From: Pyrodictiaceae archaeon
GTDB taxonomy: Archaea > Thermoproteota > Thermoprotei_A > Sulfolobales > Pyrodictiaceae
DNA length: 64,000 bases
Direction: 5' to 3'
Assembly: GCA_027036135.1 (NCBI GenBank)
Contig: JALVSY010000030.1
Location: forward strand, 217,501 to 281,500
Positions 1-64,000 of the stretch are shown in pieces. The position numbers and the translations under genes were made by a program. The notes beneath the pieces are model-generated. The model saw only the letters and a list, made by a program, of their open reading frames with translations. It had not been told where the DNA came from and searched no databases. Every line of letters starts with the position of its first letter. Position 1 is the first letter of the stretch.

Positions 1-2150
<2,150 letters not shown>

Positions 2151-2179
2151 CGGACGCCGTGGGGGCTTCTCGCTCAGGG

Positions 2180-2345
2180 GCGGGCCACGCTGGGTATAGG
2201 GTCTGCGTGGCCCGCATGGGGCCCAGGGCCCGGGGCTTAGGGCTCCTGGGCGTGACGCGGGGTCTGGGCCCCCGTTGCTCGGCGTGGTGCTCTTTCCTGG
2301 TCCTGTTAGTTGCTTCTTCTAAGTGGCTCTTTTCTCTTCGTGGCT
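2180..2345 (+). terminator. 23S trailer: 11-bp hairpin followed by T-rich tract
   Basis: Bases 2180-2190 and 2205-2215 form a perfect 11-bp stem around a 14-base loop just after the mature 23S end. A pyrimidine-rich stretch, mostly T and C, follows at about 2285-2345. The hairpin may be part of the rRNA processing stem or the transcript end; the T-rich tract is what archaeal RNA polymerase normally uses to terminate. Which role applies is inference. Confidence 0.5.
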
Positions 2346-2357
2346 TCTTGGTGTTGT

Positions 2358-2678
2358 GTGTTGGTTTGTTGGAAGCTTGTCCGTGACCGGATTGGTGAGG
2401 AGCTTCGTGGGCGTAGTGGTGTAGTTGTTTACCGTGTTGGTGGCGAGGAGTTGGAGGGGCTTCTCCGGGCGAAGATTGTTGAGGAGGCTTTGGAGCTTGC
2501 TGAGAGTGGTAGTGTTGAGGAGGCTGCTGACCTGTTAGAGGCTCTGTATGCTTGGCTGAGGCTAAGGGGTGTTGGGGTGGAGTGGGTCGAGGAGGTTAGG
2601 AGGGCTAAGAGGAGGCTGAGGGGTGGGTTTGAGAAAGGCTATGTAGCTGTATGGCTAGACGGGAATTGTAGGGGCTAG
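2358..2678 (+). CDS. MazG-like nucleotide/phosphoribosyl-ATP pyrophosphohydrolase family protein
   Basis: A small all-helical protein whose conserved part starts with KLVRDRI, the usual opening of the archaeal MazG-like 'house-cleaning' pyrophosphohydrolases. Two acidic motifs that bind Mg2+ in this superfamily are visible: KIVEEALELAE and, 12 residues on, EEAADLLEALY. It probably hydrolyses a nucleoside triphosphate or phosphoribosyl-ATP-like substrate. The frame is open further upstream, but that part is hydrophobic and derived from the T-rich rRNA trailer. GTG 2358 or TTG 2361, just before the conserved motif, is the likely start. It converges with the CBS gene and overlaps its end by 4 bases. 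The true substrate cannot be read from the sequence. Confidence 0.72.
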   Translation: MLVCWKLVRDRIGEELRGRSGVVVYRVGGEELEGLLRAKIVEEALELAESGSVEEAADLLEALYAWLRLRGVGVEWVEEVRRAKRRLRGGFEKGYVAVWLDGNCRG

Positions 2679-3073
2679 GGGTGCTCGCTCTCTGCTAGGA
2701 GGTATTGGAGTACGCGGCGTATACTGATTACTCCTAGGAGCTTCCCTTCTTGGTCTACTACTGGTATGTGTCTTATTCCGTGCTGGAGCATTTTCTGTGC
2801 CAAGATGGGAAGAGAGTCCCCTGGGTGGGCTACGACTAGCTGGGTGGTCATTACCTCTGAGAGCTTGGTGTCCAGGGGTGTTCCCCTGGCTACGTGTCTC
2901 ACGAGGTCTCTCTCGGTGAATATCCCTACTAGTTTTTCGCCGTCTTGGACTACGGGGATACTTCCTATGTTGTGCTCCGCCATTATCCTTGCTGCGTCTA
3001 GGATTGTCTTGTCGGGTGTTGTGTAAATGGGCTTCGTGTCTCTTATTAGGTCGTATGCTGTCAGTGTGGGCAC
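2675..3073 (-). CDS. Two-CBS-domain protein
   Basis: A 132-residue protein made only of a tandem CBS pair (about residues 8-62 and 70-128), with the typical MAEHNIGSIPVV and MLQHGIRHIPVVD cores and GIFTERDLVRHVA after the first. Such stand-alone pairs bind adenosine nucleotides or SAM and act as energy or ligand sensors for an unknown partner. It has a GTG start and a good TATA box about 35 bases upstream, so it is transcribed on its own, leftward, towards the MazG-like gene. The target protein is not evident from its neighbours. Confidence 0.9.
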   Translation of the reverse strand: MPTLTAYDLIRDTKPIYTTPDKTILDAARIMAEHNIGSIPVVQDGEKLVGIFTERDLVRHVARGTPLDTKLSEVMTTQLVVAHPGDSLPILAQKMLQHGIRHIPVVDQEGKLLGVISIRRVLQYLLAESEHP

Positions 3074-3108
3074 GGGTCCCGAACCCGTACTATCCTAGTA
3101 GTGTTTGT

Positions 3109-3118
3109 GTATAAAATT
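3109..3118 (-). promoter_or_regulatory. TATA box of the CBS gene
   Basis: On the minus strand the sequence reads CAATTTTATACA, a good archaeal TATA element. It lies about 36-45 bases upstream of the GTG start at 3073, which gives a short leader. It is in the gap between the divergent CBS and GAPOR genes. Confidence 0.55.
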
Positions 3119-3220
3119 GTCTACTTGTCTCTGTGGGGCAGTGCCTAGATATAGTGGCTGCCCGGTACCTTTACTTGAATAAGAAGGGGTGTCTAGGTAT
3201 AGTAGGGGGATGGCCTAGTC

Positions 3221-5173
3221 ATGGCTTTTAGGACTATGAAGGGAATAGTGGTTGATGCTACTTCTCGTAGTTATCGCGTCGAGGAGGTAGGCCTCGGGGA
3301 TGATGTGATAGGGGTAATTGACCTTGGTGTGAGGCTGCACTTGGAGAAGTATAGGAGCTTTGAGGCCGACACGTATTCTCCGAGGAACGTTGTGGTTATC
3401 GGCTGTGGGCCCTTCGCGGGGACACGCGTCTTCGGCGGGCATCGTATGGTGTTCGTGTTCCGCAGTCCCGAGACTGGGGGGCTGCACGTAAGCACGCTTG
3501 GCGGTGGTTGTTACCAGTTTATCCGTACCGGGTTACGCTTCCTCGTTGTTGAGGGCTGGAGCGAGGAGCCACTAGTCATCACTGTGCGAGGAGAACGTGA
3601 TGGATCGATTAGTGTAGGGTTCTATGAGATCGGGTGGGACAGGCTATGGAGGATATGGAGCGGGTACCGGGGGAGGCGGGGTACCGAGGGACTGGCCCAG
3701 TACCTCTACGACGAGGTGGCGAGGAACTGGGATAGTGATGTAAGGGTAGCTATTGTGGGCCCGGCCGCTGCCCGAACCATCTTTGGCGGAGTCTTCTCCT
3801 ACATGGCTGAGGAGGGTGGGCTCTCCCCGGTCGTTGACTCTGCTTCGCGTGGTGGCGGGGGCACGGTTCTCCTAAGAGCACATGGCGTCGCTGGGATAGT
3901 TTTCGGCGGAGCCTATAGCGCAGCTAGGGAGCTCTCTTGGTTCAATAAAGTAATTGATGAGGTTACGTTGGAGGTGTTTGGCAGGGACTATGGAAGCGTT
4001 GTGAGGAGTGCCACGACGAAGTACCGGTTCGACGAGAAGCTGGGGACTGGTGGCACTTTTGGTGTAAACTATGTGCATTATCGCGACATGCTCCCCTTCT
4101 TCGGCTACAATACTATATACTTGTCGAAGGCAGCTAGGCTGAGGATACTCGACCAGGTTCTCGAGAACCTGTGGAAACCAGTGCAGAGAGAAGTCTTCGA
4201 ATCCAAGGAGAAGCCTTGGAGGACTTGTGGCGAGCCATGCATAGCTGTCTGCAAGAAGATCTGGAGAGGGATAAAGATAGACTATGAGCCCTCTAACGCC
4301 CTCGGCCCCCTAATAGGGGTTGTCAGGGCAGAACAAGTAGCAAGGCTTATCAAGTTAGCCGACGAGCTCGGTATAGACGCTATTGAGGCCGGGCACATAG
4401 TGTCATGGTTATTTGATGCAGTACATCGCGGCATGCTGGGCCCCGAGGAGGTAGGGCTCGATAAGAGGCCGTTTTTTGACCCGCTGAGCTACAGCGCTGA
4501 GCAGAGCAATGTTAACGCTGAGCTAGCAGCAAGGATCCTCGAGGGCCTAGTCGAGCACAGCACGGAGGTGCTTAGACTCGTCGCAGAGAAGGGGCTTAGA
4601 GCAGCCGCGATGAAGCTCAACGAGCTAAACAAGTCGAGGACAAGGATGTACGGCCTCGGCTACCACGATTTACTCGTATGCGCTGCCTACGGTGATAAGT
4701 GGTACATGACTCCTAACCTGTACTGGGCTCCGGGACTCATAGCCCCATTACCGGTTCCCGGGAGGTATTGGACCTATTATAGCCCAGCAATACCTCGTGA
4801 CCCCGACGAGTTCGCTGAGATCATAATCACGAGGATGACCAACGAGTACCTAGTGGATAACGCGGGTACTTGCCGCTTCTACCGCAAGTGGACAGAGAAG
4901 GTTCTCGACAAGCTCTACGAGAAGCTCCTAGGAGAGAAAATAGACCTGCGAGAGCATGCGAGAAAAACACTGGGAGCAATAGCCAGGTACCGCGCCCTTA
5001 GCAATAGTCTCCCAGGGCCATGGGAGTCGAAGAAGAGCATCGACCTACTAGTGTCTCTCGCAGCCGAGCTCGGCGACCATGAGCTAGCTGAGAAGCTTCA
5101 CAGAGAGCACCGAAGCTACTGGGAGAAACTATACAAGCACATATGGAGCTGGCTCGGCGTTGAGAAGAACTAA
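3221..5173 (+). CDS. gor: Glyceraldehyde-3-phosphate:ferredoxin oxidoreductase (GAPOR)
   Basis: A tungsten/molybdopterin enzyme of the AOR family that oxidises glyceraldehyde 3-phosphate directly to 3-phosphoglycerate and reduces ferredoxin. It bypasses GAPDH and phosphoglycerate kinase in archaeal glycolysis. Its length (650 residues) fits Pyrococcus GAPOR (about 653), and it shares GAPOR-specific stretches: GPFAG, HRMVFVFRSP, TGGTFGVNY, TCGEPC and GRYWTYY. The [4Fe-4S] ligands appear to be C336, C340, C344 and C551, with the Cx3Cx3C spacing seen in GAPOR rather than the Cx2Cx3C of other AORs. It stands alone; the next gene is a permease 16-82 bases on, depending on the start used. ATG 3221 is used; ATG 3236 aligns better with the family N-terminus and is possible. 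Confidence 0.92.
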   Translation: MAFRTMKGIVVDATSRSYRVEEVGLGDDVIGVIDLGVRLHLEKYRSFEADTYSPRNVVVIGCGPFAGTRVFGGHRMVFVFRSPETGGLHVSTLGGGCYQFIRTGLRFLVVEGWSEEPLVITVRGERDGSISVGFYEIGWDRLWRIWSGYRGRRGTEGLAQYLYDEVARNWDSDVRVAIVGPAAARTIFGGVFSYMAEEGGLSPVVDSASRGGGGTVLLRAHGVAGIVFGGAYSAARELSWFNKVIDEVTLEVFGRDYGSVVRSATTKYRFDEKLGTGGTFGVNYVHYRDMLPFFGYNTIYLSKAARLRILDQVLENLWKPVQREVFESKEKPWRTCGEPCIAVCKKIWRGIKIDYEPSNALGPLIGVVRAEQVARLIKLADELGIDAIEAGHIVSWLFDAVHRGMLGPEEVGLDKRPFFDPLSYSAEQSNVNAELAARILEGLVEHSTEVLRLVAEKGLRAAAMKLNELNKSRTRMYGLGYHDLLVCAAYGDKWYMTPNLYWAPGLIAPLPVPGRYWTYYSPAIPRDPDEFAEIIITRMTNEYLVDNAGTCRFYRKWTEKVLDKLYEKLLGEKIDLREHARKTLGAIARYRALSNSLPGPWESKKSIDLLVSLAAELGDHELAEKLHREHRSYWEKLYKHIWSWLGVEKN

Positions 5174-5254
5174 CCAAGCATTGCCTCCGTGGTGCGTGGT
5201 AGGGTTTTTTGCCTAGAGTATCCGGGGAACATCTTTCCTTGGTGCTATGGCCTA

Positions 5255-6034
5255 GTGCAGGAGCTTCTATGGGCACCCATTATAGGGTTCATCGCTGGAT
5301 TCGTCGGCACGATGCTCGGCATAGGCGGCGGCGCCATAATGGTTCCAGGGTTAACGCTGCTAGGCTTTGACATAAAGAAGGTTGTACCAGCAAGCCTCTT
5401 CGCGATCCTCGGGACAAGTGCAGGCGGTCTACGCTATCTCCTTCGGAGAGGCCTCGTTGATTACCGCTTAGCGATAATATTGGAGCTTGCATCAACCAGT
5501 GGCGCGTTTACGGGCGTCGCGGTGTTTGGCAGGATTCAGAGCCGAGAACTAGTAGCGGTGCTTGGCGCAGTACTAGTTCTCTCGGGTCTACTCTTCCTAA
5601 TAAGGCAGAGAGTGGTTGAGAAAAGAAAGGGTGTTGAAGAGTACACGCCGATACGGATAAGGGAGAGACTGGGCGGGTTCACTGCAGCCCTTGTAACTAG
5701 CTATATCGCCGGCCTATTCTCAGCCATGCTCGGCATAGGTGGTGGCGTTATCAAGGTACCCATACTCGTGATTATACTCGGGCTGCCGATACACGTCGCA
5801 GTCTCCACGAGTAAGCTCATGGTGGGGATAACCGCCCTTGCTGGTGTAACGGGCCACATAATAGCTGGTAGCATGGACTGGGTACTAGCACTACTACTCC
5901 TAGTAGGCACCTATACGGGCGCCACGGCGTCCTCGAGGCTCCTTGTAAGGACGAGGCCGCGCTCATTATACATAATAGCTGCCTCGTATTACTTCATAAT
6001 GGGTGCCTACTTGTTGATAAAGTCCCTCCACTAG
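5255..6034 (+). CDS. TauE/SafE-family sulfite/anion permease
   Basis: An integral membrane protein with about eight hydrophobic segments and the internal repeat of the TauE/SafE (DUF81) family: GTMLGIGGGAIMVPGL in the first half and SAMLGIGGGVIKVPIL in the second. The family moves sulfite, sulfonates or other organic anions across the membrane; the substrate here is unknown. The frame is open back to GTG 5189, but the extra 22 residues do not look like this family, so GTG 5255, at the start of the first membrane helix, is preferred. It lies in line with GAPOR upstream and the nitrilase downstream, which could be one transcript. Confidence 0.85.
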   Translation: MQELLWAPIIGFIAGFVGTMLGIGGGAIMVPGLTLLGFDIKKVVPASLFAILGTSAGGLRYLLRRGLVDYRLAIILELASTSGAFTGVAVFGRIQSRELVAVLGAVLVLSGLLFLIRQRVVEKRKGVEEYTPIRIRERLGGFTAALVTSYIAGLFSAMLGIGGGVIKVPILVIILGLPIHVAVSTSKLMVGITALAGVTGHIIAGSMDWVLALLLLVGTYTGATASSRLLVRTRPRSLYIIAASYYFIMGAYLLIKSLH

Positions 6035-6055
6035 ACAAGAATAATCGGTGCCTCC

Positions 6056-6862
6056 GTGTTGACTCATAGTCTCCGTGTAGCGCTACTACAGCTCAGGGCG
6101 ACTGGGTCGAAGGAGGAGTCGCTTAAACGGATAAAGCAGCTACTAAGCCGAGTAGCCAAGGAGGAACCCGACCTGGTTGCGCTCCCGGAGTACTCCATGA
6201 TGGACCCCGCTGGGCTAGGCCCCGATGATGTACTACGCGTAGCCGAGCCACTTGACGGGCCCTGGGCCAGGTTCTTCGAAAACACTGCTAATGAGCATGG
6301 TTTCCACATAGTCTTCACCATGTTCGAGAAGAGAGAGGGATTCAGCAAGGCCTTCAACACAGCCGTGCTCGTAGGCCCCAGGGGCCCCAGGATCGTTTAT
6401 AGGAAGACGCACTTGTTTGACGCAATGGGTTATCGCGAGAGTGACCTATTCGAGAAAGGGGATGAACTAAGCAGCGTAGCCGAGGTAAATGGGTTCCGCG
6501 TCGGCCTAGCTATTTGCTTCGAGATAAGGTACCCAGAGATATTCCGGAGCCTAGCGCTCCGCGGCGCCGACGTAGTAGTGGTTCCTGCCGGGTGGTACCG
6601 GGGCCCCGTGAAAGAGGAGCAGATAGCCTTCCTAGCGAGGACTAGGAGCCACGAGAACACAATGTATATCGTTGTCCCTGTTCTCTACGGCGACAACTTT
6701 ACAGGCAGGAGCCTCGTCGCCGACCCCTACGGCGTGGTACTAGTCGACGCTGGTATAGGAGAGCGAATAGCCATTGCAGAGCTCTCGAGGGATGTGCTCG
6801 AGGAGGCTAGGAGAACATTCCCGTTGCTAAGGCTTAGGCGCCCTGAGCTATACAGGCTCTAA
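6056..6862 (+). CDS. Carbon-nitrogen hydrolase (nitrilase/omega-amidase superfamily)
   Basis: A 268-residue cytoplasmic amidase of the nitrilase superfamily. The Glu-Lys-Cys triad is visible: E45 in LPEYS, K117 in YRKTHLFD and C154 in AICFEIRYPE. The pattern most resembles the omega-amidase/Nit2 branch, which hydrolyses omega-amides of keto acids, but substrates are hard to predict in this family. GTG 6056 is the assigned start, preceded by GGTGCC. It is 21 bases after the TauE permease gene and probably in the same transcript. Confidence 0.88.
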   Translation: MLTHSLRVALLQLRATGSKEESLKRIKQLLSRVAKEEPDLVALPEYSMMDPAGLGPDDVLRVAEPLDGPWARFFENTANEHGFHIVFTMFEKREGFSKAFNTAVLVGPRGPRIVYRKTHLFDAMGYRESDLFEKGDELSSVAEVNGFRVGLAICFEIRYPEIFRSLALRGADVVVVPAGWYRGPVKEEQIAFLARTRSHENTMYIVVPVLYGDNFTGRSLVADPYGVVLVDAGIGERIAIAELSRDVLEEARRTFPLLRLRRPELYRL

Positions 6863-6878
6863 AGACTCCTCGAGGCTA

Positions 6879-7841
6879 CTAGGAGTAAAGCCTCCTAGCA
6901 GCGCTCAGCACGGCTTCATCCGTGAAGACTCTGGCTGCCTCCTGGTAGCCTAGGAGGCGTAGGGCCTCGTATAGTGCACCAAGAACTGGGTAGACGGTGC
7001 CCACTACTAGTTTGGCGCCAATCCTTTTCCTTAGCTCCTCTGCGAAGCCCCGCCGGTAGAACCTTGATTTGAAGAGCGAGCCAACACCATGCACCGTTTC
7101 TACATCTATTATTACGGCTACGCGGCTAGCTATAGCGGCGAGTAGCCGGGCACCCCTCACTAGCAATTCCTGGGCGGCTTCGCATCCCTTGTTAGCCGCC
7201 TCGGAGACGTGAATTGCTACACGGGCTATCCTGTCTATGCCCTTGTTTAGGTAGAACCAGTACATCAGCTCATCACTAGTCCCTGCGCCCAGGGCCACGG
7301 ATAGGCTACGGGTTAGGCAGTCATGCGGCACTAGCCCGTCCAGGGCCCTCCTAAGCCTCCGTAGAGCCAGTCTCGCGACCCAGAAACCGCTCCCCTCATC
7401 GCCGAGGAGCCAGCCACGGTCACCAAGTATTACCCTACGTTCACCGTCATACCCCATCGCTATGCTACCAGTACCAGCAATCACGAGTACTCCCGGCTCT
7501 CCACGGGTAGCGGATAGCAACGAGATATACGCGTCATGGTCTAGTACTAGTTTGTCTCCGAGCCCGCTACTCTGCCTTACAAGGGGCTCCAGCCTTGCCT
7601 TCACCAAGGAGGAGTCAAATCCAGCGAGGCCGGCAAAGACTAAGTCAAGCTCACTAATGCCTCGTCCAAGACTCTCCAGGACCTTCTCCACGGATTCTCT
7701 AATGTTTCGTCCACTAAGCTCCGGCCCATTGTTGACAGGGTTAGAGGGGCCACTAGTAGCTATAGCTACCCGCCAAGTATCTGTGTCAAGGGCGAGTGCC
7801 TTGGTACTAGTAGCCCCTCCATCAATCCCTACAACGATCAT
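6879..7841 (-). CDS. BadF/BadG-type ATPase: N-acetylglucosamine kinase/hexokinase-like sugar kinase
   Basis: A 320-residue kinase of the actin-fold superfamily with the phosphate-1 motif VGIDGGATSTKALALD at the N-terminus, the adenosine-side GTGSIAMGYDG and the GDEGSGFWV signature of the NAGK group. Sulfolobus hexokinase belongs to this family, so the enzyme could be the glucose kinase of a modified glycolysis or an aminosugar kinase. It runs opposite to and ends next to the nitrilase gene. Its upstream region is shared with the divergent AEC carrier. Confidence 0.85.
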   Translation of the reverse strand: MIVVGIDGGATSTKALALDTDTWRVAIATSGPSNPVNNGPELSGRNIRESVEKVLESLGRGISELDLVFAGLAGFDSSLVKARLEPLVRQSSGLGDKLVLDHDAYISLLSATRGEPGVLVIAGTGSIAMGYDGERRVILGDRGWLLGDEGSGFWVARLALRRLRRALDGLVPHDCLTRSLSVALGAGTSDELMYWFYLNKGIDRIARVAIHVSEAANKGCEAAQELLVRGARLLAAIASRVAVIIDVETVHGVGSLFKSRFYRRGFAEELRKRIGAKLVVGTVYPVLGALYEALRLLGYQEAARVFTDEAVLSAARRLYS

Positions 7842-7958
7842 CCCACAAGGGCACCTAGTCCATTGATACCCTTGTTCTATTGTGCACCAGTTATAAGAGG
7901 CTTGTCACACCACGTATCGCTGTGCTGCCGGGCTTGAAAGGGTATTGATTGGTGTCAT

Positions 7959-8891
7959 TTGAGGAGGGATTGGCTCGTGCTCGGCAAGCCCGCTGCGAGG
8001 ATCCTAGCTGCCTCCGTGTTGTTCCTGCTAGGATTCCTCCTTGGCTCCAGAAGGGCTGGCGCTAGCGTAGCATCCGTGTTGTCTAAGCTACTACTCTACC
8101 TAGTGATCCCGGCAATAATAATCTATAAGACAATGTATAGCTCCGTAAATATAGTCGCGTCGTACGCCGTCCTCGTCACCGCTATATTCTTCGCAACCGT
8201 TGGGACAGCTTACACATTGATACCGAAAATACTGGGAGAGTACCCCGGCCAAGTCATCGGGGCAGCAGTGTTGGCAGCGGGGATACACAACGCTGGGTTT
8301 CTCCCCATACCACTAATGCTCATACTCTACGGCGACGCGGGGCCAGCAGCCCTCTATGCTACGCTATCAAGCAGCTACGCAGCCATAGTGGTACCCATAA
8401 TAATCAGTAGGTTCGCCCAGGAGAAGAGAGGCACAATTCACATAGCCCGCTCAGTGCTCACCTATCCACCCTTCATCGCCCTGCTACTAGGAGTCTCACT
8501 AAGACTAGCAGGCGGCCCAGACCTACTCAGCGCAAGCACGATGAGCGACATCTATGTATTGTCCGCCGACGCGACGCTCCTAAGCTTCTACCTCGTTGGC
8601 GCAAGCCTCCGACAAAGCGGAATAGGGCTAGACAAGCCAGTAACAGTTATCGCTCTCTGGAGATTAGTAGTAGAGCCAACAATAGCACTCACTACATTAG
8701 CACTACTAGGCAGCGGCATCAAGGGGCTCTGGAGACAAGGCATAGTACTCGAGTCCTTCATGCCATCAGCAACAATGAACATAGTGGTATCAATGATATA
8801 TGGCCTAGACTACAAGACAGTCGCGAAATCCATAGGACTAGTAACACCGATATCAATAACCATAGCAACAATACTAGCACTAGACCACTAA
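7959..8891 (+). CDS. AEC (auxin efflux carrier) family transporter
   Basis: A 310-residue membrane protein with about ten hydrophobic helices and the family hallmarks: a helix with LVIPAIIIYKTM near the N-terminus and the unwound-helix motif GIHNAGFLPIPLMLILYG. AEC members export or take up malate, malonate or other organic anions. The TTG start at 7959 is favoured because a GGTG ribosome-binding site sits five bases upstream. The transported compound is unknown. Confidence 0.85.
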   Translation: MRRDWLVLGKPAARILAASVLFLLGFLLGSRRAGASVASVLSKLLLYLVIPAIIIYKTMYSSVNIVASYAVLVTAIFFATVGTAYTLIPKILGEYPGQVIGAAVLAAGIHNAGFLPIPLMLILYGDAGPAALYATLSSSYAAIVVPIIISRFAQEKRGTIHIARSVLTYPPFIALLLGVSLRLAGGPDLLSASTMSDIYVLSADATLLSFYLVGASLRQSGIGLDKPVTVIALWRLVVEPTIALTTLALLGSGIKGLWRQGIVLESFMPSATMNIVVSMIYGLDYKTVAKSIGLVTPISITIATILALDH

Positions 8892-8924
8892 ATCCACGCA
8901 CTATGGAAGCTTCTCACACGATCA

Positions 8925-9692
8925 CTAAGTTACTAGGACTGCCTCCCGGCTACAATAAAGCCTCGGAGGATACATCTCGCCAAGACCCCTCGAAACATAC
9001 ATGACATTACCCCTTAGGCGGTAAAGACCCCACCTATACCCATAAACACTGTTAGTCGCGATACTAATGCTTCCCGGTAAACAGACTTGGCCACCATGGG
9101 TATGGCCAGCAAGCAGCGAAGCACCGTGCTTCCCCAGGTAGGGAAAAGCGTCAGGAGAATGAGAGACGAATACATCGGCGCCGCCAAGCCCTTGGAGTGC
9201 CTCCTCGTAGTCCCGGGGATTATCGCGCCAATCAAGCCCAGCAACACGGAGCCCAGCACCGTCAACAACCTCGTCGCGTAGAACCATGACACCAAGATTC
9301 TCTAGCCCGGCTATAGCCTCCCTCAACGGGAACTTGCTAGTATTCCAATACTCATGGTTACCCAGTATAGCGATAACAACCCTTGCGTTCCTTCGAAGAC
9401 CTTCTACAAGCATCCGTACAACGCTCATGTCATGTGTGCGTTCATCCCATAGGTCGCCGCCAATAATTACAATATCGGGCCCGAGCTTCTCGGCAACCCT
9501 CACCACGTAGTCTCGCTCACCACTTCTATGGACATGTATATCGGGTAAGAACAAGACCCTCCTGCCAAGACCGAAATCAAGACGAGTCATAGTAAGAGAA
9601 ACACCGTTCACTGCACCAACTGCGGTGAACCCCAACGCGCTAGCCGCTATTGCTAAGAGGAATCGTCGCCTACTAACCCGCATAGCTCTCAT
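8925..9692 (-). CDS. Tat-exported calcineurin-like metallophosphoesterase
   Basis: A 255-residue protein with a twin-arginine signal (SRRRFLL followed by a hydrophobic stretch) and then all metal-binding motifs of the calcineurin superfamily: PDIHVH, GGDLWDE, GNHEYW, SHSPD and GHTHGGQ. It resembles the YkoQ/YaeI branch of membrane-bound phosphodiesterases that hydrolyse lipid-linked phosphoesters. The Tat signal implies folding with its metals in the cytoplasm before export. The start is uncertain among ATG 9692, ATG 9683 and a TTG at 9698. It converges with the AEC carrier gene. Confidence 0.86.
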   Translation of the reverse strand: MRAMRVSRRRFLLAIAASALGFTAVGAVNGVSLTMTRLDFGLGRRVLFLPDIHVHRSGERDYVVRVAEKLGPDIVIIGGDLWDERTHDMSVVRMLVEGLRRNARVVIAILGNHEYWNTSKFPLREAIAGLENLGVMVLRDEVVDGAGLRVAGLDWRDNPRDYEEALQGLGGADVFVSHSPDAFPYLGKHGASLLAGHTHGGQVCLPGSISIATNSVYGYRWGLYRLRGNVMYVSRGLGEMYPPRLYCSREAVLVT

Positions 9693-9888
9693 GCACAAGG
9701 AACACTAAGCTCTCAGCATAAGTGTTCCGGTCTTTTAACGCTTATTTGATAATTAATGATATTGTATATTTAGTATGGGTCTTTGTTGTAAAATGAAAAC
9801 CAGAAAAACTTAATTGATAGCTATGCGATATTAGTATCATGAAAAATGGCTAGTGTTTCTCATATATATTTACCTAGGTGATGAAGGT

Positions 9889-10539
9889 GTGTCTATCTCC
9901 GTTCGTCTTGGGTTCTTGGTTAGTTGGCTGGGAGTAGCGAAGAAGATATACCGTGATTCCGCTTCCTTTGCGTTCGCTGTTGTTTTACCCTTATCTATAG
10001 TGGCTTGGCTACTGGTTAGAGCCTATATCGGGGGCGGCTGGGAGGCTATCTGGTCCCTCCTCTCCGGGAGAGACGGGCTCGCGGCTGCTGCGGTTATAGT
10101 TCTTCTTTTGGTGATACCACTTATCCCGCTGGCTGTCGCTTGGCTCGCATCACTCGCTGGCAGGGGTAGCTATGGCTACCTCGTGGAGGATAGGCGCATC
10201 CGCCTCTTCATAATGAAGGCCTACACCGTGCCCCTCGAGGAGGCAGAGATAAGGCTCGTCCCGCTAAAAGAAGTCAAGCCGTTACCCATTAAGCACGGAG
10301 TGCATCTAAGCGGCTTCGATGCCCAGGGCCTCCACATAGGCTACACCATTCTCGCCGACGGGAACTCGGGCCACGTCTTCATCTACGAGCCAGGCGACAA
10401 GGCAATACTCATACAGTACCGCGGAAAGAGATTCGTCATAGCACACCCCGGCGTTGAGAAAGTATACGAGAAGCTACTCCAGCTCCAAGGACCCAGGCCA
10501 CGTCAATGCGGCATTTCGAGTACGGCAACACAAAGTTAA
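9889..10539 (+). CDS. Membrane protein with two N-terminal helices and a soluble C-terminal domain
   Basis: No family recognised. GTG 9889 is chosen because an AGGTGAT ribosome-binding site lies just upstream; the frame is open to 9853. Residues about 22-45 and 65-90 are strongly hydrophobic, separated by a short loop. The remaining 120 residues are soluble and beta-rich (for example RIRLFIMKAYTVPLEEAEIRL), probably a cytoplasmic domain. It is the last host gene before the integrated element and transcribed alone. Confidence 0.6.
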   Translation: MSISVRLGFLVSWLGVAKKIYRDSASFAFAVVLPLSIVAWLLVRAYIGGGWEAIWSLLSGRDGLAAAAVIVLLLVIPLIPLAVAWLASLAGRGSYGYLVEDRRIRLFIMKAYTVPLEEAEIRLVPLKEVKPLPIKHGVHLSGFDAQGLHIGYTILADGNSGHVFIYEPGDKAILIQYRGKRFVIAHPGVEKVYEKLLQLQGPRPRQCGISSTATQS

Positions 10540-10864
10540 AACAATGTAGCAATCCTGACTAAGAGAAAGCCTCGTGTCTTAAAGAGGCTAGACTCCAGCG
10601 CATTCATAGACTTGCTTTCTTACTTTTCAACGAGATGGATGCTAAACCGGTAGGAAAGCAAAGCATCTAAACAGGTACTAGGACTTGTGTCTATATATCA
10701 TCTTTCAATACTAAGAGCTTTGCTTGCCAATCTTTGTTGAAGGTCATATGCTATCCTCCGACCTCTATGCGTTTGTGTGATATAAGCACTTCCTTGATCC
10801 TCGCAAGATTAATTAACTAGAAGCAATGATTATGGAGGTATGTATACGAGAATAAGAATGAGAG
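10540..10864. other. Intergenic, no gene seen
   Basis: 325 bases between the membrane protein and the left attachment site. No open frame with coding character and no convincing RNA signature on either strand. Confidence 0.5.
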
Positions 10865-10910
10865 TGGCGCCGCGGCCGGGATTTGAACCCGGGTCACGGG
10901 CTTGACAGGC
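10865..10910 (-). repeat. Left attachment site: orphan 3' half of tRNA-Asp
   Basis: 46 bases identical to 19091-19136. It contains the T-arm, the 3' acceptor strand and encoded CCA of tRNA-Asp up to the anticodon loop, and then homology stops abruptly. This is the displaced host 3' half left when the element entered, so the crossover lies within these 46 bases. Confidence 0.95.
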
Positions 10911-11249
10911 TTGAGAGTATATAAACTAACGTTGCATGTATGCAACTTCAATCATGCAACATAACTCGCTAGATTAATGAGCAATTCTGGTTCTAGTTCT
11001 TGATTCGACTGCAAAAAGGTAATGCAGCTCAATGATATTAAGTTCTGTATTAACTTTAGTCCCGGTAAACCGCATTATGCAGGTATATTTTTGTCTATAC
11101 CCTTGCCTAGACTGTGCTAAAGTTTCTACGACAATAAAATGATCGGGGGAACACGGGAAACTATACTATATCTCGTTCTTTACTACCTGTGTATATACAT
11201 CAGTTCAAAAAGCCAAATCAATTGTATACGGGAAGTATAGACTTTAGCA
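10911..11249. other. Non-coding left end of the element with GTTGCAT/ATGCAAC motifs
   Basis: No gene seen in 339 bases. At 10931-10946 an inverted pair GTTGCAT/ATGCAAC with a 2-base spacer is followed by CATGCAAC at 10953-10960. The same GTTGCA word recurs three times at 19019-19060 near the other attachment site, so these are likely integrase arm-type or accessory sites. An origin function cannot be excluded. Confidence 0.55.
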
Positions 11250-11798
11250 CTAATAATAGTATGTTATTGAGACTACTTGTGTAGCACCGCTGATAAAGTT
11301 GCTATTACCTACTCTAACCTCAATAGTTCCCGGGAGAACTGGGAATACTGCGCTACCCTCAGAGCCCACATAGACTTTTTGGTCAAAGGAGGTGCCATAA
11401 GAGTGATATACAACTTCTACATAAGTCTTATCTGTTGTTGATGAGTGCACTGTAACCACTATGTAGCCGGCGTAGTTGATGTGGAATCTCCAGTACATAT
11501 AGGAGGAGGCTGGCTCATTAATAGTCTCGTGGCTCACTAGTGTCTTTGAGAGCCTTAGATTAACTATATCCTCTAGCCGAGATAATTGGTTTTGGCAAGC
11601 GTTAAGCTCTCTTTGCAAGGCACTGATCTGGGACTCAAGATCGCTAGTTGATCTTGCACCAACCGTTTGACTTATTTCGTTTAGCTTAGACTTGTAGTGG
11701 TAGTAGGTGTATCCCCATCCTATAGCCATTAAGACTATGATAGTGACTAGAGCCATTACTGCTGCGGACTTATTAGCGGAGGGAATGCTCTCCGCCAA
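11250..11798 (-). CDS. Single-pass membrane protein with coiled coil and extracellular beta domain
   Basis: Family not recognised. 182 residues: a short polar N-terminus, one membrane helix at about residues 12-32 (VMALVTIIVLMAIGWGYTYY), a coiled coil at about 36-80, and a beta-strand-rich C-terminal domain of about 95 residues. The layout suggests a cell-surface or virion-type anchored protein. It is the last gene of the leftward run in the element, well separated from the replication genes, and has its own upstream AT-rich region. Its job may be surface attachment, exclusion or transfer, but this is a guess. Confidence 0.6.
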   Translation of the reverse strand: MAESIPSANKSAAVMALVTIIVLMAIGWGYTYYHYKSKLNEISQTVGARSTSDLESQISALQRELNACQNQLSRLEDIVNLRLSKTLVSHETINEPASSYMYWRFHINYAGYIVVTVHSSTTDKTYVEVVYHSYGTSFDQKVYVGSEGSAVFPVLPGTIEVRVGNSNFISGATQVVSITYYY

Positions 11799-11925
11799 GT
11801 CCGCAGCACCATAGTCAATATTCCTAATATTTCATTATATAAGACTTATGTAATGTACTACCAAGTCTCGGTGTTAAGGAATAGAGTCAAAGTTATACCT
11901 GGTACTTAACTGAAGGAAGGAAATT

Positions 11926-12189
11926 CTACCTAGCACGTGTGGGCATTTTTAGTAACGCTTCTCTTAGCTGTACCATTAAGTCATAGACGTTACTACTACC
12001 TCTTAACTCTATCTTGCCGCCAGGGTAATATATAATCATTTTGTATCTGTTCAGCCAGCCATAGATAGCTATTGCTAGTCCTATTACGAAGAATACTATG
12101 AACACTATTGGGCCTAGTTCCGCGCTCAAGTTTATCCCTGCAATGTTGAGAAGCAGGGGAGCAAGGGCTATGAGGAGCCCTGCAAGCAC
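11926..12189 (-). CDS. Small membrane protein of the element, start uncertain
   Basis: Two hydrophobic helices (about residues 2-18 and 26-44) followed by a short basic, beta-like tail ending at about residue 87. No family recognised. GTG 12189 is the only usual start codon. The frame stays open and looks coding for about 60 bases further upstream (reading GEWIRDILLEAIYSVELAE), but holds no ATG, GTG or TTG. The gene may therefore use an unusual start or have lost its N-terminus. Confidence 0.5.
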   Translation of the reverse strand: MLAGLLIALAPLLLNIAGINLSAELGPIVFIVFFVIGLAIAIYGWLNRYKMIIYYPGGKIELRGSSNVYDLMVQLREALLKMPTRAR

Positions 12190-12438
12190 CAGGTCCAGTG
12201 ATTCCGCTAGTTCAACTGAGTATATTGCTTCGAGGAGTATGTCGCGGATCCATTCACCTTTATGATTATTAGGCGTAGATTTGTTATGGTGTATAGGGTG
12301 CCTTTAATTCCTCCTTGCCAGATCTTTTTCTCGCCCTCGGCGAGAACCAAGACTAGCACCCATTATTAGTGTGTCAAGAAGGACAGACTTCTATCTAGCT
12401 CCCAGACTGGTCATAGAGTTCGGCTAGGGGATGGAGCC

Positions 12439-13683
12439 TCATCTCGTTACCGCCTCTTTCTTGCCCCGCTTAATCTCTTCGAAGAACCGTTCCCTGATCT
12501 CCTCGGGTACGTGGGCTCTCGCATAGGTGTAGGTTACTGGGTTCCTATCCCAGCCACATCCGAGGCACAAGTCGTGCTGCTTCATCCGCCTACAGCTAGG
12601 CATTAACCAGTTCCGCCTAGCGCCACGCAACCCATAGGCATACTCGACCTGGTACCTCGTAACCCTCTCATTGTAATCTCTAGCATGTTTGGCGAAGAAC
12701 CCTATCACTTGCTCCTTGTCGAAACCGACCCACTTCAGGTACCAGACAAGGGCCAAGCGAGCATAGTGGTCAACATCACCACTCCTAACCATGGTCTCGA
12801 TAATGTTCCTGATACAGGGCGGCACGGCCTCGCTCCCAGCCAGCTCCTCGATGCTCCTGGGTAGGGGCTTCTTTGGCCCCCTGGTTGCCCTGGGCCTTGG
12901 TCGTAGCAGCTTGGGTCTAGGCATATCTACCTCAATCCTATAGACTGTGACTTCCCCAGGGTCTAGTGGGTTGAACATGCTCCAGTCGAAGTCCTCGGCC
13001 CCAAACCTCGGCTCTATGGGCTTTGCAAAGCCCTTATGACCCTTATTGTTCCTATTAGCGGAACAGTCATCCTTGACATTGTAAGTAAAAGGTGGCCTCG
13101 ATGGGTGCTTTGCATCATTGAACATGCTTGGATCCACTAGGGGTTTCCCGCTGCACTTTATCTGGGTGTAGCGGTAGGGCTGTATCAGGCTCCTAGCTAG
13201 TAGGACGTAGCCCTCGTAGTCCGTGGGCTTCTTGAGCGGGATAACGAGTCTTGCACCCTTACACCCGGTCACATACACTAATGGGTCTACCTGGTACCGC
13301 TCCCTAAGGCTCCTCGCAAACTCTAGTGCACGGCTCACAGCCAGCTCTGGGTCGTCTTTGCAGTCGAAATCGTATTGCACAGTATCATAGACCAGGTGCT
13401 CAGCCCCTAGATCAATCTCCCCAGTTACCGCTGCGAGGCTATACTCGGGGCGCACAGCACCAATACCTATGAAGAGATTAACGCTCCGAAACCTAGGCAT
13501 AATCACTTGATCCAAGAGGAGCTCAAAGCCCTGGACAAAGAATACCCGTCTAACCTTAACCCTTGCCCTACGAGGATCACCAATACTATAGAAGACTTCG
13601 CGAGCCTCACCAATCCCAAGAGGCCCCCTAAACCACTTCACCAAAAACTCCCTTACCTTGTTTAGGCTAACCACAATAATCAC
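12439..13683 (-). CDS. Archaeo-eukaryotic primase with PriS-like catalytic and PriL-like Fe-S domains
   Basis: A 414-residue replication protein. The N-terminal part carries AEP primase motifs: an acidic pair in YDFDCKDD (about residues 100-106), GCKGARLVI (the SGxGxH-like element) and DPSMFNDAKHPSR (about 181-193, motif III). The C-terminal part looks like the PriL Fe-S domain, with four cysteines in PPCIRN (about 289), PSCRRM (about 361), DLC (about 369) and LGC (about 372). This joins in one chain what the host encodes as PriS and PriL, as known for some mobile-element primases. It should start replication of the excised circle. It overlaps the ATPase gene upstream by 4 bases, so both are translated together. 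Confidence 0.8.
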   Translation of the reverse strand: MIIVVSLNKVREFLVKWFRGPLGIGEAREVFYSIGDPRRARVKVRRVFFVQGFELLLDQVIMPRFRSVNLFIGIGAVRPEYSLAAVTGEIDLGAEHLVYDTVQYDFDCKDDPELAVSRALEFARSLRERYQVDPLVYVTGCKGARLVIPLKKPTDYEGYVLLARSLIQPYRYTQIKCSGKPLVDPSMFNDAKHPSRPPFTYNVKDDCSANRNNKGHKGFAKPIEPRFGAEDFDWSMFNPLDPGEVTVYRIEVDMPRPKLLRPRPRATRGPKKPLPRSIEELAGSEAVPPCIRNIIETMVRSGDVDHYARLALVWYLKWVGFDKEQVIGFFAKHARDYNERVTRYQVEYAYGLRGARRNWLMPSCRRMKQHDLCLGCGWDRNPVTYTYARAHVPEEIRERFFEEIKRGKKEAVTR

Positions 13684-15494
13684 CCTTGAAGTTCTTCTCG
13701 TGATCTGACTAGATACTTGTCAATAACCTTGGCATATTTCTCGCTGACATAGGGCCTCTCGGTATCCTCAAGCACTCCTACGTGGTAGAGAACCTTCACA
13801 AGCCTGTTGATCGTTGATGGGCTCAGTTTGAGTTTCCTTGCCAACTCTCTTTGGGTTATATCAGGTTCCTCTACAAGCTTGACCACTATATCGCCTAGAG
13901 TCTTAGACGAGGAGCCCAGAGCAAGCTTTGCAGCAAGCCTCATAGCGTGATCATCTATCGTTGGAAGCCCGATTATTCGTGGAACCTGACGTATCAACGT
14001 GTTAGCTTTGACAAAGAGTGAAAGCTGCATACGCGACCTTATCGGGGTATCAGTCTGTGTAACCTCTATATCTTCCGCCCACCGGCCCCGCCCATCATCG
14101 CTTTCCTCATAGTAACGTTTTCTATGAAAAGCTACCCGTAACTTAGCGAGAAGGGTTGCTAGCACATCGAGTTCATCGCTCTTTTCAGGTAGCATTGTGG
14201 CCTTATACAAGTCATCCCTCGTTATTGATTCAAGAGCAGTTGTGAGCATAGTTGAAAGCATGCTCCTTAGCCAGATCATAAGTTTCTGAGCAGCAGGTCT
14301 CTCCAACAATAAAGCTATACGAATGGCATCTTCATCCCTAAGCTGGTAACGATAAATAAGCCATCTAGACCCATAAGCTATCATGGGACCTAAGAACTTA
14401 TTTTCATAAGTCTCAACAGTCATGTTACCGACTATGACGGTATCCACGGGAGAGGATCGTGCACCCTGTGCAGTATCCCTTCTGAAATAGCCATCATAAA
14501 CGCTCTCAAGCAGCGAAAGTATCCTTCTTGCCTCTTTTTCATCCTTTTCCGCTATTGAGCTAAGAGTCGGGAATAGTGTGACTCTGCCATGCATTTGCTC
14601 CACAAGGGCAGGCTTATCGGGCTCTGCAGGCGAAAAACTCGCATAAGTAACATCCCCCAAGCTGAGAACATACACAGAGTCTTTGATCAGTCCCGTAAAG
14701 GTTGTCTTGAGGGCACTTGGTGGCGCAACTACTAGCACCCATAGTGGGCGAGGTTGAACTAGGCCCCTTCTCCTCTCAACCACACGTAGTGTTAAGGCGC
14801 TAGTAATAGTTGTCTCTACTAAGTCTCCTATTTCGGGAGAGAAAACAAGCCTAATGAGCCTTATTATGTCCTCTATGCTTGGCTGGCCTACTAGTCGCTC
14901 TATCATTTCTGTTAGTTCTTCTCTTAATATTTGGCGTGTTTCCACTAACAGGTTAGAGGAATCCACTAAGGAGTTGATGACCTTTCTAATATCCAATTCT
15001 TCATAAGGTACCTTGTGATGTGTTTCCACGCCATATGTTTCCACACCATATAGGCGTTCTGCGCTGGGGGAAACACTTTCAAATCTTCCCAGCTTCTTCA
15101 CAAGCAATTCCTTTATGAGTTTCTTCCTTAGAAGCGTGGACCATGAGTAAATGTATTCAAAGACCTTCTCACTTATCTCATCCACATAGCCCTTTAAGAG
15201 TTCGTCACCAATATACTCGCTGTGCGCGCGTAGTGTGTCCGCTAACTCGTTCACGTTATGCGCTTCTACCTCGAATAGTGCTTCAACATCGTTGTCATTG
15301 TAGCGCCAGAAGGTTACCCTGTAGCGGGCATCTTCCTTACTCCTCTTCATACGCCGTATCTCTATCGCGTAGTGGCCTAGGATTAGAATCATTTTCTTCT
15401 TATTTATTGCTTGTAGCTCAATCGGCAAATCTACTATTTTTGGCTTGACGATTTCAACCCTATGTTCGACACTATTGTGTGGCTGCATACTCAT
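13680..15494 (-). CDS. AAA-like replication ATPase with C-terminal winged helix
   Basis: 604 residues from ATG 15494, chosen because GAGGTG precedes it by 7 bases and the Cas4-like gene stops right there. The frame is open to 15629, inside that gene. A P-loop-like motif reads APPSALKTT at about residues 256-264; it lacks the glycine before the lysine. Downstream blocks (LLESVYDGYF, IVGNMTVETYE, AYGSRWLIYRYQ) match the layout of phage/plasmid helicase-type AAA ATPases. The C-terminal 75 residues are a winged helix (QRELARKLKLSPSTINRLVKV). Being coupled to the primase gene, it is probably the helicase or origin-binding ATPase of the element. The family is not firmly identified. Confidence 0.65.
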   Translation of the reverse strand: MSMQPHNSVEHRVEIVKPKIVDLPIELQAINKKKMILILGHYAIEIRRMKRSKEDARYRVTFWRYNDNDVEALFEVEAHNVNELADTLRAHSEYIGDELLKGYVDEISEKVFEYIYSWSTLLRKKLIKELLVKKLGRFESVSPSAERLYGVETYGVETHHKVPYEELDIRKVINSLVDSSNLLVETRQILREELTEMIERLVGQPSIEDIIRLIRLVFSPEIGDLVETTITSALTLRVVERRRGLVQPRPLWVLVVAPPSALKTTFTGLIKDSVYVLSLGDVTYASFSPAEPDKPALVEQMHGRVTLFPTLSSIAEKDEKEARRILSLLESVYDGYFRRDTAQGARSSPVDTVIVGNMTVETYENKFLGPMIAYGSRWLIYRYQLRDEDAIRIALLLERPAAQKLMIWLRSMLSTMLTTALESITRDDLYKATMLPEKSDELDVLATLLAKLRVAFHRKRYYEESDDGRGRWAEDIEVTQTDTPIRSRMQLSLFVKANTLIRQVPRIIGLPTIDDHAMRLAAKLALGSSSKTLGDIVVKLVEEPDITQRELARKLKLSPSTINRLVKVLYHVGVLEDTERPYVSEKYAKVIDKYLVRSREELQG

Positions 15495-15499
15495 TGTTT

Positions 15500-16111
15500 T
15501 CACCTCTTGGCTAGGCATTGCCATTTGTATGGGCAGTGTGTGCACCATGGGCCTGGCTCTCTGGGTGGCTTTGTCCTCGTTGTTATTGCTTTGTGTAGCT
15601 TGATTGCTCTCTTTACTAGCTGGCTCCACATCCCCTTGTCTAGGCTGTGCCTGTAGACCTTGACCTCGCCGCTCCTAGCTATGTAGACTAGGTAGCCTCT
15701 CTTGGCTCTCAGCATGTAGGTGTAGGCGTTTAGTTGTAGTAGGTGGCTCCTATAGGGCTCCACTGGCAGCTTATTGGTTGTCTTGAGCTCTACGACTACT
15801 CCTTCATCGGGGTGGTAGAGGTCTGCGTGCCCCACTAGCCAGAACTCTCCCACCCTGTACCTTGCCTCGACCTCTACTAGCCATCCCTTCCCTGTTAGGA
15901 GCTCCTGTAGCTTCTCGTGAACCCCATTACCAATCAACATCACAACGTTGCTTGGGTCGAGGGCTGGGCGCGGCCAAGTACGCTCATAGTAGGCGCGTCT
16001 CAGACAGCCAGCAGCCTCACTAACATGGATCCTGTCAAGACTATAGACTCTCCTACGCTTCTCGACAAGCTCGCGGAACCAGCCATAAACAGTCTCAGCA
16101 GTAAGCAACAC
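15500..16111 (-). CDS. Cas4-like PD-(D/E)XK nuclease with Fe-S cluster
   Basis: 203 residues with the Cas4/RecB-like nuclease signature: an N-terminal cysteine in SEAAGCLRRAYYE, the catalytic Asp in VGHADLY and VVELKTT (ExK), then a conserved QLNAY and a C-terminal CTHCPYKWQC. Four cysteines would hold a [4Fe-4S] cluster. Cas4-like proteins are 5'-3' exonucleases. Without any cas1/cas2 or CRISPR array here, it most likely serves replication or recombination of the element. The gene lies between the wHTH protein (2-base gap) and the ATPase, whose ribosome-binding site is inside its last codons. Confidence 0.85.
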   Translation of the reverse strand: MLLTAETVYGWFRELVEKRRRVYSLDRIHVSEAAGCLRRAYYERTWPRPALDPSNVVMLIGNGVHEKLQELLTGKGWLVEVEARYRVGEFWLVGHADLYHPDEGVVVELKTTNKLPVEPYRSHLLQLNAYTYMLRAKRGYLVYIARSGEVKVYRHSLDKGMWSQLVKRAIKLHKAITTRTKPPREPGPWCTHCPYKWQCLAKR

Positions 16112-16113
16112 AG

Positions 16114-16515
16114 CTACCGCCTCTTGAAGCCTTCTTTGAGAACCCAGTAGGGGCAGATCCCGGCAAGGCCGCAGACTGTGCCTTCGCTTTCGCAGCGGAA
16201 GCGCTGCCTACGACTACTACAGCGTTTGATGAACTCTCTCCACAATGTCTTGGGCTTCAAGGTGTACCTTACAGGGCGGCTACCATTATGCCTCTCAGCC
16301 AGCCCAAGCCTCTCCAAGAGGGCTAGGAGCTTGCCTAGCTGAGTAACCCAGTAATGATTATAGCCATAGATTGCCGCCAGATCCCTGGCCTTGACATAAA
16401 GGCTCCGCTTAGTAGAGACCACATCAATTAACAGGGACAGAGCCTTAACCATCTGCTTCTCGTTAGCAGCAGCGTTTTTTGGAGAAGAAAACGCGCCAAA
16501 AACTTGGGCTGCCAT
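16114..16515 (-). CDS. Winged-helix DNA-binding protein with cysteine-rich tail
   Basis: 133 residues. Residues about 20-80 form a winged helix (ARDLAAIYGYNHYWVTQLGKLL and GLAERHNGSRPVRYTL as the wing). The C-terminus has four cysteines in CSSRRQRFRCESEGTVCGLAGICPY, enough for a small metal or Fe-S site. The start at 16515 is supported by GAGGAGGT 9 bases upstream. It heads the replication operon, so it could be the origin-binding or regulatory protein. No named family recognised. Confidence 0.65.
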   Translation of the reverse strand: MAAQVFGAFSSPKNAAANEKQMVKALSLLIDVVSTKRSLYVKARDLAAIYGYNHYWVTQLGKLLALLERLGLAERHNGSRPVRYTLKPKTLWREFIKRCSSRRQRFRCESEGTVCGLAGICPYWVLKEGFKRR

Positions 16516-16574
16516 CTTAGTCGTTACCTCCTCTTCTTGTTTTTGAAACCTTTGCCTAGCTTAGTTACCTAGTT

Positions 16575-16757
16575 CTAATCATCGCTGTCTATCACTAAGT
16601 AGACCTTGACCTTCTTGCCCTTGGCGTGTAGCTCGCTCCAAAGGTCATTATACATTGTGGGCAAGTAGATCTTGTAGCGCTTGGTCTCCTTTACTATACC
16701 TCTCCTGCCAAGATATAATGATGTAGCTCTAACAATTAGGCTTGAATCGGTACTCAT
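16575..16757 (-). CDS. Small (60 aa) element protein, AbrB-like possibility
   Basis: A basic 60-residue protein whose second half (KRYKIYLPTMYNDLWSEL then KKVKVYLVI) resembles short beta-rich swapped-hairpin regulators of crenarchaeal plasmids. It is the first leftward gene beyond the divergent promoter, with ATG 16757. A role as a transcription regulator or copy-number protein is inference only. Confidence 0.5.
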   Translation of the reverse strand: MSTDSSLIVRATSLYLGRRGIVKETKRYKIYLPTMYNDLWSELHAKGKKVKVYLVIDSDD

Positions 16758-16825
16758 GTGCTACACACCGTGTATATGATTATGTGAGCACGAAAATAGG
16801 GATTTCTAGAACCTTTTTTATTCTG

Positions 16826-16839
16826 TGTATCCGGATACA
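16826..16839. promoter_or_regulatory. Perfect 14-bp palindrome, candidate operator
   Basis: TGTATCCGGATACA is a perfect inverted repeat in the 106-base gap between the divergent 60-aa gene and the rightward wHTH gene. It lies between an AT-rich stretch (CTTTTTTATTC, 16813-16823) that could be the TATA region and the GAGGAGGT ribosome-binding site at 16848. Its place fits autorepression by the wHTH protein encoded just downstream. Confidence 0.55.
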
Positions 16840-16863
16840 GGCACATAGAGGAGGTCTGCGAAA

Positions 16864-17721
16864 ATGGGGGATTCTGAACCCAGGTCTATAGAACTGTTGA
16901 GAGAATTTAGCGAACTAATACCTCAATTCAGAGAATTCGTTGAAAATATTGTTACTAATGTATTGAGTATGTCTTACCAGGAGGGTGTGGTCTATATGAG
17001 TATTGCTGGTCTCAGCGATATCACGCAGAGCAATGTTATTAGTGTGCTTAAAGCGAAGCTTGGAATCGATGAAGGAAGAGCTAGATATATTCTCCGAAGG
17101 CTTGCAGAGTATGGTCTTATTGATAGAAAGGAGATAAAAGGTAAACAAGGCCGTACTTATCTCTTATCTGCGCCTAGTTGGCGTCTAAGACTTGTTCTAG
17201 CGCTAGTGTGCTCCCCGAGCTTAATATCGATCACCTTGCTTCCCCTATGCGAAGAACTAGTAATGCTTGGCACGGATGAGCAATGGGAGAACGGCTTACC
17301 AAAAATACGCCACCTCTACTTACAATACATCAAGCTTGTCCTCAATAACCTATCTGCGCAGAGACAAGGTGACGTAGATAATAGGGCCAGGAAAAAACGT
17401 TCCACGTCATTCTCTTCTATAAGAATGCCAGGCCTCCTCGCTGTAGCTCAATATATAGACTTTGTCACGGCCTTACTAGCGGCCAAGATTCTTATTCCGG
17501 GTAACCAGTTCAGCAGCCTAGTAAATGAGCTAAGAAGATATAACGAGAACGACGTTGCAGACCTATTTAACTATGCTCGTGAGTCTAAATCCCTAGCCAA
17601 GTTCATTGAAGGACACGAGGATCCGTGCAAGCTCTTACTAGCCATAAAATCATCAATCACCTTGTCGCCAAGTCACATGCTCCTAGTACGAAAACTCCTC
17701 AAGAAGCAAACAGTAAATTAA
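16864..17721 (+). CDS. wHTH-domain protein of the element (possible regulator)
   Basis: 285 residues. The N-terminal third carries a helix-turn-helix with a wing (ITQSNVISVLKAKLGID, ARYILRRLAEYGLIDRKE, KQGRTYLLS), typical of archaeal wHTH regulators. The rest is helical and matches no family known to me. ATG 16864 follows a good GAGGAGGT site. It is the only rightward gene of the element and overlaps the integrase gene tail-to-tail by 23 bases. It may bind the palindrome in front of it and govern lysogeny-like maintenance. Confidence 0.6.
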   Translation: MGDSEPRSIELLREFSELIPQFREFVENIVTNVLSMSYQEGVVYMSIAGLSDITQSNVISVLKAKLGIDEGRARYILRRLAEYGLIDRKEIKGKQGRTYLLSAPSWRLRLVLALVCSPSLISITLLPLCEELVMLGTDEQWENGLPKIRHLYLQYIKLVLNNLSAQRQGDVDNRARKKRSTSFSSIRMPGLLAVAQYIDFVTALLAAKILIPGNQFSSLVNELRRYNENDVADLFNYARESKSLAKFIEGHEDPCKLLLAIKSSITLSPSHMLLVRKLLKKQTVN

Positions 17722-19036
17722 AGATATGCAAAATATATTTTTGATATTTTTCGTCTGTTTCTCCTAATAGGTCGCTGTATCTTCTCTCGCTTACCCTGAG
17801 TTCTCCGAAGCGGCTCTGGGCGAAGGCTGCTGCTTCGTAGCCCATTGTCTTCCTCATAAGCTGCCACGCTATCTTCCTGAGGTACTTCGGCCTTATTAGG
17901 CCGTGTCTTTTAGCGTACCTCGTGACTAGCTCGCGTCTGAGCTGCTTGCTTAGGAGCTCCGTCTCTCTTAGTAGCTCTAGTGTCTCCTTTGCGAGGTATA
18001 GCCATTCGCAGGGCTTGTTCCCCTCTCTCAGGCCTAGGTAGTAGCGGCAGAACCCCTGCTCGGGGCAGACTAGCCTAGGGGTGAACCCGTAGCCAGGGAT
18101 CTCTACCTGCTCCTCTGGCCGCCACACAGCTAGCATCCTGAGAGCATGCTCCAGCCTTGCACCACTCTCTAGCATTAGGCGGTAGAGCGCGTAGTAGCCC
18201 CGGTGGTTCTGTCTTAGATGTTCAAGGGTCTTCCTCAGCTCTTCTAGGTTGATGGGGTAGACTCTTATGTCTAGCTTGTAGCTCCTAGAGGGCACTACTT
18301 CTAGTATCCATGCCATTGTTTCTCCGCTTATCCTTCTCTTGTGGTATAGGTAGCGAATGTAGTGCCTAAACACATTGCGTAGCCAGCCGTTTTTGTGTCT
18401 AGCGATTTGCTCTACTAGTTCCTCGCTGAGCTCCTTGCCTTCTAGCTCGCGTTTGAAGAGGTTGCGGTACTTCCTTAGCTGCTCCTCTGTCAATACCTTT
18501 CTGCGCTTCTTCCTCTCCCGCAGGTAGTGCTCGAAGTCCTCGCTCCACTCTAGCTTGACGCCCGCTAGGGATAGGCCGAGCATCTTCTTGAGGTCCTCTC
18601 TGAACTCCTGGGCAACGAAGCGGAGAATAGCGTTCTTCAAGTACTCATCGTTCTTAGCGAGCGCCAAGACCTCTAAGGCCAACCCGTAGTCTATGCCGCC
18701 GTCCTCGCCTAGTATGCCCAGAGCCCTAAGCCTATCAGAGGCAGCAACCAGGCTCTCGAACTCACTCCTAGAGACAAGCCCAGAGGAGAAGAGTCTGAGG
18801 AAGCGCTCGTCTGGTACCTCTAGCCTCTTGTTCAGGTAGCGGTTGAGAGTATACCTACTAACACCCAGGGCCTCGAGGACACGCCTCTGCCCATACTTCT
18901 CTACAGCATAGCGCAGAACCCTGAGCTTGGTCCCAGGGTCTAGCCTAGAGGGGTCTAGCTGAGAGTACCAACCCACGCCCAGGAACCCGTGATAAGCGGG
19001 ATGGATTCTCATACTTATGTTGCACGGCTGAGACAT
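17699..19036 (-). CDS. int: Tyrosine recombinase (integrase) of the element
   Basis: An archaeal-type tyrosine integrase that would recombine the element with tRNA-Asp. The C-terminal catalytic part shows the box I arginine in LESGARLEHALRML, a box II-like PKYLRKIAWQLM (K/R in place of the canonical HxxR), and the nucleophile tyrosine region SERRYSDLLGETDEKY. The middle is a helical core-binding domain with a helix-turn-helix (RRVLEALGVSRYTLNRYL) near residue 75. The frame runs back to 19123, inside the tRNA, where it merely translates tRNA sequence. ATG 19036 (or 19012) is the realistic start. It is complete, so integration does not inactivate it. Confidence 0.85.
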   Translation of the reverse strand: MSQPCNISMRIHPAYHGFLGVGWYSQLDPSRLDPGTKLRVLRYAVEKYGQRRVLEALGVSRYTLNRYLNKRLEVPDERFLRLFSSGLVSRSEFESLVAASDRLRALGILGEDGGIDYGLALEVLALAKNDEYLKNAILRFVAQEFREDLKKMLGLSLAGVKLEWSEDFEHYLRERKKRRKVLTEEQLRKYRNLFKRELEGKELSEELVEQIARHKNGWLRNVFRHYIRYLYHKRRISGETMAWILEVVPSRSYKLDIRVYPINLEELRKTLEHLRQNHRGYYALYRLMLESGARLEHALRMLAVWRPEEQVEIPGYGFTPRLVCPEQGFCRYYLGLREGNKPCEWLYLAKETLELLRETELLSKQLRRELVTRYAKRHGLIRPKYLRKIAWQLMRKTMGYEAAAFAQSRFGELRVSERRYSDLLGETDEKYQKYILHIFNLLFAS

Positions 19037-19060
19037 GAACCATGCAACGTAGAGTTGCAC
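19019..19060. repeat. GTTGCA motifs next to the right attachment site
   Basis: GTTGCAC at 19019, CATGCAAC at 19041 and GTTGCAC at 19054 lie 31-72 bases inside the element. They mirror three copies of the same word 21-50 bases inside the other end (10931-10960). They overlap the first codons of int, so binding here could also control integrase expression. Confidence 0.5.
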
Positions 19061-19090
19061 GAGGAGTTGATAGGAGAGGCGTTGAGGATT

Positions 19091-19136
19091 TGGCGCCGCG
19101 GCCGGGATTTGAACCCGGGTCACGGGCTTGACAGGC
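19091..19136 (-). repeat. Right attachment site within tRNA-Asp
   Basis: Identical over 46 bases to 10865-10910. It spans the anticodon loop to CCA and completes the functional tRNA on integration. Confidence 0.95.
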
Positions 19137-19168
19137 CCGCATACTAGGCCAGGCTATACTACCGCGGC
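19091..19168 (-). tRNA. tRNA-Asp(GTC), CCA encoded; attachment site of the element
   Basis: The minus strand starts GCCGCGG and ends CCGCGGC-G-CCA. The acceptor, D (GUAU/AGUAU), anticodon (GGGC-CUGUCAA-GCCC) and T arms (CCGGG/CCCGG with UUCAAAU) all form. The anticodon is GUC. There is no intron. Bases 19091-19136 belong to the att repeat, so the present 3' half was brought in by the element. Confidence 0.95.
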
Positions 19169-19280
19169 ACCATGTAGAAGCGTCTCTCCTCCCAAACCGG
19201 GTTAAATAGTTAACGTGGATGAAGTTCTCCGATAGGGCTTCTTCCCGGTCTTCTTATTGTTCTATTCCTGGTGACCCTAA

Positions 19281-19300
19281 GCTATAAATGCGGCTATAAA
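19281..19300 (+). promoter_or_regulatory. TATA elements of the aIF5A gene
   Basis: Two TATA-like words (GCTATAAATG and CGGCTATAAAG) stand 27-45 bases ahead of the ATG at 19326. Either gives a short or nearly leaderless transcript, common in Crenarchaeota. Confidence 0.5.
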
Positions 19301-19325
19301 GTGTTGAGTTTGCGCGGGGATTAGG

Positions 19326-19736
19326 ATGAGCGTCAACTATGCAACTCTCGGAGAGCTACGTGTTGGTAGCTACATAGTTATTGATGGGGAGCCCTGCAGA
19401 ATAGTTGAGATGAGCAAGGCGAAGACAGGCAAGCATGGTAGCGCTAAGGCCCACGTGGTGGCTGTGTGCCTGTTCTCCGGCAACAAGAAGACAATGGTTG
19501 CGCCCGTCGATACTAGGGTAGAGGTACCCATTATCGATAAGAGGGTTGGCCAGGTAATCGCTGATCTCGGCGACATGGTCCAGATAATGGACATGGAGAC
19601 TTTCGAGACATTCGAGGTAGAGAAGCCCAAGGACGAGGACCTACGAGCTAAGCTTCAGCCCGGTGCTGAGGTTGAGTACTGGGTAGTGATGGGGAGGTAC
19701 TGGATAGCGAAGGTTAGGAGCGCGCCCAAGAGCTAA
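19326..19736 (+). CDS. eif5A: Translation factor aIF5A
   Basis: 136 residues; two beta-barrel domains (SH3-like and OB). The hypusine loop [10 protein letters not shown] is intact, with K36 as the lysine modified by deoxyhypusine synthase. aIF5A helps the ribosome through poor peptide-bond substrates such as proline runs. It is the first host gene right of the element and leads towards srp54. Confidence 0.97.
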
Positions 19737-19878
19737 TCTCTCCCAGGAACCGTCCTATTATCGTCTTTCCTTGTTTCTGCTTTTGCTAGCGATGCTTGGT
19801 TTTCTTGTATTTACTCCTTGGTGCTTTCCTATATTAGGGTATGTGTACCTCCTCCTATCTAGGGGCTGATTTAGTGCC

Positions 19879-21228
19879 TTGCCGGGGCTTGAGGATATTC
19901 GTAAGGCTGTTAGTAAGCTTCTTCGCCGGAGTGGTCCATACGAGTCCATTGTGAAGGAGTATATACGTGATTTGCAGAAGGCATTGATAGCTGCTGATGT
20001 AAATGTTAGGCTGGTGTTTGACCTAACTAAGCGTATTAGGGAGCAGGCTCTAAAGAGTGAGCCCCCGCCTGGTGTTAGTCGTCGTGAGTGGCTTGTCAAG
20101 ATAACCTATGAGGAGTTGGCGAAGCTTTTTGGCGGCGACTATGAGCCCGAGGTTAAGCCTCCCTATACTCCCTATGTTATAATGATGGTTGGCGTCCAGG
20201 GGAGCGGTAAGACCACTACTGTCGGTAAGCTCGCGAAGTTCTACCGCGATATGGGGTACCGTGTTGGTGTTGTTGCTGCCGATACTTATCGCCCCGGTGC
20301 GTATGACCAGTTGCGACAGTTAGCGGAGAAGGCCCGGGCAATGTTCTACGGGGAGCCTGGGTCGCGCGACCCTATTGGTATTGCTAAGCGTGGTGTTGAG
20401 GAGCTTAAGCGCCGTGGAGCAGAGATAATCATTATCGATACTGCTGGTAGGCATGGCTACGGGGAGGAGGAGGCGCTGCTAGAGGAGATGAAGAACATTG
20501 CTGACGCTGTTAAGCCGGACGAAGTTGTCCTTGTGATAGACGCTGCTATGGGGCAGAAGAGCTATGATCTCGCAAAAAGATTCCATGAGGCGACCCCGAT
20601 AGGTAGCATAATTGTGACTAAGATGGATGGCACAGCCAAGGGTGGTGGAGCATTATCGGCTGTCGCGGCTACTGGTGCGAGGATAAAGTTCATCGGGACA
20701 GGCGAGGACATCGAGGAGATAGAGGTTTTTAAGCCTAGGAGGTTCGTTGCCCGGCTCCTCGGCATGGGTGATCTAGAGTCGCTCCTCGAGCGCATAGAGA
20801 GGCTTGAGAGTGCAAAGGAGTTCGAGAAGACAGTCACCGAGATGCTCTCTGGGAAGATAACGTTTAGGACTATTTATAGACAGATACAGCAGGTGAAAAA
20901 GCTTGGCCCCTTCCGCAAAGTACTCCAAATGATACCAGGTCTCTCAACGATGATAGAGTCTGTTGAGGATGCTGCTAAGCTAAGTGAGGAGAAGACGAGG
21001 AAATGGATAAACATAATGAACTCTATGACCTACGAGGAACTCGATAACCCCGAGCTCCTAGAGCAACGGTCAAGGGTGAAAAGGATAGCCATAGGAGCTG
21101 GTGTCGAGCCAAGCGATGTCAAGGAACTCTACAACTACTACAAGACTGTTAAGAGAATGATGAGGACATTGAAGAAGAGGAAGGATATCCTTGACAAGCT
21201 CGTCAAGTCTGGGAAGCTACCAACTTAG
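19879..21228 (+). CDS. srp54: Signal recognition particle 54-kDa protein
   Basis: 449 residues: N domain, GTPase G domain with [37 protein letters not shown] and [11 protein letters not shown], and the helical M domain (about 300-435) that binds 7S RNA and signal peptides. Start TTG 19879 gives the usual N-terminus [15 protein letters not shown]. It targets secreted and membrane proteins to the Sec channel. The TrmY-like frame overlaps its last 38 bases. Confidence 0.97.
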
Positions 21229-21688
21229 CATATACTATATAACAACCTGTTCCACGGAGTCTCTTCTCCATGCAGCGCACACTATATCCTCGGCGCTGTT
21301 CCTCTCCAATGCTATACGCTACTGGGTTACGCTCCGTCTCATACTAAGACTGAGACACAGTGATGTCTGCACCTCGTACCTCTTGGAGATAGAGGGGAGC
21401 CGGGTAAAGTGGCTCCGACCAGGAGAGAACAACCTCCTCGGATTCCTGCGCACAGTGCTAGACGGGAGGAAGTGGCCAGGTACACGCCTTAGAGCATTAT
21501 CCTGTCAGCAAAGACCCGGGTACCCAGAGGACTGTATTAATGTCATGGAGTATGCAGTTAACCCTAGCGCTTGTCCTAGCTGCATAATAGTAGATGAGGA
21601 CGAGGTACGCGTTGGTTTAAAGCCCTGGTGGCTACTCGCATTAATAATGGTCGTGAATGATGCCAGGTGCAGACAACAATGTACTTAG
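21191..21688 (+). CDS. TrmY-like SPOUT methyltransferase (tRNA pseudouridine-54 N1-methylation), divergent
   Basis: The central part (ISSALFLSNAIRYWVTLRLI, then EIEGSRVKWLRPGENNLLGF) matches the DUF358/TrmY family. That family methylates N1 of pseudouridine 54 in archaeal tRNA with SAM. It sits directly before pus10, whose product makes pseudouridine 54, which strongly supports the call. At 165 residues it is shorter than most TrmY proteins (about 200), and the SAM-binding GDH.G stretch is not recognisable near the C-terminus (IIVDEDEVRVGLKP instead). The start is unclear: TTG 21191 overlaps srp54. It overlaps pus10 by 32 bases. It could be a degenerate or altered enzyme. Confidence 0.6.
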   Translation: MTSSSSLGSYQLSIYYITTCSTESLLHAAHTISSALFLSNAIRYWVTLRLILRLRHSDVCTSYLLEIEGSRVKWLRPGENNLLGFLRTVLDGRKWPGTRLRALSCQQRPGYPEDCINVMEYAVNPSACPSCIIVDEDEVRVGLKPWWLLALIMVVNDARCRQQCT

Positions 21689-22988
21689 CTCAGCTAGGGA
21701 GATAGTAGAGAAGAGTCTGAGACTGCTGAGAGAGTATCCTCTCTGCGATAGATGCCTTGGCAGAATGTTCGCACTGCTAGGGCGCGGGTGGAGCAACCAG
21801 GAGAGAGGTGATGCAATTAAGAGAGTAATCCTGATGAGCCTGCATGAGAGAATCCGCGAGGGCGATAAAGACGCCGTAGAGCTTCTCAGACAGCTTGCCC
21901 CGAACATCGGTGAACAAGCTAGGCAGCTATATAGCGAGACAATAGGTGAGGAGCTTCAACCACTAAGATGCTACATATGTGGCTCGGAACTAGAGAAGTG
22001 GATACAAGCAGCGGGGGAGAAGGCGTCAGAACTGCTGCGCAGTGTTGATGCACGCAACTTCCTCGTTGCGGCAAAGCTGGGAGACGATATACGAGTAAGG
22101 GAGGACGAGATTAAGCGCAGGTTCTCACTAATATACTCTGAGTCGATAGGCTCTGAGACCAAGCGAGAGGTAAGCAAGATAATACAAGCTAGGACTGGTC
22201 TTAAGCCAAACTTCACTAACCCTGACGTAGTCGTCGTCGTTCATATCCCAGGCGGTAGTGTTGAGCTCCAAATAATGCCTATGCTACTTAGGGGAACGTA
22301 TTGGAAGACGAGTAGGAGGATCTCGCAGTCCTACTGGGTCACTAGGCGCGGGGTAAAGAGGTACCCCATTAGCGTCGAGGAGGCCCTATTCCCTCTACTC
22401 GGGCTCTACCACGCAGAAGATATAGTGCTACATGCCTCTGGCCGAGAAGACGCAGATGCCCGCATGCTTGGCTCTGGCCGCTCATTCATAGTCGAGCTAA
22501 AGAAGCCTAAGAAAAGAAGAATAGGCCTAGCCGAGGCAGAGCGAGTAATAAACGAGCATAGCAAGGGATTGGTTCGCGCCAGGTTCCTAGAAGAGGCTTC
22601 TCGCCGCGACGTTGTTGAGCTAAAATCGGAGCACCAGAAAAGATCCAAGGTGTACAAGGCATTAGTTGTTGTTGAGCGAGAAGTAAGCGACAACGAGCTA
22701 AGAGCGCTCGAGGAATTCTTTACTAATAGGGAGATAAGGCAGAGAACACCGCGCCGTGTTCGACACAGAAGACCCGATATTGTTCGCGAGCGAATAGTAT
22801 TCGGAGTAAAGACTCGAAAGATAGCCGATAACGTTTTCGAGGCACTTATCCGGGCCGAGGGAGGCTTATACATAAAGGAACTCGTGAGCGGCGACGAAGG
22901 CGATACTTCGCCGAGCTTCTCAGAGATTCTTGGGGCGAGAGCTATCTGTGCCGAGCTAGACGTAGTAGAGGTAAGCACTAGTAGGTGA
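21657..22988 (+). CDS. pus10: tRNA pseudouridine synthase Pus10
   Basis: 443 residues. It makes pseudouridine 54 and 55 in the T-loop of archaeal tRNA. The N-terminal part has a zinc site made of CDRC (about residues 32-35) and CYIC, followed by a THUMP-like region; the catalytic domain carries GREDADARMLGSGR with the active-site aspartate, and the family C-terminal block. ATG 21657 or the adjacent ATG 21660 is the start. The preceding TrmY-like gene acts on the same nucleotide. L21e follows. Confidence 0.95.
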   Translation: MMPGADNNVLSSAREIVEKSLRLLREYPLCDRCLGRMFALLGRGWSNQERGDAIKRVILMSLHERIREGDKDAVELLRQLAPNIGEQARQLYSETIGEELQPLRCYICGSELEKWIQAAGEKASELLRSVDARNFLVAAKLGDDIRVREDEIKRRFSLIYSESIGSETKREVSKIIQARTGLKPNFTNPDVVVVVHIPGGSVELQIMPMLLRGTYWKTSRRISQSYWVTRRGVKRYPISVEEALFPLLGLYHAEDIVLHASGREDADARMLGSGRSFIVELKKPKKRRIGLAEAERVINEHSKGLVRARFLEEASRRDVVELKSEHQKRSKVYKALVVVEREVSDNELRALEEFFTNREIRQRTPRRVRHRRPDIVRERIVFGVKTRKIADNVFEALIRAEGGLYIKELVSGDEGDTSPSFSEILGARAICAELDVVEVSTSR

Positions 22989-23053
22989 AAGGAGTATAGT
23001 AGTAATCAAGAATATAACGTACCGCTACTAGGTAGTGCGTGCGGGGACTCGAA

Positions 23054-23377
23054 GTGAAGCCATCAAAGGGGTTCAGGCATAGGACTAGAAAGGTATTCAA
23101 GAAACACATACGCGAGAGGGGAGCGGTTCCGCCACTAAGCCTACTAATGCACGAGTACAAACCCGGTGACAAGGTCTACATAATAGTTAACCCAGCAATA
23201 ATGAAGGGAATGCCGCATAGAAGATATCATGGAAAAGTAGGAGTAGTAGTGAGTAAGCGTGGCAAGGCATACATAGTCCAGGTAAAGGTCGGGAGCAAGA
23301 TAAAGACCTTGTTCATTAGGCCAGAGCATCTACGCCCGGTACCGCCGGAGGCATTAACGCCTCCTAAGACCGAGTAA
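23054..23377 (+). CDS. rpl21e: 50S ribosomal protein L21e
   Basis: A small basic protein beginning KPSKGFRHRTRKVFKK and containing GDKVYIIVNPA and MPHRRYHGKVG, the L21e hallmarks. GTG 23054 gives the usual family N-terminus; the frame is open to an earlier GTG at 23039. L21e followed by RNA polymerase subunit F is a conserved archaeal gene order. Confidence 0.95.
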   Translation: MKPSKGFRHRTRKVFKKHIRERGAVPPLSLLMHEYKPGDKVYIIVNPAIMKGMPHRRYHGKVGVVVSKRGKAYIVQVKVGSKIKTLFIRPEHLRPVPPEALTPPKTE

Positions 23378-23464
23378 TAGGCGGGCAAAAGATACATATA
23401 ACAGGTATTTTATGCAATAAATTGTTATAATGACTATGACTTATTTACGACTGGTGACAAGGAA

Positions 23465-23809
23465 ATGGTTGAGATACTATCATCTAGTTACGTGCCCAAC
23501 CCTGTTGCAAAGAAGATACTAGAGTCTGCTAAGAAGCTAATAGAGCAAAACCCCATAGTCGCTAGAACATATGAGTACGTATCCAAGTTCTCTAAATGCA
23601 GTCCCGAGAACGCGGAGAAGGCAGTAGAAGAGCTTAAGGCAGTTGGTTTTAGCGACTTTGCTGCAACAATGCTTGTAAACCTAGCACCAAGTGAGCTAGA
23701 GGAAACCAAGGCTCTGCTCGGCGATATAGATGGAGGCTACGAGGACGATGTAGTAGAAAAAGGACTAGAAATTCTTAAAAAGTATTGTACAAGTAGCCGG
23801 GAAGAGTAA
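23465..23809 (+). CDS. rpo4: RNA polymerase subunit Rpo4 (F)
   Basis: 114 residues, all helical, with the family signature of an N-terminal tip region and a C-terminal HRDC-like fold (NLAPSELEETKALL). With Rpo7 it forms the stalk that binds TFE and nascent RNA. The position between rpl21e and the DUF655 gene is the usual archaeal one. Confidence 0.93.
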   Translation: MVEILSSSYVPNPVAKKILESAKKLIEQNPIVARTYEYVSKFSKCSPENAEKAVEELKAVGFSDFAATMLVNLAPSELEETKALLGDIDGGYEDDVVEKGLEILKKYCTSSREE

Positions 23810-23910
23810 TTCTCCGCGTTTCTAGTTACCCAGGATTAGTCTTTAGCTAGGCCTATTCTTCGTAGTACGGGTTAGCTTAAATCCCTTTATATTGTGACTA
23901 AGAGGATTGG

Positions 23911-24639
23911 GTGCTGTTAACTTTGTCATCTCAGCGGCATTTCGCGCAGCGGCGCCATAGGCCGCGGAAGCCTCACGAGGAGTACGCTTACGTATTAGAC
24001 TATCTGCCTATGGGTAACCCGGCTGATAAGCATCCAAAACATCGTACTAAGCCTGTTGTACAGCTGATTGGTGAGGACTATTTCCTCTTATTGGAGGCTT
24101 CTCCGCGTCATGGGGCGTCTCTCGAGATAGGGGAACGTGTATATGTTGGCCCCATAGCGGAGAAAAGATTAAAGATATTTAGAGTGGAAGCAGAAATAGA
24201 ATATGATGACTTGACCTCATTCGCTAAGAGCATGCTACCGAGCATTGTTGAAGAGATAGTGCGTCGGAAGGAAAGAGTGTTTGTCGAGTTCTTTAACATA
24301 GCGGGTCCAATAACTCTAAGGTTTCATAGCCTCGAGCTGCTCCCAGGTGTTGGTAAGAAGACAGTCGCGAAGATAATTGAGGCGAGGGAGCGTGAACCGT
24401 TTAGAAGCTTCGAGGATATACAGGAACGTGTACACATAGACCCAGTCAAGGTTATTGCCGAGAGAATAGTGGAGGAGATAAAAGGCGGACAAAAGTACTA
24501 TCTCTTTGTGAGGCCTCCTAGGCGTGAACGCGAAAACGTTGTTCCGCCGTTGTTCCTTAACTATCTTGGCCAGGTATATGAGAGGCTAGGAAAGCAGAGA
24601 GGAGAGGAAAAAGAGGTCTATGGAGAGAATAAGGCCTAG
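23911..24639 (+). CDS. DUF655 family RNA-binding protein with HhH motif
   Basis: 242 residues. A beta-rich N-terminal domain (YAYVLDYLPMGNP at the beginning is a family hallmark) is followed by a helix-hairpin-helix (LLPGVGKKTVAKIIEARER). The family sits beside rpo4 and ksgA in nearly all archaea and is thought to bind RNA, perhaps rRNA; its function is not established. Start TTG or an internal codon is possible because the first ten residues are not typical. It overlaps ksgA by 20 bases. Confidence 0.85.
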   Translation: MLLTLSSQRHFAQRRHRPRKPHEEYAYVLDYLPMGNPADKHPKHRTKPVVQLIGEDYFLLLEASPRHGASLEIGERVYVGPIAEKRLKIFRVEAEIEYDDLTSFAKSMLPSIVEEIVRRKERVFVEFFNIAGPITLRFHSLELLPGVGKKTVAKIIEAREREPFRSFEDIQERVHIDPVKVIAERIVEEIKGGQKYYLFVRPPRRERENVVPPLFLNYLGQVYERLGKQRGEEKEVYGENKA

Positions 24640-25390
24640 TAAGAGGCTTGGCCAACACTTCCTTGTATCGCGTAAAGTAGCGCGAGTATTTTCCTCATGG
24701 GCTTGTAGGTATAGGAGATTATTCGAGATAGGGCCTGGCACGGGCTTCATAACATCCCAGGTTCTCCGTGATTGCAAGGAGTTAGAGCTTCTAGCAGCTA
24801 TAGAGCTGGACAAGCGACTATCAAGTCACCTTGCAGCGTTGTCGTTAATGGATTGGAGACTACAACCCATACTTAGTGATGCCTTATTGCCGCCTTTGGT
24901 GCTGAGGAGATTCGATGCAGGATACGGCAGTATTCCATACAACATAACTGGGCCATTACTATCACTACTTGTTAAGTTTTTCCAAAAACCAGTCCTGCTC
25001 CTAGTACAGAAAGAGGTTGCTGATAGACTGCTAGCTAAACCCGGTACAAAGAACTATGGAAGAGTAACAATCCTCGTCAATCTCGTCTACGAGGTTAAGA
25101 AGATAATGACTGTTCCTCCCACAGCCTTTAGACCTAGGCCAAAGGTTTATTCACAAATAATCGAATTAGTACCAAGGAGACACATTAATCAAGACATTAT
25201 AGAGCTTGTTGAGGAACTTACTAGGTGCTTTTTCTCCCAGAGAAGGAAGCTGGCAAGGAAGGCTGGGCGTGAGTGCCTAGGAGGCTGTGCCGAGAAATAC
25301 ATCGAGGACACGATAAGAGTCTATGAACTTGGGCCAGGCTTCTTCTTAGAGGTAGCTCGGAGATGTGCCAGGAAGCCGAGAAACCAATAA
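24620..25390 (+). CDS. ksgA: rRNA adenine dimethyltransferase KsgA/Dim1
   Basis: 256 residues; Rossmann-fold N6,N6-dimethyltransferase for the two adjacent adenines in helix 45 of 16S rRNA. It opens RPSKRLGQHFLVS, has the SAM motif FEIGPGTGFIT and a helical C-terminal domain. Motif IV, normally N-[LIV]-P-Y, reads SIPYN: the catalytic asparagine is replaced by serine. That change could reduce the reaction or shift it to monomethylation, or be a lineage feature. The gene is translationally coupled to its neighbours on both sides. Confidence 0.93.
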   Translation: MERIRPSKRLGQHFLVSRKVARVFSSWACRYRRLFEIGPGTGFITSQVLRDCKELELLAAIELDKRLSSHLAALSLMDWRLQPILSDALLPPLVLRRFDAGYGSIPYNITGPLLSLLVKFFQKPVLLLVQKEVADRLLAKPGTKNYGRVTILVNLVYEVKKIMTVPPTAFRPRPKVYSQIIELVPRRHINQDIIELVEELTRCFFSQRRKLARKAGRECLGGCAEKYIEDTIRVYELGPGFFLEVARRCARKPRNQ

Positions 25391-26031
25391 AACTAATGTA
25401 TGTTTGTCGCCCAGTGCCTATACGTACATATACTGTGGGCGGCTTATCCCTACAAGTATGTGAAAACGTCTATGAACCCTCAGATGACAGTTTCTTAGCA
25501 CTAGAGGCAGTATCTGGTATAGGCTCTCGAAGACCGAGTGCTAAGATATGCATAGATATAGGGACGGGAACCGGTATCCTAGGCTTGTACTGTACAGAGA
25601 GAATGGATACTCTATACGCGTTACTTATAGATATTAATCCATGTGCCCTCTACTGTGCTAAGAATAACGCGTTGCTGAATAAATTGATAGTACGAACCGA
25701 TTTAGTGCAATGTGATAACCTTAGCTGTTTACGAAGACCAATACGCAGAAGCATAATCGTTTACAATACTCCGTACCTCCCTGTTGAGGAACGAGATCTG
25801 CTAGGGTTAGCCTGGAGCGGGGGTCTCAGAGAGGCTCAACGCCTAGTAAGCCAAGTAGTTGATGCAGATCCGAATGATCTATGTGTTGTACTAGTCTATT
25901 CGTCCTTGAGTGGAGATGACTCAGCAGTATTATCGAGGCTTAAGTCAAGCGGTTTCAATATATCCGTGAAGAAGGTTCACTTTTTCTTCGAGGACATAAA
26001 GGCGGTGATTGCATGCAAGGAACAAGGATAA
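25363..26031 (+). CDS. HemK2/Mtq2-like class I methyltransferase
   Basis: 222 residues. The family hallmark VYEPSDDSFLAL precedes the SAM-binding IDIGTGTGILG. The motif that binds the amide nitrogen, usually NPPY, reads NTPYLP. The closest functional group methylates the GGQ glutamine of release factor aRF1 (Mtq2/HemK2). The start is uncertain: ATG 25363 overlaps ksgA by 28 bases, and ATG 25396 follows its stop. It overlaps the TrmJ gene by 19 bases. Confidence 0.8.
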   Translation: MCQEAEKPIKLMYVCRPVPIRTYTVGGLSLQVCENVYEPSDDSFLALEAVSGIGSRRPSAKICIDIGTGTGILGLYCTERMDTLYALLIDINPCALYCAKNNALLNKLIVRTDLVQCDNLSCLRRPIRRSIIVYNTPYLPVEERDLLGLAWSGGLREAQRLVSQVVDADPNDLCVVLVYSSLSGDDSAVLSRLKSSGFNISVKKVHFFFEDIKAVIACKEQG

Positions 26032-26729
26032 GGCTCATTATAGTCGGTATTGAGGGCGAGATTAATCTCGGGTTTATAGCAAGGCTGGCAGCGAATTTCC
26101 GTGTAGACGAATTCTACCTAGTATCGCCTAGGGCCTTGCCGAGTAGCCCAGAAGCGAGACGATTCGCGGCTAATGGTGCATACATGTTAGATAAGGCGAT
26201 AATAGTTAATGAGCTTGATGAAGCCATAAAAGGTATTGGTTTATCCGCGTGTACAAGTGCTAAGATAGGTCAAAAAGGCGATGTTGTCCGTCATGCTGTC
26301 TCAGCGCGTGAATTTGCTGAGCAAATAGCTCCGCGTTATAGTAGCATAGGTCTAGTCTTTGGACGAGAGAGCGTGGGTCTTACACGCGAGGAGTTGGCTA
26401 AGTGTGACCTATTAGTACATATTCCCGCGAACCCTGACTACCCCGTACTTAACCTTAGTCATGCTGTTGGAATAATACTCTATGAGCTTTGGCAGAGTCT
26501 TAATAAGCCGCAGCTATATGAAAAAGCGCCAGAGAAGCAGCTTCGCTACATATATGAAAAGCTTGAGCCAGTGATAGACTCTCTAGTAGATAAAGAAAGA
26601 GTATCTCAGGTTAAGGCCGCACTAAAGCATCTATTATGGAAATCCGGGATAACACCAGGCGAGGCATCTTTGCTCTATTACCTAGCTAAAAAGCTTAAAC
26701 GAGTTATAGAGGAGTGTGAAAAACAATGA
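26013..26729 (+). CDS. trmJ: TrmJ-type SPOUT tRNA 2'-O-methyltransferase
   Basis: 238 residues. The N-terminal SPOUT domain has EGEINLGFIARLAANF, GLVFGRESVGLTREEL and the knot-forming YPVLNLSHAVGIILYEL. The C-terminal helical extension matches TrmJ. It methylates the 2'-O of nucleotide 32 in tRNA; in Sulfolobales the enzyme prefers C32. It is coupled to the gene before and after (4-base overlap with the next). Confidence 0.88.
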   Translation: MQGTRIRLIIVGIEGEINLGFIARLAANFRVDEFYLVSPRALPSSPEARRFAANGAYMLDKAIIVNELDEAIKGIGLSACTSAKIGQKGDVVRHAVSAREFAEQIAPRYSSIGLVFGRESVGLTREELAKCDLLVHIPANPDYPVLNLSHAVGIILYELWQSLNKPQLYEKAPEKQLRYIYEKLEPVIDSLVDKERVSQVKAALKHLLWKSGITPGEASLLYYLAKKLKRVIEECEKQ

Positions 26730-27769
26730 GCAATGTCAAGGTAGTTTTCACGACTAATCCAGGCATCGAGGACATAGTAACTGAAGAAGTTAGCGCAAAG
26801 CTAGAAGCAGCTATTCTTGAACAAAGGAGTGGAAAAGGACGAGTCCTGGCATCAGTTCCTCTAGCTAACATTGATTTAGTTGATTCGTTGCGCTCAATTC
26901 ACCGTGCAAGAATACTTCTTCATCGAGGCACCATCTGTAAGAAAAAAGAATGCCTAGAAACGATTAAGGATGCTATTCGTGGAACCGATATTCCAAGGTA
27001 CGTGACGCCTTCCACAACGTTCGCTGTCAGAGCCGAACGCGTCGGTGAACACGATTATAGCTCCCTTGATATTGCCAGAGTAGCAGGCGATGCAGTCATA
27101 GAGGTCGTAGAGAAGACTCATGGGGAAAGACCGCGCGTTGATCTGGATTATCCATCGGTTATAGTGGTCGTTGACGTGATAAACGATGAACTCTATGTAT
27201 CAATAGAGCTTGGCGGCGACTTATCCTGGCATAGGAGAGGGTACAGAATTTATGATCACCCAGCTGCTCTTAAGCCTACACTTGCATATGCTATGCTTCG
27301 CATCTCAGGTGCAAGGGATGGAGACACTATACTGGATCCTATGTGTGGAGGCGGAACGGTAGCTATCGAGGCAGCGCTTCTCTTTGAATCATCGCGCATA
27401 ATTTGTCTCGATAAGAATCCACGACATATAATGGGTGCGAGACTTAATGCTAGAGCAGCTCTCGTGGAACCCCGCATAGAATTCATCGTTGGTGATGCAA
27501 CTCGGTTATCAAGATACATTAATCGAGCAGACATAATTGTGTCAAATCCCCCCTATGGTATTAGAATGGGTAGCCCCCGTGAAGTAAGAACACTCTATAA
27601 ACGCTTCCTGGAAGAAGCAGTTAAGGTCATAGATAAGTCAATAACTATTATAACGACCGAGCATGTCATAGCTAAGCAGGTTCTTAGTAAGCATAACTGG
27701 GAGATAGTTGAAGATAGAATTGTTGCTCACGGGAATCTACATCCACACATAATAGTGGCTAAGCGATAA
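26726..27769 (+). CDS. THUMP-domain tRNA N2-guanine methyltransferase (Trm14/TrmN-like)
   Basis: 347 residues. The N-terminal half is ferredoxin-like plus THUMP, which binds the tRNA acceptor end (ending LSWHRRGYRIYDHPAALKP). The C-terminal Rossmann domain has ILDPMCGGGTVAIEAA and catalytic NPPYGIRMG. Trm14 makes m2G at position 6 of tRNA; the related TrmG10 acts on position 10. The H-P-A-A-L-K-P block favours the Trm14/RlmL group. It ends a chain of coupled RNA methyltransferase genes that begins with ksgA. Confidence 0.85.
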   Translation: MSNVKVVFTTNPGIEDIVTEEVSAKLEAAILEQRSGKGRVLASVPLANIDLVDSLRSIHRARILLHRGTICKKKECLETIKDAIRGTDIPRYVTPSTTFAVRAERVGEHDYSSLDIARVAGDAVIEVVEKTHGERPRVDLDYPSVIVVVDVINDELYVSIELGGDLSWHRRGYRIYDHPAALKPTLAYAMLRISGARDGDTILDPMCGGGTVAIEAALLFESSRIICLDKNPRHIMGARLNARAALVEPRIEFIVGDATRLSRYINRADIIVSNPPYGIRMGSPREVRTLYKRFLEEAVKVIDKSITIITTEHVIAKQVLSKHNWEIVEDRIVAHGNLHPHIIVAKR

Positions 27770-27860
27770 CCCCCATGCATGCCTTGGAAGACTAGTATTT
27801 AATACCCTAGTCTCTTTTCTCTGCACAGCAAGGGGCCACGAGGAGAGGGGTGTGCAATAA

Positions 27861-28409
27861 ATGCCACAGAAGCCTGCCAGATGCTTCACAAAGAGGCGCT
27901 CAAAGGCATTCTCCGGCCCAGCCTATACCAGGCACGAATACATTCATGGTGTACCTCCGCCCAAGATACAGAAATTCACAATGGGTAACCCACACGGTGA
28001 TTACGACTACCTACTGGAGCTATATGTCCTCGAGCGTGGCCAGATAAGGCATAACGCACTCGAAGCAGCACGCGTCATGGTTCATAAGTACTTATCAACA
28101 ACTATAGGTGACACCAATTATCTATTCCGCGTAAGGGTATACCCGCATCATGTACTCAGAGAACACAAAATGATGGCATTTGCAGGCGCAGACCGTCTAC
28201 AAGAAGGCATGAGGCTAGCCTTCGGCAAGCCCGTCGGTACGGCAGCGCGTGTATTTCCGGGCCAGGCCGTTTTAGAGGTACGAGTAAGACAAGAGCATCT
28301 AGAGCATGCAAAAGAAGCACTACGCAGAGGTGCATCAAAGCTGCCGCTGCCTAGCAGAATAAGAATTATCCCGCTTAAACCAGAGCTAAGCAAGACAGCA
28401 AGTAGCTAA
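27861..28409 (+). CDS. rpl10e: 50S ribosomal protein L10e (uL16)
   Basis: 182 residues with the L10e opening [21 protein letters not shown] and [23 protein letters not shown], which reaches towards the peptidyl-transferase centre. The ATG start is preceded by GGAGAGGGGTG. Separated from the methyltransferase gene by 91 bases, it probably has its own promoter (AGTATTTAATA, near 27793). Confidence 0.96.
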
Positions 28410-28486
28410 CATTATACTGCTGGCCTTATTATTTCTAGATACAAAACCCCGCTTTTAACCGCTGGTGATAGTAGGGCAGATTTTTT

Positions 28487-29554
28487 ATGAAGAAAGACTG
28501 CGTATACACAGATGGTTCTTATCGCTTCGACTTCTCCACGCTTCTCGAACTCCTTGTCAAGAGGGGAAGGTCTAAAAGAGTTGAACTATACATTGAAGCC
28601 CCTCAGGGTTTCGTACGCTTACTTAGGCACATTAGTGACTTTCTTTCCGAGTGCCTAGCTAGTAAGGGCTACGAGGCAACGGTACACATTAAGCTAGAGC
28701 CTGTGTTCGGGGCATGTGCTCTTAGCATTGATGAACTTAAGTATATCGGTAAGAATGTGTTCCTCATCCATCTAGGGCATGATCCGTATATCTACCCGAT
28801 CTGTACCGGAGGCACATGCTATCATAGTTCTCTTCCTAACGTTGTGTTTGTTCCAGGCGAGTATGTGGGAGGTAGTGTTGAGGAAATTGTAGAAAATCTG
28901 AGAGAGCTGCTTGGTGCTTCAAAAAGATTAGCTATAGGTTACTCTGTCCAACATCGCATGCTCTCTCATAGTGTTGCAGAAGCTCTAAGTAGGAATGGTT
29001 ACGATATTAGATTAGTAGCACCTGTCCTTGGGTGCTATTATTACAACCTTGTCAAGTATAGAGACGTTGTTGATGCGTTTATAGTAATCGCTGGGGGCTA
29101 CTTCCACTCTCTAGGCCTCGGACTAGCTCTTGGAGGCGAAAAAACAGTCCTAAGAGCTGATCCCTACTCCAACAAAGTAGAGAATATCGGTGACAAAGTA
29201 CTACATGTCCTCTCCAAGAGATACTGGGCCTTATCACTCTTATCAAGTGCTAAATCGCTTGGCATAATAATCGGGTTACTGCCTGGTCAGTACAGGCCTT
29301 GGATAGCTAGTTTCATAGAAGCACTGGCTAGGCGTCGAGGAATAAAAACTTACAAACTTTATGCGAGGTATCTTAGCAGAGAAGTTCTCGATAATTTGAG
29401 TCCAAGCGATTACGATGCCTTTGTCGTTACGTCTTGTCCTAGACTGGCTATAGATGATTTAGGTGATTATTGGAAACCCGTACTTACGCCAGCTGAGGCC
29501 AGGCTATGGCTTACCGATGCTCTTGGTAAATACGGCTATACTTTTCCATGGTGA
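28487..29554 (+). CDS. dph2: Diphthamide synthesis radical SAM enzyme Dph2
   Basis: 355 residues. It transfers the 3-amino-3-carboxypropyl group of SAM to the target histidine of aEF2. The archaeal enzyme holds its [4Fe-4S] cluster with one cysteine from each of three domains: here VFGACALS, VLGCYYYN and VTSCPRLAIDD. The usual YGACD of domain 1 reads FGACA, a mild deviation. ATG start; the METTL5-like gene follows after 8 bases. Confidence 0.92.
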   Translation: MKKDCVYTDGSYRFDFSTLLELLVKRGRSKRVELYIEAPQGFVRLLRHISDFLSECLASKGYEATVHIKLEPVFGACALSIDELKYIGKNVFLIHLGHDPYIYPICTGGTCYHSSLPNVVFVPGEYVGGSVEEIVENLRELLGASKRLAIGYSVQHRMLSHSVAEALSRNGYDIRLVAPVLGCYYYNLVKYRDVVDAFIVIAGGYFHSLGLGLALGGEKTVLRADPYSNKVENIGDKVLHVLSKRYWALSLLSSAKSLGIIIGLLPGQYRPWIASFIEALARRRGIKTYKLYARYLSREVLDNLSPSDYDAFVVTSCPRLAIDDLGDYWKPVLTPAEARLWLTDALGKYGYTFPW

Positions 29555-29562
29555 TTAACTAG

Positions 29563-30195
29563 TTGTTGAAACCTTCACAAATAGTACTTATTTTGGAAAA
29601 GAATGTTAAGCGCTTTAGTAAACCAAAACGTCTTCTCGAACAATACCGCACGCCACCAGAGATAGCTGTTGAGATTGCTCTTTGGTTAAGGAGTATTGGC
29701 TGTGAAGTAGTAGTTGACCTAGGCACAGGTACAGGCATGATAGCCTATGCTTCGTCTCTACTCGGCTTCTATGTCGTCGGAATAGACATTGATAGCGATG
29801 CCCTAAAGGATGCTATAGAGTCAAAGCTCTATAGTAAATTGGCCATAGATTTTGTACAAGCTGATGCCAGATATCTCCCCCTCCGACAAGGTGGCGACAA
29901 GTACTGCGTTGCGCAGAATCCTCCCTTTGGTATACAACGAAAAGGACAAGACACGGTATTTCTTGGAGCAGCTGCTGGGCTCGAGGCTAGTTACATAGCA
30001 TCAATACATCATGGAGGCTCGAATAGTGCTCTCAATTACTTAGAAGATTTTATGAAAAAATATGGATACAGGCTTAAGCACATTGAAGCATTTAAGTTCC
30101 CAATACCCGCTATGTATCGGAGCCATACTAGGCGCATCTATTACGCCCCCGCGCTACTACTGCTATTTGAGAGAAAAAGGGTGCACGAGCATTGA
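29563..30195 (+). CDS. METTL5-like rRNA adenine N6-methyltransferase
   Basis: 210 residues; class I methyltransferase with LLEQYRTPPEIA at the start, VVDLGTGTGMIAYASSLLG for SAM and NPPFGIQRKG as catalytic motif. NPPFG with this N-terminus is typical of METTL5 and its archaeal relatives, which methylate an adenine of the small-subunit rRNA. It has a TTG start and overlaps csl4 by 4 bases. Confidence 0.82.
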   Translation: MLKPSQIVLILEKNVKRFSKPKRLLEQYRTPPEIAVEIALWLRSIGCEVVVDLGTGTGMIAYASSLLGFYVVGIDIDSDALKDAIESKLYSKLAIDFVQADARYLPLRQGGDKYCVAQNPPFGIQRKGQDTVFLGAAAGLEASYIASIHHGGSNSALNYLEDFMKKYGYRLKHIEAFKFPIPAMYRSHTRRIYYAPALLLLFERKRVHEH

Positions 30196-30791
30196 GCAAC
30201 GTGCTAGCAAGTATCGTTGGTAAAAAGGTGTACCCTGGCGACGTGCTTTGTACTATAGAGGAGTTTCTGCCAGGTGATGGAGTATACGTTGAGGATGGAT
30301 ATATACGAGCAGCTCGCTTTGGTATAGTTGAGGTAGATTTTGCTAATAGGTGTATACACGTTAAGCCTCTTGGTAAAAGACCGCGTTTACCAAGAAAAGG
30401 TTCAGTAGTATATGGAGTCGTTACTGGTGTGCCTAGAGAGGAGCTAGCCTTTGTAAAGATATTTGCAGATGAGAGAATGATGCCTTTTAACGGGTTCTTT
30501 AGCGGCGTGCTCCACGTATCACAGGCTAGTGATACACCGGGCCAGCACAGCATCTACGATTTTGTGAAGCCAGGCGACTTCATAAGGGCAACAATAGTAT
30601 CTTCTTCAGCGCCATACTTGTTGTCCATCAAGAGGCCGCAGGATGGTGTGATTCTCGCTTATTGCTCGGTTTGTGGTGCTCCTCTGTATAAGGTTCCGGG
30701 TAGCCCATACTTGGTGTGTAAGCGTTGCGGAAATAAGGAGAAACGCAAGATAGCAATACACTACATGTTGGAGGAGAGAAGAAAGAGGTAG
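30192..30791 (+). CDS. csl4: Exosome cap subunit Csl4
   Basis: 199 residues: N-terminal domain, S1-like barrel in the middle and a C-terminal zinc ribbon (CSVCGAPLYKV...CKRCG). Csl4 sits on the archaeal exosome ring and feeds RNA into it. TTG 30192 overlaps the preceding stop. Dph2-METTL5-Csl4-Rpo11 is a common crenarchaeal order. Confidence 0.93.
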   Translation: MSNVLASIVGKKVYPGDVLCTIEEFLPGDGVYVEDGYIRAARFGIVEVDFANRCIHVKPLGKRPRLPRKGSVVYGVVTGVPREELAFVKIFADERMMPFNGFFSGVLHVSQASDTPGQHSIYDFVKPGDFIRATIVSSSAPYLLSIKRPQDGVILAYCSVCGAPLYKVPGSPYLVCKRCGNKEKRKIAIHYMLEERRKR

Positions 30792-30796
30792 AACTA

Positions 30797-31441
30797 GTGA
30801 TGCCTATCAAAGTTATTAAGAAGAAGCTCTATGTAACAAGCATCCCACCGGGTTTTCCACTAGAAAAGATATACGAGAAAATATCCAGTAATGTCAGGAC
30901 ACCTTTCGCCGAAATAAGTATACGTGGTAATAGGGCATTCATAGAGCTAGTAGGCACCGAGGCCGAAATAAAAGATACATGGTACAGGATTAGGAACGCT
31001 CTACAAGATCTCTGGGAGCTATACAGATTAGAGAGACAGAAGGAAGCAACAATAAACGCCATAGTTAAGGAAGCTGGACGCACCTTTCCTCCAGAGTCGC
31101 TTGTATACGCACTTAAGCTAAAAGGGTATGATGCGAGGCTGAGCGAAGATAAGCAATACATCTATACTAATGCGCCACCCGATATAGTTGTTGAAAGTGC
31201 CCGCCGCATAGCAGAGGTAATCGATGAGATAAGATTCCAAGTAAAGGGATCGGCGGCAAAACGCATGATAGCAGCTATAGCCGTTGGTTTATCGGTTGAT
31301 CCCGAGAAGGTAATAGAGTATGGGCTTAAGACGCGCGTTCTAGAAGAAACCGATGATGGACTTAGGCTACGAGAGGAATGGAGAAAAGGTCTAAGAAAGA
31401 TAGCAGTCATGCTTAAGGGGGCTGAGCTAGGCTTCGAGTAG
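30797..31441 (+). CDS. Conserved crenarchaeal protein (DUF2067-like)
   Basis: 214 residues, cytoplasmic. A small alpha/beta N-terminal domain is followed by a helix-rich half with a possible helix-turn-helix near AAIAVGLSVDPEKVIEYGL. I believe it belongs to the DUF2067 group found between csl4 and rpo11 in Crenarchaeota; its function is unknown. The neighbours suggest RNA processing or transcription. Confidence 0.7.
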   Translation: MMPIKVIKKKLYVTSIPPGFPLEKIYEKISSNVRTPFAEISIRGNRAFIELVGTEAEIKDTWYRIRNALQDLWELYRLERQKEATINAIVKEAGRTFPPESLVYALKLKGYDARLSEDKQYIYTNAPPDIVVESARRIAEVIDEIRFQVKGSAAKRMIAAIAVGLSVDPEKVIEYGLKTRVLEETDDGLRLREEWRKGLRKIAVMLKGAELGFE

Positions 31442-31458
31442 GTGGGGCTGAGCAGAAG

Positions 31459-31794
31459 ATGAGTAGCCAAGAGCAATTGCTTGCAGGGTCAAAACTTAGG
31501 CTGCTTAAACGCGAGAAAGACTCTATTGAAATAGAGCTTGAAGGCGAGGATCACACAATAGCGAATCTGATCGCGAAGTATGCTATACGCAAAAAGGGCG
31601 TCGTGTATTCATCATACATAATATCTCATCCATTAGTTGGGAAACCCGTGGTCGTGTTATCAACTGATGGTAGTCGTGATCCTTTAGAAGTACTTGAAGA
31701 AGTGCTGAACGATATAATCAGGGATGCAAAGGAGTTCCGCAACAAGCTACAAGAGGTTATAAAAAATAATGCATTCTGCCAAGAAAGAGGCTAG
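31459..31794 (+). CDS. rpo11: RNA polymerase subunit Rpo11 (L)
   Basis: 111 residues with the family core ELEGEDHTIANLIAKYA and VVYSSYIISHPLVGKPVV. It pairs with Rpo3 to form the assembly platform of RNA polymerase, the counterpart of the alpha dimer. An unknown gene overlaps its end by 26 bases. Confidence 0.95.
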   Translation: MSSQEQLLAGSKLRLLKREKDSIEIELEGEDHTIANLIAKYAIRKKGVVYSSYIISHPLVGKPVVVLSTDGSRDPLEVLEEVLNDIIRDAKEFRNKLQEVIKNNAFCQERG

Positions 31795-32131
31795 ACTTTT
31801 ACTCATTTATAGATGCAACGAAGGCCTTTATGCAGTAATAGTGTTTAGAGGCCCTTTCCGTCTAGAGTATGCCAGTACTGGTACTAGAGACGTAATTGAG
31901 GAAGTTGCGCATTCGAGCATATTTGATGAAATACGCTATGTTTGGCCGCCAAGCTTCTCTCGTAAACTTGGGCTAAGTCCTCTACCTAACTTGGAGAGCT
32001 ATTTTGGCTCTTGTTTACTCTGCGTGGATAATCTTGCTAAAAATATATGTAGTATAGCAGATAACTTAATAGTTTCCGAAAATTCTTTACTTTTTAAAGA
32101 CCAGAGAGAAAGCAATAAGAGGAGCCAGTAG
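31769..32131 (+). CDS. Unknown 120-residue protein between rpo11 and tfs
   Basis: No family recognised. It starts inside rpo11 (ATG 31769, coupled) and shows an alternating beta-rich N-terminal half (ARLLLIYRCNEGLYAVIVF) and a loop-rich remainder with a Cys pair (CLLC). Codon use and position in the operon support a real gene. Its role is likely tied to transcription, by context only. Confidence 0.6.
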   Translation: MHSAKKEARLLLIYRCNEGLYAVIVFRGPFRLEYASTGTRDVIEEVAHSSIFDEIRYVWPPSFSRKLGLSPLPNLESYFGSCLLCVDNLAKNICSIADNLIVSENSLLFKDQRESNKRSQ

Positions 32132-32192
32132 CTAAGAGGAGCTAAACTGGCTAAACCGAATTACTATGGTACAAGTCAAGAGGTGAGCGAAG

Positions 32193-32537
32193 ATGAAGTT
32201 CTGTCCACGCTGTGGTTCATTAATGGTTGTCAAGACCATTAATGGTAAAAAAGTATGGGTCTGTCCCAGCTGTGGTTACACCGAGGAAATCAAAGACGAT
32301 GGAAGTGTCTCAGCACTTGTTCTAAAGCAGCGGATAAAACACAGCGAGAAAGAGCGGCTAGTGGTAATACCTAAAGATATCAATTGGGAAGCGATGCCAA
32401 AGACTAGAGTAACATGTCCACGCTGTGGATACCATGAAGCCTATTACTGGGTTGTACAGACTCGTCGTGCCGACGAGCCTCCAACAAGATTCTTCAAGTG
32501 TGTGCGCTGCGGATACGTATGGAGAGAATATGACTGA
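32193..32537 (+). CDS. tfs: Transcription factor S (TFS), RNA cleavage factor
   Basis: 114 residues with two zinc ribbons: CPRCGS...CPSCG at the N-terminus and CPRCG...CVRCG at the C-terminus. The catalytic hairpin is intact (TRRADEPPTRFF), so it should stimulate cleavage by backtracked RNA polymerase. ATG 32193 has GAGGTGA upstream. It overlaps the next small gene by 8 bases. Confidence 0.96.
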   Translation: MKFCPRCGSLMVVKTINGKKVWVCPSCGYTEEIKDDGSVSALVLKQRIKHSEKERLVVIPKDINWEAMPKTRVTCPRCGYHEAYYWVVQTRRADEPPTRFFKCVRCGYVWREYD

Positions 32538-32760
32538 CACGGGTAGAGGCGCGGATATTTGTTACGAGGCCGAGTACTTTACTAGACTTTTTAGGAAACT
32601 GTTAGAAGATGCAGAGGAGGCCTATTATCGCACCCCAGTGCACGTCTCGTCAAGGCCATATATGGAGCGTGTGCTTAGGCTAGTACAAGCCGGGCTTAGC
32701 GAGTCAATAAGATTACTAAGTGAATGTAAGAAAGACATGGGGAGTGAGTGGAGTGCTTAG
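32530..32760 (+). CDS. Small helical protein between tfs and pcna
   Basis: 76 residues from ATG 32530, overlapping the tfs stop; the frame is open further upstream but only inside tfs. Mostly helical (YFTRLFRKLLEDAEEAYYR, MERVLRLVQAGL). Not recognised. It sits between a transcription factor and the sliding clamp in a crenarchaeal-type arrangement. Confidence 0.55.
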   Translation: MTDTGRGADICYEAEYFTRLFRKLLEDAEEAYYRTPVHVSSRPYMERVLRLVQAGLSESIRLLSECKKDMGSEWSA

Positions 32761-32825
32761 ACTTGATTTATGCATAGACCTTTTCTAGCTAAGTCTCCTA
32801 AATACTAGCTTCTCGGGGAGAGCGG

Positions 32826-33566
32826 TTGAAAATAACATTCTTTGATGCAAGAGTATGGCGGTACCTGATATCAGCAATCTCTAAAGTAATAGAGGAAGGC
32901 GTGTTCATAGTTGATCCAGAGAAAGGATTTAGATTTAGAGCCATGGATCCCTCACATGTAATTCTACTCGATATGAACTTTCCCCGCGAGTCCTTCGAGG
33001 AGTTCGATGTTGATAAGGAGTATCAGCTCGGCGTAAACCTAGAAGATCTTGCAAAGGTCCTAAGAAGGGCTAGGAAAGAGGATAAACTAGAGATACGAGC
33101 AGACGAGAACACGATATCAATTAGCTTCATAGGTAAAGGATATCGTGAGTTCACACTACCATTACTCGATGTAACAGCTGAGGAGATACCAGAGCCCGAG
33201 CTAGAGTTCAAGGCAAACGTAAAAGTGATGAGCGATGTCTATAGAGATACTATTAAGGATGTAGAACTAGTCGGTGACGTGATAAAATTCACGGCCTCCG
33301 AGAACGAGTTTCGCGTAGAGTCTTCAAGCGAGTTAGCAGAAGCGGAGATAGTCTATACCCTTGAGAGTGGTAGCATAATAGAACTGAATGTTGAGGATAC
33401 TCAGTCAGCGATGTATACGCTCGAGTACTTTAGCGATCTCTCCGGAGCAGCACGTGTGGCAGATACAATAACTATACGCTTTAGTAGCGAAATGCCTGCT
33501 CTTATAGAGCATGAGATACCTCAGGGAGCTAAGTTTAGTTTCCTAATAGCTCCGCGGGTCGAGTAA
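32826..33566 (+). CDS. pcn: DNA polymerase sliding clamp (PCNA)
   Basis: 246 residues, two repeats of the clamp fold. Visible landmarks are FRAMDPSHVILLDM, VNLEDLAKVLRRARKED and the interdomain region, with MYTLEYFSDLSGAARVADTI near the end. It rings DNA and tethers polymerase, FEN1 and ligase. Start TTG 32826. Crenarchaea often have several PCNA paralogs that form a heterotrimer; only one is in this window. Confidence 0.95.
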   Translation: MKITFFDARVWRYLISAISKVIEEGVFIVDPEKGFRFRAMDPSHVILLDMNFPRESFEEFDVDKEYQLGVNLEDLAKVLRRARKEDKLEIRADENTISISFIGKGYREFTLPLLDVTAEEIPEPELEFKANVKVMSDVYRDTIKDVELVGDVIKFTASENEFRVESSSELAEAEIVYTLESGSIIELNVEDTQSAMYTLEYFSDLSGAARVADTITIRFSSEMPALIEHEIPQGAKFSFLIAPRVE

Positions 33567-33627
33567 GGGCCACGAAAAATGCATCAAATTTTATCAATAG
33601 TGCCATAATTTATCCTTTAGTAGCGGG

Positions 33628-34824
33628 TTGTCTTTAGGCTCGGAACATAGATATAAGGGTCACGTAGTAATGGCCGACCTCTTTCGGCGAACAAAGCGCT
33701 TCCTAGAGCGGATAACAAGGAACTACTATGAGAGAAAAACACCTCATGTCCCGAATGACTTCATGTTAAGAGAGTTTGCTGCCCAGACCTGGCATAGTAG
33801 GAGCTACATAAGGCACATGGCTTTCCAGAGCATAGAGGAGATAAAAAAATTCCTCGTGACAAAGGCGCCACGTCACTTCTACTATTCCTCAGCTAGGTAT
33901 AATCAGCCCGAAGCAAACGATATGGAGCTTAAAGGATGGCGCTCTGCAGACCTGGTATTCGATATTGATGCAGACCATTTACCTGAGTGCACAGATAAGG
34001 TTATTGAGATAAAAATTGAGGCAAGCGGTGAGAAAACAAGCCTAGTCGATGACGAGTGTATAGAACGTGCCTCACTCCGTGCTCTCAACCTTAGAGATAT
34101 ACTAGTCTATGAGTTGGGCATAGACGAGAAACGCATAGCAATAGAGTTTTCAGGTAATAGAGGTTTTCATGTCACGGCATACCTTGACGACAATAATGAG
34201 CTAGCTAAGAGCGGTTCAGACGTAAGAAGAGAACTAGTAAACTACATAAAAGCCATAGACCTCCTAGACGAGTCTCTTGAACCGTGGCGCCAGCTCAGCC
34301 TTAGACGTGGTAGGCCCAGCCCTATTCCGCCTAGCCCTCTGAGCGGCGGTGTGCGCGGCCGCCTTGCCAGAATAATGGTGCGCTTAGCTCAGCAACGAGG
34401 ATTAACAAGTATAGTGGCCAAGCTATATAAGTTTCAGTCACAGAAGACCACAATGCTGTATGAAAATGCATTAAAAGATCTTGAGCAAGAAGCGCGTGAA
34501 CTTATTGGAGTGGAAATAGATGAGCAAGTAACAATAGATACTTCTCGATTAATCCGTGCACCTTGGAGCCTAAACGGGAAAACAATGCTACCAGTCATGC
34601 CTCTAGACGAGCATATGTTAATTAGATTCAAGCTCTCTGCACATATCTCCCCGTTTGCAAACATGGAGCCCGTGCGTGTGCGTATGCTTACAAATATCCC
34701 GACTAGTATAAAGATTCTAGGTACAAGAATGAGCTTGAAGAAAGATGATAGACCTAAACTTGATGCTCCCTTGGCGCTCTACTTGCTTAGTAAAGGGCTT
34801 GCTATAATAGAGCAGGAGGGGTGA
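33628..34824 (+). CDS. priS: DNA primase catalytic subunit PriS
   Basis: 398 residues. AEP primase motifs: VFDIDADHLPEC with the metal-binding acidic residues, EFSGNRGFHVTAYL (SGxRGxH) and RLIRAPWSLNGKT. It makes RNA/DNA primers with PriL for replication. Start TTG 33628 is used; ATG 33670 is a shorter option that fits the family N-terminus better. It is coupled to the next gene by a 4-base overlap. Confidence 0.94.
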   Translation: MSLGSEHRYKGHVVMADLFRRTKRFLERITRNYYERKTPHVPNDFMLREFAAQTWHSRSYIRHMAFQSIEEIKKFLVTKAPRHFYYSSARYNQPEANDMELKGWRSADLVFDIDADHLPECTDKVIEIKIEASGEKTSLVDDECIERASLRALNLRDILVYELGIDEKRIAIEFSGNRGFHVTAYLDDNNELAKSGSDVRRELVNYIKAIDLLDESLEPWRQLSLRRGRPSPIPPSPLSGGVRGRLARIMVRLAQQRGLTSIVAKLYKFQSQKTTMLYENALKDLEQEARELIGVEIDEQVTIDTSRLIRAPWSLNGKTMLPVMPLDEHMLIRFKLSAHISPFANMEPVRVRMLTNIPTSIKILGTRMSLKKDDRPKLDAPLALYLLSKGLAIIEQEG

Positions 34825-35300
34825 TTCCCCCAATGGTTGATGGCTATGACGAGGCTGGATTACAAGCCCTTATTCGCTCGGCCAAGAGGCTTCTAGAAGA
34901 AGGTAAGCTAGAAAGCATACTCGATGATGCGAAGCGCTATAGGGAAGGCTTAGCAAGTACTCTGCTCTCATTAGAAAATTATAAACATAGCGATATATTG
35001 GAAACTTATCTTAATATGGCTAATAAGGCTATTAAACTCTTATTGAAGTCATATAGCACGGCTAACAAGGTTAACAGAGAGGAAGCTGAAGCAACGCTCG
35101 CCGGGATAATAGGCTTAGCTGTTTCAGCAGATAAGTGTACGCTCATAGAGCTAGCAACCGATATCAAGCTCCGGGGTAAGAATAGAAGCCTTGGTTCCAT
35201 AACTTGTGTTAGCTCCGAGAAAGCAGTACACATGGTTTTAGCAGATATCGCCTCATTATTGCCCAGCGGCCTCAGTGAAGCCCTCAGAGGCTCAGAGTAG
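34821..35300 (+). CDS. Possible GINS15 (Gins51) replication protein, by synteny
   Basis: 159 residues, almost entirely helical in the first 110, then a short beta-like tail. Sequence alone does not identify it. In Sulfolobus the Gins15 gene lies with priS and a pcna gene, and this protein has the right size, helical make-up and position (coupled to priS). GINS links the MCM helicase, Cdc45/RecJ-like protein and primase. PriX, another small primase partner, is the alternative. Confidence 0.45.
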   Translation: MIPPMVDGYDEAGLQALIRSAKRLLEEGKLESILDDAKRYREGLASTLLSLENYKHSDILETYLNMANKAIKLLLKSYSTANKVNREEAEATLAGIIGLAVSADKCTLIELATDIKLRGKNRSLGSITCVSSEKAVHMVLADIASLLPSGLSEALRGSE

Positions 35301-35367
35301 TATTTAAGCCAGAACCCTGTCTCTCGTGATGAGGGTACTAAGTAAGGGGCTGGGGAGTGATAGCGCC

Positions 35368-35652
35368 GTGAAAGTACCAAAGGTGATAGTAACGTACTGT
35401 CCCCGTTGCCGTACACATACACCACACACAGTAATGATATATAAGCATGGTAAGAGACGTAGCCTTGCAGAAGGTGAGCGCAGATATAGGCGCAAGCAAG
35501 AAGGTTATGGTAGCAAGAGGAAGCCTGAGCAAAAACGCTTCGCAAAGGTAACAAAGAAGGTCGTACTCAAGCTCAAGTGCCAAAAGTGCGGCTACATACT
35601 GCACCGTAGAGGCATTAGGCTTAAGAAAGTTGAATTAGTCGAGGTGAGGTGA
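35368..35652 (+). CDS. rpl44e: 50S ribosomal protein L44e (eL42)
   Basis: Starts at GTG 35368 to give [19 protein letters not shown], the family N-terminus; the frame opens at 35326. Zinc ribbon CPRC...CQKCG and the [11 protein letters not shown] and [14 protein letters not shown] segments that contact the E site. Immediately followed by S27e. Confidence 0.95.
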
Positions 35653-35658
35653 GACCTT

Positions 35659-35859
35659 ATGGTCAAGAAGCTCAAGATACTAGTTCCTCAGCCGCGTAGC
35701 AGGTTCCTATTGGTACGCTGCCCGGTATGCGGAAACGAGCAAGTAGTATTCAGCCATGCTACTTTCCCGGTACGTTGCCTAGTATGCGGTGCACAGCTAG
35801 TCGAGCCTACTGGAGGAAAAGCAAAGATACATGGCCAGGTAGTTAGAGTCCTCGGCTAA
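35659..35859 (+). CDS. rps27e: 30S ribosomal protein S27e
   Basis: 66 residues with a zinc ribbon ([20 protein letters not shown], then CGAQL) matching S27e. It is 6 bases after rpl44e; the L44e-S27e-aIF2alpha-Nop10 order is conserved in archaea. Confidence 0.95.
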
Positions 35860-35946
35860 TAATAGCTATATGGCTTATGTAAAGCTTAGGTATTCGCCTT
35901 TTTCTAGGAATAACCTGCTTCAAGAGACGTACATAGTTCGTTTTTA

Positions 35947-36792
35947 TTGAGTCTCTCTAATAGGGTATCAAGAGGTGATATAGTAACCTTGGCAATTAGG
36001 AAGAAAGAGCTACCCGATGTAGGCGAACTCGTTGTAGCAACAGTGAGAGAAGTATATGACTATGGAGCCTACCTTAACCTCGACGAGTATGGCGGCCTAG
36101 AAGCATACTTGCCGTGGAGCGAGGTTGCTTCTCGATGGGTCCGTAGCATTCATGATGTAGTTAAGCCTGGCCAGAAAGTCGTTGTAAAGGTTATACGTGT
36201 TCATAGAAAGAGAAAAACAGTTGATGTATCATTAAAGAGAGTTACTGATAGTGAAAGAAAGCGTAAAATGGCGCAGTGGAAGCGTGAGCAGAAAGCACTC
36301 AAGATCCTCGAGATAATTGGGCAGAAGAAGGGCAAGACCCTCGAGGAGATATACGAAGTAGTTGGGCGCAAGCTTGAGGAAACATTTGGCGACTTAATGA
36401 CCGCCTTCGAGGAAGCCGTTATACGAGGAGCCGAAGCCCTTAGGGAGGCTGGTATACCTGAGGAATGGATAGAGCCCATCCTAGAGGAAGTTAAGAGGCA
36501 TGTGCACGTCAAGAGAGTGAAAATAGAGGGTACAATAATAGCTACTTCTAGGGCAGGCGATGGAGTTGAGAGAGTAAAGAAGGTCCTCCTTGCAATGAAG
36601 CAACAGCTACTAAGATTCTCTAAGGACATAAGTGCACGCCTATATACCATAGGTGCGCCGCGCTACAAGATAGAGCTAGAAGCATACGATTATAGAACCA
36701 TTGAGAAAGCGCTTGAGGAGGCCCTTAGCGAGGCGGAAAAGAACGCTAAGAAGCTAGGGGTAGAGTTTAGCTTCACACGTGAAAGGAAGTAA
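35947..36792 (+). CDS. eif2a: Translation initiation factor aIF2 alpha subunit
   Basis: 281 residues: S1-type barrel (VVATVREVYDYGAYLNLDEYGG), helical middle domain and C-terminal alpha/beta domain that contacts the gamma subunit. With beta and gamma it brings Met-tRNAi to the ribosome. Start TTG 35947 is tentative; a few extra N-terminal residues may not be real. Confidence 0.95.
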   Translation: MSLSNRVSRGDIVTLAIRKKELPDVGELVVATVREVYDYGAYLNLDEYGGLEAYLPWSEVASRWVRSIHDVVKPGQKVVVKVIRVHRKRKTVDVSLKRVTDSERKRKMAQWKREQKALKILEIIGQKKGKTLEEIYEVVGRKLEETFGDLMTAFEEAVIRGAEALREAGIPEEWIEPILEEVKRHVHVKRVKIEGTIIATSRAGDGVERVKKVLLAMKQQLLRFSKDISARLYTIGAPRYKIELEAYDYRTIEKALEEALSEAEKNAKKLGVEFSFTRERK

Positions 36793-36810
36793 ACAAGGAG
36801 GACCCAGGGC

Positions 36811-36993
36811 ATGCAATGGCTTTTAAGACGTTGCACTAAATGTGGACGATACACTCTTAGGAGAGATAAATGCCCTGTCTGTGGTGCCCCGGTACAGGTA
36901 CCTCATCCGCCAAGATTCTCTCCAGAGGACAAATATGTCGCATATCGTTACCGTATGAAGCTAGCGGCTCTCCGCGAACAAGTGAGTAAATAG
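36811..36993 (+). CDS. nop10: H/ACA RNP protein Nop10
   Basis: 60 residues, zinc ribbon CTKCGRYTLRRDKCPVCG followed by PHPPRFSPEDKYVAYR, the linear segment that binds Cbf5. Part of the guide-RNA pseudouridylation machine. Last gene of the long rightward block before the convergent CarS gene. Confidence 0.96.
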   Translation: MQWLLRRCTKCGRYTLRRDKCPVCGAPVQVPHPPRFSPEDKYVAYRYRMKLAALREQVSK

Positions 36994-37031
36994 ATTGGGC
37001 CCTTCTAGCGCCTCTTATACTTCCCCTTATT

Positions 37032-37538
37032 TTACCAAGGTACGGGTTTTAGTCTAAGCTTATGCGCAGCGGTATTAGTAGCCCTGTGCAACGCCATAAC
37101 TACTGGCGCGAAGCCTAGTATAACCCATGGATTAAGCACCAAGTGAGCAGAGTACAGCATATAGAGAGCACCGGAGTAGAAGTCTAGCTGGTCTAGAACC
37201 GGAGCTGGCGCCCCTCTCTCAAGCCCTATTCTTCTCTTGATAAAGGCTCCAAGCATGTCACCCAAGAGAGCGCCAAGCGCAGCTAATACCCCTCCATAGA
37301 ATATTATAGGAGAGCATGTAAGTGCAGCTAGGAATAGGGCTACAGTAGAGCCGTATAGGAATCCTATGATTAGCCCCTCCCAGGTCTTTCCCGGGCCCAG
37401 TAAGGGACGCCCATCCCGCAGCACTAGGCCCCTGTCTATCGGTGTGCCCTTGTACCGTAACAGTACTGGTGCGCCATTGGCAGCGAGCGCAGGCAATAAT
37501 ACCAGTATAGTGTTTAGAGGGTTCAGCAGGTAAGCCAT
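37032..37538 (-). CDS. carS: CDP-archaeol synthase CarS
   Basis: 168 residues, five hydrophobic helices. The family motifs GKTWEG, GDMLGAFIKRRIG and LDQLDFYSGAL are intact. CarS activates unsaturated archaetidic acid with CTP, a late step in archaeal polar-lipid synthesis. Overlaps the RadB-like gene by 16 bases in the same leftward unit. Confidence 0.93.
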   Translation of the reverse strand: MAYLLNPLNTILVLLPALAANGAPVLLRYKGTPIDRGLVLRDGRPLLGPGKTWEGLIIGFLYGSTVALFLAALTCSPIIFYGGVLAALGALLGDMLGAFIKRRIGLERGAPAPVLDQLDFYSGALYMLYSAHLVLNPWVILGFAPVVMALHRATNTAAHKLRLKPVPW

Positions 37539-38119
37539 TCTATCCCCCTTGCTGTAATCCGAAACAAAGCTTCATAGCTTAGAGGGTGCTCTACTACCAG
37601 TCTCCTAGCTCCCTGTTCCTTTGCCTGCTCTATCCTAGCGATGCTGTGTGCCCAGAAATATATAGCGTTCTCCATAAGCGGGCGGGGCCTCTTAGTCTCA
37701 GGGTCGATATGTGTATCACTTATCAGGATAACAGGGATACCAAGAGAATCGCTAAGAGATCTTAGGGCAGCAATTGCGAAGAGTGTAGCATTAAAGGCTA
37801 TCCCTCCTTCGCGGGCAAAGGCTGTAATGGGGTCAACGACTATTAGATCTAGTTCATAATAATTGGTTTTCAACAATACATCAACGAGATCAAGGTAATC
37901 AATTATTTCTCGAAGCTTAACGCCTGCTAGCCTAATCCCTATGTTTTTCATTCTCTCAATGATAGGTGTAAGTGTTGTCCCTACATATAAGCAGGAGGAC
38001 AAACAATAATGTCTTACAAACTCAAGAGCAATATTCGTCTTACCAGTACCCGGCTCGCCATAAATAGCTAGAATCGTTGGCCACTTTATTGCATCCAGGA
38101 ATTCCTTGCAGAGAGCCAC
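37523..38119 (-). CDS. RadB/KaiC-like RecA-superfamily ATPase
   Basis: 198 residues, a single RecA core without the N-terminal HhH domain of RadA. Walker A is GEPGTGKTN and Walker B DLIVVDP, followed by the loop LIRISDTH-like segment VILISDTH. The size and pattern fit RadB, a recombination paralog of RadA, or a stand-alone KaiC-like ATPase. It shares a short divergent promoter region with the YqgF-like gene to the right. Confidence 0.75.
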   Translation of the reverse strand: MALCKEFLDAIKWPTILAIYGEPGTGKTNIALEFVRHYCLSSCLYVGTTLTPIIERMKNIGIRLAGVKLREIIDYLDLVDVLLKTNYYELDLIVVDPITAFAREGGIAFNATLFAIAALRSLSDSLGIPVILISDTHIDPETKRPRPLMENAIYFWAHSIARIEQAKEQGARRLVVEHPLSYEALFRITARGIEWLTC

Positions 38120-38170
38120 TTATCCTCCCCTGCTATTTACTAGCTCTATTAATGGGGAACGAGACAGCCA

Positions 38171-38797
38171 ATGCCGCTAAGGGTTATCGCCTGGATTAAT
38201 GATACAGAGCTTGCTCATAAATTTCTAGAGCTAGCCAGAATACTAGGTATTAGAGCAGAGATACCCCGCCTACCTATATCTACCTGCCAAAACTCTAGCT
38301 CCCTGGTTGTCACAGACGATGCAGAGATAGCTGCAAAAATAGATGGGAAGTGCAAGGTGCTTCTCCTAAGAGCTAAGGATACACTATCAAACTTAATCAC
38401 AGTGGTCTCAGAACTTGCCGGGACTCCGTCGGAGATCGTCGTCGGGGTAGACTTGGGGAAAGAGAAACTCGCCTACGTAGTAATAGTTGCTGGAATCGTA
38501 ATAGACTATGGCATCTGTGTTAACTGTATAGAAGAATTCGCAAAGAGAATTTGCCAGCTCAAACACCACAAGGTCTTTGTCGGAATAGGGTACACTGCGA
38601 GCGTCTCAGATAACGCGCTAGGACTCTACGAGCTATTAAGAGAATGTGGTATCAACGTATCAATAGTTGATGAGAGAAGATCTAACAAATCAATACTAAT
38701 GGGGCTTCGAGGAAGCGAGGCGCTACGCAAGACCGATTTAAGAGCCGCAGCAATAGTTGCACTTCGCTCAAGATCCTGGAAAACACGTACCAGCTAG
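38171..38797 (+). CDS. RNase H-fold (YqgF/RuvC-like) protein
   Basis: 208 residues. The second half looks like a YqgF/RuvC nuclease: D94 in VVGVDLGKEKLAYVVI, E168 in VDERRSN and D189 in KTDLRAAAIVAL give the three acidic residues in the right order. This would make it a candidate Holliday-junction or RNA nuclease. The first 85 residues are an extra domain of unknown role. The gene diverges from the RadB-like ATPase, which supports a recombination or repair function. I am not aware of a firm family name. Confidence 0.6.
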   Translation: MPLRVIAWINDTELAHKFLELARILGIRAEIPRLPISTCQNSSSLVVTDDAEIAAKIDGKCKVLLLRAKDTLSNLITVVSELAGTPSEIVVGVDLGKEKLAYVVIVAGIVIDYGICVNCIEEFAKRICQLKHHKVFVGIGYTASVSDNALGLYELLRECGINVSIVDERRSNKSILMGLRGSEALRKTDLRAAAIVALRSRSWKTRTS

Positions 38798-38825
38798 CCC
38801 CCGTTTCTCGATGAAGCAATGATAG

Positions 38826-40118
38826 GTGTCGGTGTCCTTGATATCGAGGGTTCAGCTTGAGCCCGGGCAAGTAATTAGAGTTATAGGCCCGGCGCATGTA
38901 AGGGTAATTAGTGGCCAAGTACTTGTTCTCGGGGCGGTCTTTGACGCAGGTAAGGAGTTCTTCGTGCACAGGTACAGGAGCTATGCTATTAAAGGGCTCG
39001 TTGAGTCACTTGTCGAGATAAGGCTTGAGAGTGGAGGCTCTCTAGAAAATCCTCTACCAGGAGAAGAGATGATCGATAAGTGGGTTAGCGCCATAGATTC
39101 CTTGATACAAAGGGAGTGCCGGAGAATAGTTGTGATTGGGCCAAGCGACTCCGGTAAGACGAGTATAGCAGCCCTAATAGCCAATAGAAGCTTGCTAAGA
39201 GGGTACAGGGTGGGAGTAATAGATGCTGATGTAGGGCAAGCTGATATAGGGCCGCCGAGCACTGTCTCGGCAGCAATGGTTCCACGCCAGATTCTTTGGC
39301 TGCGAGAGCTTCGCGCGCAGTACATTAGGTTTATAGGGTCTATTACACCTCAGAGAAATGAGCGAAAAATAGTAGCTGCAGTAGTTGAGCTCGCAAACAG
39401 CCTTATGCAAGCTGGCGCAGACGTCATCGTTGTTGACACTGATGGCTGGGTTCAGGGAATAAACTCGATAGAGTATAAAGCCGAGATAACCCGGTTCATA
39501 AAAGCACATAGTGTAGTCGTGGTTGGTGATCAGCAGCTCTACCAGAGCATAAAGAACATGTTCCAAGGGCTTCCATGCGGGGCGGTGTTTCTCGAGTCTC
39601 CTAAGGTGAGGCGCGAGCGAAGCAGAGAGGATAGGAGGGTGCTGCGGAAAGAAGCGTATAAGAGGTATCTAACACCACTATTTGAGCGCGTAATTAGTCT
39701 GGACAAGGTATCATTGTATGGTTCGTGCTTTTTCTCGGCTAGGCGAGTAAGAGGATATGAGTCAGAGCTCCAGAAGCTTTTACGCGTCAATGTACTAGCT
39801 GTTAGCGAGACCATTGACACGTATTACGTAGTAACTAGTGGGCAGCCCTTACCGCAGCATGTAGCCACGGCAACGGAGAAACTAGGTAAGCAAGTATACA
39901 TACTCGATGTGAATCTCGCAAAGAACGCTGTCCTATCAATAATAGGGAGTGATTACGAGGAGAAAGCCATAGGGTTGCTCAAGGAGATAGATTTTGACAA
40001 GAACACAGTAACCATAGCTACGCCATACACCGGTGAGGTGAGGGGAATAATTTTTGGAAGCATACGCTTAAGCGATGAATTCGAGGAAGTAGGTAAGCCA
40101 CTAAGGTGCGTCATATGA
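38826..40118 (+). CDS. Polynucleotide 5'-hydroxyl kinase, Clp1/Grc3 family
   Basis: 430 residues. N-terminal beta domain, central P-loop domain with GPSDSGKTSIAALIAN and IDADVGQADIGPP, and a C-terminal domain. Archaeal Clp1 phosphorylates the 5'-OH of RNA (and DNA), for example after tRNA splicing. The gene start GTG 38826 is 28 bases after the YqgF-like gene, and it overlaps the next gene by 13 bases. Confidence 0.9.
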   Translation: MSVSLISRVQLEPGQVIRVIGPAHVRVISGQVLVLGAVFDAGKEFFVHRYRSYAIKGLVESLVEIRLESGGSLENPLPGEEMIDKWVSAIDSLIQRECRRIVVIGPSDSGKTSIAALIANRSLLRGYRVGVIDADVGQADIGPPSTVSAAMVPRQILWLRELRAQYIRFIGSITPQRNERKIVAAVVELANSLMQAGADVIVVDTDGWVQGINSIEYKAEITRFIKAHSVVVVGDQQLYQSIKNMFQGLPCGAVFLESPKVRRERSREDRRVLRKEAYKRYLTPLFERVISLDKVSLYGSCFFSARRVRGYESELQKLLRVNVLAVSETIDTYYVVTSGQPLPQHVATATEKLGKQVYILDVNLAKNAVLSIIGSDYEEKAIGLLKEIDFDKNTVTIATPYTGEVRGIIFGSIRLSDEFEEVGKPLRCVI

Positions 40119-41383
40119 GTAACTGTCTTGCCGGCTCTATTCAAGAGTTCCTAGAAAGTCTCGGAGTCACTAACCTAAGCGAACAAGTAATAAGTCGAGA
40201 CGAGGTAGTGGAACTGATAAAGAACAGTAAGGAGCCAGTCGCTTTCCGTGTAGCGGGGAAGCCTTATCGCTTCATAGCAAACTTGTTCGGCTCAAGGAGG
40301 CACCTATACCATGCCCTTGGGGCAGGGAGCGACCGTGAAGCATATGAGAGCCTTATGAACTCAATTAATGAGCCAGGAAACCTTGTCTACGACGAGTTCA
40401 ATAAATACTTCGCCTTCCTCTCTTCATCTGTTATGGATCTACCGGGGCTGAGATTCTATAGACGCGATGGAGGCGAGTACATATCGTCTTCTATTTTCAT
40501 CGCTTGTCTAGACGGGGTTTGTAACGCATCAATACACCGAATAATGATAAATAGAGAAGAGGGTTACGCAGCTGCCCGAATAGTTCCTAGGCACTTGTAC
40601 ACAATGCTAAAAGAGAAGAAGGCGCTGCCAGCGGCCATAGTCATAGGCACCCATCCACTAATCCTCTTAGCCTCTGCTATGAGTCCTCCCTTTGGCTTCT
40701 TCGAGCTAAGAGCAGCAGCCTCGCTTCTTGGTGGCTGTCTAAGAGTATGCAAGACGCCTAATCTGGGTCTACCGGTTCCATGTGGAGCCTCAATGATTGT
40801 TGAGGCTATTCTTGGCCCGGAACGTAGAAGAGAGGGGCCCTTTGTAGACCTACTTCAGCTATATGACAAGGTGCGCGAAGAGCCTGTCCTACATGTAAAA
40901 TCTATATATGTGAACAAGGTCTACGACCCGCTTATCCACGCTATACTGCCTGGCGGAGTTGAGCACATGCTGCTCATGGGGTTTCCGCGTGAAGCAGCTA
41001 TATACGACTCAGTAAGGCGCTCAGTTCCACGTGTACATAAGGTTAGGTTGACGCCGGGCGGAGGTATGTGGCTTCACGCTATAGTAGCTATCGAGAAAAT
41101 GCATGACGGTGATGGGAAAACAGCTGCTTTTGCAGCACTAGCTGCACACCCAAGCCTAAAGCATGTCGTGGTAGTCGACGAGGACGTTGACCCCGATAAC
41201 CCGTATGATGTTGAGTGGGCTATAGCCACCCGTGTCCAGGCAGACAAGGACGTCATTATAGTGAGTAATGCTAGAGGCTCTACCCTTGATCCAAGCGCAG
41301 AGGAGGGCTTAACGGCGAAGATGATTATAGATGCAACAGCGCCTCTGAACAGAAAAGAGGAGTTCCGAAGACCAGTAAGCTAG
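40106..41383 (+). CDS. UbiD-type decarboxylase, probable trans-anhydromevalonate 5-phosphate decarboxylase
   Basis: 425 residues; UbiD fold with VVDEDVDPDNPYDVEWAIATR and NARGSTLDPSA as conserved blocks. It needs prenylated FMN. Next to it are both subunits of phosphomevalonate dehydratase. In the archaeal mevalonate pathway that dehydratase makes trans-anhydromevalonate 5-phosphate, and a UbiD homolog decarboxylates it to isopentenyl phosphate. The context makes this the likely function. Confidence 0.88.
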   Translation: MRHMSNCLAGSIQEFLESLGVTNLSEQVISRDEVVELIKNSKEPVAFRVAGKPYRFIANLFGSRRHLYHALGAGSDREAYESLMNSINEPGNLVYDEFNKYFAFLSSSVMDLPGLRFYRRDGGEYISSSIFIACLDGVCNASIHRIMINREEGYAAARIVPRHLYTMLKEKKALPAAIVIGTHPLILLASAMSPPFGFFELRAAASLLGGCLRVCKTPNLGLPVPCGASMIVEAILGPERRREGPFVDLLQLYDKVREEPVLHVKSIYVNKVYDPLIHAILPGGVEHMLLMGFPREAAIYDSVRRSVPRVHKVRLTPGGGMWLHAIVAIEKMHDGDGKTAAFAALAAHPSLKHVVVVDEDVDPDNPYDVEWAIATRVQADKDVIIVSNARGSTLDPSAEEGLTAKMIIDATAPLNRKEEFRRPVS

Positions 41384-41395
41384 AAGGGACAGGCA

Positions 41396-42589
41396 ATGTA
41401 CCTAAGCAAGGAGGAGGAGAGAATACTAAACGGCGAGGAGGGCGAGGCACGACGACTTGCAATGAAGCTTGTCGTGAGAGTGGGCGAGGCCCTTGGAGCT
41501 GAGCGCTTAGTCAAGATAAGCCATGCACATGCAAGCGGGATCTCATACGATAACATAGGCGATGCTGGCTTAGAATTCCTTGAAACAATGGCTAGGAATG
41601 GGGGCAAGGCCAAGGTATTTGCAACGTTCAACCCCGTAGGAATGTGTATGGAGCTTGAGCCTCCCCTGAAGCTACGAGAAGAACCGGACTTTGTTAGAAA
41701 ACAGCTAAGGATTGTCAAGCTGCTCGAATTAATGGGGTTTATCCGTAGCATAACCTGTATACCGTATCGGATACGTAGTCCCCGGCTAGGCGAGCACTTA
41801 GCATGGGGCGAGTCAAGTGCAGTAGCAGTCGCCAATACCTTGTACGGGGCCCGCACTAATCGCGAGGGCGGTCCCTTAGCGCTAGCAGCCGCTCTTGTCG
41901 GGCGAACATATTACTGGGGCTTACACTTGGACGAGAATAGGCATCCAACAATAAAACTGGTTGTTCGCAACGCCAAGGTATCGGATGAGCTCCGAGCAGG
42001 CCTCATAGGCTATTACATGGGGCTCGAACTAAGCGATCACATACCACTAGTAGAGGCGAAGCTCGCTAAGGAGCGTCACGTTATATCGATGTGTGCTGCG
42101 GCAGCTGCGAGCGGCAACATAGCTATGTGCCTAGTAAAGGACTTCTCACCAGAATACAGAGAGCCGGTCAATGGCCTCGAGAGAGTAGAGATAGATGAGA
42201 AAGAGCTAGTAACTCTCCGAGAAAGTATTGAGACAGCTAGCCTTGACGAAGCCGAGCTATTCTTCACCGGGTGCCCACACCACGATGCCAGCTTCGTGAC
42301 CAAGGTGGCTGATTACATTGTGAGCAAGAACATAGGGAGGCTTAAGAAAGAGATGTGGATAGCTATACCCGGGTACCAAGCAAGCAAGGTAAGAGACATC
42401 GCAAGGAAGCTCCGCGAGAAAAACATATACATACTCCCAGGCACATGTATAGTAGTATCAAGGCTACGTGGAAGAGCAAAAGCCATTGCAACAGACTCTC
42501 TGAAAACAGCGTTCTATATGCCTCGCAGGCACGGAATAAGGGTCGCTCTAAGCACTGCGTGGCAATACATAGACAAGTTCTCCGAGTAA
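41396..42589 (+). CDS. Phosphomevalonate dehydratase large subunit (AcnX catalytic)
   Basis: 397 residues of the aconitase X large-subunit family. Family blocks seen: SHAHASGISYDNIGDAGLEF, FNPVGMCME, HLAWGESSAVAVANTLYGAR, NREGGP and FTGCPHHD. With the small subunit it dehydrates mevalonate 5-phosphate. It is 12 bases after the UbiD-type gene and 24 before the small subunit gene. Other AcnX enzymes act on hydroxyproline derivatives, but the neighbours rule that out here. Confidence 0.92.
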   Translation: MYLSKEEERILNGEEGEARRLAMKLVVRVGEALGAERLVKISHAHASGISYDNIGDAGLEFLETMARNGGKAKVFATFNPVGMCMELEPPLKLREEPDFVRKQLRIVKLLELMGFIRSITCIPYRIRSPRLGEHLAWGESSAVAVANTLYGARTNREGGPLALAAALVGRTYYWGLHLDENRHPTIKLVVRNAKVSDELRAGLIGYYMGLELSDHIPLVEAKLAKERHVISMCAAAAASGNIAMCLVKDFSPEYREPVNGLERVEIDEKELVTLRESIETASLDEAELFFTGCPHHDASFVTKVADYIVSKNIGRLKKEMWIAIPGYQASKVRDIARKLREKNIYILPGTCIVVSRLRGRAKAIATDSLKTAFYMPRRHGIRVALSTAWQYIDKFSE

Positions 42590-42613
42590 GAAAAACCCGG
42601 GGTACTCGGTGTA

Positions 42614-43003
42614 TTGAGGCTCGTACTTAGTCTGCGCGGGTACGTGGAGGGCGAGGCTGAAGGAGAGCTTGTGGTAGTGAATCAGCGCATATCATTTTAC
42701 GGCGAGGTGCGCGATGGCAAACTGGTTGATGGAAGAAGTATTGTTGGCAAGATACTAGTAGCGCTAGGCACACGGGGAAGCACAGTAGCTCCCTACATAC
42801 TATATGGGCTCAGTAAGCGAGGCCTAGCACCAAGAGCCATAATAGTGAGCAGCATAGAGCCAATGCTCGTAGCAGGATGCGTACTATCATCTATCCCACT
42901 TGCCGGAGGATTACCGCCCGAGACAATAAGGCAGATACACGATGGGTGCCAAGGAAAACTAATCGTCAAACCCCCTAGGGCAGAAGCCATAATTGAGTGC
43001 TAG
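42614..43003 (+). CDS. Phosphomevalonate dehydratase small subunit (AcnX swivel, DUF126)
   Basis: 129 residues of the swivelling-domain family DUF126, with GEAEGELVV, DGRSIVGKILV, TRGSTVAPYILYGL and AGCVLSSIPLAGG. It completes the dehydratase with the large subunit upstream. TTG 42614 follows a GGTACTCGGTG stretch. Its end overlaps the convergent p27-like gene by 4 bases. Confidence 0.92.
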   Translation: MRLVLSLRGYVEGEAEGELVVVNQRISFYGEVRDGKLVDGRSIVGKILVALGTRGSTVAPYILYGLSKRGLAPRAIIVSSIEPMLVAGCVLSSIPLAGGLPPETIRQIHDGCQGKLIVKPPRAEAIIEC

Positions 43004-43389
43004 TCCTTCTTCTCCTCCTCCCTCGTCTTCCCGGAGTCCTGCATTATCGACAAGATGCGCTCAGTCCTCTCCAGCACATCAAGCCACCGAACTAGCTCAT
43101 CAAGCCCTTGGCCACGCCTCTCCAGCGCCTTCGCTATCTCCTCGGCAGCCACCTTCTCTATGTTCTCCAGTACACCTTGAACAGTTATCCTAGTAGCCTC
43201 GCTCTCCGTCTTAACAATATAGACTCTCCCATGAACAGGGCAAACAACCTCTCCACTCTTCAGCCTAAACAATGGAAGCCCACAAATAGGGCACCTCTCG
43301 GAAAGCATCGCAGCCCCTGCACGCAGCAAATCAGCCATCTTCTTAACAACATCCTGGCCCTCAGGCCTCCTACGCTCACTCAGCGACAT
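43000..43389 (-). CDS. Zinc-ribbon protein, Sjogren/scleroderma autoantigen p27 family
   Basis: 129 residues. Helix, then a zinc-binding segment CPICGLPLFRLKSGEVVCPVHG, then a long helical tail that may form a coiled coil. This is the archaeal form of the Auto_anti-p27 family; the function is unknown, perhaps in tRNA or chromatin processes. Single leftward gene. Confidence 0.85.
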   Translation of the reverse strand: MSLSERRRPEGQDVVKKMADLLRAGAAMLSERCPICGLPLFRLKSGEVVCPVHGRVYIVKTESEATRITVQGVLENIEKVAAEEIAKALERRGQGLDELVRWLDVLERTERILSIMQDSGKTREEEKKD

Positions 43390-43525
43390 AGAGCCACCAG
43401 CACCCCCAACACATTACCAGCAATAGAAGCGGTACGTATAAACTAGCTCCCCTATAAGAAGAGGATGCACGGCGGGAAAAAGGGCCCCCTGCCGCACTAG
43501 CCCCAAAGCACCCGGGGTGAGCACA

Positions 43526-43798
43526 ATGGCTGCCCCTATCTACGATAACCAGGCTAAGATAAGGCAAGCCATAGTAATGCTTATGAGGATAATAAACGAT
43601 ACAGCCGTTCCAAGGAACATAAGAAGAGCAGCAACAGAGGCAATAAAACAACTACGCGATGAAAGCGTAAGCCCAGCCGTGAGAGCAGCTAATGCAATAA
43701 GCATCCTCGATGAGATTAGCCAAGACCCCAATATGCCTATCTACGCCAGAACAATAATATGGAACGTAATCACGCTACTTGAAACAGTAAAAGACTAG
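43526..43798 (+). CDS. UPF0147 family protein
   Basis: A helical protein of 90 residues with [20 protein letters not shown] and [15 protein letters not shown], the UPF0147 signature. It is conserved across archaea without a known role. ATG 43526 is preferred; GTG 43517 is in frame just upstream with GGGGTGA before it. Confidence 0.85.
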
Positions 43799-43872
43799 GC
43801 CTCATAGACCCGCTTCTCCAGCACTAAAATGGTTTTATTTTGCACAGACCAGTAAGAAAACATAGCCCATTC

Positions 43873-44076
43873 TTACACGACTATCTCTATTACTTGTGCC
43901 CGCGGATCATATCTTGGCTCACTACGTATCTCGGGGAGCTTTATCCCCTCTTTCTGTAAAAGCGTCTCTATAGCTGCTCTAATAACCTCGCTCCTCGACA
44001 ATCCCTTCATCTTCGCATATCTATCGAGAACCCTTAATAATTCCTCGTCAAGCTTAAAGGTAACTATGCGCTGCAT
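43873..44076 (-). CDS. Ribbon-helix-helix (CopG-like) DNA-binding protein
   Basis: 67 residues: a beta strand [12 protein letters not shown], then helices with [17 protein letters not shown], the classical RHH layout. It forms a dimer that binds short operators. No partner toxin is next to it, so it is probably a transcription regulator. Convergent with the UPF0147 gene across a T-rich gap. Confidence 0.85.
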
Positions 44077-44206
44077 ACGCGTCCTCCCTATCTTATAGTG
44101 TTACTACTATCTTTCAGTGTATAGAAGGAAGTATGGATCCGAGTTACATAGGGAGGGGGAGCTAAGCGTAACTAATGCCGTGGAGAAGATTGATAATCTG
44201 GTTTAT

Positions 44207-44294
44207 TGGTGCGGGGGGTGGGATTTGAACCCACGCAGGCCTACGCCAGCGGGTCCTGAGCCCGCCCCCTTCGACCTGGCTCGGGCACCCCCGC
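44207..44294 (-). tRNA. tRNA-Leu(CAG), CCA encoded
   Basis: Minus strand from GCGGGGG to CCCCCGC-A-CCA, 88 bases. The anticodon stem-loop is GCGGG-CUCAGGA-CCCGC with anticodon CAG, and the variable arm is long (class II), as required for leucine. T-loop GUUCAAAUC. No intron. Confidence 0.94.
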
Positions 44295-44415
44295 GCCCAG
44301 GTGATAGGCTGTCTTCGCCTCGTTCAATGGGTTTCCGGGGCATCCGTGTGTGGAGCAGTACTTGGTCTAGGGTTTTTCTAGCTGACTCCCAGGGACGGAG
44401 CCTGTGAAGAGGGTG

Positions 44416-45831
44416 CTACTTGGCTGCCTTCTGTGCCTCTTCTAGGGCTTTCTCGTATAGAGCGGCGGTGATTATCCCTTCTTTGAACACCTTGTCTAGC
44501 TCTTCCTTGTCGATTATTCTCGTCTCGCCGCTCGTTGTCTTTACAACGTCTATTTCGAGATCGTGGTATATTACTCCGTCCTCGAAGAGCTCGGGGGGCG
44601 TGTTTATGTTTATGTATATGCCTTTAAGCTCGCCGCTGGCAGAGTAATATGTGTGCTTTATGCTCCATTCGCGCGTGTTTATCTCGGTGACTATTCTGTC
44701 TCCGGGCTCCTTCTCGGCGCCAAGGCCATCATATACTCCTCTGTGCTTCACTGTTCTCTCAAGTATTAGTATGACTGCGTCGCGGTCTCTGTAGATGTTT
44801 TTGAGCCTTGCCGTGCCTAGCTCTATTACCTCGCCGCTGGGCTTTACGTGGAGAATCCTTACATGGTGCTTCTGCTTATAGGTCTCTAGCACTAGGTCTA
44901 GGAAGGCCTCTACTAGCTGGGCCTCATCTATTCTTCTCTGCTTTAGTTTCTCAGCATAATCGACTACGCTTGAGAATGATTGCAGCATGCTCTTAGTAGA
45001 GTGGTGAAACTTTATCGTTGGAACTACTTCGTCTCTCACCTTGTCAAGGTACTCTTTATCAACGCTGCTAAGCCTTACAACAGCTACTATCTCGCCAGTA
45101 CTGTACTTTTTACCGGGCTTCCCCTCCTCTGCCCGCTTCCTAACCTCGGCAAGGGCCTTGACCAAATCCTCCAAATGAGTTCTAAGAGTATCTTGGTCCG
45201 CGTGCTGGCTACTACTCCTCCAGTGAACACTAAGCCCCTTAGAAGTAGCTAGCGAGGCTAATGCGGCTAGCTTGGCTCTCTTAGCAGTACTCCTTACGTG
45301 CTCACTAATAGTTACACGCGGCTTACCGTCCTGCTCGTAGACTATGGCGTAGTCGCCTATCACCCTCGCGCCGGGCACTAGCCTCGGCTCCTCAAACGGC
45401 TTTACACCAGGCCATACCACGGAGGCAACTACGTGTCTCCCCTCTGTGCACTCGTCGCTCAGCAGCTCGGCCTCAATGCCCCCGACCTCTGCTATGCATT
45501 TATCGCCTCTCCTCCCCTTGACGACTGCCTTTACTGTGCTGTGAAGCGGGAGCCTAGATATCCAGTAAAAGGAGTACCTTAGGTGCCTCTGGAGAGCAGA
45601 GAGAACACGGTCAGCCTTCCCCCCATAGCCAACGACAACTAGTTCGCTGGGCTCCCGGTCACTCGTCTTAACAGTCACGTCGGCTGGTAAGCGTAGCTCG
45701 GGTAAATGGAACCGGTCAGCGATTATCCTAGAGGGCTGAACTACCTGGAACCCCTCGTCAAGAATTATCTTCGTGAGCGCGGTGGCGTAGATCCCCCTAA
45801 TCCGTACCCTTATTATCGCCGAGGCGGGCAC
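44416..45831 (-). CDS. fau-1: Ribonuclease E/G-like RNA-binding protein FAU-1
   Basis: 471 residues. The N-terminal part has the RNase E/G-like layout (KAVVKGRRGDKCIAEVGGIE is the S1-like part); the C-terminal 160 residues are a DUF402 domain (HRGVYDGLGAEKEPGDRIVT, YHDLEIDVV). FAU-1 binds AU-rich RNA and takes part in rRNA maturation in Pyrococcus. GTG 45831 start. Single gene. Confidence 0.9.
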   Translation of the reverse strand: MPASAIIRVRIRGIYATALTKIILDEGFQVVQPSRIIADRFHLPELRLPADVTVKTSDREPSELVVVGYGGKADRVLSALQRHLRYSFYWISRLPLHSTVKAVVKGRRGDKCIAEVGGIEAELLSDECTEGRHVVASVVWPGVKPFEEPRLVPGARVIGDYAIVYEQDGKPRVTISEHVRSTAKRAKLAALASLATSKGLSVHWRSSSQHADQDTLRTHLEDLVKALAEVRKRAEEGKPGKKYSTGEIVAVVRLSSVDKEYLDKVRDEVVPTIKFHHSTKSMLQSFSSVVDYAEKLKQRRIDEAQLVEAFLDLVLETYKQKHHVRILHVKPSGEVIELGTARLKNIYRDRDAVILILERTVKHRGVYDGLGAEKEPGDRIVTEINTREWSIKHTYYSASGELKGIYININTPPELFEDGVIYHDLEIDVVKTTSGETRIIDKEELDKVFKEGIITAALYEKALEEAQKAAK

Positions 45832-46009
45832 GGGCTAGCGCCTCCCTGTCCCGGCAAGGATATGGCCCTGGTCTGAATTATTAGGGTTCGTTGATTAGCT
45901 AAGTGCATGGATAAAGGAATAGCACTCCGCCTCTAGGATGCATTATTAATAGACAACGGGAGGGCTGTGAAAAAGAGGACTATGGAGTAGCGGGCTTAGC
46001 TCTCCGGGG

Positions 46010-46606
46010 TTACTGTTTTGTCCGTGCTAGCTCGGCGCCCCGGTGTAGGGCGGCGATGTTTGGTTTTGCTGCCTTGCCGAGCACGTTCTGGATGGCTTTC
46101 TCGGCTGCCTCTAGGTCTATGTAGTCTTTGAGAGCACCTGCCTCTATAGCTGCTCCTAGTAGGATCATGTTTGCTACACGGACGTCTCCGCGTTCGAGGG
46201 CTTCCTGCGTAGCTGGCACTATTACTAGCTTAGATGCCCTGGTCTTGACCATGGATACCAATTCGCTCGGCTCCGGTATCTTTACGCCGGGTAGCGGCGG
46301 AGGTACCAGGTAGTCGTTCACGACTGCTATGGAGCCCTCTGCTAGGTAGTAGGAGTACCTCGCGGCCTCGATTAGCTCCATCGAGAGCAGTGCGTCAGCG
46401 GCTCCAGGCGGTATTAGGGGAGCGTCGGCGTTGCCTAGCCTAACGTGCACTATTACTGTGCCTCCTCTCTGGCTCAGGCCATGGGTCTCAGCAACTATCG
46501 CGTTAACGCCGTTAAGGAGAGCTGCCTCTGCTATTACGCGTGCAAGGGTTATTTGGCCCTGACCACCAATACCCGTGACTACTATGTTGAGCACGTCCCC
46601 CGCCAT
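46010..46606 (-). CDS. iorB: Indolepyruvate:ferredoxin oxidoreductase beta subunit
   Basis: 198 residues, the gamma-type domain of 2-oxoacid oxidoreductases, with VTGIGGQGQITLARVIAEAA at the start and SQRGGTVIVHVRLG. With IorA it oxidises aryl pyruvates from aromatic amino acids to acyl-CoA and reduces ferredoxin. It starts 16 bases after iorA ends. Confidence 0.95.
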   Translation of the reverse strand: MAGDVLNIVVTGIGGQGQITLARVIAEAALLNGVNAIVAETHGLSQRGGTVIVHVRLGNADAPLIPPGAADALLSMELIEAARYSYYLAEGSIAVVNDYLVPPPLPGVKIPEPSELVSMVKTRASKLVIVPATQEALERGDVRVANMILLGAAIEAGALKDYIDLEAAEKAIQNVLGKAAKPNIAALHRGAELARTKQ

Positions 46607-46622
46607 GCTGGGTCACCTCCCC

Positions 46623-48578
46623 TTATTCGGGCTTAGCTGTCCTCATTATCTTGAACCACTCAGGGTTGGGCTCGGCTACTGGCTCGAAGGCGTTGAATGG
46701 GCAGATCTGGGCACATACCCCGCACCCTGTACACAACGCTGGGTCTATCTCGGCCTTCTTGTCGCTCCTGCGATGTATTGCTGGGCAGTTGAACACTGTG
46801 TAGCATATGCCGCACCCGGTGCACTTATCCAGGTTAACCTTGTAAGCGACGGGCTTTACTCCCATGCGGTAAGCTGTTCTCAGCGCGACTAGTATACAGG
46901 CACCCTTAGCTACTAGGACAGCGGGCTTCTTGTTCTCCTTCACGTACCTCAGTGCCTCTAGGAGCTTCGCCTCGGAGTCCTTAACATCAAATGGATCAGC
47001 TACTAGGATCTTCTCTACACCGACTTCCCGGGCAACACTCTCTATGCTCATAGCTCGTCCGGGCTCCCCTGTTGCCCTGATACCAGTCCCGGGGTGTGGC
47101 TGGTGCCCTGTCATCGCGGTGGTGTGGTTATCTAGGACTATTACTAGGAGTGGTGCGTTGTTGTATACAGCGTTTAGTAGCGGTGTTATGCCGCTGTGGA
47201 AGAATGTTGAGTCACCTATTATCGCTATAGCTATGTCGTTGTCCCCGCGGAGTACGTGCGCGAACCCGTTCCCAGCGCCTATGCTACCGCCCATCTCTAT
47301 TATAGTGTCTTGGACGTGGAACGGGGGCAGTACTCCTAGGCTATAGCAGCCTATATCACCGCTATACACGGGTTTTAGCCGTAGCTTGTTCACGGCGCGC
47401 CTCAGCGCGTAGAAGAAGCCACGATACGGGCACCCTGGGCACAGTACCGGGGGTCTTGGGGGAAGTTTTTCATCGAGGCTCTCTGGGGGCTCTAGGGCCC
47501 ATTTCGGCGCCTCCTTCCCAGTTACCTTGGCGAGGGCCTTTACTACCTTGTCTAGTCCTAGCTCGCCGTATCGCGGAAGAAGCGGCTCGCCGCGCTTACC
47601 AAGTATCCTTGTCTTTGCCCCCGCTTCCTGGGCCATGGCCTTTAGCTGTGTTTCTGCGACGGGGTCACCCTCCTCGACTACTAGCACGGTGTCGTGGCTC
47701 AGTATCTTCTCGGCCAGCGGTCTCGGGAACGGTACGCTCGTCGCGACCTTGTAGAGCGTAACCATGTCCTCCGCTCCCAGTACGCGTACAGCCTCCCTAG
47801 CGTAGCGGTGGCCGAGCCCAACCCCTACTACTGCTACGTCGCCGCTACCCTCGATGCTGTTGAGGGGGAAGCTGGCCAGCTCTTCGGCTATCTTGTCCCA
47901 GTAATCGAGTAGCTCTAGTCTCTTCCTCCGAGCATACTGGGGCACAAGCGTCCAACGCGCAGGATCCTTGTGGAACTCTCCCCGGGGCTCCAGCTTATCC
48001 AGCGGTATCTCCCCGGTATCCACTGGGACCCTTGTGTGCGCTATCCTAGTGGTAGTCCTCAGTATGAATGGGCGCTTGTACTTCTCGCTATACGTGAGCG
48101 CAAGCCTAGCAGCCTCCTTAGCGTCCTGGGGCCCCGTGGGCTCTATCACCGCCACGTAGGCGTGGAGACCATACCACCTATTGTCTTGCTCGTTCTGGCT
48201 ACTCCACATCCAGGGATCATCAGCACTCACCACTACCAGTGCCCCGTCGACGCCCAGGTACGCGCTGCTAAAGAACGGGTCAGCGGCGACGTTGAGCCCC
48301 ACGTGCTTCATAGCAGCTATTGCACGGGCCCCGGCTATGGCGGCGCCGAGGGCAGCCTCGAGAGCCACCTTCTCGTTGACACTCCACTCGACGTAGGGCT
48401 TGCCGCCGAGCACCCGGGAGGCAGTTGAGAGCGCCTCAACTATCTCGGTGCTAGGCGTACCAGGGTAAGCGGCAGCGAACTGTAGCCCAGCCTCGAGGAA
48501 GCCACGGGCAATCGCAACGTTGCCCAGCATTATTACTCTCTTACCTGGAGGCGAGAGAACCTCGCGATGATGAGCCAA
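46623..48578 (-). CDS. iorA: Indolepyruvate:ferredoxin oxidoreductase alpha subunit
   Basis: 651 residues. Pyrimidine-binding half first (FAAAYPGTPSTEIVEAL), then the CPGCPYRGFF signature, the TPP-binding half with GDIGCYSLG and GDSTFFHSGITPLLNAVYN, and two [4Fe-4S] sites at the C-terminus (CTGCGICYTVFNCP and CTGCGVCAQICPFNAF). All features of an active enzyme are present. Two-gene operon with iorB. Confidence 0.96.
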   Translation of the reverse strand: MAHHREVLSPPGKRVIMLGNVAIARGFLEAGLQFAAAYPGTPSTEIVEALSTASRVLGGKPYVEWSVNEKVALEAALGAAIAGARAIAAMKHVGLNVAADPFFSSAYLGVDGALVVVSADDPWMWSSQNEQDNRWYGLHAYVAVIEPTGPQDAKEAARLALTYSEKYKRPFILRTTTRIAHTRVPVDTGEIPLDKLEPRGEFHKDPARWTLVPQYARRKRLELLDYWDKIAEELASFPLNSIEGSGDVAVVGVGLGHRYAREAVRVLGAEDMVTLYKVATSVPFPRPLAEKILSHDTVLVVEEGDPVAETQLKAMAQEAGAKTRILGKRGEPLLPRYGELGLDKVVKALAKVTGKEAPKWALEPPESLDEKLPPRPPVLCPGCPYRGFFYALRRAVNKLRLKPVYSGDIGCYSLGVLPPFHVQDTIIEMGGSIGAGNGFAHVLRGDNDIAIAIIGDSTFFHSGITPLLNAVYNNAPLLVIVLDNHTTAMTGHQPHPGTGIRATGEPGRAMSIESVAREVGVEKILVADPFDVKDSEAKLLEALRYVKENKKPAVLVAKGACILVALRTAYRMGVKPVAYKVNLDKCTGCGICYTVFNCPAIHRRSDKKAEIDPALCTGCGVCAQICPFNAFEPVAEPNPEWFKIMRTAKPE

Positions 48579-48717
48579 AATAACCAGTCCCCGCAGAGGA
48601 GTTCCTCACCCTATGTTTTTGCCCCTGGGTAACGGATAAGCATCACGATAGTCGGTGGCCTAACGAGACCCTCCAAGCACTATCCAAGAGAGACACTGTG
48701 GAGGAGAAGAGGGATGC

Positions 48718-49566
48718 CTAGGCGGCTAGCTCTCCTCCTCGCTGCCTGGTCGCTGGGGCCTCGAGGCCGCCCACGACGCCTGCCTTCTCGGCCTCCTCAG
48801 CCTCTTCTTCCTCGACTATCTCCCTTATCTTGTGCCTAGCTACCGCGATGGCGTGCTCTAGGTCGCCGCGCGGGCCACGTATCCTCTCCGGTAGCTTCTC
48901 CAAGACCTCCTCTGGGCCATAGCAGACGAGGCGGTCTCCAGCACGTAGGCGGAAATCGGGCTTAGGAGCCCCAATGTAAACCTCTCCCTGGGGAGTCTGC
49001 CTGTAAACCCCCAGGACCATTACGCCCTCCTCTCTCAGCCTAGCCTCCTTGAGCGTCTTCCCGTCAAGCCAGCAACCAGGCCTTACACGTATTATCGAGA
49101 TACCGTAGCCCCTGCTGAGCCCCAGCACGTGCTCATAGTCTATTATCTTGACCCGTGTCCAGCGAGTACTAGCCCACTCAATAAACTTTCCAAGCAACTT
49201 ATCCAGTAAGTGGGAGCGAGAGAAGAGGTAGAGGGCACCGAGCCCAATAAGCAGGCCTAGGCCATTAGTAGCCATCTCTCCCGGTGTATTGCCGACGAAG
49301 GTGAGCACAAGCGAGGCTATGGCAGAGGTGAGCCCCGCGCTCCCCAGGAGCATAAGCCACTTAATGATTCTCCTTCGAATCGGGTGATTCACAACGTACT
49401 CCGCCTCAGAAGTAGTAAACCCCACGCCGGTAAACGCTGAAAGCGCCTGGAACCCGGCAACATCGTGGCTAAGCCCAGTCTTCTCCAACGCCTTAGTACC
49501 TATACGCACCACTATCATAGAGAACAGCACTACCAGCAGGAACGTTACCAGTGGCGCCGGGAACAT
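48718..49566 (-). CDS. Membrane protein with TrkA-C (RCK_C) domain
   Basis: 282 residues. Three to four membrane helices in the first 115 residues enclose FQALSAFTGVGFTTSEAEYV, which resembles a K+-channel-like filter loop. A TrkA-C domain follows (about 140-225: LSRGYGISIIRVRPGCWLDG, LRAGDRLVCYG). The tail (about 240-282) is acidic and probably disordered. Likely a cation-transport or sensing protein; the ion is unknown. Confidence 0.8.
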   Translation of the reverse strand: MFPAPLVTFLLVVLFSMIVVRIGTKALEKTGLSHDVAGFQALSAFTGVGFTTSEAEYVVNHPIRRRIIKWLMLLGSAGLTSAIASLVLTFVGNTPGEMATNGLGLLIGLGALYLFSRSHLLDKLLGKFIEWASTRWTRVKIIDYEHVLGLSRGYGISIIRVRPGCWLDGKTLKEARLREEGVMVLGVYRQTPQGEVYIGAPKPDFRLRAGDRLVCYGPEEVLEKLPERIRGPRGDLEHAIAVARHKIREIVEEEEAEEAEKAGVVGGLEAPATRQRGGELAA

Positions 49567-49608
49567 AGCCCTGCATCAACCTAGCTACTCGGAATCACCG
49601 AGGCCCCC

Positions 49609-49618
49609 TTTATATATC
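49609..49618 (-). promoter_or_regulatory. TATA box of the TrkA-C gene
   Basis: On the minus strand the sequence reads GGATATATAAAGGGGG, a strong TATA box about 45 bases upstream of the ATG at 49566, giving a leader of about 20 bases. The TATA core is symmetric, so it could also serve rightward transcription, but the spacing to the next gene is longer. Confidence 0.55.
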
Positions 49619-49704
49619 CATGGCTTATAGAGCCCTGGTATGTACTAGTAGTACACAAGCCTAGAATACCCAGACAGAGCCAAGGAACAAACTGGTAAAC
49701 AGTT

Positions 49705-50277
49705 TTGAGAACAAGTACAGCAATAATAGCAATAACCATGCTAGCCTCGCTACTAAGCACAGCCGCCCTATGGAACTTGATGCTCCAGGTACAGGGAGTA
49801 GTGAAGACAGGCAGCTACGACCCAGAAATAACATCAACCAAGCTAATAATTAGCGACCACTGCCAATGCAACTGCACCCACGGCCACGGAGAAGGAACCA
49901 TAGAAACAGACCCAGATAACCACCTAAGAATATACATACACATAGACCACGCACACCACAACACCACGATATGGCTAGGCCTCATAATATCCAACCAAGG
50001 TACAATCCCGCTCAAAATAACCCGCGTAGAAACAAACGCCACAAATCAAGAAACCTACGTCTATGGACCCTACCAAGCACCAGGAACAAGCCAAGTATGG
50101 AGCCACGCCACAGCAGCAACACTACCATACCTAGGATACACAGGGCTACCCAGCCCAAGCCTCCAAGCACCACAAAAACTAATACTATGGATAAAACTAC
50201 AACCCATACACCACCACACACATTGCCACAAAGAAACATACGAAGTAACCATAGAAACAAAACCATTCAACGCCTAA
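49705..50277 (+). CDS. Secreted His/Cys-rich protein, TasA/camelysin-like beta-sandwich possibility
   Basis: 190 residues. TTG start, signal/anchor helix (about 7-27, ending LWNLMLQVQG), then an extracellular domain. Two clusters look metal-binding: CQCNCTHGHGEG with HIDHAHHN, and HHHTHCH near the C-terminus. The phrase ISNQGTIPLKITRVETNAT resembles the core strands of TasA/camelysin-type filament proteins; Pyrodictium cannula proteins have a similar size and a signal peptide. Codon use is unusually rich in A and C compared with the neighbours. Family not proven. Confidence 0.55.
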   Translation: MRTSTAIIAITMLASLLSTAALWNLMLQVQGVVKTGSYDPEITSTKLIISDHCQCNCTHGHGEGTIETDPDNHLRIYIHIDHAHHNTTIWLGLIISNQGTIPLKITRVETNATNQETYVYGPYQAPGTSQVWSHATAATLPYLGYTGLPSPSLQAPQKLILWIKLQPIHHHTHCHKETYEVTIETKPFNA

Positions 50278-50458
50278 ACACAAACACTTGGGCCTAATAA
50301 CCCCATCACAGCACCAAACCACTCCAGCCAATAAAGGCGCTACACATACTCAAATAATCTGTATATCTATGTTGATTGATTTTGCTAGCTTACTGGGCCC
50401 AAAGGGATATGTATTCTAGGGCTGGGCTAGTTCATTACAGTTATGAGCGGGTTGTGCA

Positions 50459-50713
50459 ATGTCTACTGAGCTTAGGGAGATTATCAGGCGTGAGCGTGTG
50501 CCCTACTCCGACAAGGAGAAGCTGTTCATTGTTTTAGGGCTCTTACTTAGTGGTAGGATTTCGCTGGGTAAGGCGGCTGAGCTGCTGGGTCTTAGGGTTG
50601 ATGATTTCTGGCTGCTCATGCACAAGCTTGGTGTTAAGTATAGCATTCTTGACGAGGAGGAGGTTGAGGAAGAGCTAGATGCCTATAGGAGGATCTTTAA
50701 GAGCAGTGTTTAA
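50459..50713 (+). CDS. UPF0175 antitoxin
   Basis: 84 residues, helical, with LFIVLGLLLSGRISLGKAAELLGL and a recognition helix LRVDDFWLLMHKLGV; these are UPF0175 features. These DNA-binding proteins are antitoxins of DUF3368-type toxins and repress their operon. The toxin gene overlaps it by up to 35 bases. Confidence 0.85.
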   Translation: MSTELREIIRRERVPYSDKEKLFIVLGLLLSGRISLGKAAELLGLRVDDFWLLMHKLGVKYSILDEEEVEEELDAYRRIFKSSV

Positions 50714-51155
50714 CACTTCTCCGATAATAGTATTGGCTAAGCTTGGCGTTCTGAGTAGTGCTCTTAAACTGTTTAGCGAGGTTGAGGTCCCCAGCGGTGT
50801 ACTTGAGGAGTTAGAGAGAAAGAGGGATGAAGTGTACCAGGAGCTTATAAGAGCCATTAATGAAGGTAGTGTACGTGTCGAGAATATTAGAAGGAGGCTT
50901 CCGAGGCTCAGCGTCGGCGAATCTTCTGCAATACTTCTAGCCTTAGCGAGGAACAAGATCGTAGTCCTAGACGATAAGAGAGCTCGAAGACTAGCTAGGG
51001 AGCTAGGCCTAGAAGTCATAGGGACACCCTCAATACTCAAGAAACTCCATGAGCAAGGCATCTTAGCTGAACCGCCTAGCACCATATACAGACGCCTAAT
51101 TGAAATAGGATTCTACATAGACAAGAAGCTTTTCAACAAAATCTTCCAGGAATAA
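50679..51155 (+). CDS. DUF3368 PIN-like toxin (VapC-like)
   Basis: 158 residues. The N-terminus VFNTSPIIVLAKLG and the acidic motifs PSGVLEELER, LSVGESSAILLAL and IVVLDDKRARRLAREL match the DUF3368 branch of PIN nucleases, which often have Asn in the first position. It probably cleaves RNA when free of its UPF0175 partner. ATG 50679 is assigned; GTG 50706, with GGAGGA upstream and next to the antitoxin stop, is a good alternative. Confidence 0.83.
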   Translation: MPIGGSLRAVFNTSPIIVLAKLGVLSSALKLFSEVEVPSGVLEELERKRDEVYQELIRAINEGSVRVENIRRRLPRLSVGESSAILLALARNKIVVLDDKRARRLARELGLEVIGTPSILKKLHEQGILAEPPSTIYRRLIEIGFYIDKKLFNKIFQE

Positions 51156-51466
51156 ATAGAACAACTATAGCTCAAGGCTAAGGCCACAAAATTCTACAAT
51201 AACAGGACACAGGCCAACCGACCCCTACCTGCTGCCCACCCAAGACACCTACTCAAGAGCACGCTTTACATACCGCAAGGAGCTTCCCCGCACTATATCT
51301 CTGCAAAATCATGAAGTTTACAAGGGAATACTATTTCAAAATCGCTACCCATTATATATCATCTAGCATTCTAGATAGGATTTCCCCATGAACGTTTAGC
51401 TCAAAGATAATATATTAGACCAGATTGGCAGGGGAGGAAGTGCTAGAAACTAGTTGCCCTGAATAT
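51156..51466. other. Intergenic, no gene seen
   Basis: 311 bases between the toxin and the tRNA-like remnant. No coding frame or RNA recognised; the short inverted repeat TCTAG/CTAGA near 51364 is unremarkable. Confidence 0.4.
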
Positions 51467-51519
51467 TGGTGAGGCCGCGAGGATTTGAATCCCGGATCTC
51501 CGGCTCCGAAGGCTGGCGA
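51467..51519 (-). pseudogene. tRNA-Arg(TCG) 3'-half remnant A
   Basis: The minus strand reads an anticodon arm with loop CUUCGGA (anticodon UCG), a variable region, a T-arm with UUCAAAU and a CCA-like end. The D-arm and 5' acceptor are missing and the T-stem and anticodon stem have mismatches. It looks like an old attachment-site copy left by a mobile element. Confidence 0.6.
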
Positions 51520-51683
51520 TATAAAAGTGATGTTTCCAATAGAAACCATGAAATGGAAACACACTTCAAGAATAGTTATCGGATAGGATACCTATCATGA
51601 TGATCTGGAAACTCTTCCGTAGATAGGAGTATAAAGCATATTGGGCTGGGGGCTCGTAGTAGTTCTTGGAGGTGTATGGAGAA

Positions 51684-51893
51684 TTGTCCAAGGTGGTCAA
51701 AGCAGTATATAAGGATGGTGTGCTGAAGCTTCTAGAGCCTGTAGAGCTCAGGGAAGGCGAGGAGGTGTTTGTGAGGCTGGAGAGGTACGAGAACCGGGTC
51801 AGGAGACTCCGTAAGTATCGGGGCATGCTGGGTAAGGCGAGTAGGGAGGAGATAGAAGAACTCCTACTTGAGGCCGAGTTCGAGCGTCTCTAG
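51684..51893 (+). CDS. AF2212/DUF104-like antitoxin
   Basis: 69 residues starting SKVVKAVYKDGVLKLLEPVEL, with LREGEEVFVRLE; typical of the AF2212-like (DUF104) antitoxins paired with PIN toxins. TTG 51684 is preferred because GGAGGTG stands 9 bases upstream; the frame is open to 51666. Its toxin partner downstream is broken. Confidence 0.8.
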   Translation: MSKVVKAVYKDGVLKLLEPVELREGEEVFVRLERYENRVRRLRKYRGMLGKASREEIEELLLEAEFERL

Positions 51894-51908
51894 AGGGGAT
51901 TAGCAGGG

Positions 51909-52365
51909 TTGAAAGTAGTAGACACTAACATCTTCGTACATCTTCGTAGAATACCTCTTCGACGGAGACCGTGCCGACGAAGCTGAGAGACTCTTAGCCT
52001 CGTACCCGGACCTGGCAGCGACTGTTGGGATAATCAATGAAGTGGAATTTGTGATTATAAGGCGCCTAGCAAAGAAAAGACTGGGCATTAGGAAGCTCAG
52101 CAGGCCCAGGGAGCATATAAGGAGGAATGAGCTAGGCTTCGCAATCAACATGCTCGAGCGATACACTGAAATGCTCTAAGAATTCGACATAGCAGTCCTA
52201 AGAGACCATGCAGAACCCAAGGAGCTACTGGAAACCATGAGAAAATACAGGCTAACCCCGAGCGACGCCATCATAGCCTTAACCTGTAAGCACTATAGTA
52301 TAAACGCTATCCTTACTTTCGACGAGGACTTCAAGAGAATACCTTGGCTGAAGGTTATACCCTAG
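51909..52365 (+). pseudogene. PIN-domain (VapC) toxin, broken by a 10-bp duplication and a stop
   Basis: Reading begins KVVDTNIFV, the first PIN motif. Then CATCTTCGTA is present twice in tandem (51929-51938 and 51939-51948), shifting the frame. With one copy removed the protein continues EYLFDGDRADEAERLLASYP and runs to 52365, except for an in-frame TAA at 52177-52179. Later PIN motifs (TPSDAIIALTCKHY, ILTFDEDFKRI) are intact. So a recent duplication plus a nonsense mutation has killed the toxin while its antitoxin remains. Confidence 0.82.
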
Positions 52366-52492
52366 AAATCCCAGAATCATATGGTGATTATACTACATGG
52401 TTATCAAGGACTGAGTAGGCATCAGCTAGGGTTCGAGGTTTCCGCGTTTGATAACCCCTTATTGGAAATTAGTGATGGTTTCGTGGAGTTTG

Positions 52493-52549
52493 TGGCGGGC
52501 CCGCCGGGATTTGAACCCTCGACCACTGGCTCCGAAGACCAGCGTCCAC
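52493..52549 (-). pseudogene. tRNA-Arg(TCG) 3'-half remnant B
   Basis: The minus strand carries GUGGAC (end of a D-arm), anticodon arm CUGGU-CUUCGGA-GCCAG, T-loop UUCAAAU, and an acceptor 3' strand CGGGCCC-G-CCA. The 5' part of a tRNA is not present, and the T-stem does not close. A small frame across it (52381-52683) only translates tRNA sequence and is not counted as a gene. It is likely a second attachment-site remnant. Confidence 0.6.
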
Positions 52550-52759
52550 GGAAAACTATTTACTGGGCAAATAGGTACTACAAAGACAGCTTGCATGAGT
52601 TACCCCTGAATCATGCATCGCTTAAATATCTAGAGCGTTTCATAAAGGAAAGAGGCATAGCGTCTATTGAATTGGTATCATAGTTAAGCATATGCCTTGT
52701 CTACTTCAATCAGCTATAATATAGCATGTAATAATGACGTGAATGACCCGAATAAGGAT

Positions 52760-52862
52760 TCCCCGGAGCCCCCGAGGAGCAGACCGCTGGCGGACTATTC
52801 TTCCCCCCGGAGACGGAGCACTGCGTACTTCCCCGGGGCTTCACGGACTTTAAGCCCGCAGA
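52760..52862. ncRNA. GC-rich, self-complementary block (structured RNA candidate)
   Basis: A stretch much richer in G and C than its surroundings, with possible pairings CCCCGG/CCGGGG and AGCCCC/GGGGCU between about 52761-52772 and 52834-52845. No known RNA family was recognised, and no protein frame is convincing. It shares the word CCCCGAGGAGC with the block at 63209. Confidence 0.25.
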
Positions 52863-53016
52863 AACAAGGAAGCGGAGCAAAACTCCACCCCACCACTTAA
52901 GCCAATACAACACCCCACTACTTAGCGGACATGTAATAAACGCAAGATAGCCTTTGAGAAAAAGCCTTAAACCGGGCCCTCTAATGCAATAAGACCAAAA
53001 TGGAGTCCTCTCCTCT

Positions 53017-53126
53017 GGGGCCGTCGTCTAGCTTGGCAGGATGCGGGGCTTGGGCCCCCGTACGGCCTTCCCGCCCTAGGGAGGCCGGGGCGAAGGTCCG
53101 GGGTTCAAATCCCCGCGGCCCCACCA
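53017..53126 (+). tRNA. tRNA-Pro(TGG) with an intron in the variable region
   Basis: Acceptor GGGGCCG/CGGCCCC with discriminator A and CCA encoded. The anticodon arm is CGGGG-CUUGGGC-CCCCG, anticodon UGG. The T-arm CGGGG-UUCAAAU-CCCCG follows, but about 33 extra bases (roughly 53061-53093) lie between the anticodon stem and AGGUC of the variable region. They form a hairpin (GGCCUUCCC/GGGAGGCC), as archaeal bulge-helix-bulge introns do. The position near nucleotide 44 is non-canonical; the exact splice points are not certain. Confidence 0.88.
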
Positions 53127-53782
53127 TATAGCACCCCTATAAATTTCTATCAATTCTAAGCACACTCCTTAGTTAACTAGTTGACGAACGTTTTGTTATA
53201 TTAACGTTCTATGGTGTTAGGAGTGTTAGTTGAAGTATTTAGAGTGCATTTTCTAGCCTATGTAGAGCTGTCCAAGATAGTTTTGTGAATATGTTTACGT
53301 AATATCTTCATTGTCAAGGATTTACTAGTATTACATGGAGCTTGTCTAGGTCTGCATGGGCATGCTGAGTGAAGGATATAAACTAATTTACGCTAGTTAC
53401 TAAATCTCTATGATTTTGAGGTTAACGGTAAATAAATAATTGAATGAGTGTGACTGACTATAACTGTGATATTTAAACAAGATGGCAGCGAAGGTGCAAA
53501 CTGTCATGAATATGGGAGAGTTCGGGCGTGGGGGAGTGTGGTTAATGGTGTGTTAATTGGTGATAATTGTATTTATTGTCTATGTTTATATGTACATACC
53601 TAGTTAGAAAAGGATCTTGGGGTTTCTTAGGAAAAATAGAGCCAGGAGGCGGAGAGTACTAGGTTAATGGGATTACGATATGGAAGCGTAAGTAAGTTTA
53701 TATTGAGTAGTTTGTGGGAACTATACAGTGGAGCTAAGCGTTACCTTTAAATAAGTCTTCTAAGGGTGCGACAGGGGCTTGA
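53127..53782. other. AT-rich intergenic region, no gene seen
   Basis: 656 bases with no open frame of coding quality. The right end has an AT-rich TATA-like word (TTTAAATAA, about 53747) that probably drives the small gene at 53783. Confidence 0.45.
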
Positions 53783-53983
53783 TTGGAAATGGCAAGGGTT
53801 GTGTCGTTTCCTGAAGAGCTGCGTGGCAAGTGGGTGGCCTATAAGCTCAACAGAGATATCCAAGTGATAGACTATGACGAGGACTTCGAGAAGCTCCTAG
53901 CTAGGCTACGTAGCAAGGGCTTGGACGTGAGATTTATCCAGGTAGACTATGTCCCTGACGAGGACGTAGTCTTTCTGGTCTAG
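53783..53983 (+). CDS. Small protein (DUF5678-like) upstream of a retropepsin-like protease
   Basis: 66 residues: a beta-rich start FPEELRGKWVAYKLNRDIQV, a helix DEDFEKLLARLRSKGL and a final strand. I think it belongs to the DUF5678 group of small archaeal/bacterial proteins that precede aspartyl proteases. TTG 53783 or ATG 53789. The protease begins 11 bases later, so the two are probably made together as a module. Confidence 0.6.
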   Translation: MEMARVVSFPEELRGKWVAYKLNRDIQVIDYDEDFEKLLARLRSKGLDVRFIQVDYVPDEDVVFLV

Positions 53984-53993
53984 GTGCCCGGTA

Positions 53994-54446
53994 TTGGAAT
54001 GCGTTAATGGGTTTTTCCAACGTCTCTCATCCGCTACTGAATACCCTCTCGTGAAAGCGCGTCTCTACATCGATGGCGAGCTAAAGGGCGAGCTTCTCCT
54101 CCTGGTAGATACTGGCGCGGGTGTAACTAGTATATCCTATAGGGATGCCCTGAGACTGGGACTCACCAACATAGTGAAGCGCGGGCCAAGAAGGAAAGTA
54201 GTGGGGGTATCTGGTACTGCGCAGGAACGCGTACTAGCAGGCACCATAGAGCTAGAACTATTTGATGAAAGCAACGTGCTAAGGCTAAGGCTCAGCTCAG
54301 TAACCGTGGCGGAAAAGCCGAGACAACACGGTAAAGACTTCAATCTGGCCCTCCAGAGACCGAGCATACTAGGCTGGGACGCCCTCAAAAACACAGTAAT
54401 AACGGTAGACTATGGCAAGAAGCTTGTACAAATTTGCTTACCATGA
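53994..54446 (+). CDS. Clan AA (retropepsin-like) aspartyl protease
   Basis: 150 residues, one pepsin half-domain. The active-site motif is LLLVDTGAGVTSIS, and the second signature PSILGWDALKN fits the hydrophobic-hydrophobic-Gly element. It would act as a homodimer, as retroviral proteases do. TTG 53994, preceded by GGTGCCCGG. The substrate is unknown; the small partner upstream is a candidate regulator. Confidence 0.78.
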   Translation: MECVNGFFQRLSSATEYPLVKARLYIDGELKGELLLLVDTGAGVTSISYRDALRLGLTNIVKRGPRRKVVGVSGTAQERVLAGTIELELFDESNVLRLRLSSVTVAEKPRQHGKDFNLALQRPSILGWDALKNTVITVDYGKKLVQICLP

Positions 54447-54685
54447 TTCGTTCAATGCTCCTTTAGTAACTAGGAGTGCCAGCACTATCTCGACGAATAT
54501 TTGAATGTATTTTGTATTAATAATGAATCTAGGAATCTAAAGAATAGAAAACATAGTCACAGACTAAGAAAGAGGCTGCAAACGTGATGAGGAAAGGAAG
54601 TGAACCTAAGGGTATAAACTTTTGACTCAATGACCAGCATAGGAGTTTTTCGAAAACATTGCTAAAACCGGGGAATAGTAGAGGG

Positions 54686-55111
54686 TTAGTCCTGGCTACT
54701 TATCTTTATCCAGATCAGCGTTACCTCGCTCGTTTTACTTGTTTTTGTTACGCAGTTGTTTTCTCGTAGCTTCTCCTCCGCCCTCATCACTGGCTCTGGT
54801 GGCTCGGGGATGTCCGGTGCCTCCGAGGCATACATAGCTAGTGCCTCTGCTAAGTCGTCGTCTCTGAAGCCTAGTGCATGAACTAGTTCGTGGAGGAGGG
54901 CATGGGCGGCGTAGCCCGTGTCGAACAGTATGTGCGGGGACACGGTAACGAAGCCACCGCTCCTATTCTCCACATAGATTGCGTCAACAGCCCCGCCTTC
55001 ATCCCCGACCAGAAGAGCGGGGAAAATAGCTAGGCGCCTATCCCTAGCAAGCTCCCTGGGAACCCCGAGCAATACCTCGCAAAACTCCCTCCTATCACTA
55101 GGGCAATCCAC
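54686..55111 (-). CDS. HExxH metalloprotease (small zincin), N-terminus uncertain
   Basis: Zinc motif HALLHELVHALGFRDDDLAEAL, with an acidic residue soon after as third-ligand candidate; otherwise unrecognised. GTG 55111 is the only normal start, giving 141 residues. The frame remains open and looks coding for about 40 more residues upstream (VEWFISRLVEAVEKAAKVL), but without ATG, GTG or TTG. An unusual start (the CTG near 55210 lies behind a GGGGTG) or a lost start is possible. It lies downstream of the nuclease-like gene in the same direction. Confidence 0.55.
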   Translation of the reverse strand: MDCPSDRREFCEVLLGVPRELARDRRLAIFPALLVGDEGGAVDAIYVENRSGGFVTVSPHILFDTGYAAHALLHELVHALGFRDDDLAEALAMYASEAPDIPEPPEPVMRAEEKLRENNCVTKTSKTSEVTLIWIKISSQD

Positions 55112-55288
55112 GAGAACCTTAGCGGCCTTCTCAACAGCCTCAACAAGCCTCGATATAAACCACTCAACCCCGACACCAAGAACCGTAACAACACGGGGCT
55201 CAGAAGACAGTGCGTGAGCACCCCCTAAACTATTATCTGTTATCTTGGTCCACTAAGTGGTGTTGTCTAGCTCTAGTTCTGGGCCACA

Positions 55289-55399
55289 TTAGGGGTATGA
55301 GTGGCTTAGCGTCAATGCTCTCGCTCTATCCTTCTCAGCGGCTCTTACGAGTTTTAAGGCTTCATCAATATCTACTGTGAATATTTTTAACTCTTCCAT
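55289..55399 (-). CDS. Possible 36-residue small gene overlapping the nuclease-like gene
   Basis: ATG 55399 in another frame at the end of the 527-residue gene encodes 36 residues with a helix (IDEALKLVRAAEKDRARAL). It could be a short partner or a chance frame. Only its location and composition support it. Confidence 0.25.
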   Translation of the reverse strand: MEELKIFTVDIDEALKLVRAAEKDRARALTLSHSYP

Positions 55400-56948
55400 G
55401 GTTCCTCTTATTAGTCCACTCTATTAGCCTTCTGAGCCATGTCCTCGGGAGAATTGCTGCTTGGGGAGGCGGTAATACTATCCAGAGCTCTGAGCCTCCT
55501 TTCTCCACGATAGGTGCTCGCTCCTCTATGAGGTTCCTAAGCCTTAGTAGTGGTAGCCCGCGCCCGTAGAGCGTCTCTACCTCAACTATTATGCTTGTGC
55601 CCCGGCTACTGGCACAGACGTCGGCAAGTACGCCCACCATGTCTCTGCACTCGTGCTCGGCTCCTACATTTTCGTAGCCTAGCACGTGTTTTAGGTATAG
55701 ATAGGCTACAGCCTTGAAGGCGTAGTGAACAATGCTCTCTCCCTCGGGGCTTACCGGGACCTCTAGTTGTACAACACTACTGCCAGCTATGCGTGCCAGC
55801 CTCATATAGTACATAGTGTCTGCGTGCCTAGCGTAGCCGTCGAGGCCTATAAGGGATATAGCGCTTTCATCCCCGTAGGGTGGTAGCGGCTTCTCGGCAT
55901 TAACTATGCGGCCCCAGATCATATTAATAATTGCTATGAGCTGGGAAGGCGGTTTCGCCTCAACGCCTCTAAGCCTTACTCTGAATGCTGGTGCAGGTAA
56001 TGGAGGAGATACATCCTCTAAGGTATTTGCAGCCACAATCTCTCTCAGCGCTATAGCTGCGTTATCTGTATAGATTACGATGAACCCGTAGCCCTGTGAG
56101 AACAGCTCAGCCAATTTCTCACGGACACGTCTCAGACCCTCCTCGTCCCTCCCCTTAAGGGCGACAAGTTCCTCGGAGCCAAGCTTGACGAGAGCTACGC
56201 TGCTAGTCGCATAAAGCTCAATAGTCCTCTCTATAGCCCCAGTTAAGCTAAGAGCTACAAAGGGCCTCGGAACACCATGAGCCATTCGGTGAATCTCCCG
56301 TAGCAATCGCGTCAAAAGCTCCGAGTACTCGAGGAGACCCTTCTCAGCGAGAATCAGCACTGGCCTATCATGGGCCACAAGCCCCACTAATAAACCCCGC
56401 ACACTCGTAGCCTCATCCCATGCAAGATCCTCGACAACTAGGAGTTCATCCGCGCTTCCCGCAACACTAGCTACCCAGTCCTCCTCAACACCCCTCTTCT
56501 CACCAGTCACGCGCTTTTCGGCCCTAGTCTCCGAGATCCTAGAGGAGGCGTTCTGTACAGCGGGCTCAGCATAAGCACTAGTCCAGGAAAGAGACATGTC
56601 AGGAAAACTTACAGCTCGAATCTCCCTCGCAGACCTAAAGAGTGTTGAAACACTGTAAACCCTTAAGGGCTCCTCACCGGGCCACTCTGGAAGAGAGACA
56701 TCAATCTCCCTATCTATAACGACCCCGTCAGCAGGCTGAAACACCACATTCCCGGCCAGAATTGCTCGCAGCCCAGCAGGGCCAACACCTAGCTCAATAC
56801 TAGTCACCGCATCACCAGCTATATCAACTTCACGAGGCTCCAGGAACACTATCTCCTCAAGCTCTCTAGCCCTAGGCTCAACTACGTCAGCCAAATCAAT
56901 ATCGCTGTCAACCATTGAGACACTGATCACAGAGGGCTCGAACACCAA
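55365..56948 (-). CDS. Large protein with possible C-terminal PD-(D/E)XK nuclease domain
   Basis: 527 residues, cytoplasmic, no membrane helix. The N-terminal half is unrecognised. The last 130 residues have the look of a restriction-endonuclease fold: HYAFKAVAYLYLKHVLGY, then EHECRDMVGVLADV, IIVEVETLYGRGLPLLRL (D...ExE) and ELWIVLPPPQAAILP. The catalytic lysine is replaced, so activity is uncertain. ATG 56948 is used. It heads a leftward unit that continues with a possible small gene and the metalloprotease. Confidence 0.5.
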   Translation of the reverse strand: MVFEPSVISVSMVDSDIDLADVVEPRARELEEIVFLEPREVDIAGDAVTSIELGVGPAGLRAILAGNVVFQPADGVVIDREIDVSLPEWPGEEPLRVYSVSTLFRSAREIRAVSFPDMSLSWTSAYAEPAVQNASSRISETRAEKRVTGEKRGVEEDWVASVAGSADELLVVEDLAWDEATSVRGLLVGLVAHDRPVLILAEKGLLEYSELLTRLLREIHRMAHGVPRPFVALSLTGAIERTIELYATSSVALVKLGSEELVALKGRDEEGLRRVREKLAELFSQGYGFIVIYTDNAAIALREIVAANTLEDVSPPLPAPAFRVRLRGVEAKPPSQLIAIINMIWGRIVNAEKPLPPYGDESAISLIGLDGYARHADTMYYMRLARIAGSSVVQLEVPVSPEGESIVHYAFKAVAYLYLKHVLGYENVGAEHECRDMVGVLADVCASSRGTSIIVEVETLYGRGLPLLRLRNLIEERAPIVEKGGSELWIVLPPPQAAILPRTWLRRLIEWTNKRNHGRVKNIHSRY

Positions 56949-57137
56949 GGCTACATGTATCGGATACCTAATTTTCTCTTCCCTAAGCTTGGTAACCGTT
57001 TCAATACCATGTATAACTCTCTCTGAAGCAGCTTCTTCAACATTTATATTATGAATCGTATTTTCGCCTTGTCGGTACGCGTCCTTAACCGTAATCCCGT
57101 GCTCTTTAATACCTTTTTATTCAAACTGTTGTCTCCC

Positions 57138-57460
57138 TCAATACAAACGCCACAGTGTTTGAATATACAACTCATCTTGTCTATAGAGAGCAACGCCTAG
57201 AAAAGCTAGAGGTGCTATGGCTTCAACAAAAGATGTATATGAAACATTGTCAATGCTTCCGCCGGAAAGTTGAACGCGGTAGTATGCTATATTATACCAT
57301 AAAGGAATATATATCCCATATAATGATTGACAAACGCTTCCAACATAACCAATTTTAACTTCAATTCCTTTCTCCCTCACCGCTTCTAGTAATACTTTTA
57401 TTATCGATTTGTAGACCTCAAGATAACGGTTATACTCGTTTATAATGTTTACGAAGTATT
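57138..57460 (-). pseudogene. Displaced C-terminal frame of the 57430-58320 gene
   Basis: Reading KYFVNIINEYNRYLEVYKSI, VLLEAVREKGIEVKIGYVG and on to 57138, this frame looks coding (GTG 57380 lies inside) and begins where the upstream gene would be joined by a one-base change at the A4 run 57459-57462 (minus strand). Joining gives one protein of about 390 residues. Alternatively it is a separate gene; no ribosome-binding site is seen. Confidence 0.45.
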
Positions 57461-58320
57461 TTGTTGAGAATGTTGTTTGTGGCTATTAGTCCGTGGAGGC
57501 TGTATGCTAGGCATATTAGCTTGTGGAGTAGCCAGCCACTACTCTGGGGTACGTGGCCTATTATTGCTCTCTTTAGCTTCTCTTCTTTGTTTAGTATGTC
57601 CGGGGCTAGTAGTACTTGGAGTCTTATTCCGTAGGTTTTGAAGGTCTCTTTAAGTTCTTCCTCTTTTGGTTCGACTTGGTCGTTTCTTTGCTCGAAGCTT
57701 ATGCCGTATATATGTTGTAGGTAGAAGGTCGGGGTTGACATGAAGCTTTGCAGTATAAAGGTCACTGGATTGTAGAGGGGTAGGAGCTTCTTTGAGGTGT
57801 CAAGTATGTCTTTTAGGGCTCGGAGGGCGGCGAGGGGGTCTTTGGCGTCATAGTTTATGGGCTCTACCTCTGCTTCGGCTCTGCTCTTCTCGTATAGTAT
57901 CTGGTAAAGTGTCTTGTTTATCTCCCTTATAGTATCCACGATCTTGTTGCTGTTTATCCCGATCTTGATGTCTTTGCCTGCGTCGGCTGGTTTATCGCCC
58001 TCCCTGAGCCTCGTAGCGAATTTCCTTAACTCGTCGCTATCTATGTCTATTCCCGGTGCTTTGCGGTAAAAGAGTCCTAGAGCTCTATCACTGTACTTGG
58101 CTTTCTCCGCGTTGAAGCCTCCTAGTATGGTTTTTAGCAGGTACTCTTTCTCCTCGTCTCTTATGATATCTTCCAGCGTTCTCCCTGAAAGCATGGCAGT
58201 AAGTTCTTGGTAGAGCTGTAAGAAGCCCAGGGTCCTCCAGTATAGCTTGGCTAAAAGCCGCCAATACTCGTCCCACTTGTCGTGGTTAAGAAGGATGCTC
58301 CGAAGCTCTGTGTATTTCAA
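57430..58320 (-). CDS. Unknown helical protein, probably frameshifted at its C-terminus
   Basis: 296 residues, nearly all helix, with an N-terminal part rich in aromatic residues (KWDEYWRLLAKLYWRTLGFL). No family recognised and no membrane segment. It ends early at 57430 in ILRKHYKRV, while another frame continues the helix downstream. It lies next to the HxALD paralogs and may act with them. Confidence 0.6.
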   Translation of the reverse strand: MKYTELRSILLNHDKWDEYWRLLAKLYWRTLGFLQLYQELTAMLSGRTLEDIIRDEEKEYLLKTILGGFNAEKAKYSDRALGLFYRKAPGIDIDSDELRKFATRLREGDKPADAGKDIKIGINSNKIVDTIREINKTLYQILYEKSRAEAEVEPINYDAKDPLAALRALKDILDTSKKLLPLYNPVTFILQSFMSTPTFYLQHIYGISFEQRNDQVEPKEEELKETFKTYGIRLQVLLAPDILNKEEKLKRAIIGHVPQSSGWLLHKLICLAYSLHGLIATNNILNKILRKHYKRV

Positions 58321-58692
58321 GTAGCTTCCCGCCCTAGAGTCTGTGCAATAAATATAGTATATGTTTTACCCTTTATAGATTCTGTGATAAGCGCGAACTA
58401 ACTAGGATGAGAAACACCTAATATGGTGGCTTCGCTTTACCCATACTACTCCATATTCATAATTAATTACCTGGCTATAGGCACCTATAACCAAGGCTAA
58501 GATGATTCCTATGTTTCCTTGTAAAAACTTTTTGGAAACACTTTAGTGGTTCTCAATCAATATATCATGGACAATTAGCTAGGTATTGTAATCTAGTGTT
58601 TAGTTAGAGAACGTGACTAGCAAGCAAGTGCTTGGTTAGGGTATAGATGTAGTTTCCTTCGTCTTCTCAAGCGGGTTTTAAATAAAATTCTT
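58321..58692. other. Intergenic, promoter of the leftward gene; otherwise empty
   Basis: 372 bases with no gene. On the minus strand an AT-rich stretch (AACATATACTATATTT, about 58348-58363) near 58320 probably includes the TATA region for the helical protein gene. Confidence 0.4.
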
Positions 58693-59607
58693 CTAAGCGT
58701 TATTAATGATTATATTCTTTATAGCATTATTTATCAGTTTTTCTGCTTCCTCAATTAGTTCTTCCATTCGTCTCCAGCTATTCTCGAGGCTTTTCATGAG
58801 TTCTTGTTCTTGTTGCAGCCCTAGCTCCATAATGACTTGAGCAAGTGCTTCTGTTACCAGCGTAGAGATGTTTGTATAGAACTTTCTCAGTGAGCCGCCG
58901 TATACGGCTACGTAGTCGTAGAATCTGCTTCTCTTCGAGGCCTCCACGGCTACGTAGAAACGGGTCGTGTTAAGTAAGTATGTCTCGGTCATGCTTATTG
59001 CTTTCTCTACGTGATAAATCCTTGACACTCCATTGAAGTACTTCTTAGCCCTTGGGGTCATCCTTTCTATGACTTGGTGCACGAACTCGCTCCAGTTAAT
59101 TCTTCTCTCAAACTCTAGTCTCTTGTTTAGCTTCTCCATAGCCTCGTCAGATAAGACATTGGTGATCTCTTTGAAATGCTTGTGGAGATTCTCGAAGAGG
59201 TTTGAGGGAGGCAGCGGAAAACTTATTCTCATAGAACCAAGTATTCTCAAGCGAATATCGTGTAGATCTATGCGGATCCCTCTAAGAACAGTGTCAGGAT
59301 CTAACTCTATACCGAGAAGTCTAGAGGACTTAACTCTCTCAAAGAGATCATCGAGTGCGTGGTGTAGGTAGAAGAGGTGAGGCTTTGAAGCAAGTTTCTG
59401 GAGTACCTGCTTAGCATTTCTAGCAAGCTTATGCCTCCTTGCACCACCCTCGGTCATGTATGGTGGATAAGGCTCCTTAACTACGGAAATACCGATATCA
59501 TGGAGGGGGCCAGCATCAATAAGTCTTTCAACAAGCTCATCCCTTCCATAGCCGAGGATATCAGCAATTAGCCAATGAAGTCTCCAAGAAGGCATACCTC
59601 CACCCAT
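58693..59607 (-). CDS. HxALD-family protein 1 (metal-site HD-like, unknown function)
   Basis: 304 residues (or 300 from ATG 59595, which begins PSWRLHW like its relatives). Conserved: PSWRLH, then LIDAGPLHDIG, RRHKLARNAKQVL and LFYLHHALDDLF. The spaced His and Asp residues look like a metal site of the HD or zinc-dependent phospholipase C type. The C-terminal 170 residues are long helices with a coiled-coil end (NSWRRMEELIEEAEKLINNA). Two relatives follow at 59851 and 61069. The role is unknown. Confidence 0.6.
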   Translation of the reverse strand: MGGGMPSWRLHWLIADILGYGRDELVERLIDAGPLHDIGISVVKEPYPPYMTEGGARRHKLARNAKQVLQKLASKPHLFYLHHALDDLFERVKSSRLLGIELDPDTVLRGIRIDLHDIRLRILGSMRISFPLPPSNLFENLHKHFKEITNVLSDEAMEKLNKRLEFERRINWSEFVHQVIERMTPRAKKYFNGVSRIYHVEKAISMTETYLLNTTRFYVAVEASKRSRFYDYVAVYGGSLRKFYTNISTLVTEALAQVIMELGLQQEQELMKSLENSWRRMEELIEEAEKLINNAIKNIIINNA

Positions 59608-59850
59608 CTACCCAGAGACTCACGGGTGAGCAATTTGTGTCCCGAGAGCGCTGCTTAGTAATCTCTATTCTTTTCCATTAGATGCAGGAAGCAGCGCTCT
59701 TAAATTATAGTACTAATCGTGATCTCGCGCTTAGCGATAGACTATATAAGTGAGGTTGGTAAATATAATACAGAACTAGGGTCTTAGCATCCTATACCTC
59801 TAGCTACGACTTCATAGCATGCATCTATTAGTTTGTTTGGAGGATGAGGT

Positions 59851-61019
59851 TTGCCTAGTCACGATGGCCATAGGTTGCTTTCTATGAAGTATCTTGGTGC
59901 TCCGGGGTATGTAGTTACTGAGGTTGATAGGCTTATTGATCTAGGTCCGGTGCATGATATTGGTAGGAGGAAGCCGGGTAAGCCGCCAGCTTATCTAGAG
60001 ATAGTCGAGCAGGGAGATGTTGAGAAGCTGTACCGGGTAAGGCTTAGAGAGAACGCCGCTAGAGTGCTGGCCAGCATCTGTGAAGATGAGACGAAGGCTA
60101 GGGTATTCTTTTTCACCATGCACTAGATGTTCTGGCACAGAGGCTTTCTTCGGCCATTATTCTAGGGCTGGAGCCTAGGAAGATATGCAGGGATCTTATT
60201 GAAGGTGTTCTCTGTGACTTATCGGAAGTGGAAATAAATTTGAGGAAAATGGGCATTATTTGCCCACAAAATCCCGTGAAGAAGGTGAAAGAGGTTCTGC
60301 TCTCCTCTTGCACTGATGCAGTACTAGTTAATTGGGTAAAGGATAACATGGTCCCGAGGTACAGGAACTACAAATCCCTCGAATATATAAAAGAAAGATA
60401 CATGAACACTATACCTAGTATTTTCAAAAGTGATGCAAAGTATGGGGTTAATCTTATTTTAGGCGTTATAGCACATCTTGTTAAGTCGTCTAAACCAAGC
60501 TCCACTAACCATATACGTGAAGTAGAGCTAGAAGTTGGCAGAACGAGGTTTAAAGCCTCAATTAGCGAAGATCAAGGCGTCTTCATAAAGAGGGAGAACA
60601 TTGTTGAAGAGTATAGAAGGGAGCTGAGCAGAAGGGTTGAGACACTGAAGTTGTCGCCTTATGGTCTTGGGAGGTTAAGGAAAATAATTGTTAACCTAGC
60701 CTCACTGTACTCCGATCTCTATCACTTACCCTTTATAGAGCCCTATTGCATTAGCTTAGCTGTCGAGAGAATATTGTCTACGAGAAAGAAGAGGTACTCG
60801 CTTGCAAGTAATGTGCTAAGATGCTATAGTAGGTACTCTAGTGAAATCCTTGAGGCTAGAAGCTGTGCAGCGCGTGAAATCAATCGGGTCTTGGAGCACT
60901 ATGCCGGTGTTATTACTAGGCAGAGGCTCGAGGAAATAGGGAACAAGTTCATAGAGGCCTTGGAGGAACTCTCGGAATTCTCCGCTAGTATCGGAATAAA
61001 CGTTCTTAGCGATATGTAG
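59851..61019 (+). pseudogene. HxALD-family protein 2, split by a one-base frameshift
   Basis: The first part (59851-60126) reads PSHDGHRLLSMKYLG, LIDLGPVHDIG and RENAARVL, like paralog 1. Just before the HHALD motif, a T5 run (60109-60113) is out of frame, and reading stops at 60124. A -1 slip there gives FFFHHALDVLAQRLSSAIILG and continues to 61019 without a stop (about 390 residues). The second part ends in helices like the paralog. TTG 59851 follows GGAGGATGAGGT. It may be programmed frameshifting, a fresh mutation or a sequencing error; the intact remainder argues that any loss is recent. Confidence 0.7.
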
Positions 61020-61068
61020 TAGAGAATTAAAAATTGTATCTCTATAAGACTATGGCGTAGACTAGTTT

Positions 61069-62097
61069 TTATTCTTTGCCTAAATAATGCTTTATGAACT
61101 CGCATAGCTCTGTATAGTTATTGAACTTTAGCCTTATTATGCTGTTGAGACAAGGGTTCTTCTCCGTTATTGAGAAATGTATGTATATGGGTTGCCCCCT
61201 TCTTACTAGGTTATAGACCCTTAGAGCTGCTACTGGTATATCTAGTTGCTTTCCTTGCCGCGGCTCTCTCGTAGAGATGCATACTACTTCGTTAAGCAAG
61301 TTTTTCCTAGCAAAGATTAGGAGAGCGTCTTTGAACGAGTCGCCGTTACAGCCTGGTATGGGCCCTTTTCTCTTGAACTCCAGGTTGAGGATTCCGTCAA
61401 TATAGATGCAGTGTCTCCTAAACGCGTTGACTATTTGTTCTGTAATGTTGATAAGATCTTTCTCGGTTGCTAGTTTGAGGTTGAATCTATTCATGTGGTT
61501 TATGTGGTTCCAGAGCTTATATTTGGTGCACTCAATAACTATGTCACACCGGGTTTGTAGTGGTCCATAATAGCTCATGCAGTCCGTGAAAATGTCCAGG
61601 GCGTAGTGCATGATTGCTAGAGTGAGGATTTCGCCTGGTATATAAATCTCGTGGGTACGGGTGTATTGGGATAATGATTTCTTATTCTTGATCGTTGTTA
61701 GGAGGTCTAGGGCAACTTTATATCTCTCCTCTCGGGAAGCATGCGTGAACACACCGTTAACCACTATGTCGCCGAACTCGGCGAAAAGCATTAGCAGCAT
61801 ACATGCAAGCGAGAAGGGCCTAGGCTTGTGCTCGACACCATGTTCGCCACATACTTTATCTGCATCAGCCATGAGATTATTGAACTCTTCAACTCCTTCA
61901 TCGCTTATTGCTCGTATCTCGGGCTCCTTACTACGGAGAAGAAGATAGACACGAATATGGGCATCCCAAGAGGGCACAAAACAACCCTCCCGAGATAGTT
62001 TTACCCTGTGCGCTATATTCTTAATGATATGCAGAGTATTAGCAGTTTCTAGATCGCAATATCCCGTGTTGCCATGATACGGGGAGAAGTAGCTCAT
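61069..62097 (-). CDS. HxALD-family protein 3 (divergent)
   Basis: 342 residues. Same order of motifs as the two paralogs: VPSWDAHIRVYLLL, LMADADKVCGEHG and IMHYALDIFTDCM, but otherwise very different, with many cysteines. The HD aspartate is replaced (EHG). ATG 62097. It points towards paralog 2, tail to tail. Confidence 0.55.
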   Translation of the reverse strand: MSYFSPYHGNTGYCDLETANTLHIIKNIAHRVKLSREGCFVPSWDAHIRVYLLLRSKEPEIRAISDEGVEEFNNLMADADKVCGEHGVEHKPRPFSLACMLLMLFAEFGDIVVNGVFTHASREERYKVALDLLTTIKNKKSLSQYTRTHEIYIPGEILTLAIMHYALDIFTDCMSYYGPLQTRCDIVIECTKYKLWNHINHMNRFNLKLATEKDLINITEQIVNAFRRHCIYIDGILNLEFKRKGPIPGCNGDSFKDALLIFARKNLLNEVVCISTREPRQGKQLDIPVAALRVYNLVRRGQPIYIHFSITEKNPCLNSIIRLKFNNYTELCEFIKHYLGKE

Positions 62098-62174
62098 CTA
62101 CATGCGTGAATACTACAAGGGTTAGGAATCGATTTTAGCTTCTGGAATGCATTTTCTCCCGTAGGTGCTGGTTA

Positions 62175-63113
62175 GTGGTTGAACGTAGTATAGAGGATGA
62201 GGTCATTCTTAATTGGGAACAGTTACCCGTATTCTATTGCCCGGTATGTGGCAAGAAGATAGTTGATTGGTGGGGATGGGGTGGAGAACCGCACGTTGAG
62301 CCGTGTCGTCATCTTCTGTTCATTTATTTCTGGAATAGTGGCGAATTTCTATACATAAGGAATGATTTAGCAAAGGAGTTAGAGCAACGAGGGATTAAGC
62401 TAGAGAGAACCAGTACTGGTTTTGAACCTAAAGGTGATTTCGAGGACATCTTGGTCCTTTTGAGAGAAATACTTGCATTGACAAGCTTTGCTGTATTCAC
62501 TCTTCATGCGCAGCAAGGGCCTCCGATGGCAGAGGAGTTTGTGGCTTCAATAGGCATAGAGTTTGTAGAGGAATCCGGGTATACATGGTTTGCACAAAGT
62601 ATCACTAATATCATTAATGAGAAAACTATTGTATCTCTCAGAGAACTTGTATATAGTGGGAATCCCCCTAGAGACCCCGGCAAGGCTACACGAAAGGCCC
62701 TAGAATGGGTTAATAGGCATATTATACTTGATGGTTGTGACAAGGACTCGCTTGTAGATATAGATGAGCCTCTTTATATAGTCAATGAGGGACGTGGCTC
62801 GTGCGGAGACATAGCCCTTCTCTTAGCTATTGCCCTTCTCTCAGCTGGTATTGAGCCTGTGTATATAGTCGACTACGATACTCTCAATGGCAGGTATGTA
62901 ACAGTAGCTGTGGAGATTAATGATAAGGCACTAGTATTAGATGGAGAGCCTATCGAGTGGAGCAAATACTTCAATAATGTTAACCTATTATCCGATGTAC
63001 GTGTCTACAAGATAACACTAGGCAAGGAAAAACTAGGTAAGGTAGATTATTGTAGAATTGATAAGAACAAGGTCTTGCTACGCCGCTGTAGTCCCTTCTG
63101 TGGATGCCATTGA
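62175..63113 (+). CDS. Transglutaminase-like protein with N-terminal zinc finger
   Basis: 312 residues. N-terminus: CPVCGKKIVDWWGWGGEPHV then C-R-H (possible zinc site). C-terminal half: transglutaminase-like core with GRGSCGDIALLLAIALLSAG (catalytic cysteine) and ALVLDGEP (Asp position). The expected histidine before the strand VTVAVEI is absent (RYVTV). It may bind or hydrolyse something different or be inactive. The C-terminal tail again has cysteines (CSPFCGCH). GTG 62175 with a GGTG site. Divergent from paralog 3. Confidence 0.6.
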   Translation: MVERSIEDEVILNWEQLPVFYCPVCGKKIVDWWGWGGEPHVEPCRHLLFIYFWNSGEFLYIRNDLAKELEQRGIKLERTSTGFEPKGDFEDILVLLREILALTSFAVFTLHAQQGPPMAEEFVASIGIEFVEESGYTWFAQSITNIINEKTIVSLRELVYSGNPPRDPGKATRKALEWVNRHIILDGCDKDSLVDIDEPLYIVNEGRGSCGDIALLLAIALLSAGIEPVYIVDYDTLNGRYVTVAVEINDKALVLDGEPIEWSKYFNNVNLLSDVRVYKITLGKEKLGKVDYCRIDKNKVLLRRCSPFCGCH

Positions 63114-63203
63114 TTAGCTACGAGCTATGGACCATACTGGATCGAGATAATTAGAAGGTTTTTGTGGAATCTTTTCTTCTGATTTTCTCTGGGTAGGTGT
63201 TGT

Positions 63204-63290
63204 AGGGGCCCCGAGGAGCGGATACCCCGCAGCCGAGGCTCTTCTTGCCCCTATGGGTCAGGGCGGCTCCGGACTCCTCGGGGATCCCCT
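63204..63290 (+). ncRNA. Strong GC-rich hairpin, structured RNA candidate
   Basis: CCCCGAGGAG (63209-63218) pairs perfectly with CTCCTCGGGG (63274-63283), extended by AGGGG/CCCCT across a 2-base bulge. Inside, AGCCG/CGGCU and GCCC/GGGC can stack further. It is in the gap after the transglutaminase-like gene. It could be a stable RNA, a leader or a terminator. No known family matched. Confidence 0.4.
63220..63263 (+). repeat. Repeat pair, copy 1 (two 18-base blocks, 8 bases apart)
   Basis: Blocks GATACCCCGCAGCCGAGG (63220-63237) and TGCCCCTATGGGTCAGGG (63246-63263), inside the hairpin. Both recur in copy 2 in the same order. Confidence 0.85.
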
Positions 63291-63378
63291 TATACATTTA
63301 TTGCTCCGGGTATTACTATATTTTTCTTTTAATTGTTAAATATTTGTTTAATTCTGTCGCCGATTCTCTATTTTAATT

Positions 63379-63471
63379 GATACCCCGCAGCCGAGGTGAT
63401 AGTATGGGTCATGTATTTCCTGGCCTAGGTAAATCATGTTCCGAACTTTTCAATGCCCCTATGGGTCAGGG
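63379..63471 (+). repeat. Repeat pair, copy 2 (same blocks, 57 bases apart)
   Basis: GATACCCCGCAGCCGAGG at 63379-63396 and TGCCCCTATGGGTCAGGG at 63454-63471. The insert between them contains the ATG of the endonuclease; the first block provides its GAGGTGA ribosome-binding site. Confidence 0.85.
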
Positions 63472-64000
63472 TGGCGAGGAGGCTGGGGCGCGTTGTAGCA
63501 TAGGGGTGTTGGCGAGTAATGGGGATGTGCAAAGACTGTTGGGGTTTGTTGGGGTTGGGATAGTGCCTGTTATGAGGAGGGACTTTGAGTGGGCTTGTGG
63601 TATGCTGGCGTTCCTGTATGGTGATGGTATTGTGGAGCTTCGGCGTGGGGTGAGGAGTTTCCGTGTTATGGCCAGGGTCTCTACTACTAGGGCGTCGACG
63701 TTGTTTGCTGCGGCTGCGCGTTACTTGGTGTTTGCGTCGGAGGGTAGCGGGGGCAGTGTTTATTGCGGCCATGGGCTGACTAGAAGCGATATGCGGTTCG
63801 TGGTGCCGCTCGATATTGAGGCCTTAAGGTACCTTGGCTTAGGCCATCTCATGGAGGGTAAGAAGGGTGTACGTAAGGATCTCTTTACGTGCTTGGATAA
63901 CGATAAGGCGGTTATGCATGTTGCCGCGGGGCTGATAGATAGCGAGGGAAGTATATCCAAGAAGGCTTGGAGGATATACATAGGGATGAAGGATGCCGGG
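63404..64000 (+). CDS. LAGLIDADG homing endonuclease, truncated by window end
   Basis: 199 residues are visible. Two LAGLIDADG motifs: GMLAFLYGDGIVELRR (near residue 66) and VAAGLIDSEGSI (near residue 174), so a monomeric double-motif enzyme. The ATG at 63404 is supported by GAGGTGA just upstream. It is not inside a recognisable rRNA, tRNA or intein host in this window. The 3' end lies outside. Confidence 0.82.
   Translation, partial: MGHVFPGLGKSCSELFNAPMGQGGEEAGARCSIGVLASNGDVQRLLGFVGVGIVPVMRRDFEWACGMLAFLYGDGIVELRRGVRSFRVMARVSTTRASTLFAAAARYLVFASEGSGGSVYCGHGLTRSDMRFVVPLDIEALRYLGLGHLMEGKKGVRKDLFTCLDNDKAVMHVAAGLIDSEGSISKKAWRIYIGMKDAG

Follow-up and report, generated by a model that had tools for sequence, protein, structure and literature searches.

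The window analysed here comprises 64,000 nt of a Pyrodictiaceae archaeon (GCA_027036135.1, contig JALVSY010000030.1, positions 217,501–281,500 of the forward strand). Coordinates are those of the window; labels with L and G denote loci and genomes of relatives, and G000 is the genome that holds the window element. An intact tRNA-Asp(GTC) gene predicted by ARAGORN (19091–19168, minus strand) contains a 46-bp sequence (19091–19136) that recurs as an exact direct repeat at 10865–10910 (minus strand), where the 3' half of the tRNA is present without the 5' half. A repeat search places the two copies at a spacing of 8,226 bp, which bears out the perfect tRNA-Asp repeat given in the preliminary description and provides the 3' part of a tRNA at both ends that characterizes tRNA-targeted integrative elements. 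Nine main ORFs of the ORF list lie between these att copies, and the GC content toward the far end is ~0.39–0.44, compared with mostly at least 0.5 in the flanks.

A second genome of the same genus (G004) carries a single 46-bp copy at the syntenic tRNA-Asp and has conserved flanks but no element, which supports an insertion in the window genome. Because ~3 kb adjoining the tRNA-Asp of G004 are not conserved, this empty site is not base-exact for the window copy. The preliminary description had listed strains with the repeat but without the insert as grounds for refutation; they actually represent empty sites, and the G004 case speaks for insertion. In G003, the same tRNA-Asp contains a decayed integrase of the window type. 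Conserved tRNA 3' halves recur across the genome and could mimic such a boundary by chance or through an assembly artefact, but the 46 bp are free of mismatches, adjoin an integrase gene, and are accompanied by conserved arms; such an origin is refuted by independent syntenic relatives elsewhere and retains virtually no likelihood.

The gene adjacent to the tRNA encodes a tyrosine integrase with an N-terminal HTH (17699–19123, minus strand; PF16795, 2e-20; phrog_5127, 7e-19), in agreement with the earlier assignment. The 474-aa ORF is whole, and the nucleophilic Tyr was recognized by eye; the GTG start of the original ORF list was corrected to a probable ATG at ~19036. The catalytic motif KYLR, the R..KxxR..Y signature, and the match to PF16795 are those of SSV-type integrases, yet the gene is not split on integration, as in the suicidal SSV type, but is retained as an undivided ORF at one side of the element. 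The N-terminal two thirds match integrases of Sulfolobales plasmids, including the pNOB8 type (24–29%), and the C-terminal half matches SSV integrases (25–29%; PMC8371274), all of which likewise target tRNA genes. Unlike pNOB8-type plasmids, the window element has no conjugation genes. Integrases of its type are present in 38 of the 214 genomes of the order.

Both ends of the element carry inverted repeats next to the att core. The far arm (10911–10973, minus strand) consists of a 30-nt inverted repeat, GTTGCATG...CATGCAAC, and a TATA box, TTTATATA, that is directed into att; the near arm (19019–19048, minus strand; located by its offset to att) is a 30-nt inverted repeat across the probable start codon of the integrase. 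Among the seven elements with both ends known, 12 of the 14 arms contain an inverted repeat of ~30 nt close to the core (1.2 expected from shuffles). The half-sites vary among elements, but within an element those of the two arms mostly agree (by eye); the integrase probably uses these repeats as its arm sites.

In a scan for TATA-like boxes, five elements had the box on the integrase side, and the window element and a sister element in the same genome had it at the far end. In a circle, the TATA box of the window element would lie 28 nt before an in-frame GTG (19123), which is the spacing of a leaderless transcript, and ~115 nt before the better supported start (ATG 19036). It is conceivable, as a hypothesis only, that the integrase promoter of the window element is located at the far end and becomes joined to the gene only in the circle. 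The bacterial element ICEKp1 provides a precedent for such a switch, likewise with a far-end promoter that precedes int in the circle alone (PMC13023037), whereas in the archaeal window element the switch would be read from no more than the TATA box and its spacing. As a general rule, the switch was rejected because the five other elements carry the box on the integrase side. The integrase ORF might alternatively continue, on the circle, into the far arm and have a small split N-terminus. This reading was set aside: its frame is open, but no evident codon bias emerges by eye from the five differences between the window element and its sister, and the integrase genes of other elements begin after att.

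The central part of the element is occupied by an operon that ends with a 414-aa primase (12439–13683, minus strand), in which a PrimPol-type AEP domain is followed by a PriL C-terminal Fe-S domain (PF04104, 7e-19; matches to PriL family models down to 3e-21). With an AF2 model of the protein (pLDDT 86.7), Foldseek retrieved the primase domains of RepB', CAPP, LigD, and Pri1 as well as the Fe-S domain of yeast PriL. Of the "one-chain PriS-PriL" primase initially proposed, the PriL-type domain was retained, but the chain comprises a PrimPol-type and an Fe-S domain only; the full PriL with its N-terminal domain that defines cellular PriS-PriL is lacking, and only positions 105–205 of the 266 profile positions were matched. 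Motif I (DxD) and motif III (D184) are invariant among 12 relatives, and all their residues are retained in the window primase. In motif IV, R196 is invariant and N202 is present in 10 of the 12 relatives, which, judged from this motif alone, would place the enzyme in the PrimPol-PV1 supergroup. At the motif II position, the primases have Arg, His, or Gly, and Arg replaces His in the window primase. Seven of the 12 relatives retain all four Fe-S cysteines; the others (L071, L077, L045, L080, and L081) have a different domain at the same place. At one locus (L073:9809–10997), the primase is divided into two ORFs at the boundary between the catalytic and the Fe-S domain.

An AEP domain and a PriL-like Fe-S domain in one chain are also found in PolpTN2 of the pTN2-like Thermococcus plasmids, which are small archaeal plasmids as well (PMC3973330, PMC5862659). 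Motif IV of PolpTN2 has its Arg and Asn six residues apart (PMC5862659), and this spacing is common to the PolpTN2 motif (RAPLTFN) and that of the window primase (RPPFTYN). However, PolpTN2 has ~920 aa and unites AEP, PriCT-1, PriL-like, and WH domains, compared with only AEP and Fe-S domains in the 414 aa of the window primase, and a profile comparison of the two gave no domain-wide match (probability <2%). Moreover, pTN2 carries a gene annotated as ATP-dependent helicase, whereas the partner in the window family is a D5-like, DUF3631-like, or type A ATPase, and the window element differs from pTN2-like plasmids in being integrated and encoding an integrase.

The gene preceding the primase encodes an ATPase/helicase-like partner with a type A motor and a C-terminal wHTH domain (13680–15494, minus strand; PF13412, 1e-7), and its stop codon overlaps the primase start (GTGA). 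A GAGGTGA motif precedes ATG 15494, to which the start was corrected from the GTG at 15629 listed originally. Of the "AAA-like ATPase" described before, the C-terminal wHTH domain could be added, but no motor family was recognized by the family models. The Walker motifs seem degenerate by eye (APPSALKTT, with Walker B not clear), and a visual reading of the protein as MCM-like was dropped (AF2 pLDDT 49).

Upstream of the ATPase, the Cas4-like PD-(D/E)XK nuclease (15500–16111, minus strand) was identified correctly from the outset, as TIGR00372 matches above its cut-off (1e-18; phrog_1706, 6e-36). Like the MGE-Cas4 nucleases (PMC5704561), it is a Cas4-family nuclease that is located on a mobile element and outside a cas operon; what differs is that here, in most related loci, Cas4 shares an operon with an AEP primase. 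No other defence gene was matched. The adjoining 133-aa protein (16114–16515, minus strand) is conserved beside Cas4 and has relatives in L044, L071, L074, L075, and L076. It resembles a wHTH protein by eye and has a Cys-rich C-terminal tail but no match in the family-model library, so that, of the two wHTH proteins originally reported, the family models support only the 285-aa one, and weakly. A 60-aa protein follows (16575–16757, minus strand; 67% identical in the sister element and 34% in L072).

The 285-aa wHTH protein (16864–17721, plus strand; weak match to HTH_27) is encoded divergently from the replication operon and has a wHTH-like counterpart in a matching divergent position in L044. 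The sequence between the divergent genes includes a 14-bp palindrome, TGTATCCGGATACA (16826–16839), as a probable operator, and the protein itself is a probable repressor of the operon.

The "complete" and "self-sufficient" replication module of the preliminary description goes beyond what this gene content shows: the searches revealed neither a DNA polymerase nor a ligase or sliding clamp in the window element, which implies a need for host replication proteins, and no replication origin was identified within it. In the proposed course of integration, the element would be a circle of 8,226 bp whose 46-bp att is recombined by the integrase with the tRNA-Asp 3' half, the tRNA staying intact. 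In the circle, the products of the orf133-cas4-ATPase-primase operon would open and prime the DNA, whose replication would then be completed by host polymerases, and the divergent wHTH protein would probably keep the operon silent. Taken alone, autonomous replication of the window element appears fairly probable.

The far end of the element encodes a 182-aa cargo protein (11250–11798, minus strand) with, by eye, an N-terminal membrane helix, a coiled coil, and a beta-rich C-terminus; its matches are limited to weak ones with coiled-coil (spanin-like) proteins. Toward its far end, the sister element likewise encodes a membrane protein that has a beta-rich domain (L009:4573–4983), but sequence similarity between the two was not detectable. 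Three-frame translation revealed a frameshifted small membrane-protein gene at 11926–12359 (minus strand; ORFs 12207–12359 and 11926–12189), and the 87-aa ORF that had been listed as a separate gene is its back half. The front half resembles a PH-type domain (by eye).

These two proteins might be virion proteins of a provirus with unrecognized capsid genes, and the catalytic half of the integrase is similar to those of spindle-shaped viruses. Such an origin seems quite improbable, because no capsid family was matched, only ~1.3 kb remain for virion genes (one of them broken), and the matches of the element to IMG/VR and phage records are confined to the integrase and, weakly, to 21% of the primase. 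As stated before, neither capsid nor conjugation genes are apparent: searches of Pfam, PHROGs, and NCBIfam found no capsid or packaging genes and no relaxase or VirB4/TraG above the cut-off. The repeat, the intact tRNA, the integrase, and the relatives in the order uphold the original reading of a tRNA-Asp-integrated plasmid-like element, and it is very probable that the window element is an integrated mobile replicon.

The gene block sought in other genomes as a check on that reading does occur there: the wHTH, Cas4, ATPase, and primase genes recur, completely or in part, in further genomes of the order. The catalytic domain of the primase was found in 23 of the 214 genomes, and within the genus and family of the window element only here. 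A Desulfurococcales MAG (G028; contig putatively JALWQH010000044.1) has int, wHTH, orf133, Cas4, ATPase, and primase in the same order and orientation as the window, between 86-bp perfect repeats that are 8,753 bp apart at the 3' end of a tRNA. Its integrase is only a distant relative (31%) and antisense to the tRNA, suggesting that the integrase has been exchanged while the operon stayed. Further loci include one Staphylothermus MAG and one Thermodiscus MAG among their named records. Weak primase matches across the phylum are mostly ORFs of ~290–360 aa and probably represent cellular or LigD-like primases. In the plasmid (PLSDB), phage, and IMG/VR collections, the primase has no close or full-length relative, which points to a seemingly undescribed family of Desulfurococcales replicons. 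The window element is therefore best read as an integrative plasmid-like replicon of a new, mosaic family.

The mosaic extends to the motor. By mutual similarity, three motor types occupy the same operon position: type A (window, L078, and L079), type B with DUF5906/D5_N (L044, L071, L072, L073, L080, and L081), and type C with a weak DUF3631 match (L074, L076, L077, and L045). In profile comparisons, the N-terminal ~110 residues proved to be related across the types, with probabilities of 97.3% for A and B (E 1.7e-11), 69.6% for B and C, and 37.8% for A and C; column-shuffled controls never exceeded 1.5%, and the link between A and C is weak taken alone. Primases with Fe-S and with Fe-S-free C-termini each occur with motors B and C, and type A was seen with the Fe-S version only. 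Tentatively, a single primase, ending in either an Fe-S PriL or an Fe-S-free domain, may employ interchangeable motors (type A, D5/SF3-like DUF5906, or DUF3631-like) through an N-terminal tether, and in the window lineage, integration may cut the integrase from its far-end promoter.

A family of small mobile elements that keeps one primase and swaps its motor partner seems to have remained unnamed so far, and it offers a natural test of primase-helicase coupling under motor exchange. The same is true for the proposal that the C-terminal domains of MGE-type primases are homologous to the PriL Fe-S domain (PMC5862659). The family is compact, brings a primase and a swappable motor, and has a mapped att system, which makes it a candidate base for vectors in Desulfurococcales, a group that is not genetically tractable (PMC9905601).

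The sister element resides at tRNA-Glu(CTC) and is distributed over three contigs of G000 (C30:310038–310221, C28:1–5521, and C16:1–127; L047, L009, and L010), with a length of ~6,454 bp by count. It encodes an integrase 91–95% identical to that of the window, another wHTH protein, the 60-aa protein, a 759-aa P-loop protein, and a membrane protein but neither primase nor Cas4; its far end is 89–90% identical to the far arm and att of the window element over 105–109 bp. The contig ends are consistent with an assembly graph of k = 127. C28 and C30 each have exactly 127 bases in common with the window integrase, so that at least 798 bp in the centre of the gene must be identical in both elements, which indicates a recent recombination between them. 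C28 and C16 also overlap by exactly 127 bases and part at the position where the sequence continues with A in attR but with T in the predicted attP. The most plausible cause of this branch is that the sequenced DNA contained the sister element as a circle, the alternative being a dropped variant path; no third copy that shares this far arm turned up. The window copy lacks the branch expected of a circular form: its contig passes both att copies unbroken and gives no sign of a circle. In G052, contigs with an empty tRNA-Gly (C11) and with an element whose integrase is 52% identical (C108) both end in the 121-mer that starts a chromosomal contig (C55), which documents the coexistence of occupied and empty sites within a single assembly.

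The unbroken contig, the frameshifted gene near the far end, the seemingly degenerate Walker A motif, and the decayed integrases of the same type at tRNA-Gly in the same genome and at tRNA-Asp in G003 would also be compatible with a once mobile but now fixed and defective relic, with any excision depending on the integrase of the sister element. This is unlikely, because integrase, primase, Cas4, ATPase, and both att copies are all intact, and the identical integrase centres attest to recent recombination. The window element may, somewhat doubtfully, be a satellite that replicates itself and relies for its transfer on another element, on host DNA-import pili, or on vesicles. It lacks a transfer gene of its own, the genome contains two or more further elements whose integrases are of this type, and Ced import pili are known from Aeropyrum, a member of Desulfurococcales (PMC9905601), but a packaging or mobilization signal was not found. 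A third element starts on G000:C2 (L144, 12,749 bp), where an integrase gene (46% identical) is located at tRNA-Ser(GGA) and precedes the gene of a 1016-aa protein; its far end was not found on the contig. The decayed integrase at tRNA-Gly(TCC) lies next to the tRNA (G000:C16:189034–189665).
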